37,926 bases of DNA, from NCBI GenBank assembly GCA_016937945.1, contig JAFGVP010000149.1:1-37926 (forward strand), in the 5' to 3' direction. Positions 1 through 37,926 of this stretch are shown in pieces (position 1 is the first letter of the stretch; the number at the start of each line of letters is the position of its first letter). The translations under genes and the position numbers were made by a program. Below the pieces are notes generated by a model. The model was not told the origin of the DNA. It saw only the letters and a program-made list of their open reading frames with translations, and searched no databases. The stretch comes from Pontiellaceae bacterium (GTDB lineage: Bacteria; Verrucomicrobiota; Kiritimatiellia; Kiritimatiellales; Pontiellaceae).

Positions 1-147
1 ACAACCTTTAATAGCATTCAAATCTCCATGGCGGCTTTTATGAGGTTGAAATCTGCCGATCACGCGGACTCCGTAAGATTGCGGGGGCTCGCGGCAGGCA
101 GGCGCTCAACCTTGACAAAACCCCCGGTTTCCACTACACCTTTCCCG

Positions 148-2151
148 ATGAAATCACGTGCCATCGCAACCGCCGGGGGCAAACGCCCCCAACGCCTGAA
201 AAACGATTCCCGACCAACCAGCATTCGCCGACCGAAACGTATCTTGTTCCAGATACTTGCGGTGCTTTTATCCGTTGCGGTGTTGATGTTGGCAGAACTT
301 ATACTGCGTCTATGCGGCTTTGGTGGTTATGCGCCCTTTTTCCGCAACGTCGGCCCAGTTGCCGGCGGCACCCTCGTTACAACGGATCAAGCCGGCGCCC
401 GCTCTTGGTTTTTCAATTCCGACCTCGCGGGTGAAACGACCCCATACGCCTTTCTCGACCCCAAGCCCCCGAACACCTTCCGAATCTTCATCGTGGGCGG
501 TTCCGCCGCCAAAGGATGGCCCAATCCGCGCAACCTCACTTCCTCGGCTTTTTTGCAAGCGATGCTCCAGGACGCATGGCCGGAGCGCCCCGTCGAGGTC
601 ATCAATCTCGGCACGGTGGCCGTTGCCAGTTATCCCGTAATGAACATCATGACCGAGGCCCTCAATTTTGATCCCGATCTGGTGATCATTGAAACGGGAA
701 ACAATGAATTCTACGGGGCCTACGGCGTGGCGTCCACCAGCCGCGCTGGCAGCAAGCCATGGACACTGGCGGCGACTCGTTTGCTCCACTCATCCGCCAT
801 GGTTCAAGCATTGGAAAAACTGTTGTTCCCCAGTCAACCCGATATGCAACACACTCTCATGGAAATCATGAGCGACCAAAACCACATTGCGCCCAACGAC
901 TGGCGACGGACGGCAGCGGCCAATAATCTCTACCATAATGTCGGGGCCATGATCACACGCTGCCAAGCTCGCGGTGTTCCTGTACTGGTTTGCAGCGTGC
1001 CGACCAGCGAGAACAACCTAGCTCCCATTGGGCCGGCCGCATCCGATGTGCCGGCAAGCGAACAGGCCCGTGTTCATTTCCAGCAGGCCCGGGCGCTGGC
1101 GGCGGAGGGAAAGCCGACCGAAGCGCTGGCCGAATTTGTAAAAGCGCGCGATCTCGACACGATGCCATGGCGGATCACCTCCCCCGGGCAGGAGGCCATT
1201 CATCGCGCAGCGCACGAGCACGGCGTCCCTGTGTGCGATTTGGTGACGGCGTTTCGCGGGGCCAGCCCCGACGGCACGATTGGCTGGCACTTGATGGACG
1301 ACCACGTGCATCCGACGGTTCGCGGCCAGGCGTTGATGGCCGAAACCTTTCTGAATTCCATGACCAATGTTTCGGCGCAAGAGCGCGCGCGGGTTGCATC
1401 GTGGGAAGTATATGCGCAAGAGCTTGGAGACAATCCCTATGACCGTTACGTGGTGGACCTCAACATGCGCACGATTTTTAACGCGCCATTCATGCGCGCG
1501 AACAACGCCGAGGCCTTTGACTACTTTGATAAATCCGTGAAGCAATTTGAAGGTGCGGCCGACCCCGAAACGCGTGCGATACTACGCAAGTGGCTCGCCA
1601 CCCCCCCGGGGCCGGGAGGTCGGCGTCCGCTTACCAGCGAGGTGGCGCGCTTGAGGTTGAAGCAGGGAAAATTCAGCGAAGCGTTAGGTCTCTTTCAGGC
1701 GGCCCGGAAATCTGTACCGGAATACACGTCGCTACATATGGAATACACGTGTCTCGTTTTGGAGTGCAAGGCCCTGCTCCAGGGCGAGACGACGCCTGCA
1801 GATCGCGATGAGGCAGCGCGAGAGATTGAACGCGGACAGGTGTTGCTTCACGGAAGTTTTTCAAAAACTGGTTTTGCGGGGTATTACCTCGCCCGGCTCC
1901 ATCAGTTGCGCAGTGAATATGCGGAGGCGGTTCCTCTACTGAACGCGAGCCGACAGCAACTTTCCGTCTCCGACCGTCTCGCGGTGGATAAAGCGTTGAT
2001 CGCTTCCTACCTCAAAACCGGAGCGGCCGATCAGGCGATCCGGATCGCCCAAGATGGCGCGGAACAGCCCGGGCCATATGCGTCCTCTTACCGCAATCTG
2101 CTGAAGCAAGTTAAGACACTGATAGCAACCAACGCTCCGGTCGCGAACTGA
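148..2151 (+). CDS. Membrane-anchored SGNH/GDSL-hydrolase-like protein with TPR segments
   Basis: The protein has a basic N-terminus followed by one hydrophobic segment (ILFQILAVLLSVAVLMLAEL), so it is probably anchored in the inner membrane. The SGNH-type blocks are visible: GGSAAKG (about residues 117-123) as block I, ETGNNEFYG as block III, and DDHVHPTVRG as the Asp-x-x-His block V. Helical TPR-like stretches (QQARALAAEGKPTEALAEF, KQGKFSEALGLFQAARK) are inserted and follow the catalytic part. Such proteins are usually predicted carbohydrate esterases, but no substrate can be read here. The frame is open from an ATG at 28, but the 40 extra residues look non-coding and neither start has a clear ribosome-binding site. 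I chose 148 because it gives a normal basic-plus-TM start. A TTGACA at 112-117 lies 17 nt before TACACC at 135-140, so transcription might begin almost at this ATG (weak). The family call is firm; the start and function are not. Confidence 0.8.
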   Translation: MKSRAIATAGGKRPQRLKNDSRPTSIRRPKRILFQILAVLLSVAVLMLAELILRLCGFGGYAPFFRNVGPVAGGTLVTTDQAGARSWFFNSDLAGETTPYAFLDPKPPNTFRIFIVGGSAAKGWPNPRNLTSSAFLQAMLQDAWPERPVEVINLGTVAVASYPVMNIMTEALNFDPDLVIIETGNNEFYGAYGVASTSRAGSKPWTLAATRLLHSSAMVQALEKLLFPSQPDMQHTLMEIMSDQNHIAPNDWRRTAAANNLYHNVGAMITRCQARGVPVLVCSVPTSENNLAPIGPAASDVPASEQARVHFQQARALAAEGKPTEALAEFVKARDLDTMPWRITSPGQEAIHRAAHEHGVPVCDLVTAFRGASPDGTIGWHLMDDHVHPTVRGQALMAETFLNSMTNVSAQERARVASWEVYAQELGDNPYDRYVVDLNMRTIFNAPFMRANNAEAFDYFDKSVKQFEGAADPETRAILRKWLATPPGPGGRRPLTSEVARLRLKQGKFSEALGLFQAARKSVPEYTSLHMEYTCLVLECKALLQGETTPADRDEAAREIERGQVLLHGSFSKTGFAGYYLARLHQLRSEYAEAVPLLNASRQQLSVSDRLAVDKALIASYLKTGAADQAIRIAQDGAEQPGPYASSYRNLLKQVKTLIATNAPVAN

Positions 2152-2375
2152 ACACTGTGATCCCTGCGTCGGCGCCCCGTGTATTCAGACGTTCAGTGAG
2201 GGAAGGCCCCGATTAACTGATCAACAAAAGACCGCGAAAGATAAGCGCCTGTTCCGGAAGTTGAAATGGCGCATGAGCCGGAAAACAAAATGTCAGCAGC
2301 GGGCGCCCAATCGTTGGGTTTGACGATTTCAGTTTAGGCCAAACGCATTCATTCATTGATATTGGACGGTCTACA

Positions 2376-2600
2376 TTACTTCCGCATGGGGCCGACGCCC
2401 AACAAACTTATCGGCATCGCCCCGGGACATGGCTCGCGCAGGGATGCATAGATCACCTTTCCTGCGCTGCCGGGGCTGGTGAACCGGAAGTTGCAGCGAA
2501 CCCTGCTACCCGATATCCAGTCGCGCATATCGGATGTTAAGATATGCGTCCGGATGTAGCTAAAACTGGTTACACCCCACACCTTTGACTTTCTGGGCAA
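2376..2600 (-). pseudogene. Possible C-terminal relic of a GH29-type alpha-L-fucosidase
   Basis: This 74-codon minus-strand frame contains NFRFTSPG, then KVIYASLREP, then MPISLLG. The order FRFT, then YA with a hydrophobic stretch and Pro, then I-x-x-LG resembles the C-terminal beta-sandwich of GH29 fucosidases, which typically read (D/N)-IRFTTKGD-LYAI-WP-I-SLG. Nothing upstream in any frame resembles the catalytic domain, and the frame ends soon after LLG. If real, it is a short remnant with no function. The call rests only on recognising a pattern; a chance open frame is the main alternative. Confidence 0.3.
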
Positions 2601-2711
2601 ATACCCTACGATTCAACTATATGACCATTTTAAGCTCCGGCGGAGGCCGCCACTAAGCGGACCAATAAGGCTGTTCTACCGCCGGGAAAACAGGATGTAA
2701 CCATCTGTAAC

Positions 2712-2716
2712 AGGAG
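2712..2716 (+). promoter_or_regulatory. Shine-Dalgarno-like AGGAG upstream of the beta-helix glycosidase
   Basis: AGGAG lies 63 nt upstream of the first ATG but only 6 nt before GTT at 2723 and 18 nt before CTG at 2735. Both codons are in frame and precede a signal-peptide-like stretch. The site therefore argues that translation begins upstream of 2780, from a non-standard or mutated start codon. Confidence 0.45.
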
Positions 2717-2779
2717 TATCCCGTTAAAACTAAACTGAAAACCGACAAATGGTGGCTAGCCACCGTCTTATTAACACAG

Positions 2780-5680
2780 ATGCTTTGTCCTCTGCTCTAT
2801 GCCGGCATGAGCACGTACCCCGACCCGCCCAATGCGGTAGCGAGCGAGGTCTTTTCCCTCTCCGTGGACGGAACCCCGGTTACGGTCATGGACTACATGA
2901 ATTATCATTATGCGCATTTTGCTTTTGATGGCTCCATCAGCGTGACAGTCAAAACCTCAGAAACGATCAGCACCTATAAGATCAGCCCTAAAAGCCTGGG
3001 AATCGAGGGCCAGGTGACAGACGGGACGAATCTGACATTCTCCCTGACCCAGGCCCCGGACACCAACAGCACCCCGCTGTATCTGGTTCTCCAGATCAAT
3101 AATCTGGAAAAGCTGGTCCTGCTCGGCGACCCGCCCGAAACCGATGTCCCAGCGGCTACCGGCACCGGAATTTTTAATGTGGTTACGGGATATGGGGCCG
3201 ACAACACGGGGGCAACCTATACACAACCGGCCCTTCAAAATGCCATCAATGCGGCCAGTAGCTACGGTACGCCCGGCAATCCGGGAATCGTGTTTGTGCC
3301 ACCTGGTATTTACAAGGTCCGGACCAACCTTCTGCTCGAAGAAAATGTGGACTTCTATCTGGCACCGGGCTCCGTGCTTAAGGCCGATGATAATATCGCA
3401 AACTATAGCTTCTGGGGCGACACCATTGATCCGGTGCTGGTGGTGAACGATGCCGAGAATGTGACCATTCGCGGGCGGGGGGAAGTAGATGCCAGCGGCA
3501 TCGAGCTGATGGACCTGCTGAGCCTGACACCCCCCGTGTTTCAAGAGGACACTCCTGAGCATCCCCGTCGCAGAATCATTCGAACCTGTGCGAACTCCTG
3601 GGGCAGCGGCACCTCACGCAACGTGGTCATTGAGGGCATCGTGTGCAAAGACGCCACGGGCTGGTCGGTTGAACTGAAAAGAACGTTGGGCATAACTGCG
3701 CAGAATATAAAAGTGCTGAATCACAAGAACATTAACTGGAAGATTCAGAACGACGGGATCAATGTCTGTTCCTCCTCGGATGCACTGGTCAACCAGTGTT
3801 TTGTAATGACCATTGATGATGCCTTCTGCTCCAAGGCCACGGATTCCGTGATGGGGTCCATGGATCGCGTGCTGTTTGCCAATAGCGTGATGTGGGGCTG
3901 GGCCGCCGGCGTCAAAGGCGGGATGCAGAATAATCATCCTATGAACGACGTTGTCTTTCGCAATATTGATCTTGTCCATTGCCGCCGCGCCATCGCGCTG
4001 GACACCAAAACATCGCAGGACATAGGACAGACCATTCCCATTGAAAACGTCCTCTTCGACCAAATCCGGAGCGAGGAACTCGAAGGGCATTGGAGCATCG
4101 GCAATCATGACGCCGTCCAGTTTGATCTTCAGGACGCCGGTGCAAATAATATCACGATCCGCAACTTTACCTGTTTGGAAAACAGACCCGTGCGGTGTGG
4201 AGGCTATTATCCGGCCAATAACGTCACGTTCGAGAGCTTTGTCATGAACTCGATTCCCATTACGACCGTATCCCAAATAGAATTGCTGGGAAACCAACCG
4301 ATCAACAATCTTGTTTTTACTACTGCGAAACCCATCGTGGTCTTGAGCGGTCCGGCGAGTCACACGAATGCCAGCTTTGAGGTGACGGCGACTTTCAGCG
4401 AGCCGGTAACCGGGCTGGATACCGGTGACTTTGTCGTGACCAATGCCATGCTGTCCGCGTTGGCCGGAGGTCCGTCGGTTTATACCCTGACCGTCACACC
4501 GACCTCTCCCGAGGCGGTATCCCTCCTCCTTCCGGGCGGAGTGGTTCAGAACGATTCATCCACGGACAATCTCGCCTCGGGCCTTCTGAATATTCCATGG
4601 AATGCGGGCGAGGTTCAGCTACCGCCGGTGAGCAGCGGCACACCGTATCTGCACCTGAAGGCGGATGATATTGGACTGGCGGATGGTGCGGGGGTTACCA
4701 CGTGGACCGATTCCATCGGAAGTAAGACCTTTACCGGAACCGCTACCTATGCGGCCAATTATGCAAACGGCTATGCCGGAGTGCGCTTTGACGGGGTCAG
4801 CCAATGGATGGAAAACGCCAGTCTGGGCGGTGCGACGCCGAACGTCGGCAGCCTGAGCCTCTTCGTCGTGGGTAATTTCGGCGGCGCGGCCCAGGACGGC
4901 GTCACCGACTACATGATAGCGGGCCAGTACCCCGACGGAAGCGCCAACAACCGGTTACGCATCACAAACTACCATGAAGAGATGAGACTCGATGTGAGGG
5001 TGGGAAACGGCGACACGTTAACTGAAATTACCACACTCGATACCGATGTGCATGTCTACAGCATTGTATCCACCGGCGAGGCCAATGGGACCTGGGACCT
5101 GGCAATCGATGGCCATGTGTTGGGCACGGGCTCCAACGGAACATCTCCCGGCGACATGGCAGGACTCTCGCTGGGCGCGAATAAAGGTGGCAGTTTTTTC
5201 GACGGTACCATCGCCGAGGTGCTGATTTATGATGGTGGATTGAACACAGAAGAATGCGGAATCGTTCAGGATTATCTGACCCGGAAATATTTTGGGCATG
5301 TGCTGGATACCGATATGGATAGCGTATCGGATGTGTGGGAGCGGGACAATTTCGGGGATCTCACGTCGAGCTCCGGCGGTGGGGACAACTATGACGGGGA
5401 CATCCAGTCCGATGCGGAAGAGTGGATCGCCGGCACCGACCCGACCGATCCGGACTCCGTTTTTACGCTCGCCCTGGGCCGGAATAATTCCGGCGACCAC
5501 GCGGTGTTTTTTTTCGGCGCCCCGGGGCGCACCTATACACTGGAGACCACCGACGATCTGACCCGATCCAATGGATGGGTTAAAACAGACACCCTCACCT
5601 CGCTGTCATCGGCGGGGGAACAAACATTCACGCTCGACACTACGAGCAATGGTTTCACCCGCGTTCGCGTCTCCCTTTGA
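2780..5680 (+). CDS. Secreted right-handed beta-helix glycosidase, GH28/GH49-like, with Ig, LamG and type-3-repeat modules
   Basis: After a beta-rich N-terminal region (about residues 20-125), the segment from VVTGYGADNTGATYTQPALQ through VFVPPGIYKV is the usual entry into a pectin-lyase-fold glycosidase. NDGINV (about 324) and IDDAF (about 345-349) place acidic residues where GH28 polygalacturonases and GH49 dextranases carry their catalytic aspartates; I cannot choose between the families. Next come an Ig-like module (FSEPVTGLDTGDFVV), a LamG/concanavalin-like domain (about 620-835), a calcium-binding type-3-repeat stretch (DTDMDSVSDVWERDNFGD, about 843) and a C-terminal beta domain. It probably cleaves an extracellular polysaccharide. 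The ATG at 2780 falls inside what looks like the signal peptide: the codons from 2723 to 2779 encode a lysine-rich then hydrophobic stretch, but no ATG, GTG or TTG lies in frame between the stop at 2708-2710 and 2780. Confidence 0.85.
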   Translation: MLCPLLYAGMSTYPDPPNAVASEVFSLSVDGTPVTVMDYMNYHYAHFAFDGSISVTVKTSETISTYKISPKSLGIEGQVTDGTNLTFSLTQAPDTNSTPLYLVLQINNLEKLVLLGDPPETDVPAATGTGIFNVVTGYGADNTGATYTQPALQNAINAASSYGTPGNPGIVFVPPGIYKVRTNLLLEENVDFYLAPGSVLKADDNIANYSFWGDTIDPVLVVNDAENVTIRGRGEVDASGIELMDLLSLTPPVFQEDTPEHPRRRIIRTCANSWGSGTSRNVVIEGIVCKDATGWSVELKRTLGITAQNIKVLNHKNINWKIQNDGINVCSSSDALVNQCFVMTIDDAFCSKATDSVMGSMDRVLFANSVMWGWAAGVKGGMQNNHPMNDVVFRNIDLVHCRRAIALDTKTSQDIGQTIPIENVLFDQIRSEELEGHWSIGNHDAVQFDLQDAGANNITIRNFTCLENRPVRCGGYYPANNVTFESFVMNSIPITTVSQIELLGNQPINNLVFTTAKPIVVLSGPASHTNASFEVTATFSEPVTGLDTGDFVVTNAMLSALAGGPSVYTLTVTPTSPEAVSLLLPGGVVQNDSSTDNLASGLLNIPWNAGEVQLPPVSSGTPYLHLKADDIGLADGAGVTTWTDSIGSKTFTGTATYAANYANGYAGVRFDGVSQWMENASLGGATPNVGSLSLFVVGNFGGAAQDGVTDYMIAGQYPDGSANNRLRITNYHEEMRLDVRVGNGDTLTEITTLDTDVHVYSIVSTGEANGTWDLAIDGHVLGTGSNGTSPGDMAGLSLGANKGGSFFDGTIAEVLIYDGGLNTEECGIVQDYLTRKYFGHVLDTDMDSVSDVWERDNFGDLTSSSGGGDNYDGDIQSDAEEWIAGTDPTDPDSVFTLALGRNNSGDHAVFFFGAPGRTYTLETTDDLTRSNGWVKTDTLTSLSSAGEQTFTLDTTSNGFTRVRVSL

Positions 5681-5727
5681 CGGCCATCCGCCGCCCCTCT
5701 CTGCTATCTGAAAGAAGTAGACCACCC

Positions 5728-8700
5728 TTAGGGAATGCTTGCCTTTATTTTTAGGTATTGAACCGCATTGGTCGTATCAAGGATTAGCGTAACATCTTCG
5801 GAGCCATCGCCGTTATCGATTGAAGGAGGTTGCTCAAAGGCTTCGGTCGGGTAGTCCATCCAATCATTGAGATTCGTGGAGATCTGGACGATGAATTCCA
5901 GATCAGATGCGCCTTTCCGCCGGCGATAAATGACGTTGAATCCTTCATTTTCGATGGCGGATAACAGCCCCGGACCGGGTGCGTCATGCGGATCATAACC
6001 GAAGGCATAGGCGTGCAGGTTGTTGAATCCATCGCCATTCAGGTCATCGTTCATTCCCGTCAATCCGGGAGTATCCAGCTCGGCCTGCGAGAAGACCTGC
6101 TGCGACCAGAGACTATAGCCGGCGATCCAGCCGGGGGAACCGGTTGCAAGGTCGAGCATCCAGTTTGCAGGATCGTTGGCATAGGCGTTCAGGTCGATTC
6201 GGAAAATGCTGCATCCGGAAGAGCCGACCAGCGGCCACGGCGCGGCGGAAGCGTAGCGCAGTTTATCAACGACGATCATGGAAACATTCGTAACTCCATC
6301 GATAATATCGGGGCGATCAGGATACAGCAGAGCGATTTCCTCACCACTGTTATCGAGCGCGCCGGTAAAACCGTTCGATCCGCCATAAATGGTGACATCA
6401 GCCGGGACATTGTTTTCGGAGCGGAATGCCGCCGCATCACTGCCTGCGGGCAGCACGAGGAGCATGGCGCCGGCATCCAGCGTAGGCAACGGGACCGGGA
6501 AATGAAACCCGATGCCATCAATTTCCCACGTGTTTCCAGGCATCCCGCCCACCGAGTCATCGTAGAGATTGACCGATTCCGCACTGATATTTTTCAGCTC
6601 GATATATTCGAGCGCGCCGGGTTCTACGGGGGCGTAGCACAATTCGCTGATAACGACGGGACCGATTCGAGGGCCCGCATTGGGGGCGCCGGACGGATTG
6701 GGCGTAAAGCGGTTGACTTCTACGGAAAGACGCTCCTGTGCGGGGAAGTGTTCGCCGCCGATGCTATCCAGGTAACGGCCAAATGAAACGCCGTTTTTGG
6801 AGCCGCCGAAGGCATAGCCATGACGGTATCCTGTCAGGTTACCTGCTGAGTCGGCGGAATACAGATACACGTCGTCGCCATGGGAACTCAGCTGGAAGGC
6901 TCTGCCGAAATAGCCCTCGGGAGCGGAGGTTTGATCGTCATCATTGTCTTCATTGACCGCCCAGAAACTTTGCGCATTGATTACCGTTCCGGCAGGAATC
7001 TGGAACTTTTTCGGCATGTCGACATCATCCGTAAGCCACCATCCACCGATATCGACGGCAACGTTGTTTGGATTGAAAAGCTCAATGACATCCACCTGCG
7101 GCAGGTCGGTATGCGCGAGGGCTTCATTCACATAAACCGGTGCGCCGGTGTAGACCGTGACCGGATCATCGCCTGGAGTTCCTCCGGCCAAAAAGCTGCC
7201 CTGCCAGTTGGTTGCCACGGTATGGTCCGGTCGCAAGGCCGGATCAGTCAACTCCAGCGAATGGCCGCCGCCATCAGCGGTCTCCGGCCACGGAGCGCTA
7301 TCGTCATAGATAAAATCACGAATGGGATCACCGCCGCCATAAGACACTTTCACCTGTTCGCCGCCATTGCTCAGCTTGTCGCCGGCGGCCCATTGTCCGG
7401 CAACAGGCAGTCCGGCCCCGTAACGAAGCGCGAAGGCATTGGTATCGGCAACGACCAGTACACATTCTCCCGGACTGAGAGTCGTTATGGCGGAGCCGAG
7501 AAAATCAAAATCGACCCCTTTGGTCAGGCGCACGTTATCGAGATTGAGCTGAACGGAACCCACATTTTTCAGCTCGATGAACTCAAAGAAATCATCGTCA
7601 TCATAGCCCGCTGTAAATTCCGAAAGGGTGGGACCTTTTGGGTTATACATCAATTCGCTGACTACCAGATCATTGGTATAGGCCGAGATATCCGGAAGCG
7701 TGGTGGTAAACTGAACCGGAGCGGACCAATGGCTCCAGCGCCCGGTGTCATCCTTGTGCCGCACCCGGGCCCGGTAGGTATTGCCGGATTTTACGGCGGC
7801 CGACGGGATATTGATCTGACTGACAAAGTTGCTTAGTTCGCCGGATTCCCAACAGGCGTTCCATTCGAGTTTATATTTTGCCAGCGGATCGTAGCCGGGA
7901 GCAGCGGAGTCGGTGATTTCAGCAATGCGCCATTCCATCGCAGCAAATGTGTCCGCTCCTTGCGGGTCTGTGAATACAGAAGATTCAAAAGCCAGCCCGT
8001 CAGTGGGATAATTGGTCATTCCGATGTAGCTGATGGCCGGGGTATCAGGAATCAAACCGCCCTCTCCGTTCGAAGCCTGCAGCCAATCCAGAAACGCATC
8101 CCGCCCTTGTGTTCCCGAAATATTGTTATCACGCGCCTGCGGGATTTCGGGATCGTTTCCGCCCGCCCATGAGCCGCCAACAAAGGCAAAATTTTTCATA
8201 TTCCGGGCCAGCGTTTCCAATGAGGTCATGCCCGGACCGTTTAGACCGTAATAGGTTCCTGCATCATATGGAGCGCGCATCCACCGATCACGATCCGCCG
8301 GCATGAAGTCTGCGATAACCTGAGTGAACTCATCGATGACCGGATTAATCTGATCCTCCTGCCAAAGCAGGTCACGGACTTCGCGCACCGCATTGAAATA
8401 GTCGGGCCAAAGTTCAGGCGTCGAACCACCATCGCTGCCCCCGCCAGAAGTAGCAAAGAGCGCATTATAGACCACATCATACCCGCTGTTCCAGTTGGGG
8501 CCCCAGGAAGCATCGGTGTCCCACGGGATGATGCTGAGTTTGCCGTTATAGTTATTCTCTGCCAGATAGTCCGGGGAGAAATAGTAAATCATGTTTTTAT
8601 TGGCATCGGGCCAGTAATCGTAGTGGCGAACGGCCTGACAAAGAGCGTGGTAATAGCTGTATTTTTCAATATCCACCCGTGCGCGAATATAGTCTTCCGA

Positions 8701-10980
8701 TCGATATCCCGTCAGTCCGGATTCAATTCCATAGTAGTCTTCGCCATTAACCGGCGCAAAGGCACTCTGGTAGCGTTGCTGCTCTTTGGGGTTACTTTCC
8801 CCGTTGACCAGCTTATAGAGGTTTCCCTTTTCCAGATTGTGTTCCTCCAGAAACCGGACATCCGCTGTTTCAATAGCGGCGTTCAGTCCCCAGAAATCGC
8901 CGCGCCATTGATCCGGCGCTTCATCGGCCCTGTCAATGACCCTGAAATGGAACCAATGGGTATGCTGGACAGGCACGCCAACGATGTCCATGAGATACAT
9001 GTTGACGATTTCATTCAGGGTGTAGGTGAGCGATAATCGGTTTTCGAACCCCTTCGAGGTGGTAAGCGTGCGCCATTTTTTTGCGTACTTTTTGCCGTCC
9101 TGATCGCGTGCCTGGAAATAATATCCATCGTTGAAACGGAAGCGCATGGATCGTTTTCCATTTCCATAATAGCGCCCGTTTGCACCACGCAGGCGATAGC
9201 GGATGTTGTCGTAAACAACCCCGTCATAGACGATCGTCCCATGCCAGTTAAACAGAAAACGCTCCGGTTGCAGCGCGCCGGAAAACTGATCAATCTGATC
9301 GGCATAATCCCAGGCAATGCACGTATCCCAATCCTCGGCACGCGCAATGACCTGATACACCGGAAGATTCGTCAGCGTCGACGCCGAGTGACCATTGTAA
9401 TCCGGCACCCCGTTGTAGACGAAATACGCAAAGTTCAGGGATTCGTCATCGGCATACGGAACCCGGTCGGCTTTGCCCAGTGAATCCTCGACCATGATTC
9501 GGTAGCGAACCAGGGTTCGATGATCCCGGGCCGGCAGCGTGGCCGTATACACATCGTCCCCCGCAAATTCGTCATCGCCCGTTCCGTCATCCACCATGAT
9601 CACCGTTGTCCAGTTTGCGGGATCGTTGTAAGCCGGATTTTCTTCAAGAGGCTGCAGATGGGCGGGAATCGAATGATTGACGATCGGGTGAGGCAGGTGC
9701 GATGGAATATAAGCGCCGGGCGCGACCACCTGATATTCGAGCGAAACAGAGGCCACCCCTTCAGGATCGGTGACCTTGGCGGTGACAATAACCGCATTCG
9801 TTGAAGTCGGTTGAGCCGGCAAATGCTCAACCTGCCGGATATTGGGCGATGCATTGCTTGCGTAGACATTATTACGGGCTCCGGCGCTCGGCAAGGCGGC
9901 CGGCGCATGGGCGATTTCCAGATCAAAGCCGAGGTCACTGCTGGAGTATGCGGCGTTGATTACCTGGACCGCAATGGTATTGATCCCCTCGATCAGCACG
10001 CCTTCGGGAATTATCAGTGTGGTCTTCTCATAGCTTCCTTCGACCGGCTGGTAGGTTATCGCCGTAGTCGAGATGGTCGGCTCTCCATCGGCAATGCGAT
10101 CCCGATGCACCTCGACCCCGTTAATCCAGACCACCAATCCGTCATCGATGGTGTAGTTCAGGATCCAATTTCCCGTCGTCTGCTCGGCGGTCAGCTCAAA
10201 TTCATTCCGAAGAAAAATGCAGAGGTAATTATTCTGCATATTTGCAATGCCGGTATTTAATGAAACACCATCCACCGTTCCATAACCGATCGGAGTTTGC
10301 GCGACTGACCAGCTTGCATCCTCCACAAATTCAGGCTGACGCCACGCCGACGTCGGGGAAGACGCTTCGGATGTGCCCGGGCGCCAGCGCCAGCCGGAGT
10401 CCGACATCGGAAGCACGACCGTTTCATTGATCGCTTCGGTAAGAAATGCCGAACGCCAGGAGCTGCCGAGATCGTTGTCGAGCGATGGATTGATCAGCTC
10501 GATGGATGCGCCGGACCCATTCGCCGCCACCGGCCAAGGGAAGCCCACGCTGTATTCAACCTGATCGACAATACTATCCGTCGCATCCCGCAGGCGGATG
10601 GTTTCGCCCTCGCTGCTAAGGCTGCCCGCGTAGGGACCAAGAGCAGAAGCTCCATAGGTCGCAAGAATCGCAGCAGGATCTTCAGCAATAACGAGATAGC
10701 CGCCCGCAGGAAGGATCGTACTGTTTGTAAACCCATAATCCACGCCGCCGGAGATGCGCCACCCCGTCAAATCAACCGCCGAGGCATCAGGGTTATAGAT
10801 TTCAACAAATTCCTGCCGGATTGTATTATCAGCCGGATTGTAGTGGATCTCATTAATGACCGGCGCGGCAGAAACGCCGGCACAATGCAGCGCCAATAAG
10901 AAGGCTCCGGAACGCATGAGCAGACCCTTCACACTTTTGCAGGGAGTGCCTCTCCCTGCGTCGTTGTTTGTTCTGCTCAT
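5728..10980 (-). CDS. Giant secreted CotH-kinase-family protein with multiple lamin-tail domains
   Basis: This 1750-residue protein starts at an ATG with AAGGAG about 6 nt upstream and has a secretion signal (GLLMRSGAFLLALHCAGVSA). Lamin-tail domains are recognisable near residues 40-150 (INEIHYNP, EFVEIYNP), 1105 (VVSELMYNP), 1283 (YVNEALAHTD, DVIELFNP) and 1442 (ISELCYAP, EYIELKN). The CotH region covers about 540-850: RYRLRGANG near 593 and IIPWDTDASWGPN near 822, the W-D-x-D motif that binds metal in spore-coat CotH kinases. Before it lies a jelly-roll-like module with the DGLVVWINGVEVHRD motif. CotH proteins of Bacillus phosphorylate coat proteins; the role of the large secreted CotH/lamin-tail proteins common in marine PVC bacteria is not established. 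It follows the GH2 gene after a 172-bp gap containing a hairpin, so it may be transcribed separately. Confidence 0.9.
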   Translation of the reverse strand: MSRTNNDAGRGTPCKSVKGLLMRSGAFLLALHCAGVSAAPVINEIHYNPADNTIRQEFVEIYNPDASAVDLTGWRISGGVDYGFTNSTILPAGGYLVIAEDPAAILATYGASALGPYAGSLSSEGETIRLRDATDSIVDQVEYSVGFPWPVAANGSGASIELINPSLDNDLGSSWRSAFLTEAINETVVLPMSDSGWRWRPGTSEASSPTSAWRQPEFVEDASWSVAQTPIGYGTVDGVSLNTGIANMQNNYLCIFLRNEFELTAEQTTGNWILNYTIDDGLVVWINGVEVHRDRIADGEPTISTTAITYQPVEGSYEKTTLIIPEGVLIEGINTIAVQVINAAYSSSDLGFDLEIAHAPAALPSAGARNNVYASNASPNIRQVEHLPAQPTSTNAVIVTAKVTDPEGVASVSLEYQVVAPGAYIPSHLPHPIVNHSIPAHLQPLEENPAYNDPANWTTVIMVDDGTGDDEFAGDDVYTATLPARDHRTLVRYRIMVEDSLGKADRVPYADDESLNFAYFVYNGVPDYNGHSASTLTNLPVYQVIARAEDWDTCIAWDYADQIDQFSGALQPERFLFNWHGTIVYDGVVYDNIRYRLRGANGRYYGNGKRSMRFRFNDGYYFQARDQDGKKYAKKWRTLTTSKGFENRLSLTYTLNEIVNMYLMDIVGVPVQHTHWFHFRVIDRADEAPDQWRGDFWGLNAAIETADVRFLEEHNLEKGNLYKLVNGESNPKEQQRYQSAFAPVNGEDYYGIESGLTGYRSEDYIRARVDIEKYSYYHALCQAVRHYDYWPDANKNMIYYFSPDYLAENNYNGKLSIIPWDTDASWGPNWNSGYDVVYNALFATSGGGSDGGSTPELWPDYFNAVREVRDLLWQEDQINPVIDEFTQVIADFMPADRDRWMRAPYDAGTYYGLNGPGMTSLETLARNMKNFAFVGGSWAGGNDPEIPQARDNNISGTQGRDAFLDWLQASNGEGGLIPDTPAISYIGMTNYPTDGLAFESSVFTDPQGADTFAAMEWRIAEITDSAAPGYDPLAKYKLEWNACWESGELSNFVSQINIPSAAVKSGNTYRARVRHKDDTGRWSHWSAPVQFTTTLPDISAYTNDLVVSELMYNPKGPTLSEFTAGYDDDDFFEFIELKNVGSVQLNLDNVRLTKGVDFDFLGSAITTLSPGECVLVVADTNAFALRYGAGLPVAGQWAAGDKLSNGGEQVKVSYGGGDPIRDFIYDDSAPWPETADGGGHSLELTDPALRPDHTVATNWQGSFLAGGTPGDDPVTVYTGAPVYVNEALAHTDLPQVDVIELFNPNNVAVDIGGWWLTDDVDMPKKFQIPAGTVINAQSFWAVNEDNDDDQTSAPEGYFGRAFQLSSHGDDVYLYSADSAGNLTGYRHGYAFGGSKNGVSFGRYLDSIGGEHFPAQERLSVEVNRFTPNPSGAPNAGPRIGPVVISELCYAPVEPGALEYIELKNISAESVNLYDDSVGGMPGNTWEIDGIGFHFPVPLPTLDAGAMLLVLPAGSDAAAFRSENNVPADVTIYGGSNGFTGALDNSGEEIALLYPDRPDIIDGVTNVSMIVVDKLRYASAAPWPLVGSSGCSIFRIDLNAYANDPANWMLDLATGSPGWIAGYSLWSQQVFSQAELDTPGLTGMNDDLNGDGFNNLHAYAFGYDPHDAPGPGLLSAIENEGFNVIYRRRKGASDLEFIVQISTNLNDWMDYPTEAFEQPPSIDNGDGSEDVTLILDTTNAVQYLKIKASIP

Positions 10981-11068
10981 GCCGTCTCCTTTTCAGATTG
11001 TTTCTTTGGGTCTCTCGGTCTTTTACCGGGAGCACCGGTTTATTCCATCCACGATTTATACAAGAAAT

Positions 11069-11089
11069 GGACCGCTCACAGAGCGGTCC
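11069..11089 (-). terminator. Hairpin downstream of the first GH2 gene
   Basis: GGACCGCTC (11069-11077), a 3-nt loop and GAGCGGTCC (11081-11089) form a perfect 9-bp stem. On the minus strand it is followed by ATTTCTTG, a modest T-rich tail. It lies between the GH2 stop (11153) and the CotH start (10980), so it probably ends or attenuates the glycosidase operon before the CotH gene. Confidence 0.6.
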
Positions 11090-11152
11090 GTTATTTCGTG
11101 AATAGCGGATCAGCGGCGGCGCGTCCGGAGAACACACCGCCACCGTCACAAC

Positions 11153-13441
11153 TTAGCGGTTGGGATCAAGAACACCGAGACCGAAATCGATGTACTGGCC
11201 ACCGAAGTCCTGATGACAGTGAATGGCGATCACGTTTTCTTTGCCCTGCTTCAGGGCTTTCTTCGCGGCATCAGACAGACGGATGGGCGTGTAGTCGGTT
11301 ACCCAGCGGTCCTTTTCCAGAATAAGCTCTCCGTTCAACCAGATTTCCACGGAATCATCATGGAAAAGATTGATCGCAAGATTCTCAAGCTGCTTGGAAT
11401 TCAGCATCGGCATTTTGAAGGTCCGGCGAATCCAGATGTCGGAGGTATGCCATTCCGTCCCCGTCCGTCCATGGGTATCGAATCCGAAGCCGCCAAGTCC
11501 CTTTTCCCAGTTGCGGGTATCCGCATTTGCTTTCATCCAGTCGGACCCGGGTTTTTGGAAGGTATATTCATATTCAACATCCGCCTTGTCAGACGAGGGA
11601 ACCAGGCTGGTATAGACTGGGCCAACCCACTCGAAACGGTTGGCCTTTGCAATCATTTCAGGATCCACCTTGAGTTGGCGGTCATATGTGAGCAGGCCGT
11701 TGATCTCGATCTCCACATCGGTAATCTGGGTATACACCGCGGCACAGAGGCCGTTTTCGTCCCGATACTGACGAAGCTTTCCGGCAAACTGGGCATACAG
11801 ATTTTCCAGCTCTTCTGAATTTGCAGTGGTGGTATAGCCCCAGCCCTTTGACTGCCACGGATTGTTATTACCGAACTTCAGGCCGATGCCGCCATATTCG
11901 CCAAGAACAAAAGCAACGTGGTCCGGCACATCGAACGCACGCGGCGCCGGATAGGGATGAAAGTCGGCCACATCGCCTACGCCGAGATAGCCGTTATCCT
12001 GACCGCCGCTGTCTTCGTTGACCAGACGGCTCGGATCGAGCTTCCGCGTCAGCTTCGTGAGCTTAACCACGTCATGCTTGCCCTGGCTCTCGTTGAAGAC
12101 CACCCACATCACAATCGATGGATGGTTTTCCAGGTTATCAACCGTTGCCTTTATCTGTTCCACATAGGCCGCACGGTCAATTTCAGGGCGCGGATTCGGC
12201 GGATCGTAGGAGTTGACTGACGGCATGTCCTGCCAAACGAGCAGACCGAGCTTGTCGGCATAGTAATACCAACGCGCCGGCTCCACCTTGATGTGCTTGC
12301 GGGTCATGTTGAACCCGAACTTCTTGGTGATCTCCAGGTCAAACCTCAGCGCCTCATCCGTCGGGGCGGTATATACGCCGTCCGGCCAGAAGCCCTGATC
12401 GAGCGGACCGAACATGAAGCAGGGTTCGCCATTGAGGAGCAGACGCTGTACACCGTCAACTTCTGCCAGCTCGATGGAACGCATGCCAAAATAGGTGCCC
12501 ACTTTATCGACAACTTTTCCATCGCGGATCACCTCAACGGTCATATCGTAGAGATGCGGATTTTCCGGCGACCAGAGGATCGGATTGTTGATCGGGAAAT
12601 AGATATTTTTCCCTGCCGCTCCGGTCATGCTCTGACCGCCAACCGTTACCTTAATCTCTCCGGCGGCATTTCCATACAGGTCGGCATTAACCGTCACACA
12701 GCCCTCTTTCAGATCCGGCAGAATATGCAGATCTTCAATGGCACCTTCCGCGACCGGCTCAAGCCAGACCGTCTGCCAGATGCCGGAGGTCGGCGTATAC
12801 ATGATACCGTCAGGACGAAGCGTCTGCTTGCCGCGCGGCTTACCGACACTGCTGGTTCCGTCAGTCACCTTTACCACAAGACTCTGAATACCGGTGCCGG
12901 AAATATAGTCGGTGATATCAAAGCTGAAAGGATTGTAGCCGCCTTCATGTCCGCCCACCCGTTTGCCATTCACATAGACTTCGCTCGCATAGTCCACCGC
13001 ACCGAAATGGAGAATGATACGCTGGCCGGCCCAGTTTTCCGGAATCGTGATATCACGCTGATAGAAGAGAACCTCATCGGGTTTGAATGCGCGCTTCACC
13101 CCGCTGAGCGAACTTTCGATCCCAAAGGGAACCAGAATGCGGCCGTCCCAGTTATTCGGCTGTTTTGCGCCCTGTTTCACGACCGCATAATTCCAGAGAC
13201 CATTCAGGTTCTGCCACTCATTACGGGTCAGCTGCGGGCGGGGATATTCCGGCAACGGAGCCGACGGATCGACATCCTTCGCCCAACGCGTGAGCATCGG
13301 GGGATCGACCGGCTTCCAGCCCTCAGCCCCTTGAACGGACCCAACGGTGAACGCCGCCGCCAAAAGCGCGGAAAAAATAAGAAAACGCCGCGTCTGCAAT
13401 ACTGCCGGCCGGCGGGCTTTAAACTCGTTATTACTCATCAT
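11153..13441 (-). CDS. Secreted GH2 glycoside hydrolase (beta-galactosidase/beta-glucuronidase-like)
   Basis: The protein carries a signal peptide (FLIFSALLAAAFTVGSVQGAEG), then a GH2 sugar-binding jelly roll (ILHFGAVDYASEVYVNGKRV), an Ig-like domain and the TIM barrel. NHPSIVMWVVFNESQG contains the expected acid/base Glu (about 451), and FVLGEYGG the nucleophile Glu (about 515). A C-terminal module of about 140 residues (GTEWHTSDIWIRRTF, FHDDSVEIWLNGE, ending IDFGLGVLDPNR) is shared with the neighbouring paralogue. GAGGAAG lies 5 nt before the first of two adjacent ATG codons. The enzyme should remove beta-linked sugars from oligosaccharides released outside the cell or in the periplasm; the sugar cannot be assigned. 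It is transcribed in the same direction as the GH2, six-hairpin and GH31 genes upstream. Confidence 0.93.
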   Translation of the reverse strand: MMSNNEFKARRPAVLQTRRFLIFSALLAAAFTVGSVQGAEGWKPVDPPMLTRWAKDVDPSAPLPEYPRPQLTRNEWQNLNGLWNYAVVKQGAKQPNNWDGRILVPFGIESSLSGVKRAFKPDEVLFYQRDITIPENWAGQRIILHFGAVDYASEVYVNGKRVGGHEGGYNPFSFDITDYISGTGIQSLVVKVTDGTSSVGKPRGKQTLRPDGIMYTPTSGIWQTVWLEPVAEGAIEDLHILPDLKEGCVTVNADLYGNAAGEIKVTVGGQSMTGAAGKNIYFPINNPILWSPENPHLYDMTVEVIRDGKVVDKVGTYFGMRSIELAEVDGVQRLLLNGEPCFMFGPLDQGFWPDGVYTAPTDEALRFDLEITKKFGFNMTRKHIKVEPARWYYYADKLGLLVWQDMPSVNSYDPPNPRPEIDRAAYVEQIKATVDNLENHPSIVMWVVFNESQGKHDVVKLTKLTRKLDPSRLVNEDSGGQDNGYLGVGDVADFHPYPAPRAFDVPDHVAFVLGEYGGIGLKFGNNNPWQSKGWGYTTTANSEELENLYAQFAGKLRQYRDENGLCAAVYTQITDVEIEINGLLTYDRQLKVDPEMIAKANRFEWVGPVYTSLVPSSDKADVEYEYTFQKPGSDWMKANADTRNWEKGLGGFGFDTHGRTGTEWHTSDIWIRRTFKMPMLNSKQLENLAINLFHDDSVEIWLNGELILEKDRWVTDYTPIRLSDAAKKALKQGKENVIAIHCHQDFGGQYIDFGLGVLDPNR

Positions 13442-13642
13442 ATTAACTTCCTCGTTTTTGTTTCCTGCCCGGATTCAGTTCCAGTCTGCGCCGGCCGGAA
13501 CATCATGGCCGCGCTGCAGAAAACGATTGTCGTTAATAATGCGAGTATTCGTCATGAATCGCTTTACTCTATTTCAAGGAAAACGATCTGCATACTTATC
13601 GAGCGTTGCTGATGCTTTTGAAAATGCCTTTGCAAAAGACAA

Positions 13643-15892
13643 TTATTGATCCGACGCCGGCTGATAATTCAACAGACTGAGGCCGACATCAACCCCCTGC
13701 CCTCCGACGGTCTGATGGCAGTGCACGACAATTATATTTGTTCCGGCGGCTTTAATGGCTTTTTTCGCCTCAGCGGAAATCGGGCTATATGAATATCCCC
13801 GATGTGCCGGCAGCTCGGCCGCAAGAACACCGTTAATGAATACCCGGCAGTCATCATCGTGATACAGGTAGAGATACAGCCCCTCAAGATCCTCCTCCGC
13901 AACGAAACCCAATTCAAATTCCCGCCACAGCCAGATGTCCTGAGTCGACCATTCCGTGCCGACATGGATATTCGGCGTGCCGGCCGAAGCAAACGGGCCC
14001 TCTGATGTTTTCCAATCCGCACTCCGGAGCGGGGCTCGGAACCAGTTGTCTGCAGGCATTTCCGTTGAATAATGCCATTGCTGCGGATCGCGCGATGACG
14101 TAGGGAGAATCTGCTTTTCAATCAGGGTCTTGTTGATCACCGAGAGGTTGATTTCCCGCAGGATATCCGGATCTGTTTTGAATGCTTTACGGTCATAGGT
14201 CACGATGCCGTTCAGCTCATTTTCCACGTCGGTAATCTGGGTATAAACCGCACCGCAGAGCCCTGACTGCTCTTTCAACTGCGACAGCGTCAACGCGTAG
14301 AGTTTATAACGATCCAGATATTCCTGCTCGGTCTCCACTTCAAGCACATGCTTCGAGCTCCATGTATGCCCGTCGACTTTAAACTTGGTGGCACCGTATT
14401 CGCCGGAAACAATCGCCTGCCCCGGCTCCCCGGGAATCGCCCTCGGGGCCGGATAGGTATGACTGTCGGCAATATCCCCCACCCCGTACCAGTCGTATCC
14501 GCTCGCCTGGTTTACCGCCCGGGTTGGATCAATCCTTTTCACCATGGCAACAAGGTCCGCCGTGGACACGGTCTTGTTGATTTCATCCTGGCCGCACTTT
14601 TCATTATACACCACCCACATGGCAATGCTCGGATGGTTTTTCAATGCCCGCACCATCCCTTCCAGCTCCTGCGCATATTGATAAGGCTGAGCCGGAACGC
14701 CGCCATAGGATTGCGCCGTCGGCATGTCCTGCCAAACCAGGAATCCGAGCTTGTCGGCCCAGTAATACCAGCGCGCCGGCTCCACCTTGACATGCTTCCG
14801 GATCATATTGAATCCAAGCCGCTTCTGCAGTTGGAGATCATACAAGAGCGCGTCGTCGGTTGGAGCGGTATAGTTTCCGTCAGGCCAGTATCCCTGATCC
14901 AGGGCTCCCAGCTGAAAGATAAATTCATTGTTCAGCAGCATTTTGGCCTGCCCACCGACGTTCTCCACCGAGATTTTCCGCATGCCGAAATAACTGGCCA
15001 CTTCGTCAACGGTATCCGTGCCCTCCATCAGCCGGACCTCAAGGCCGTACAGAAACGGATGATCAGGAGACCACAGCTTCGGATCCGGAAGCTTGATCTC
15101 CATTTGGCGGTTCGGGAAACCGGATACTTTTTTGACCAATTTTCCATCCTCCAGAATATTGACCACAACGCGCGTTTCCGCATCGGCGGCCGGCGCACGC
15201 ACCGTGAGCTTCAGCGTCGAGGAATCAACATCGGGCGTAACAGACAGATGATCGATGCAGTTTCTGTTCACCGGTTCAAGCCAGACGGTCTGCCAGATTC
15301 CGGAACACGGGGTGTACATGATTTCAATCCCCTCGGTGGCCTGCTTCCCCCGTGGCTGACCGCCAAATTCGGAGGGATCGAAAACCCGCACAATCAGTTC
15401 CTGCGGTCCGGCCGTTTTCAAATACGGCGTGATATCATAACTGAACGGCGAGTAGCCTCCCTTGTGTATACCGAGATTCTTGCCGTTAATGAAGACTTCC
15501 GCCTCCCAGTCAACGGCGCCGAAGTTCAGGATAATCTGCTGCCCGTTCCACTCCTTCGGAATGGAGAATGTTCTGCGATACCAGGCCCGCGGGTGGCTTT
15601 CCATGATGCCCGATAACGCCGACTCGATCGGAAACGGAACCAAGATGCTTCTCGGCAGCTGCTTCCCGAGGGGAGCGTCCTCCCCGGCTTCGGCAGGGGT
15701 AAACTCCCATATTCCGTTCAGGCTCAGCCACTGCTCCCGCTGCAACTGCGGCCGCGGGTATTCCGGAAGCGGGTTTTCCGCATTGACCTGCGCGGCCCAT
15801 TGAGTCATCAACGGGGCCTCCTTTTGATCCAGACTTTGCCCGGCTACATCCAGAGCCAGCAGGACACTGATCAGCAGCATGTTTGTTTTCAT
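13643..15892 (-). CDS. Secreted GH2 glycoside hydrolase, paralogue of the next gene
   Basis: This has the same architecture as the GH2 gene at 11153-13441: short signal peptide (MLLISVLLALDVAG), jelly roll (ILNFGAVDWEAEVFINGKNL), Ig-like domain, barrel, and a C-terminal carbohydrate-binding-like module ending VDVGLSLLNY. Catalytic residues are visible as NHPSIAMWVVYNEKCG (acid/base Glu about 431) and SGEYGATKF (nucleophile Glu about 498). AGGGA lies about 5 nt before the ATG. Alignable blocks run along the full length (for example KHVKVEPARWYY, followed by DKLG and LVWQDMP in both), so the two genes arose by tandem duplication and have since diverged. They probably cleave related linkages in the same polysaccharide. 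Whether this is a galactosidase, glucuronidase or mannosidase is not visible. Confidence 0.93.
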   Translation of the reverse strand: MKTNMLLISVLLALDVAGQSLDQKEAPLMTQWAAQVNAENPLPEYPRPQLQREQWLSLNGIWEFTPAEAGEDAPLGKQLPRSILVPFPIESALSGIMESHPRAWYRRTFSIPKEWNGQQIILNFGAVDWEAEVFINGKNLGIHKGGYSPFSYDITPYLKTAGPQELIVRVFDPSEFGGQPRGKQATEGIEIMYTPCSGIWQTVWLEPVNRNCIDHLSVTPDVDSSTLKLTVRAPAADAETRVVVNILEDGKLVKKVSGFPNRQMEIKLPDPKLWSPDHPFLYGLEVRLMEGTDTVDEVASYFGMRKISVENVGGQAKMLLNNEFIFQLGALDQGYWPDGNYTAPTDDALLYDLQLQKRLGFNMIRKHVKVEPARWYYWADKLGFLVWQDMPTAQSYGGVPAQPYQYAQELEGMVRALKNHPSIAMWVVYNEKCGQDEINKTVSTADLVAMVKRIDPTRAVNQASGYDWYGVGDIADSHTYPAPRAIPGEPGQAIVSGEYGATKFKVDGHTWSSKHVLEVETEQEYLDRYKLYALTLSQLKEQSGLCGAVYTQITDVENELNGIVTYDRKAFKTDPDILREINLSVINKTLIEKQILPTSSRDPQQWHYSTEMPADNWFRAPLRSADWKTSEGPFASAGTPNIHVGTEWSTQDIWLWREFELGFVAEEDLEGLYLYLYHDDDCRVFINGVLAAELPAHRGYSYSPISAEAKKAIKAAGTNIIVVHCHQTVGGQGVDVGLSLLNYQPASDQ

Positions 15893-15979
15893 GATATTCC
15901 CTGGGTTAAGTGAACAATCAAAACGGCGACATCCACGATGCGCCGGACCGCAAAATCCATTTCCTCATAGATGGCATTA

Positions 15980-18460
15980 CTATTCGCGTTCGGGAAACCG
16001 CACTTCGATTGATTCTCCGTCGGAAAAGTCGCGCTCCAGCACGATACGTCCGGCTTCAGTCACCTTGAGATGCAGTTGGTTATTGTGTCGCTCCACGATG
16101 ATATCAAAATCATGACCAAAGGCGCGGATCGACCGCAAAGCCATGCGAGGCCAGTCTTTTGGAAGGCGCGGGGTGCAACGAAACCGATCGAGGCCCGTCG
16201 GCAGGATACCAAACAAGCCTTCGGTGAAAATACGGCAATAAAGGGCGCATTCCGAAGACAGTTGTCGCTGGTCGCCCTCGGGCCAGGCTTCGACCGGATA
16301 AGGAACATGTTCGCCGAGCAGCCGTCGGCGGGTATAGGCCGTCAGGAACGGCAGGGCCTTGCGCGTCTCACCGGCCTGCAAGGCACCGCGGAAACCGTAC
16401 AGCGTGGAGCGATCCCAGAATGAGCGGTCACCCTCCTGCGAAGCGAGGCCGTCATCCGTCCACAGCTGCGGAGAAAAAAGGGCGTCGATGGTGGCGTCGC
16501 GACGGTCCATCAGGCCCATGCAAAGCGGCAGGCAGATCCAGGAACGCAGCACATCATTTCCGGCATAATAGCGATACGTGTCGAAGCCGCTTACGGTGGA
16601 ACCAAAATACGTTTCAATGTTTTCGGCCATCGCGTCGGCTCGACGGGCATAGTCGTCGGCCTCGTCGTTCCTGCCGAGCGCACGACCCAGGTCAACCGCA
16701 GCACGCAGTCCGCCGTAGTACAGGCAGGCCGTGGAAAGATTGGCGTTCCCGGCGGGCAGGCGGCGTTCCAACTCGTCGGAGTCCGAAGCAACGACACCTT
16801 CCGGCGTGAGATGGCGGCGGCAATATTCCAGTGACCACGCGATGGCCGGCCACAACTCTTCGGCTACCGCCTGGTCGCCGAAAGCAAGACAGAAGCGTGC
16901 ACAGCCGTAGGCATACATGGCGGCATCCCCGCGGTCTCCGGCGGCGCTGAAGTGATCCGTGCCTTCGGCAATGATGGACGAAGGGATCCTGCCGTAATCC
17001 GGCTTCATGTAGGTCTGGAAAAGGCGGTAGGTGTTGAGCGACGCCTGATTGCCATGCGCGTCACCAAGAAACGGGAAAAAGGGACCGGCATATTCAACGT
17101 TGTCATTGCACCAGGCGGCTGCGTAATACCGCAGTCCGCCGGGTGCGAGCATAAGACCGCCCCGGGTGGCATTAATGGATTCAGCGACGCGCAGCTTGCA
17201 GAACGCAAAGGCCCGGTCGAATTCTGGAACCGGCGTCTCCAATCGCAGCGCACGCTGCAGACCGGCAACATACGCGCACCGCGCTGCGTCTTCAGCCTCG
17301 ACGTCGATTTTCTCCGCAGGCTCGACTTCCAGCCGGGCGCTGAACAGCACGGCAAAGTGCATCTCCTGGCCGGGAGAAAGAACCTGACGGGTCGGTGCGG
17401 TGCACGCCGTTTCCAAGATGTTCGTACCGTAGGGGCCAACGACACGCTGCACCCGGGGCGCGAATCCGGTTTCAATGGTATGGAAACGATGCCCGCCATT
17501 GCGTAACACCCATACATCCAAAGCGGTTCTTGCAGTCGGGCTGGGGAAAATACGGCGGACCACCGCAATATCCGACCCGAGCGTACCCTCGAACGTCAGG
17601 CTTCCATCCAACACCACCCGGTTAACTATGATCCCATCGGGCGCGGTACCATCCACCATGATGGTCGGCACAACGTCATCCGTATACTCCTGAATCAAGC
17701 TGCCATGGGTATCGTTGGGAATCGTGCGCAGGCCGGGCCACACCACGCTGCGATGAACCGAAAGAGCGCGCCGGGCATCAATCGAATAACGGACCACCTG
17801 CCCCACGCGCAGGCCGCCTTGTTCGATGAAATCCGACTGTGGCAGTCGGGTATCGTTGTTCACGGACCAGATGGTGCTGACGCCTTTTCCCAGTTCCCAA
17901 CGCGGTGGCGGCGGCGGTGCCTTTACGGCCACCGGCGGTTCGCCGACCACTCGAAACATGGCATCGCCCCAGTCCGCATGGTCATACTCCATACCATCGC
18001 CTCCGTCGGCAACGCGGAGGATTAAATGTTTCACACCTCTCACATCCACGTCGGCCTTCACCGCCGTCATGCCCCCACGCATCACGGGGCTTCGCCAAAG
18101 CACGTTCCCGTCCCCCTCTACCATGAATTCCACACTGCCCTTCCGCCCCACCTCGTCATCAACACCAACCTGGGCGGTAAAGCGTTCGCTTCCCCCGTTC
18201 AGGTCCAGTGATAATTCGCTCGGGGCATGGGTGCCGAAGCCCTGATCGTATCTGCGCCCTGCAACCGTCAGCGGACGGCTTTCCACCGAACAGTCGTAGC
18301 CTGGCTTCCCCCATCCTTGACGTGCATACAGCAGTTCCAACGAGGACAAAGGCACGTGATGCGTCGACGAGGGGGGTGCCGCAACGACTGCAAAGGAATG
18401 CAGCGTAAGCATGGAGACGATAAGTTTGCAAATCATTCCATTCCTGACCAATTGTTCCAT
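15980..18460 (-). CDS. Secreted NPCBM plus six-hairpin (alpha/alpha)6 glycosidase-like protein
   Basis: After a signal peptide (MICKLIVSMLTLHSFAVVAA) residues about 35-180 form an NPCBM-type carbohydrate-binding domain: DQGFGTHAPSELSLDL, FTAQVGVDDEVG and VKHLILRVADGGDG match its conserved blocks. A beta-sandwich linker follows, then a helical barrel of six-hairpin type from about residue 400 onward (LAPGGLRYYAAAWCNDNVEY, YGCARFCLAFGDQAVAEELW, SSECALYCRIFTEGLFGILP). The fold is that of GH15/65/78/95-like enzymes, but I cannot name the family or the catalytic acids. The frame extends to a TTG at 18466. I chose the ATG at 18460 because AAGGA then sits 6-7 nt upstream, while the TTG would touch it. 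It lies 87 bp upstream of the second GH2 gene on the same strand, so co-transcription is likely. Confidence 0.85.
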   Translation of the reverse strand: MEQLVRNGMICKLIVSMLTLHSFAVVAAPPSSTHHVPLSSLELLYARQGWGKPGYDCSVESRPLTVAGRRYDQGFGTHAPSELSLDLNGGSERFTAQVGVDDEVGRKGSVEFMVEGDGNVLWRSPVMRGGMTAVKADVDVRGVKHLILRVADGGDGMEYDHADWGDAMFRVVGEPPVAVKAPPPPPRWELGKGVSTIWSVNNDTRLPQSDFIEQGGLRVGQVVRYSIDARRALSVHRSVVWPGLRTIPNDTHGSLIQEYTDDVVPTIMVDGTAPDGIIVNRVVLDGSLTFEGTLGSDIAVVRRIFPSPTARTALDVWVLRNGGHRFHTIETGFAPRVQRVVGPYGTNILETACTAPTRQVLSPGQEMHFAVLFSARLEVEPAEKIDVEAEDAARCAYVAGLQRALRLETPVPEFDRAFAFCKLRVAESINATRGGLMLAPGGLRYYAAAWCNDNVEYAGPFFPFLGDAHGNQASLNTYRLFQTYMKPDYGRIPSSIIAEGTDHFSAAGDRGDAAMYAYGCARFCLAFGDQAVAEELWPAIAWSLEYCRRHLTPEGVVASDSDELERRLPAGNANLSTACLYYGGLRAAVDLGRALGRNDEADDYARRADAMAENIETYFGSTVSGFDTYRYYAGNDVLRSWICLPLCMGLMDRRDATIDALFSPQLWTDDGLASQEGDRSFWDRSTLYGFRGALQAGETRKALPFLTAYTRRRLLGEHVPYPVEAWPEGDQRQLSSECALYCRIFTEGLFGILPTGLDRFRCTPRLPKDWPRMALRSIRAFGHDFDIIVERHNNQLHLKVTEAGRIVLERDFSDGESIEVRFPERE

Positions 18461-18570
18461 TTTCAATCCTTTTCTTAATGCGCGCCTGAATTCGCTGCGG
18501 CCAGGAATAAACAGCTCCCCGCGTACACTGAGCAGGAGACCGTTTTCCGGACGAACGCCGACATCCGCGG

Positions 18571-21351
18571 TTATTCGGCAAGCGATACGGAAATCCCTTT
18601 TTGTGAAAATGGATTTCCTTCCCCATGGTAGGTTTTCCCGTCCACCATCACTTGAACATCCACCATGCGTTTATCGAGCTTTAGTTTTCCGCGCTGGTCG
18701 GAACATTTCACAACGACCTGGTTCCCGGAACGCTGCGCGATGAAGTCGCTTTCCCGGAAACGGCCGTTTTCGAATTCGTATCCATCGCCGGTGTCTTCAT
18801 ACAGCGTGCCCTTCGCTTCGCCGTTTTCATCGGGAACGATCATCAGCGTCAGCTTGTCATTGGAGGTGAGCTCGGCGGTGGATTCCACGACCGGGCCCAA
18901 CGGGACAATGGCGCCGCCGCGCACCAGCACATCGCACTGGTATTTATCTTTAGTGCTGTCCTCGCCTACCAGCGAAGCGATTTCCCAGATTCCGCCCGGC
19001 AGCTTTACCTCGGCCGCCCACTTCGGAACCACGATCAGATCGCTTCCCACCATGAACGCCCGGTCTTCCATCCGCAGCGATGCATCCGCCGGGTCGGCAA
19101 ACAGTACCGGCCGCATGACCGGAACCCCGTCGGCGTGCGCATTCTTGAAGCAGGTGTAGAGATAGGGCATCAGCCGATACCGGCGTTGCAGGGCCAGACG
19201 CGCGGTGTCTTCCACTTCCTGGCCAAACTCCCAAGGTTCCTGGTTTGCAGTACCCTCGCTGGTGTGCGCACGGCTGAAGGGATAGAAAGCACCCAGCGCC
19301 ACCCAATGCCCCCAAAGCTCCGGTGTGGCATTGCCGCCGAAACCGCCGATGTCCGGCCCGTTGAACGGCTGTCCGGACAGACCAAGGGTGATGGACATGG
19401 GAACGGACCACTTGAAATGCTGCCACGTGGCATTGTTGTCGCCGGTCCAGGTGGCCGCATAGCGCTGGCCACCGATATAATTGGAACGCGTCAGGACAAA
19501 CGGCCGCTTATTCGGATTGGCCGCAAGAATGCCTTCGCGCGACGCTTTGGTCATGAGCATTCCAAACACATTGTGATACTGCCGGTGCGTACCGGCCGGC
19601 AGGCCGCCTCCGCCGCGATGCATGTTGTCCATCGGCATGGTGCCGCCGGGACCGCCGAAAACTGACGGTTCGTTCATGTCGTTCCACACCCCGTCAATTC
19701 CCTGGGCCATGAAATCCTTGTACAGGCCGGACCACCACGTGCGGGTTTCGGGCCGGGTAAAGTCGGGAAAGACACAGTCGCCGGGCCAAACGCCGCCAAC
19801 AAAGTTTTCGCCCGCCGCATTCTTGACCCAGACATCATTTTTCGTTCCGCTGTCATAGACGAAGTAGCCTTCTTCATATTTGACGCCGGGGTCGATCATC
19901 CACACGCCTTTGAATCCGAGCGAATGCAGGTATTCGTTGGTATCCTTCGGATTGGGATAGCGGTTCTTGTCGAAGGTAAAGATGCGGTAGCCATCCATGT
20001 AGTGAATATCGAACCAGATCACGTCGCAGGGAATCTTTTTCGCGCGGAACGTATCGGCAATTTCCCGGGCCCGGGCATCCGGATAATAGGACCAGCGGCA
20101 CTGCTGATAGCCCAGCGCCCAGCGCGGCGGCATCGGCATCGTTCCGGTCAGCTCGCCCAACCGCTTCAGGATCTCCTGCGGCGAGCCGCCTTCGATGACG
20201 ATCACCGGAAAGTCAGGAGCTTCGGCCGAGGTGGAATAAACAATGCCTTCGCGCAGATCCAGATCCGCCACCCAGGTGCAGTCAAACAGTACACCGAACG
20301 CGCTGCCGTCCTTGCGCACACCGATCACCCACGGATGCGTCTGATACAGCTGATTGGCTTTTCCGTATAGCGGATTGTCAAAATTGCACAGCTTGATTTT
20401 ATAGCCGTTTCTCAGCAGCGAACCGGTCACCTCGCCGGTTCCATACAGATCCGTCTCCGGATCGACCGACAGAAATGCATATTTTTTCCCATCGACCGTG
20501 CTGAAGCGGGGTTTTATCTTCCAGTCTGCCCGGACATCCTGTTTGAAACGAACCGGTTTCAGCAGAGCAAGCGAAGGCGCCAGCTCCGACACCTTGGCCC
20601 CTGCAGGAAGAAAGCCGGCGATGCGATCGGACACCATTCCGCCTTCCGGGGTGCCGCTCAGGTGGCTTTCCAATTTCGCAACCAGCTCGCCCGGCTGGTC
20701 ATCCCGCTGCATGACGGATTCAAAATCGGATGCAAATATAAGCTCGTCAAACGTCCAGCTGCAATCGTTGTTGCCGCAACGGATGCGCAGCTCATCAAAA
20801 CTCAGTTCGGTTTCATATTCGGACCAGATGTGGTCCGGCTGGCGCGCCAGGCTGCGGCGGGTATCCGGATCGAGACCGATCATGATTTTTTCCGGGCCGT
20901 TATCATGATACTCGATCTTCATTACAAACTTATGCACGGCAGCGTCTACCGGCGTGCGCCCGTTCCCGACGGTGTGGCCGATACTGTCCCCGGACCAGAA
21001 ACTGAAATCGCCGGACGTATAATCATTTCCGAGGCCGAAGACTTCCTTCCCGTCCCGGTAGAAAACGACTCCGCCAAATTTATTGCCGTTTTCGCCGTTG
21101 CCGCTTTTCAGGAGAAAGCTGAAATACTGGGTTTTATATTTCCGCGGATTTGCAATCTCCTCAGGAAGCGTGTAGCTGACGCCGGCAATATCATCCTTCA
21201 GCAGCAGGGCACCGCCTGATTCCGCCTGATAGCTGTAATTCAGACTTATCTTCTCGGGTCCGCCGGAAAAATCCTCCTTGAACAAAACCTCCCCCATAAC
21301 CGCCGCGTCAACCTGGGCAACAAGCAGAACCAGTAACGTCTTCTTAATCAT
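18571..21351 (-). CDS. Secreted GH31 alpha-glycosidase with N-terminal concanavalin-like domain
   Basis: GH31 enzymes are retaining alpha-glucosidases or alpha-xylosidases. GVWNDMNEPSVFG carries the nucleophile Asp (about 558 from this start), TWTGDNNATW the acid/base Asp (about 638), and PFNGPDIGGFGG and SRAHT are further family motifs. The C-terminal beta domains end in YEDTGDGYEFENG. Before the GH31 part lies an extra LamG-like domain of about 190 residues (FKEDFSGG to DELIFASDFE). The frame is open up to 21384, but ATG 21351 (MIKKTLLVLLVAQVDA, a plausible signal peptide) has AAGGA about 8 nt upstream, while 21384 has none. It is the first gene of the minus-strand glycosidase run, 110 bp ahead of the six-hairpin gene. 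A scrambled relic of a similar C-terminus lies just upstream, at 21749-21937. Confidence 0.93.
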   Translation of the reverse strand: MIKKTLLVLLVAQVDAAVMGEVLFKEDFSGGPEKISLNYSYQAESGGALLLKDDIAGVSYTLPEEIANPRKYKTQYFSFLLKSGNGENGNKFGGVVFYRDGKEVFGLGNDYTSGDFSFWSGDSIGHTVGNGRTPVDAAVHKFVMKIEYHDNGPEKIMIGLDPDTRRSLARQPDHIWSEYETELSFDELRIRCGNNDCSWTFDELIFASDFESVMQRDDQPGELVAKLESHLSGTPEGGMVSDRIAGFLPAGAKVSELAPSLALLKPVRFKQDVRADWKIKPRFSTVDGKKYAFLSVDPETDLYGTGEVTGSLLRNGYKIKLCNFDNPLYGKANQLYQTHPWVIGVRKDGSAFGVLFDCTWVADLDLREGIVYSTSAEAPDFPVIVIEGGSPQEILKRLGELTGTMPMPPRWALGYQQCRWSYYPDARAREIADTFRAKKIPCDVIWFDIHYMDGYRIFTFDKNRYPNPKDTNEYLHSLGFKGVWMIDPGVKYEEGYFVYDSGTKNDVWVKNAAGENFVGGVWPGDCVFPDFTRPETRTWWSGLYKDFMAQGIDGVWNDMNEPSVFGGPGGTMPMDNMHRGGGGLPAGTHRQYHNVFGMLMTKASREGILAANPNKRPFVLTRSNYIGGQRYAATWTGDNNATWQHFKWSVPMSITLGLSGQPFNGPDIGGFGGNATPELWGHWVALGAFYPFSRAHTSEGTANQEPWEFGQEVEDTARLALQRRYRLMPYLYTCFKNAHADGVPVMRPVLFADPADASLRMEDRAFMVGSDLIVVPKWAAEVKLPGGIWEIASLVGEDSTKDKYQCDVLVRGGAIVPLGPVVESTAELTSNDKLTLMIVPDENGEAKGTLYEDTGDGYEFENGRFRESDFIAQRSGNQVVVKCSDQRGKLKLDKRMVDVQVMVDGKTYHGEGNPFSQKGISVSLAE

Positions 21352-21748
21352 CTCCATCTTCCTTTCCGGAACATCTCCGGTCATTAATATTTTAAAAATA
21401 TACTCTCACGATATTGAAAAGGGATTCTTCATCATCTGAATACATGGTTTCTTAACTATTTTTACACCGTCAGGCGTGTTCCCGGATCTTCATCATGATG
21501 AGCGACTGACACGGAGTGACAACCTGACTACAGGCATAGCCCATACACAAACGTACTCCATTTCCAGTATTCCCATATTCTTTCGGCTATCGAAAGCCTT
21601 CTGATAAGTCCCCGAGGATTAAATACCCTCGTATATTTTAAGAGCGAAATTACAGAGCTCAAATAGACATCTATTTTTTAGAAAAAAAGCACTCATAGAA
21701 CCGAATGAAACCCTCTGGCAAAAATGGCACTATAGATAGGATGAGAAG

Positions 21749-21937
21749 GCCGTGATAGAAGAGTCAGGTCTCCTTACGAGCAGTGATAAGCTCACGCTCA
21801 CAATAAAACCGCACTCAATGGTGCAAAGGAGCCCTGACATGAAAAACGCAACATCATTGGAATGGATATGGGAGATCGCAACCATAGTATTTGCATCCTT
21901 GATTCCAGGGAAACAGTGCAATCAAGAAGCTCAGTGA
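21749..21937 (+). pseudogene. Scrambled relic of a GH31 C-terminal region
   Basis: The plus-strand frame reads AVIEESGLLTSSDKLTLTIKP, which matches VVESTAELTSNDKLTLMIVP of the intact GH31 next door. It then reads WIWEIATIV and, after a short stretch, KQCN, matching GIWEIASLV and YQCD of that enzyme. In the intact protein the WEIA block precedes the DKLTL block; here the order is reversed, so the copy is rearranged as well as truncated. The catalytic barrel is absent. This is probably debris of a second GH31 gene; a chance match is possible because only about 40 codons align. Confidence 0.45.
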
Positions 21938-22134
21938 TAGTAGTTCGAGCTCTGTAACGCCTGTAATAGCGGCATTTTATCGAAAACCGACACACTCAAA
22001 ATCTGTAGAATTGTGTAGAGCGACGACTCGATGTTCAGCTGCTTCTTTGTAATGGCCACGAGCAGGTAGACGCAGACCGCAATCCATATCTGAGTCTTGG
22101 CTGCGTTCGCGCCGGTCCCAAAGAAGGCCTTAAC
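21931..22134 (-). pseudogene. C-terminal fragment of an IS4-family transposase
   Basis: Reading the minus strand, VKAFFGTGANAAKTQIWIAV is followed by a hydrophobic segment, AITKKQLNIESSLYTILQIL and SVSVFDKMPLLQALQ, then a stop. This is the characteristic C-terminus of IS4-type DDE transposases (IKAFFGTSxNAVKTQIWIAV..SLYTILQILSV..E..PL..AL). Homology stops abruptly at about 22134, and no DDE catalytic core or terminal inverted repeat remains. It is a dead insertion-sequence remnant next to the GH31 debris. Confidence 0.7.
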
Positions 22135-22383
22135 AGAGAAAAGACCGTCGCACCGGAATACATAACTCACCCCGGTGAAAGGGAGTGATCATATCCCTAA
22201 ACCCGGCTCAAGTCGGAAAGAGCCGATTCTGCTTGCAACATATTCATTTTAGATATCTTACATCTGGTGATTCAAACATTGGGACAATAATGATGGCGTG
22301 CATGAAATAACGGGAAACGCTTTACAGATCCGTTCCGGATGCTCCAAGGTCAGTTCCGGTTAAACATGATAGGAGCAACTCAT

Positions 22384-23154
22384 ATGGCACTGACGGAAAT
22401 CCGATTTGATTCACAGGTGCTCGACCTTTCGCTGGGGGTAAATATGATCCTCCCGGAACATCCGGAATCATGGAAGGAGCCGCCGGCGGTGCTCTATCTT
22501 CTGCATGGATTGTCCGACGATCACACCATCTGGAGCCGTCGGACCTCCATCGAACGCTACGCCTATGACTACAATCTCGCGATCGTCATGCCGGACGCCT
22601 ACAAGAGTTTTTACTGTGATATGTCGCACGGGATGGATTACTGGACCTTTCTCTCGCAGGAACTCCCGATGCTGATCAAACGCTGGTTCCGGGTCTCGGA
22701 GGCACCGCAAGAAACCTTCGTGGCCGGTCTCTCCATGGGCGGCTATGGCGCGATTAAGCTGGCCTTGGGAAATCCGGGACAGTATGCGGCGGCGGCGCTC
22801 TCCGGGTCGCTGGATATTGCATCGCATATTCATGATGAGTGGAATGACTCCCGCATGCGAACGTTCGAAGCGGTATTTGATTCACTCGACAAAGTGCCCG
22901 GATCCGTCAACGACCTGATTTCCACCGTGCGGAATCTGCCATCGGTTCCCGATACGGATTTTTATGTCTGCGTAGGCACAGAAGATTACCTCTATCAGGA
23001 CTCGGTCAGCTTCCGCGATGCCGCCCGGCGCGCCGGACTCCGCCTGACTTATGAGGAGGATGAAGGCGCCCATGAATGGTCGTTCTGGGATCGCTATATC
23101 CAGCGTGTGCTGGAATGGCTTCCGATCGACAAACGGGAACGACCGCCGCGCTGA
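22384..23154 (+). CDS. Alpha/beta-hydrolase esterase of the EstA/S-formylglutathione-hydrolase type
   Basis: The 256-residue protein has the serine-hydrolase nucleophile elbow AGLSMGGYG, an oxyanion-hole region LLHGLSDDHTIW, a probable catalytic Asp in CVGTEDYLYQDS and the catalytic His in EGAHEWSFW. The layout matches the tributyrin-esterase/EstA branch of the esterase D family, which hydrolyses acetyl or other short acyl esters. No signal peptide is seen, so it is likely cytoplasmic. The frame is open from 22339, but AGGAG at 22371-22375 is 8 nt before ATG 22384, which fixes the start. Its stop abuts, with zero spacing, the stop of the convergent CNNM gene. A role in deacetylating imported sugars would fit the neighbourhood but is inference. 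Confidence 0.88.
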   Translation: MALTEIRFDSQVLDLSLGVNMILPEHPESWKEPPAVLYLLHGLSDDHTIWSRRTSIERYAYDYNLAIVMPDAYKSFYCDMSHGMDYWTFLSQELPMLIKRWFRVSEAPQETFVAGLSMGGYGAIKLALGNPGQYAAAALSGSLDIASHIHDEWNDSRMRTFEAVFDSLDKVPGSVNDLISTVRNLPSVPDTDFYVCVGTEDYLYQDSVSFRDAARRAGLRLTYEEDEGAHEWSFWDRYIQRVLEWLPIDKRERPPR

Positions 23155-24141
23155 TTATTTCCTCGCAATATAGCGAGCAATATCCTCAAGCCGGATAAAC
23201 CCGACCGGATGATGGCGCACATCCACCACGACGGCGCAATGGCGCGGATTGCGGCGCAGACGATAAAAGGCGGATTTCAGGTTGCGACCTTCCGGCAGCA
23301 ACAGTACATCCTCGGCATAGGCCTTGATCGGCTCGCTATCGGGAAGGCGGCGGGCGCTGAGTGAAAACATGGAAACGAGGCCGGCGGCCGTATGCCGATG
23401 CATCATGATTGCATAGGTTGTTTCCCGGCGATCAATCAGCCGCTTGAAATCGGCAACCGTGGCGGTGTCCGGCAGTCGCGGAATATTGCGCAGCGGTGTC
23501 ATGACCTCACGAATCGCAACCCGATGCATGGAAGTCACGTTGTCGAGCATGCGGTTCTGGTGCGAACTGATCACGCCCTCTTTCTCCCCGGCAGAAAAAT
23601 AGTCTCGCAGCGCCTCCGGAGACAGACGATGCAGATCGCGGCCGGCGGCATTATCGGCCCCGTGCGTCAGAAAACGGAAGAGCATCTTCAACGGCCAGGT
23701 CAATGGAAGAAGAATCCAGACCAGCAGGCGAAGGACACCGGAAAGCCGATACATCAGACGATCGGCCTGCTTTCGAAACAGGTTTTTCGGACCGACCTCC
23801 GCCAGCAGAAAAAGCGGGAACATGAGAGTCAGCGTGGCCGCAATTTCGGCCGACCAGGGAATAAAGCCCAGCAGCATGCGGGATTCGCGCAAACCGGTGG
23901 ACAGATAAACATCCGTCATCCCCATCGAAACCACATAGTTGGCGATATTGTTACAGATCAATACCGTGTAGATAAACAGGTATGGATTGCGCAACAGGCG
24001 TGACAGCCGGATAGCCGAACGCCGACCGTCGCGTTCTCGGCGGCGCAGGCGAATCCGATTGATCATGTAGCTGCCGGTTTCAACGCCGGAAAACAATGCG
24101 GACCCCAGGAACCCGATCAGAATGGCAATCAGGCTGGACAT
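23155..24141 (-). CDS. CNNM/DUF21 membrane protein with CBS pair (HlyC/CorC-like, short form)
   Basis: The N-terminus has the DUF21 transporter domain with several membrane segments (SALFSGVETGSYMINRI, YLFIYTVLICNNIANYVVSM, AEIAATLTLMFPLFLLAEVG). A CBS-domain pair follows (REVMTPLRNIPRLPDTATV at about 210-230, then AVVVDVRHHPVGFIRLEDIA at the end). The C-terminal CorC_HlyC domain found in the upstream paralogue is missing, giving 328 residues against 424. Relatives are implicated in magnesium or cobalt efflux. The start ATG shares one base with the TAA stop of the upstream paralogue, so translation is probably coupled and the two may form a heteromeric membrane complex. Confidence 0.88.
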   Translation of the reverse strand: MSSLIAILIGFLGSALFSGVETGSYMINRIRLRRRERDGRRSAIRLSRLLRNPYLFIYTVLICNNIANYVVSMGMTDVYLSTGLRESRMLLGFIPWSAEIAATLTLMFPLFLLAEVGPKNLFRKQADRLMYRLSGVLRLLVWILLPLTWPLKMLFRFLTHGADNAAGRDLHRLSPEALRDYFSAGEKEGVISSHQNRMLDNVTSMHRVAIREVMTPLRNIPRLPDTATVADFKRLIDRRETTYAIMMHRHTAAGLVSMFSLSARRLPDSEPIKAYAEDVLLLPEGRNLKSAFYRLRRNPRHCAVVVDVRHHPVGFIRLEDIARYIARK

Positions 24142-25415
24142 TATTCGTCCTCCTCTTCCGCCGGTCCGCTGTCGAGTTCAAGACGCACCAGCTCAATCCG
24201 GTTGGAGCGAACCTGCTCCACCGTAAAACGAAGATTCCCCACCTGCGCTACATCACCCGGTCGGGGCAGATGCTTCAGCAGCGATACCACAAGACCGCTC
24301 ACCGTATCCAATGCCAGACCCTGCATCATCTGGCGCGGCAGAAAACCGACAAACAGGCTGCGCCATTCACGAATTCCCAGACTGCCCTGTAACCGATAGG
24401 TGGACTCGCCGAGTTGCTCAACGGCTGAAACCTCCAGCGCATCAAATTCGCCCACCACTTCTTCCAGCAGATCCTCAATACAGACCGTTCCTGCCAATCC
24501 GCCATATTCATTCACCACACAGACCAACCGCGGTTCCTCATCAAGAAATTCCTGTAGCATTTCATCGGCGCGCTTGGTTTCCGGAACAAACTTTACGGGC
24601 AGGGCAAAATCGGAAAGCGGCCGATCCGGATTCCCATCCACAAACAGGGCTCGGGTTTCCACGACACCGACGATGTTATCCTCTTCGCCCTCGTACACCG
24701 GAATCAGTTCAATGTGCTGTTCCGTGGCCTCGGCCAGCGCCTCGCCGGCCGGCGCATCGGCACGGCGGAAAAACTGACGGACCCGAGGCACCATCAGCTC
24801 GCGCACCCGGATTTCAGGCAGATTGACAATATCCTCGACAATCGCCTTTTCCTGCCGCCCGAAAGAGGGATCATGATGCGTCGCATCAATCAGCATTTTA
24901 AGCTCTTCCGCCCCCAGCTGCTGCTCGGCATGGCCTTTCGGCTCCATGCGGTTGGTTATGGCCTCCAGAACGCGGCGTATCGGCCCCATGAAATGAAACC
25001 ATCCCAACAGCGGGGAGGCATTCAGCTTTGCCACCTTTTCGGGATAGGAAATCCCCATGGCCTTCGGAAGAATTTCACCGCCCAGAATGATGAGCATCAA
25101 TACCACGCCGCCAATTGCAGCCTGCCACCATTCTCCATAGCGCTCGGCAATCTTCAGGCTGAATGTGGCGCTGATGGAAAAGAAGAGAATGTTTACGACC
25201 AGATTACCGAACAGAATGGCAACCAGCAGTCCGGACGGATTTGCGGAAAGCAGATGAAGCAGCTTTTCGATGTGGTGTCCGTCATGCCTCAGGCGCCGGA
25301 TCTGGTTGCGGCTCAAGGAAAACAGGGCCGACTCCGTACCGGAGAAAAACCCCGAGCAAAGAACCAGCAGAAACAGGCTGACCAAAGTCAGTATATGCTC
25401 TCCGACAAACTCCAA
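24141..25415 (-). CDS. CNNM/HlyC-CorC family transporter with CBS pair and CorC_HlyC domain
   Basis: A DUF21 membrane domain (SGFFSGTESALFSLS, FGNLVVNILFFSISATFSL, IGGVVLMLIILGGEILPKAM) is followed by CBS domains from about residue 195 (RVRELMVPRVRQFF; CVVNEYGGLAGTVCIEDLLE) and a C-terminal CorC_HlyC domain with the usual GLVVSLLKHLPRPGD stretch. The family includes YfjD/CorC and is linked to divalent metal-ion efflux or resistance. The start is TTG: AAGGAG lies 8 nt upstream and no in-frame ATG is near. It is the first gene of a two-gene unit, and its stop overlaps the next start by one base. The 136-bp region before it is shared with the divergent yjbQ-like gene. Confidence 0.9.
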   Translation of the reverse strand: MEFVGEHILTLVSLFLLVLCSGFFSGTESALFSLSRNQIRRLRHDGHHIEKLLHLLSANPSGLLVAILFGNLVVNILFFSISATFSLKIAERYGEWWQAAIGGVVLMLIILGGEILPKAMGISYPEKVAKLNASPLLGWFHFMGPIRRVLEAITNRMEPKGHAEQQLGAEELKMLIDATHHDPSFGRQEKAIVEDIVNLPEIRVRELMVPRVRQFFRRADAPAGEALAEATEQHIELIPVYEGEEDNIVGVVETRALFVDGNPDRPLSDFALPVKFVPETKRADEMLQEFLDEEPRLVCVVNEYGGLAGTVCIEDLLEEVVGEFDALEVSAVEQLGESTYRLQGSLGIREWRSLFVGFLPRQMMQGLALDTVSGLVVSLLKHLPRPGDVAQVGNLRFTVEQVRSNRIELVRLELDSGPAEEEDE

Positions 25416-25551
25416 AACACCTACTCCTTCAAAAATATGAGCGGCATTTTAATCCGGCATTCAGGTGGAATGAAAGCCTGTCTCGACTTTTTTCACAGCC
25501 GCGGGAACTTTCCGCTTCAAAATCGCCGTTGTTCGGATAAGGTGTGTTGCC

Positions 25552-25947
25552 ATGACTAAATTCAGCATACAGACCCGATCCCGCACCGACTTCATCAAGA
25601 TCGACCAACAGGTTGCAGAAATTGTTGTTGAACAGGGAATTACAGAGGGTGTTGTAACCATTTTCATTCCCCACACAACGGCCGGCATCACGATTAACGA
25701 AAATGCCGATCCGGATGTAACGGCGGATCTTGAAACCGTGCTGAACCGCGTATTCCCATGGGAAGGCGGATACCGCCATTTCGAGGGCAATACAGCCGCC
25801 CACGCCAAGGCCAGCATGATGGGCTCCTCCGCACAGGTGATTGTGTCCGGCGGCCGCCTGCAGCTGGGCACATGGCAAAGCCTCTATTTTTGTGAATTTG
25901 ATGGACCGCGCACCCGCGAGGTGTGGGTTAAAGGAATTTCGGAATGA
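25552..25947 (+). CDS. yjbQ: YjbQ/UPF0047 family protein
   Basis: This 131-residue protein matches the UPF0047/YjbQ family along its length: VVTIFIPHTTAGITINENAD, GNTAAHAKASMMGSS and LQLGTWQSLYFCEFDGPRTR are the family hallmarks, including the conserved histidines and acidic residues. E. coli YjbQ has been reported to show secondary thiamine-phosphate-synthase activity, but the physiological role is not settled. No secretion signal is seen. The last four bases (ATGA) overlap the start of the TPR lipoprotein gene, indicating translational coupling. Confidence 0.92.
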   Translation: MTKFSIQTRSRTDFIKIDQQVAEIVVEQGITEGVVTIFIPHTTAGITINENADPDVTADLETVLNRVFPWEGGYRHFEGNTAAHAKASMMGSSAQVIVSGGRLQLGTWQSLYFCEFDGPRTREVWVKGISE

Positions 25948-27080
25948 AAAACAAAAGGATGATCCTTGCGACGGGAACGCTCCTGATCGCATTGGGCATG
26001 TTCGTCGGATGCGGCGGACAGGCCGGGGAAAAAGAGTATGAAAAGGCCCTGAAAGCATGGAGACAGGGCGATCTCGTACAGGCGCGCACCCTGCTTGAAA
26101 AAGCGACGACGCGGTTGTCCGGCGATGCACGTAAATCATCGGCCTACAATGATCTGGGTCTGGTTCTGTGGAAGCTGGATGAACCGAACGAAGCAGCCCA
26201 AGCATTCTCATCCGCATGCGACCTTTCTGAGTCCGTCACCCACGCGCGACTCAATCTTGCCCGGGCGCTTTTCCAGAGCGGCGACATTGATAACGCCCGC
26301 ATCTCGCTTCGCATGTTTACCGGCGAATTCCCGGAAGACAAAGACGCTCTCGCCCTCCAGAGCTTGATCGCGGCGGAAAAGCGCGACTGGGCGCAGTCGG
26401 TGCGGGTCATGAGCGATGCCGTCGAAAAAGACCCCGATGATCCGGCCGCCCGGAACGCACTGGTATTGGCCGAACTGAATCATGATCAGGACAGTGCTCA
26501 GGCGATTCGGAAGCTCCAGCTGATCATCTCCCGGAATCCCGACTATGCCCCCGCGGTCTATAATCTGGCGATGATCTATGACCAATGGGAGAATGATGCA
26601 TCCAAAGCAGTCACTGCGTATAGAAACTATATTTCAAAGGCCGACGAAGCCGCCCCGCATGTCGAAACGGCGAAACAGGCGATTGCACGGATGACCCAGA
26701 CCGGCGGGTCCACGAATGTCGGTGCAGAAGCCGCCGCCAACTACTTCCGCGAAGGCGCCCGCCTGCTGAATGAGAAAAAATTTGCCGAATCCATCACGGC
26801 ATTCAGCCAAGCGGTGAATGCCGACCCTCGCCATAAAAACAGCTATTACAACATGGCGCTGGCCTACTATTCCCTGCGAAAATTCAACGATTCCGCCTCG
26901 GCGGCGCGCGGAGCTCTGCGAATCGACTCCGGCTTTGCCGATGCGCGCTACATGCTCGTGCTCTCCTATGTGCAGCTGAAAAACTGGGATGCCGCCGAAC
27001 GGGAAGCAAAAACCCTTCAGGGCGTGGACTCGACGCGTGGCAGTGAAATGCTCGACTATATTTCCAAGTCCCGCAATTAG
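25944..27080 (+). CDS. TPR-repeat lipoprotein
   Basis: The N-terminus is a lipoprotein signal (MILATGTLLIALGMFVGCGG) with Cys in a lipobox-like context, so the mature protein is probably tethered to a membrane facing the periplasm. The remainder is mostly tetratricopeptide-like helix pairs: EKALKAWRQGDLVQARTLLE, YNDLGLVLWKLDEPNEAAQAF, ARLNLARALFQSGDIDNARI, YYNMALAYYSLRKFNDSASA. TPRs bind partner proteins; no enzyme domain is present. It overlaps the yjbQ-like gene by four bases. It might be an assembly or secretion scaffold, but nothing in the sequence names the partner. Confidence 0.85.
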   Translation: MKNKRMILATGTLLIALGMFVGCGGQAGEKEYEKALKAWRQGDLVQARTLLEKATTRLSGDARKSSAYNDLGLVLWKLDEPNEAAQAFSSACDLSESVTHARLNLARALFQSGDIDNARISLRMFTGEFPEDKDALALQSLIAAEKRDWAQSVRVMSDAVEKDPDDPAARNALVLAELNHDQDSAQAIRKLQLIISRNPDYAPAVYNLAMIYDQWENDASKAVTAYRNYISKADEAAPHVETAKQAIARMTQTGGSTNVGAEAAANYFREGARLLNEKKFAESITAFSQAVNADPRHKNSYYNMALAYYSLRKFNDSASAARGALRIDSGFADARYMLVLSYVQLKNWDAAEREAKTLQGVDSTRGSEMLDYISKSRN

Positions 27081-27081
27081 T

Positions 27082-27114
27082 GCGTTTAATCAGAAATCAG
27101 CCGAAACGCTTTTT
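27082..27114 (+). terminator. Terminator after the TPR lipoprotein gene
   Basis: GCGTTT (27082-27087) pairs with AAACGC (27104-27109) and is followed directly by TTTTT (27110-27114). The stem is only 6 bp with a 16-nt loop. It lies just after the TPR stop and reaches into the 3' end of the convergent SDR gene. Confidence 0.45.
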
Positions 27115-27960
27115 AACGTGACCGATCATTAAGAGGTCGATCATCGCAGCAGGAACCAACCGGGCGGCCCAGCTCCCGAGATAAGACGGCAGCGTCACGC
27201 AGTAGCGGATTTTGGGACGAGGAGACTCCAGCGCATGACGGATCTTTTCCGCAACGGCTTCCGGCGGAAGGCGGAAACGATCTTCGGACATACCTCCGTT
27301 GCGGCGCTTTTCAAAATATTTCACATAGGCCGAACCAAACCGGGCCTTTTCGGTATCGAGTGCCTGCTCACCTTCCCCGGCGCAGTTCGTCGAAAAACGG
27401 GTACGGATCGGTCCCGGCTCGATCAGGGAAACCGCGATGGAATCCGGCGAGAGCTCAACACGCTGGACATCGCTGATGGCCTCAACCGCAAACTTGGAGG
27501 CGGAATAGATTCCCATGAACGGAAGAGCCAGCCGGCCGACCACGGAACTGACATTCACGATGCGGCCGCCGCCCTGCGCCCGGAAAACCGGTATGAGCCG
27601 ATTGGTCAGCTCCTGCATACCGAATACATTGACTTCAAACTGCTGGCGCATCGCATCGCGGGTCAGATCCTGAATAGCGCCGGGCATTCCGAAACCGGCA
27701 TTATTGACCAGCGCGCCAAGCTTTCCGTCGTTGAGGCTCAGAACTTCATCAACCGTGGCCTCTATGGAAGTACTGGATGCCACGTCCAGCTGGATACGCG
27801 GAAATCCATTGGATTCCAGCATATCGAGATCTTCGACCTTGCGCGCCGTTGGAAATACCTTCCAGCCCCGATCGCGAAGCTGCTCGGCAGTAGCCAGACC
27901 GATACCGGAGGAACAGCCGGTTACCAGCACGGATTGGTCAGCAACGGGTTTAGCCTTCAT
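27097..27960 (-). CDS. Short-chain dehydrogenase/reductase (SDR)
   Basis: This is a classical SDR of 287 residues: the NAD(P) motif VTGCSSGIG at residues 14-22, NNAGFG, a serine before the active site (VNVSSVVGR), and YSASKFA carrying the catalytic Tyr and Lys. The C-terminal extension resembles the long-chain/retinol-dehydrogenase-like subgroup that reduces hydrophobic carbonyl compounds. The substrate is unknown. Its ATG overlaps the end of the preceding deacetylase gene by four bases, so it is the last gene of the riboflavin-led operon, though a metabolic link is not evident. Confidence 0.9.
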   Translation of the reverse strand: MKAKPVADQSVLVTGCSSGIGLATAEQLRDRGWKVFPTARKVEDLDMLESNGFPRIQLDVASSTSIEATVDEVLSLNDGKLGALVNNAGFGMPGAIQDLTRDAMRQQFEVNVFGMQELTNRLIPVFRAQGGGRIVNVSSVVGRLALPFMGIYSASKFAVEAISDVQRVELSPDSIAVSLIEPGPIRTRFSTNCAGEGEQALDTEKARFGSAYVKYFEKRRNGGMSEDRFRLPPEAVAEKIRHALESPRPKIRYCVTLPSYLGSWAARLVPAAMIDLLMIGHVKKRFG

Positions 27961-28709
27961 TCGTAGAGCTCCGAAAGTAGATGAAATGTATATCCCTGAT
28001 TCAGCAGGGTTTCATAGCTGTCGCGAATAGCCGCCGCGGTTTCTTCCGACCACGCATGCCCGATGATCACGGCATACCCGTTTTCACGGGCCTTCGCGAC
28101 GGATTGGCCCCACATGCGCCGGACATATTCGCGGTCATGCTGGATATCAAGAAAGGCATCGCGCTGCTCGACATGCATTCCCGCCTTGGCCGCCACGCGC
28201 GGTACCACGGAATTATAAGCGGTTTTGCTATCGAGAAAAAAGAGGCTCCGCTCCCTGCAATGGCGAAGCACGGCCTGCATCAGCTGCGGTTTTTCAGTGA
28301 TACCGGAACCCATGTGATTATTCATCCCGACGGCCCCTTTTACCGAAGAAAGATTCCAGTCGATAATCCGCGCAACCTGCTCCGGCGGAGTCATACTGCG
28401 GATAGCGCCCCGTCCCGGATCCTTTTCGACATCCTTCGCCTCCATGGGCTGATGCAGAATAATCTCTTTGTTCGGATCATTCTGAATCGCCTTGCAGACG
28501 GCCTCGGTATCCTTCAGGTGCGGCAGGACGGCAATCGTCATTGCCACCGGAATATCGAGATACTGTTGCGTTTCAGACATCGCCAGCCCGGCATCATCAA
28601 TCACAACGAAGAGCTGCTTATGCCGCACCACCGGGCCGCGAACCGGCTCGGGAGAGCGGCATCCGAACAGCGCCGTCAGGGCAATCAGGCTGACGATCAG
28701 AAACCGCAT
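27957..28709 (-). CDS. Divergent polysaccharide deacetylase lipoprotein (YibQ/DUF610 type)
   Basis: A lipoprotein signal (MRFLIVSLIALTALFGC) precedes a domain matching the divergent polysaccharide deacetylase family: LFVVIDDAGLAMSETQQYL, PVAMTIAVLPHL, EIILHQPMEA, GAVGMNNHMGSGIT, SLFFLDSKTA and YAVIIGHAW. These keep the aspartate and histidines of the NodB-like metal site. YibQ proteins are periplasmic and often lie near cell-envelope genes; their substrate is not well defined. It starts 3 nt after the ribE stop and overlaps the SDR start by 4 nt, so it is translated from the same transcript. Confidence 0.9.
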   Translation of the reverse strand: MRFLIVSLIALTALFGCRSPEPVRGPVVRHKQLFVVIDDAGLAMSETQQYLDIPVAMTIAVLPHLKDTEAVCKAIQNDPNKEIILHQPMEAKDVEKDPGRGAIRSMTPPEQVARIIDWNLSSVKGAVGMNNHMGSGITEKPQLMQAVLRHCRERSLFFLDSKTAYNSVVPRVAAKAGMHVEQRDAFLDIQHDREYVRRMWGQSVAKARENGYAVIIGHAWSEETAAAIRDSYETLLNQGYTFHLLSELYE

Positions 28710-28712
28710 GAT

Positions 28713-29339
28713 TTATCCGTTCAGATTAAGGCGATAATCCTGACCACCGCCGAATTCCAGAATCCGCTGAACATGCTTTCCAAGAATATCCGCCTCCAGA
28801 TTCACCTTCGTGCCGACCTGGAATTCCGACATGTCGGTTTCCTGAATCGTATGCGGAATGATGTGCACGACGAATCCGCTGTCGGTCAGCTCGGCCACCG
28901 TCAGGGAAATGCCGTCGATGGCGATAGATCCTTTGTACACCATCAGCATCTGCATATCACGGGAGCACTCGATCGTAAATTTCCAGTCACGGCCCACGTG
29001 GTCAATTCTCGCGACGGTCCCGGTGTTATCCACATGGCCGGTCACAATGTGTCCGCCAAGCGTATCGCCCAGCGCCAGAGCCTGTTCCAGATTCACCACG
29101 TCGCCGGGCGTCTTGTCGCCCAGATTGGTCTTATCAAAGGTTTCGCCGAGAACATCAAACATCAGCTTTTTGTCCTCCATGGCGGCCACGGTCAGACAGG
29201 TTCCGTTTACCGCAATGCTGTCGCCCAGATGAACCGGACGGTCAAACGGACGGTTCGGCACCATTGTGATGCGTCCGGCGGTTCCTTCCATCTTGATATC
29301 AATAATATTTCCGAGTCGTTGTACAATGCCAGTAAACAT
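28713..29339 (-). CDS. ribE: Riboflavin synthase alpha chain
   Basis: This enzyme dismutates two molecules of 6,7-dimethyl-8-ribityllumazine into riboflavin, the last step of the pathway. The protein begins MFTGIVQRLGNI and consists of two lumazine-binding repeats, each with a GHxVxGHVD-type motif (GGHIVTGHVDNTG near residue 100) and a SIAVNGTCLTV/SIAIDGISLTV stretch. Its length of 208 residues is typical. It lies 3 nt after ribD and 3 nt before the deacetylase gene. Confidence 0.97.
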   Translation of the reverse strand: MFTGIVQRLGNIIDIKMEGTAGRITMVPNRPFDRPVHLGDSIAVNGTCLTVAAMEDKKLMFDVLGETFDKTNLGDKTPGDVVNLEQALALGDTLGGHIVTGHVDNTGTVARIDHVGRDWKFTIECSRDMQMLMVYKGSIAIDGISLTVAELTDSGFVVHIIPHTIQETDMSEFQVGTKVNLEADILGKHVQRILEFGGGQDYRLNLNG

Positions 29340-29342
29340 TCC

Positions 29343-30350
29343 TTACCCCCTGGGTTTTGCTTTGATCAACACATCATCGCCGAGCTGTTCGACGCTTGTG
29401 AACATTAAATTGGTAACATTAGCCATATTGCCGCCGATTTTCCCGAAATTCGGCAGGCCGTCGGCCCCCATCAGCTTGGGCGCCACAAAAAAGGCGTATT
29501 CATCCACTAATCCCGCCGCCACCAGCCCGGCCGCCAGTTTTCCGCCGCCCTCGCACAACACATGCATGACATCGTGGTTTTCGGCCAGATCGCGCAGTGC
29601 CGCGGCAAGGTTCCCGCGGTACAACAACGTTCGCTCGGCGGCCTCATCGTTCAGCACCCTGGAGCCGGACGGAATGCTATCACCGATCACCACACGAAAC
29701 GGCATCCGTCCTTCATCGGGCCGCGGCAGCAGTGACGGATCATCCGCCCGAATCGTGCCGGCGCCGACCATGATCGCATCCGAGCGCCGGCGCATCTGCT
29801 GCACCCGCTCGCGCGCGGCGGTGCCGGTAATCCATTTTGAATCGCCGTTCCGATCCGCAATCCGGCCATCGAGCGTACTGGCAAGCTTCAGCGTGACATA
29901 CGGCATACCGGTCGTGATAAATTTTTCAAAGGGAGCAATCAGCTCGCGGCCATCGGCCTCGCAAACGCCGGAAACCACCTCAACGCCGGCCTCTGCCAGC
30001 AGATCAAGTCCTCGTCCGGCATGCTTCGGATTCAGATCCTTTACGGAAACCACAACACGGCCGATTCCTTTTTCAAGAATAATATCCGTACACGGCGGCG
30101 TGCGGCCGTGGGTGGAACACGGCTCCAGCGTCACATACAGCGTCGCATTTTTCAGACAGGCGGAAATCGGCGGAAGCTTCTTTAAACAATCACGCTCTGC
30201 ATGGTCTTCCCCGGCCTTATGATGCCAGCCTTCGGCGACAATATGATTCTCTACCACCAGCACGGCGCCCACCGGCGGATTCGGACGGGTCAGCCCCTCG
30301 CCCATCTTCGCCAGCGCAATCGCCCGCAGCATAAATTTTTCGTCTGGCAT
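29343..30350 (-). CDS. ribD: Bifunctional pyrimidine deaminase/reductase RibD
   Basis: RibD carries out the second and third steps from GTP toward riboflavin. The N-terminal deaminase domain has the zinc motif GEDHAERDC and EPCSTHGRTPPCTD; the C-terminal reductase domain has LKLASTLDGRIA, WITGTAARERVQ and EGGGKLAAGL. The frame can be extended to a GTG at 30371, but that codon lies inside the inverted repeat of the neighbouring element and has no Shine-Dalgarno. ATG 30350 gives the usual N-terminus (MPDEKFMLRAIALA). The gene begins only 5 nt from the GxxExxY element, so that element or read-through from ftsY must supply its upstream signals. Confidence 0.95.
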   Translation of the reverse strand: MPDEKFMLRAIALAKMGEGLTRPNPPVGAVLVVENHIVAEGWHHKAGEDHAERDCLKKLPPISACLKNATLYVTLEPCSTHGRTPPCTDIILEKGIGRVVVSVKDLNPKHAGRGLDLLAEAGVEVVSGVCEADGRELIAPFEKFITTGMPYVTLKLASTLDGRIADRNGDSKWITGTAARERVQQMRRRSDAIMVGAGTIRADDPSLLPRPDEGRMPFRVVIGDSIPSGSRVLNDEAAERTLLYRGNLAAALRDLAENHDVMHVLCEGGGKLAAGLVAAGLVDEYAFFVAPKLMGADGLPNFGKIGGNMANVTNLMFTSVEQLGDDVLIKAKPRG

Positions 30351-30355
30351 CTTAG

Positions 30356-30386
30356 GATCCACAGATTTCACGGATTACCCGGATTA
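30356..30386 (+). repeat. Left terminal inverted repeat of the GxxExxY cassette
   Basis: It starts GATCCACAGATTTCACGGAT and ends CCGGATTA. The last three bases are the complement of the TAA stop of the GxxExxY gene. Confidence 0.85.
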
Positions 30387-30749
30387 GTTTACAAAGCGTT
30401 TAAATTCGAGGCGCTTGCTTCCAAAATTTAAAAGCAAGGCTCTCTTCATGCATGAAGCCTTTAGATAATTAATGACCTGACTATCCTCAACACCGGATAG
30501 TTGGGCAAGAGCCTTCAATTCCACAATGATTTCATCAAACCAAATGAAATCAGCCCGATAAAAACAATCCAGTTGTTCACCTGCATAATAAACAGGCAAC
30601 TCAACTTCCCGATGGAAGGGAATCCCTTTTTTTTCAATCTCTATAGCCAATGCACATTGATAAACATGCTCAAGAAATCCACAGCCAAGCTCACGATGAA
30701 CCTTCATCGCCGCACCGATAATCGACTGAGTCTGATCATCCTTAATCAT
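30384..30749 (-). CDS. GxxExxY protein, PDDEXK-nuclease-like
   Basis: The 121-residue protein has the signature G24-x-x-E27-x-x-Y30 in HRELGCGFLEHVYQ. It also has an endonuclease-like core: D67 in FYRADFIW, then E77-x-K79 in IIVELKA. This is the layout of the GxxExxY family, which is grouped with PDDEXK_3 nucleases; its biological role is not established. The frame is open upstream to 30878 inside ftsY, but ATG 30749 is the natural start, since AAGGA lies 3 nt upstream and the family begins here. Both ends of the gene fall in the cassette's inverted repeats. It is transcribed with the rib operon. The protein might act on the repeats that flank it, but that is inference. Confidence 0.9.
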   Translation of the reverse strand: MIKDDQTQSIIGAAMKVHRELGCGFLEHVYQCALAIEIEKKGIPFHREVELPVYYAGEQLDCFYRADFIWFDEIIVELKALAQLSGVEDSQVINYLKASCMKRALLLNFGSKRLEFKRFVN

Positions 30750-30779
30750 AATCCTTGTAATCCGTGAAATCTGTGGATC
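30749..30779 (-). repeat. Right terminal inverted repeat of the GxxExxY cassette
   Basis: Read on the minus strand it starts GATCCACAGATTTCACGGAT and ends AAGGATTA, then runs into the ATG. It differs from the left arm only where AA replaces CC, which turns CCGGA into the Shine-Dalgarno-like AAGGA. Confidence 0.85.
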
Positions 30780-30780
30780 G

Positions 30781-31659
30781 TTATTCCTCTCCCAAAAGCG
30801 CACCGATAAATTCACCGGAATCAAACGGCACCAGGTCGTCTTCGCCTTCGCCGAGGCCGGAGAATAGAATGGGGACATTCAGCTCGGACTTCACGGAAAA
30901 GAGGAAGCCGGCCTTGGAAGATCCGTCAAGCTTCGTAACGACAATGCCGGTCAGCGGCACCACGGAGTTAAACTGCTTGGCCTGAATGATCGCGTTCTGG
31001 CCCAGAGAGGCATCCAGCACCATCCATACATCATGAGGTGCGCCTTCGAGCCGTTTGTTCATGGCTCGGCACATTTTGGGAAGTTCGTCCATCAGCGGAG
31101 TTTTCGTGTGCATCCGGCCGGCGGTATCAACCAGCACCACATCACACTGCTTTTCCATGGCCGTATGAACGGCATTAAAGGCGACGCCGGCGGCATCGTG
31201 CCCCATCTCCCCGCCCACAAAATCGCAGCCGACCTTTTCGCTCCAGAGTTTGAGCTGCGAAGAGCCGGCAGCGCGAAACGTGTCGGATCCGCACAGCATC
31301 GGCTTCAGTCCGTTGTTCTTGGCCAATCGGGCCAGCTTGGCCGAGGTCGTGGTTTTTCCGGAACCGTTTACGCCGAGGAGCATGACCACATACGGCTTTT
31401 TATCCGTCGGCCAGCTGAAGGTACGTGACTCGCCCAACGCGTCAACCAGCAGGTTGCGCAAACGCTCCTTGCGGGTAGTCCGACGGGAACCGGACTCCAG
31501 TTCATCGACGATTTCCATCGTCAGCCGGGCCGGCACATCGGAGCGAAGCAGGATTTCCTCCAGCTCTTCTGCATCCAGATCCTCCACATCCGTCGAACCT
31601 GAAAATACCGTGCGGAGAATCGACCGGGTTTTGGAGAGTGCGCCGAACCAACCCGCCAT
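30781..31659 (-). CDS. ftsY: Signal recognition particle receptor FtsY
   Basis: FtsY is the membrane-associated GTPase that receives SRP-bound ribosomes for co-translational protein targeting. The N domain (about residues 1-85) is followed by the G domain with GVNGSGKTTT (G1), DTFRAAGSSQLKLW, DTAGRMHTK (G3), TKLDGSSKAG (G4) and the closing GLGEGEDDLVPFD. The usual DTFRAAAxEQL reads DTFRAAGSSQL here. At 292 residues it has essentially the NG core without the long acidic A region of E. coli FtsY. Its start shares one base with the nusB stop (TAATG). Confidence 0.96.
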   Translation of the reverse strand: MAGWFGALSKTRSILRTVFSGSTDVEDLDAEELEEILLRSDVPARLTMEIVDELESGSRRTTRKERLRNLLVDALGESRTFSWPTDKKPYVVMLLGVNGSGKTTTSAKLARLAKNNGLKPMLCGSDTFRAAGSSQLKLWSEKVGCDFVGGEMGHDAAGVAFNAVHTAMEKQCDVVLVDTAGRMHTKTPLMDELPKMCRAMNKRLEGAPHDVWMVLDASLGQNAIIQAKQFNSVVPLTGIVVTKLDGSSKAGFLFSVKSELNVPILFSGLGEGEDDLVPFDSGEFIGALLGEE

Positions 31660-32117
31660 TATTGCTGCCCCTTCGGCTTGTAGGTGGTGCGCGCCGGACG
31701 ATCGATATCCTTGCGAATGCGGTCCAGAACTCCGTTCACAAAACGGCCGGACTGAAAACTGCTGAAATCCTTCGCAAAATGGACGGCCTCATTGATGGAA
31801 ACCACCGGCGGGACATCATCGCGATAGAGCATTTCAAAGAGCGCCACGCGCATGACGGTCCGGTCTACCGCACCCATGCGGTCCGAATTCCAACGATTTG
31901 CATATTCGGAAAGGCGCGCATCGAGCTCTTCCTTGTGCTGAACGACGCCCTTGATAATCTCTTCGGCATAATTTTTTTCACGTTCGCTCGGCTCTTTTTC
32001 CTCCCAGAAATCCTTGAGCGCGATATCAATCGGCTCCGGATTAAAATCGAGCTGAAACAGAAACTGCATGATCCACTCACGCGTTTCGCGCCGTCCATTG
32101 ACTTTTTTCTTCTGCAT
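31659..32117 (-). CDS. nusB: Transcription antitermination factor NusB
   Basis: NusB binds NusE (S10) and boxA RNA to prevent premature termination in rRNA operons. This 152-residue, all-helical protein has the family start (NGRRETREWIMQFLFQLDF) and the C-terminal signature PPVVSINEAVHFAKDFSS, then RFVNGVLD. It lies downstream of ribH, a common ribH-nusB arrangement, though here 107 bp separate them and that gap holds a repeat-like fragment. It overlaps ftsY by one base. Confidence 0.95.
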   Translation of the reverse strand: MQKKKVNGRRETREWIMQFLFQLDFNPEPIDIALKDFWEEKEPSEREKNYAEEIIKGVVQHKEELDARLSEYANRWNSDRMGAVDRTVMRVALFEMLYRDDVPPVVSINEAVHFAKDFSSFQSGRFVNGVLDRIRKDIDRPARTTYKPKGQQ

Positions 32118-32139
32118 AAAACCTCGTTAAAAACCTCTT

Positions 32140-32167
32140 TTACCACGAAAAACGCAGAATACACGGA
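32140..32167. repeat. Repeat-like fragment in the ribH-nusB gap, related to the GxxExxY arms
   Basis: TTACCACGAAAA (from 32140) is followed by CGCAGAATACACGGA (32153-32167). The latter matches CACAGATTTCACGGA of the cassette's left arm (30360-30374) at 12 of 15 positions. TACCACGAA-type strings resemble dispersed repeats I know from other bacteria with GxxExxY genes. It may be a solo half-repeat left by an earlier insertion. Confidence 0.4.
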
Positions 32168-32224
32168 TGGAACATCAACAATTTCTATGACATTTCCGCA
32201 AATCCAGACGTTCTGCAGTTCAAT

Positions 32225-32734
32225 CTAAATCTGTTTGTATACCCGTGCAGTTTCAATTGCGGCTTCGGCGGCATACCAGCCGCGCGTATTTTCACCGCCC
32301 AGACAGCGGGCCTCCGCCTGCGCCCAGCTGCGTGCGCCGACAATCTCGTTAATTATGGGCAGCTGATGCCGGCATGCGATATCAAGAACACTCTGTCCGG
32401 TCGTATCAATAATCATCTGGGCATGCTGGGTTTCGCCTTCGACCACGACGCCGAGCACGATCAGGGCATCATAGCGTTTGCTGTCCGCCATTTTCTCAGC
32501 AACCACGGGAATCTCATACGCCCCCGGAACGCGAACCAGATCGATGGTTTCCGGTTTGGCGCCATGTTTGATCAGGCACTGATACGCGCTGGTTGCCAGC
32601 TCATTGGTCAGCAGATCGTTAAACCGGGCCACCACAATACCGAACCGCATTTTCGAGGCATCCAGCTGCCCGACAATTTGGCGCGCTCCGATTCCTTCAA
32701 TAGGCTCGATTTCCTTTGAAATTCCTTTTCCCAT
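32225..32734 (-). CDS. ribH: 6,7-dimethyl-8-ribityllumazine synthase
   Basis: RibH condenses the pyrimidine from RibD with 3,4-dihydroxy-2-butanone 4-phosphate to give lumazine. Family motifs are visible: FGIVVARFND, VPGAYEIPVVAEKM and VLGVVVEGETQHAQM with the conserved His. The usual GVLTxxxxEQA segment reads INEIVGARSWAQAEARCLGG, a variant I associate with Verrucomicrobia-Chlamydia-like RibH rather than damage. ATG 32734 has GGAG 7 nt upstream; the longer frame from GTG 32761 has none. It follows ribBA by 35 nt. Confidence 0.95.
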   Translation of the reverse strand: MGKGISKEIEPIEGIGARQIVGQLDASKMRFGIVVARFNDLLTNELATSAYQCLIKHGAKPETIDLVRVPGAYEIPVVAEKMADSKRYDALIVLGVVVEGETQHAQMIIDTTGQSVLDIACRHQLPIINEIVGARSWAQAEARCLGGENTRGWYAAEAAIETARVYKQI

Positions 32735-32769
32735 AGTCTCACTCCAAAAATCGCTGATCACGCCGGCCG

Positions 32770-33975
32770 CTAAATGATGTGCCCCATCTTATCGCGCTTG
32801 GTCGCCAGATAATATTCATTATGTTCGGACGCCGGCAATACGAGCGGAACCCGCTCCTCGATCTCAATGCCATACTTATCGAGCCCGGTAATTTTTGCCG
32901 GATTGTTGGTTAGCAGATTAATCTTCCGCATTCCAAGATCCTCCAGAATCTGGGCGCCGATGCCATAGTCGCGCAGGTCGGCACCAAAGCCCAGATGGAC
33001 GTTGGCCTCGACGGTATCCATGCCCTGCTCCTGCAGTTCATAAGCGTGCAGCTTCTTGGCCAGGCCGATACCCCGCCCTTCCTGCCGCATATAAACGATC
33101 GCACCGTATCCATAGTCCTGAACCGCATGCATGGCGGCATGCAGCTGGGCGCCGCAATCGCAGCGCATGGAATGGAAAACATCGCCGGTCAGGCATTCGC
33201 TGTGCACACGCACCAGCGGCGTCTTGCCGGACGAAGCATCGCCGCAGACCAATGCCAGATGATCTTTGTTATCCACCTTGGAGCTGTAAAGCTTGAGCCG
33301 GAAGGCGCCGGCATCGGTCGGCATGCTGATTTCCCGTTCGAGCTGAATCAGCTTCTCGTGCGTATAGCGATATTTGGCCACCTCGGAAACCGAGGAAAGC
33401 TTCAACCCATGTTTATCCGCAAAGGCGCGCAGCTCTTCGAGTCGCATCATTTCGCCGTCGTCACGCAGCACTTCGCAGATCACGCCGGCCGGCTTCATCC
33501 CGCAGATCCGGGCCAGGTCCACGGTTCCTTCCGTATGACCGGCGCGCTCGAGCACCCCGCCGGCAACCGCCTTGAGCGGAAACATGTGGCCGGGCTTGAT
33601 AAAGTCGGCGGCCTGACTCTCTTCGGAAACCAATGCCAGCACGGTTTTAGCCCGATCCGTCGCGCTGATACCGGTTGTCGTACCAATACGGACATCTACC
33701 GAATCCATGAAGGCGGTGTGATATTTATCAGAGGAATAGGCCGGCACCATATGAGACAGTCCCAGCCGGCGCAACTGTTGCTCCTCCATCGGAACACAAA
33801 CCAGCCCTCGGGCTTCCGTGACCATGAAATTGATGATTTCCGGTGTAATTTTTTCGGCGGCACAGACCAGATCGCCTTCGTTTTCGCGGCACTCATCGTC
33901 GGTCATGACAATGACTTCGCCGTTGCGGAATGCTTCGATCACATCCTCGATCGGATCGAATATACTTTCACTCAT
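32770..33975 (-). CDS. ribBA: Bifunctional DHBP synthase/GTP cyclohydrolase II
   Basis: This fusion makes both riboflavin precursors. The N-terminal DHBP synthase part shows [24 protein letters not shown] and [14 protein letters not shown]. The C-terminal cyclohydrolase II part shows [17 protein letters not shown] with its three zinc cysteines, RQEGRGIGL and LLTNNPAKI. All expected catalytic blocks are present over about 401 residues. ATG 33975 has AGGAG 5 nt upstream; the frame extends to 34011, but that part lies in the riboswitch expression platform. It is the first gene of the operon, directly below an FMN riboswitch. Confidence 0.97.
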
Positions 33976-33992
33976 AACTGCTCCTGCATAAC

Positions 33993-34023
33993 AAAAAACC
34001 CTAAAGAACATACGTCTTCAGGG
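33993..34023 (-). terminator. Intrinsic terminator of the riboswitch expression platform
   Basis: On the minus strand CCCTGAAGA (34023-34015), a 7-nt loop and TCTTTAGGG (34007-33999) form a 9-bp stem with one G-U pair, followed by TTTTTT (33998-33993). Its 5' arm is identical to the 3' strand of riboswitch stem P1, so the terminator and P1 cannot form together. Confidence 0.75.
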
Positions 34024-34170
34024 TATTTACGCGCAAAGCTTTACCTTTCGGCATCTTCTCCCATCCAGACTGTACTGTCGGTTGCAGAATCTCACTGCAT
34101 CGTGTCGCTTTTTATCGAAGCAACTCGCGGACTATAACCGCCGGTCGGGAATTTCACCCTGCCCTGAAGA
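34015..34170 (-). promoter_or_regulatory. FMN riboswitch (RFN element)
   Basis: Read on the minus strand, the element has the hallmark blocks in order: TCTTCAGGGCAGGGTGAAAT, TTCCCGACCGGCGG, GTCCGCGAG, CCGACAGTACAGTCTGGATG, GGGAGAAGATG and the closing CCCTGAAGA. P1 is a perfect 9-bp pairing of 34162-34170 with 34015-34023. It senses FMN and controls ribBA and the genes below it. Its location 40 nt upstream of ribBA and its pathway context agree. Confidence 0.95.
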
Positions 34171-34177
34171 TCGGAAG

Positions 34178-34206
34178 AATATGCGTCAACTCCTGATTTC
34201 AGGCAA
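34178..34206 (-). promoter_or_regulatory. Possible promoter of the rib operon
   Basis: On the minus strand TTGCCT (34206-34201) lies 17 nt before CATATT (34183-34178), which would place the transcript start just before the riboswitch. Each hexamer matches the sigma-70 consensus at 4 of 6 positions. A CCTGA-TT-TCAGG inverted repeat (34192-34203) overlaps the -35 box. Confidence 0.4.
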
Positions 34207-34336
34207 GTGAAAACATGGCGGAATCGCCCGTGTTTCCGAAGCAGGGAACGGATTCTTTTTTGATCGGCATAGGGTTTGTTTTCGCATCCTTGTTTTGGCA
34301 GGGTTTGGGCTCTTTCTTTATATTTTCAGGAGCACG

Positions 34337-36583
34337 ATGGCGAAAAAGAACTATTCAGTCGAACTTTGTAAAACGCTGGAACAACAGACGCAGGACCCGC
34401 AGCTGCTGATCCGGCATCGCCCGGTCCGCTATGAAACGGGCACCGTGCTTCCGATCGATATTACCGGCGTTTACCCTGCTATCCACGGCAAAGCGGAGCT
34501 GACCATCGACAAGTTTCTCGGCGGCGGCTTTGCCGGACAGGTTTACCGCTGCAAACTGACCGGACTCGACCTGCCGGAAAATACCTTTATTCCCGGACTC
34601 GAAACCGGAAAGCGGTATGCCGTCAAGATCGTGATTCCGCCCAATGCCTTTTCGCGCTGGTTCCGCAACACCACCTATTGGCTGGCCTTCCAGGGCCCAT
34701 TCAGTTCGCAGGTCAACTATGGTGCCTGCCGTGCAGGCCTGCTGTGGCAGAAGCTGGTCCGGCGCGCCGGACTCGTTAAATTCGGTCGAGAAACTGCCGT
34801 CAAGGATGCCTACGCCTCGTTCTGGGATGCCAACCTCAACGCCTATGGGGAAATCACCGAATGGGTGGAAGGGCGCATGTGGAAGCTGGAGGCCGACCGC
34901 GATATATCCACACGCAACGACTGGAAGCATGTCGACGTTGAAAATACCGAAAGTCTGGAATATGTCGAAAAACGCCGTTTCATGAACGACATGGTGGAGC
35001 TCATGCACGAAATGGGCGCGCCCGAATTTGCGCGCCAGTATGAGTGGTCCACCATGAAGAGCCAGCCCAACTGCATGAAGCGCACCGATACCGACGACGG
35101 CGGACTCTGTGCCATCGACTTCCGCGCCGGACTCGCCCTGCTCCCGTGGCTGCCCATGAGTCCCGGCGATTTCAAGTTGATCATTAACGGCCTGAAGCGC
35201 GGTGCATTGGTCCAGTTTGACCGATGTGACCTTTCAAAGATGGAAGCCTATGTTGCGGCCCATCCCGACGTCTTTTCCGATGTCCAGCCGATGATTGACG
35301 AGCTGAAGGTTCAGGATCGCGCCTACCGCCGCTCCCTGCCGGACTTCACACACCATGGCCTGCGCCCCTTCTTCGACAAATCGCTCAAGATGGACATTAT
35401 CGCCGGATTGGTTGAAGGCTATCTGGCCGATGATCTCATCGACGCCGAATTTGCTGAAAAACTTCGACGCGGAGGACTGCGTTTTGCGGCGTTCTATCAT
35501 ATTGGCGGCATTCCGATTCTCGGGAAGATGATTCGTCAGCGATGGGGAAGCCGCGCCTTCCGCAAGCACATGCTCGGCATCTTCACGAAGCCGGCCTATT
35601 TTAAAACGGCTCTCAAGGCCCGTGCCGCCCACGACCTGACCGAATGGCATCGTGCCGGACGTACCGACGAAACCCGCACTCGCAAACTGGCCGATAAGCC
35701 GGGCCTTTTCTTCGTTGAAAAATTCACCATCGGCCGGTTGCCGATCGGACTGCACCGTTTCTGCATCCGGCCGCTGATCGCATGGGACGGCATCGTCGCC
35801 TTCTTCAAGTTTATCTACCTCTTTGCCAAGGATGAGGCGTTCCGCGAAAAATGGTTTCTGGACCAGGTGGCCGAAGGAGAAAAGGACGGTATGCTCACCA
35901 AAGAGGAGCACGACCACATTGTCTCCATCATCAAGGAGCCGTATATCGTCAAATACCTGAAAAGCATGGCCGTTCACTTCTGCACCATTCCCGTCACGCA
36001 GATCGTCAGCGTTATTACCGGCGCAATTGTTGCCGGCATCATTCTGAGCAAGGGCGGAACCAAAACTGACGCATCGCTGGCGTTTGCCGGGATTATCGCC
36101 CTGTTTCAGGTTACACCGATCTCCCCCGGCTCCCTCTGCCGTGGCTTTTACGTGGTTTATCTGATGATCCGCGAACGCAACTGGCGCGACTATCTGGTGG
36201 CGGCCCCGCTGTCGTTTGTGAAATATATCGGCTATCTTGCCTTCCCGCTTCAGATGACCACGACCTATCCGCATCTGGCGCGCTTCCTCGTGAGCCGCCG
36301 TGCCACCGCCTTTGTGCACATCATTCCTGTATTCGGCGAACACGGCGCACTGCTTGAACACTGGGTCTTCGACCTGTTCTTTAATGTGCCGCAGATCATG
36401 GGCCGTCATATTCGAGGAATCCTGACCACCTGGATGCTGCTTGGAATTGCCGTACTCGGACCGTTGCTGGCTTTTGCTGAAACCTCAAAAGGAATTGTCG
36501 GACTATCGATTGCGCTCGTCGCCGTATTCCTCTGCCCGAGACTGGTCTTCTATCCGATTCTCAGCCGGAAAAAACAGGATTAA
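34337..36583 (+). CDS. Protein-kinase-like domain fused to a C-terminal multi-pass membrane region (unrecognised family)
   Basis: I do not recognise a named family. Residues about 60-100 look like a kinase N-lobe: a glycine-rich LGGGFAGQVYRC loop and YAVKIVIP with Lys at 97. Near 240-265 STMKSQPN and LCAIDFRAG sit where kinases have the HxDxKxxN loop and the DFG Asp (D261). The catalytic-loop Asp seems replaced, so it may be a pseudokinase or a highly divergent kinase. A helical region follows, then about five hydrophobic segments from residue 548 (TQIVSVITGAIVAGIILS; ASLAFAGIIALFQVTPISP; SFVKYIGYLAFPLQM; WMLLGIAVLGPLLAFAE; GIVGLSIALVAVFLCPRL). ATG 34337 has AGGAG 4 nt upstream; the frame extends to TTG 34295. 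It is divergent from the rib operon and stands alone. Confidence 0.8.
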   Translation: MAKKNYSVELCKTLEQQTQDPQLLIRHRPVRYETGTVLPIDITGVYPAIHGKAELTIDKFLGGGFAGQVYRCKLTGLDLPENTFIPGLETGKRYAVKIVIPPNAFSRWFRNTTYWLAFQGPFSSQVNYGACRAGLLWQKLVRRAGLVKFGRETAVKDAYASFWDANLNAYGEITEWVEGRMWKLEADRDISTRNDWKHVDVENTESLEYVEKRRFMNDMVELMHEMGAPEFARQYEWSTMKSQPNCMKRTDTDDGGLCAIDFRAGLALLPWLPMSPGDFKLIINGLKRGALVQFDRCDLSKMEAYVAAHPDVFSDVQPMIDELKVQDRAYRRSLPDFTHHGLRPFFDKSLKMDIIAGLVEGYLADDLIDAEFAEKLRRGGLRFAAFYHIGGIPILGKMIRQRWGSRAFRKHMLGIFTKPAYFKTALKARAAHDLTEWHRAGRTDETRTRKLADKPGLFFVEKFTIGRLPIGLHRFCIRPLIAWDGIVAFFKFIYLFAKDEAFREKWFLDQVAEGEKDGMLTKEEHDHIVSIIKEPYIVKYLKSMAVHFCTIPVTQIVSVITGAIVAGIILSKGGTKTDASLAFAGIIALFQVTPISPGSLCRGFYVVYLMIRERNWRDYLVAAPLSFVKYIGYLAFPLQMTTTYPHLARFLVSRRATAFVHIIPVFGEHGALLEHWVFDLFFNVPQIMGRHIRGILTTWMLLGIAVLGPLLAFAETSKGIVGLSIALVAVFLCPRLVFYPILSRKKQD

Positions 36584-36609
36584 GGCGAAAACCCGTCACT
36601 TAATCCTGT
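36569..36609 (-). terminator. Terminator spanning the stop codons of two convergent genes
   Basis: ACAGGATTAAG (36574-36584) and CTTAATCCTGT (36599-36609) form a perfect 11-bp inverted repeat with a 14-nt loop. On the minus strand it is followed by TTTTT. Each arm contains the end of a gene: both proteins end Gln-Asp-stop, encoded by CAG GAT TAA. It should terminate the minus-strand gene; the plus-strand side lacks a T-run. Confidence 0.7.
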
Positions 36610-37926
36610 GTCTGGATATCGATCTCAGCCGCGCTGGCGAATGGTTTTCCGTCCTGCGTGGAAAGTACGCGCAGGCGCAGCGTACTGCAGCCAACCATTG
36701 TTTCAAAGTCGATCGACTGTTGCTCCGCACCGGCCATAAAGCTTCCCCGTGCCGCTTCACTCCAGCTTGTTCCGTCGGTGCTCACGTCGATAATATAATC
36801 CTTAATCCGGCCGGCCGCACCGGCCTGATTCGGCATATAGGAAATTCCCATCAGCACCACCGGCGCATTCAGCTTCAGCGTGATCGATGCTTCACCGCCT
36901 GAGAAATCGGCGCTCCAGATCGTCGACTTGTCCCCGTCCTGCACACTCCCCGCTGGGGTGATTTCGCTGCTGGCGACAATCTGCTCGACAAACTTGTTCA
37001 CATATTCGCCACCTTCGTCCATTTCCTTGGTGGCCGAGGCCACCTTCCTGTACGGGCCTGATTCTTCAAGATTCACATCCAGCTTCGGACCTTCGTACAG
37101 CACCGCGACTTCCGCCAACGAGGCAACCTTGTCTGCGCCGAATCCGGAGAGCGCTTTCAGCTTAAGATGCGATGCCTCAACGGTTTTACCAAAGCCAACC
37201 CGCTGCGGATCAAAGGTGGATTCCAGCTCGCCCGCGTAAACCGATTCCCACTGTTCACCATCGGATGAAACCAGCATTTCAATCTCCCGGATATCGCCTT
37301 CATGCGCGCGCTGATCCTGACGGTTCATCAGCATCACGCCGGAGAAAGGAACCGCCTTTTCAATCGCAATCGTCACTTCCTGCGGGAATCCATTGTAACC
37401 GGAGAGCCAGTAGGAATTGGGATTGCCATCGATCAGATTCTGAACCTCGCGCTTCTTTGTTTCGGAACTGGCAGAGGCCTCTGCGCCCAGTTTCTGCATC
37501 ACGCGGTTATCAAAAAAGACGTTCCCAAGCTGCCCGGTCGAAACGTCAACCGACGGATTAAACCGGTCGCTGTTCATGTAGCTCAACAGACTGTTGCGCA
37601 GTTGCAAGGCAGCGGGGCGCTTGTCCAGATCCGATTCGAGGTCCGGTGCACAGATCATCAACCGGCCCTCCCCAACGCGGCATTCAACCACGGCGGCCAG
37701 TTTATAGTTTCGATTCCAGTCATCGATGATCTGCACGATCGGTTGCAGCCCACCGGGCAGGTTATCAAGATTGACGGCGCGAAAGTAAGGAATAATGACA
37801 TCCTGCCACTGCCAGTCATAATGGAAATCCGTCGTAAATCCAGCCAGTGCGGGATGCGCCGGATCACAGAGCGTTCCGAGAAAGCGTTCCCATTTCGGCC
37901 CCATCAGGCGGCTCCAGAAAATCGGC
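36600..37926 (-). CDS. C-terminal part of a GH2-type glycosidase with discoidin-like domains (cut by the window end)
   Basis: The frame is open through the right edge, so the start is missing. The first visible stretch (FWSRLMGPKWERFLGTLC, HPALAGFTTDFHYDWQW) resembles the domain that follows the barrel in GH2 sugar-binding glycosidases, where DFHxxWQWW is conserved. It continues into a Rossmann-like stretch (GEGRLMICAPDLESDL). Two F5/8 type C (discoidin) domains follow: about 150-290 of the visible part (LIDGNPNSYWLSGYNG) and about 300-430 (VQDGDKSTIWSADFSGGEAS), both likely carbohydrate-binding. It belongs with the polysaccharide-degrading set at the left of the window. The family call for the missing catalytic part is inference from this tail. 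Confidence 0.75.
   Translation of the reverse strand, partial: PIFWSRLMGPKWERFLGTLCDPAHPALAGFTTDFHYDWQWQDVIIPYFRAVNLDNLPGGLQPIVQIIDDWNRNYKLAAVVECRVGEGRLMICAPDLESDLDKRPAALQLRNSLLSYMNSDRFNPSVDVSTGQLGNVFFDNRVMQKLGAEASASSETKKREVQNLIDGNPNSYWLSGYNGFPQEVTIAIEKAVPFSGVMLMNRQDQRAHEGDIREIEMLVSSDGEQWESVYAGELESTFDPQRVGFGKTVEASHLKLKALSGFGADKVASLAEVAVLYEGPKLDVNLEESGPYRKVASATKEMDEGGEYVNKFVEQIVASSEITPAGSVQDGDKSTIWSADFSGGEASITLKLNAPVVLMGISYMPNQAGAAGRIKDYIIDVSTDGTSWSEAARGSFMAGAEQQSIDFETMVGCSTLRLRVLSTQDGKPFASAAEIDIQTQD

Follow-up and report, generated by a model that had tools for sequence, protein, structure and literature searches.

Comparison of a GxxExxY gene from a 37,926-nt stretch of Pontiellaceae DNA (contig JAFGVP010000149.1, assembly GCA_016937945.1; the whole stretch is referred to as the window) with its relatives showed, at the level of sequence, that the inverted arms and the gene make up a single unit, some 450 bp long, which occurs at unrelated sites in different genomes. 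Its one gene occupies the loop between the two halves of an imperfect palindrome, and we consider it fairly probable that the unit represents a minimal selfish element, the nuclease of which recognises the arms around it.

The inverted-repeat search of 1401 bases reported a single inverted repeat, namely the arm pair of the window element, with 94% complementarity, 29 of 31 positions identical and the outer 23 bp perfect (Table 1). Its local score of 26 compares with at most 11 for shuffled flanks from the same genome. The start codon of the gene (ATG, 30749-30747) begins with the final base of one arm and its TAA stop (30386-30384) is located within the other, while inspection by eye revealed a Shine-Dalgarno-like AAGGA stretch in the word CAAGGAT upstream of the ATG at 30749. 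These results confirm, by repeat search and direct reading, the inverted arms and fitted gene described in an initial annotation of this DNA, and its view of a compact unit without transposase is likewise supported, as the sole gene within the 424 bp scored as PDDEXK_3 only in a Pfam scan, without a DDE or other transposase. The same scan of the element gave neither a Y1 HUH transposase nor a PF05635 (S23p/IVP) match, and an Rfam scan of the element returned no match at E 1. Each single arm of the window element formed no hairpin beyond shuffles (z = −0.94 and 0.51). The surrounding same-strand gene run is headed by a riboswitch and includes, by our own reading, nusB, ribH and ribBA.

Table 1 Features of the window element and its neighbours (feature, position in the window, strand, remarks)
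Whole element	30356..30779	.	424 bp; also at this site in G024 and G025; G027 keeps a deleted remnant
Arm, 3' side of gene	30356..30386	+	31 nt; contains the stop codon of the gene
Words of 3'-side arm	CACAGAT 30360-30366, CACGGAT 30369-30375, CCCGGAT 30378-30384	+	
Arm, 5' side of gene	30749..30779	-	31 nt
Words of 5'-side arm	CACAGAT 30775-30769, CACGGAT 30766-30760, CAAGGAT 30757-30751	-	
GxxExxY / PDDEXK_3 gene	30384..30749	-	121 aa, predicted nuclease; E27, D67, E77-x-K79, Q91, Y95
ftsY	30781..31659	-	stop codon 1 nt from the element (direct reading)
ribD	29343..30350	-	begins 5 nt past the element (direct reading); start set at ATG 30350 by likeness to relatives, mechanical ORF list: GTG at 30371, inside the arm
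FMN riboswitch	34049-34175		heads the riboflavin-nusB-ftsY gene run

The encoded protein belongs to the GxxExxY family (PF13366, E 5e-39; TIGR04256, E 1e-41), with scores well above the cut-offs of TIGR04256 and PF13366 (141.8 bits vs 35 and 133.7 vs 22, respectively). Its structure model, built from 55 sequences with a pLDDT of 93.9, adopts a PD-(D/E)XK fold, for which the best solved Foldseek match was Cas4 SSO0001 (E 7e-5, TM 0.62). Exonucleases were also matched, and tRNA splicing endonucleases were found among the weak matches, while a sequence search of solved structures yielded one weak match (E 0.59). Neither alignment examined shows any variation at E27, Y30, D67 and E77. For K79, Q91 and Y95 this holds in one alignment, with conservation of at least 90% in the other, K79 being invariant among the 55 sequences; in the GxxExxY protein of locus L017, E replaces K79. 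The residue set E, D, ExK and QxxxY is RecB/Cas4-like. With core fold and catalytic residues present, the window protein is a predicted PD-(D/E)XK nuclease.

The window organism is congeneric with genome G021, whose locus L020 is identical to locus L179 of Pontiella sulfatireligans. Phage records gave no match to the window protein, the L020 protein was matched in 8 of 72,556 plasmid records, and viral contigs, in a search reaching close relatives only, gave no confirmed match to the L020 protein. On these searches, phage or plasmid cargo was rejected. Distant viral kin exist by fold, two viral proteins matching the model well (TM 0.84 and 0.79, with 27% and 26% identity).

Arms are a family-wide property of GxxExxY genes (PF13366/TIGR04256). 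Taking a local inverted-repeat score of at least 12 as a pass, 65 of the 73 scorable loci from the own genome and its relatives carried arms (own genome 5/6, relatives 23/27, further relatives' loci 37/40), compared with 0 to 1.3% of shuffled flanks, depending on the set. The five passing genes of the own genome have differing arm sequences; the score of the remaining one (L016) is 10, a value also attained by shuffled flanks. Among named loci from many phyla, 60 of 75 scorable ones passed (shuffled 1.3%), a count based on score, in which some passes have a long palindrome as the best alignment. The passing loci belong to Kiritimatiellota, Verrucomicrobiota, Planctomycetota, Bacteroidota, Proteobacteria, Acidobacteriota, Armatimonadota, Chloroflexota and others. 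Five of these named loci (L179, L187, L189, L193 and L203) duplicate other loci and are still counted in the arm, autocorrelation, word-fit, motif, placement and word-protein sets, and loci that were too short were left out (3/30 of the first GxxExxY list, 3/30 IVP, 7/30 GIY-YIG, 3/30 FtsY/Ffh and 5/80 named loci).

With flanks taken at match edges, control genes rarely passed (FtsY/Ffh 0/27, GIY-YIG 2/23), though such flanks fall partly inside longer genes (Ffh, UvrC). Taking flanks at ORF ends avoids this and gave 0/27 for FtsY/Ffh, 0/21 for GIY-YIG and 19/31 for the first GxxExxY list, the last value being reduced because open frames often extend past the arms. When flanks of different loci were mispaired, 10-13% passed in the own/relatives and named sets, as unrelated loci have words in common. 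Inverted repeats were also found at 22 of 27 scorable loci of IVP/S23p four-helix genes (PF05635, L119-L148). In the open-licence PMC texts searched, we found no link of GxxExxY genes to repeats.

The typical arm is composed of three 7-mers of the form C-R-C-N-R-A-K, spaced 8-10 bp. Three words per arm with at least 32 of 42 letters agreeing were obtained for 85 of 113 elements, compared with 1 of 60 shuffled ones; the 113 were retained from 125, those with arms longer than 60 nt or lacking a fit of three plus three words being lost. Autocorrelation of the GxxExxY arms, from which L024, L030, L041 and L043 were also left out, shows maxima at offsets of 8, 9 and 10 nt (z = 14-18). A further maximum at 2 nt (z = 18) comes from the CAC and GAG steps. 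For the IVP four-helix genes, the arm maxima lie at 7 and 14 (z = 17-21). Across the 79 elements with a unit score of at least 34, agreement per word position amounted to 0.92, 0.89, 0.94, 0.78, 0.96, 0.97 and 0.95. Letter 4 of the word is free. The commonest words in this set were CACNGAG (21), CGCNAAG (17) and CGCNGAG (6), followed by CACNGAT, CACNAAA and CACNAAT with 5 each. In L034, L079, L026 and L352, which are of the CACNGAG and CACNGAT types, letter 4 of the outermost word seems, by eye, to be swapped for an insert of 10-20 nt, often with CCGCTTCGCT, and in L100, L181, L225, L242 and L246 the arm words run in the opposite orientation (e.g. ATCTGCG, read from outside in).

Comparison of same-place pairs, defined by likeness of both flanks (46 pairs, 37 usable), revealed changes at 69 of 1332 fixed letters (5.2%), compared with 84 of 222 at letter 4 (38%) and 47 of 194 in spacers (24%). 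The words had been picked for likeness within an element, with the same scoring for each of the seven columns. Restricting the comparison to one pair for each of the 9 positional groups gave 18/324 (5.6%) for fixed letters and 14/54 (26%) for letter 4. Protein likeness and motif likeness were correlated among the 79 elements (Mantel r = 0.43, reached by 0 of 2000 permutations). The letter-4 control gave r = 0.16, which was likewise reached by 0 of 2000 permutations; as letter 4 weakly tracks the protein, part of the co-divergence is shared descent of the whole element. Among pairs with unlike flanks, the share with identical words rose with protein identity, from 0.7% (30-40% identity) through 11% (40-50%), 32% (50-60%) and 57% (60-70%) to 58% (12 pairs, above 70%), compared with a permuted mean of 13%. 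As read from these alignments, the fixed six letters are shown to be held over time and to differ by protein clade, which is what would be expected under one of the two options named in the initial annotation, a protein acting on the repeats that flank its gene. In the simplest reading, the words are putative binding sites of the element's own protein, arranged as direct arrays at both ends. Association of single residues with the motif, calculated without descent correction, yielded protein residue 7 as a lead only.

Further comparison of close non-orthologous pairs indicated that arms and gene move together as a unit. The L026/L079 pair is 87% alike across 520 bp, approximately from arm edge to arm edge, with unlike surroundings; this pair was judged by permissive BLAST, the alignments of which extended up to about 40 nt beyond an arm, and not by the 40-nt edge comparison. 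In the latter, four pairs (L184/L186, L046/L103, L023/L033 and L025/L033) were 80-90% alike over the 40 nt inside the arm edges and 45-65% alike over the 40 nt outside, where shuffles gave about 50% (p95 57-60%) and one of eight outside stretches exceeded p95. L184 and L186 have a short ATGATTGAT in common outside one arm. From first word to first word, the unit has a length of about 453 bp (IQR 436-489). Direct repeats of at least 4 nt were present at the edges of 17% of 71 elements vs 10% by chance, with no clear target duplication. After removal of repeated loci, the 26 pairs at 80-90% protein identity included 12 with no alike flank and 10 with both flanks alike; for the 52 pairs at 70-80%, these counts were 32 and 19. 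Many close pairs have thus been inherited in place, and movement is therefore rare. Flank likeness also ties CGCNAAG elements of Pontiella relatives (the L042 group) to three Gammaproteobacterial loci (L214, L219 and L223), perhaps reflecting repeated use of one gene pair.

The window copy itself is a long-standing resident. The ftsY-ribD gap was surveyed at 20 FtsY loci, of which 12 were readable with ribD adjoining. Among these 12, the window's element is present in the own genome (G000) and in G024, a different GxxExxY element in G004 and G011 (the G011 copy with an inner stop), a solo palindrome in G021, G017 and G003, and neither of them in G005, G008, G013, G018 and G020, some of which have other short repeats. 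G025 carries the window's element too, and G027 an internally deleted remnant of it. Subtracting the element from the gap leaves about 6 nt, and the element-free G005 has 7 nt there. The window copy is inherited in place in three genomes, with a remnant in a fourth, and is no recent arrival. A search of the 4.28-Mb assembly with an arm-derived 19-mer, allowing at most 2 mismatches, gave 12 matches, against 0 for the control, 2 matches lying at the window element and 10 at 8 other places, on contigs other than the six that bear the PF13366 genes of this genome. At 7 of these 8 places, the match sits within 41-74 nt of self-inverted sequence; at L010, the one exception, the best inverted stretch is not the one with the 19-mer match. 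The initial annotation had named two conditions that would make mobility unlikely, arms confined to this place or a gene present here without repeats in all relatives, and neither applies. Its reading of a minimal mobile or homing-like element is partly supported, by a unit of patchy presence at non-orthologous sites with likeness falling at the arms, but the window copy offers no instance of recent movement.

Solo palindromes bearing the same words were shown, by word searches, to exist and to be denser in the few genomes encoding the matching protein clade. Three-word arrays, counted over 800 kb of G024 and 400 kb of G032, amounted to 13, 28 and 33 per 400 kb, compared with 1, 5 and 12 in the reversed-sequence control. 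Facing array pairs fell into two classes of inner distance, with 10 pairs at 9-23 bp and 5 at 379-449 bp; four of the five gene-sized pairs enclose a listed GxxExxY gene, the fifth (G032, inner distance 449 bp) being without match, and outward pairs numbered 0 in G024 and 3 in G032. Across 58 genomes, a strict array pattern gave 1186 matches (control 43), with a median density of 0.94 per Mb in 9 genomes without the gene and 5.0 in 49 genomes with it. CACNGAT word pairs reached 2.3-10.5 per Mb in the 4 genomes with the window's protein clade, compared with a median of 0.62 and a maximum of 3.0 per Mb in 23 genomes without a clade protein, G027 with its clade protein fragment being set aside. 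G016 contains 17 CACNGAT word pairs and no close clade protein, and G049 contains 24 word arrays and no PF13366 hit, so that either the gene was lost or a different protein reads the words. Approximately seven CGCNGAG solos of G024 (L259-L298) lie, by eye, inside a larger repeat with apparent inverted ends and are not independent. In G006, all 22 listed CACNGAT word pairs carry A at position 4, where letters are mixed elsewhere, and at L352 (G024:C1:3696800-3700000) a GxxExxY gene is located between tandem arrays of a 105-bp repeat with CACNGAT words, of about 4 and 10 copies.

Several alternative explanations have to be weighed against a selfish element. An RNA-level element comparable to the intervening sequences (IVS) of 23S rRNA, whose arms pair in the operon transcript so that RNase III excises the unit or the neighbours are shielded, and whose protein acts on its own RNA with mobility being incidental, appears unlikely to us, yet it accounts for several observations. 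A same-strand ORF stops −10 to 20 nt from the 5' arm at 71 of 117 elements vs 24 of 117 for the opposite-strand counterpart at the 3' arm, in a set that includes same-place elements from several genomes and is thus not independent. IVP genes are placed likewise (13 vs 6 of 22), and Y1 genes gave 0 vs 2 of 14. The tendency of the GxxExxY elements to lie in sense straight after a stop codon speaks for the selfish element as well, and the gene thus probably rides on host operon transcripts. The element's RNA folds with its arms paired (z = −6.1), and in 68 elements analysed in phase, 34 positions deviate from the motif in both arms (28 identically), compared with 3.2 expected. Moreover, the Coxiella IVS is described in PMC4990558 as having a length of 428 nt, a stem of 28 bp and heptamer repeats and as being cut by RNase III. 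However, pairing alone requires neither a threefold 7-mer in each arm nor freedom at letter 4, mirrored words agree in only 71% at letter 4 and 55% in spacers, and the fold is nearest to DNA nucleases, notwithstanding the weak matches to tRNA splicing endonucleases.

Quite improbable in our view is a domesticated host function, in which the protein serves as a regulator of the chromosome or of genes by binding to dispersed palindromes, or uses its own arms as operators, so that the arms are binding sites and not transposition ends. It would agree with the long residence in place, with the fixed letters kept between same-place copies and with the low dN/dS of 0.03-0.30 in four distinct pairs (7 of 119 pairs had a dS under 1.5 and were used, four of them being one pair through repeated loci). 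Arms at both ends, the fall of likeness at the arms in non-orthologous pairs, the patchy presence with several element types at one gap and the retained catalytic residues speak against it. It is very doubtful that the unit is a passive passenger of another host transposase, e.g. a Y1 (RAYT-like) enzyme. Y1 transposases are frequent in the same genomes (51/58), and their genes (L319-L348), which served as a positive control, themselves bear inverted repeats at 20 of 26 scorable loci. Yet 15 of these 20 repeat pairs are of the GTCAG type, the known REPtron/TIRtron kind, GxxExxY words are found by eye in none of the printed pairs, and the arm words track the GxxExxY protein; as its own repeats differ, the Y1 transposase was rejected as the mover. 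Chance, or terminator hairpins around an ordinary gene, retains a negligible probability despite short intergenic palindromes being common, as it was ruled out for the set by shuffles, control genes and the word syntax (85/113).

Under the favoured reading of a selfish element that reads its own arms, the GxxExxY protein would bind the words, probably with several subunits per array, and, as an active PD-(D/E)XK enzyme, would cut or nick the arm DNA, perhaps at an extruded hairpin or at solo palindromes. Host repair or recombination may then copy the unit into the cut place in a homing-like manner, which would leave no fixed target duplication, and the solos could represent gene-less derivatives of this cut-and-copy process, perhaps its recipients. 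As a wider and more tentative proposal, which we put forward as a possibility and not as an expectation, GxxExxY genes would drive widespread minimal selfish elements, in which a small nuclease reads clade-specific C-R-C-N-R-A-K words, three per arm, enters gaps that follow stop codons by means of cutting and host repair, and seeds solos across many phyla, with the S23p intervening sequences being a sister class that reads a 7-bp-period array. The findings give a testable role to a common, motif-named protein family: a recognition word is predicted for every clade, which makes binding and cutting accessible to tests on individual protein-word pairs. In addition, a possible origin is offered for a class of intergenic palindromes, which connects these with the long-standing puzzle of the nature of S23p intervening sequences, whose origin the Discussion of PMC4990558 describes as unclear.

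Among known systems, the S23p intervening sequences and the REPtrons are the closest. Unlike classical transposons with terminal inverted repeats (IS), the window's GxxExxY unit is devoid of a DDE or other transposase. Cas4/RecB-like nucleases are alike in fold, with Cas4 SSO0001 as the best solved match, and the window protein differs from them in its length of 121 aa. Homing endonuclease elements resemble the unit in having a lone nuclease gene without transposase and no clear target duplication, but the GxxExxY arms carry repeated words at both ends without intron or intein, and homing is a proposal only. REPtrons, REPINs and TIRtrons (RAYT and TIRYT; PMC3116915, PMC3733652) likewise combine one gene with matching palindromic repeats and gene-less palindromes in the same genome, and their protein type matches the repeat type. 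They differ in employing an HUH tyrosine transposase in place of a PD-(D/E)XK nuclease, and the single arms of the window lack the own hairpin of REPtron and IS200-IS605 repeats, which also differ in sequence. The 23S rRNA IVS with an S23p/IVP gene (PF05635) is similar in its size of about 430 nt and its one small gene within terminal inverted repeats forming a stem (PMC4990558), and shares the sense placement within a transcript; the 7-bp period of the IVP arms studied here parallels the heptamers published for the Coxiella element. In contrast to the GxxExxY units, S23p/IVP proteins are four-helix bundles and not PD-(D/E)XK folds, IVP arms follow a strict 7-bp period where GxxExxY 7-mers are spaced 8-10, and the window's unit sits between protein genes.
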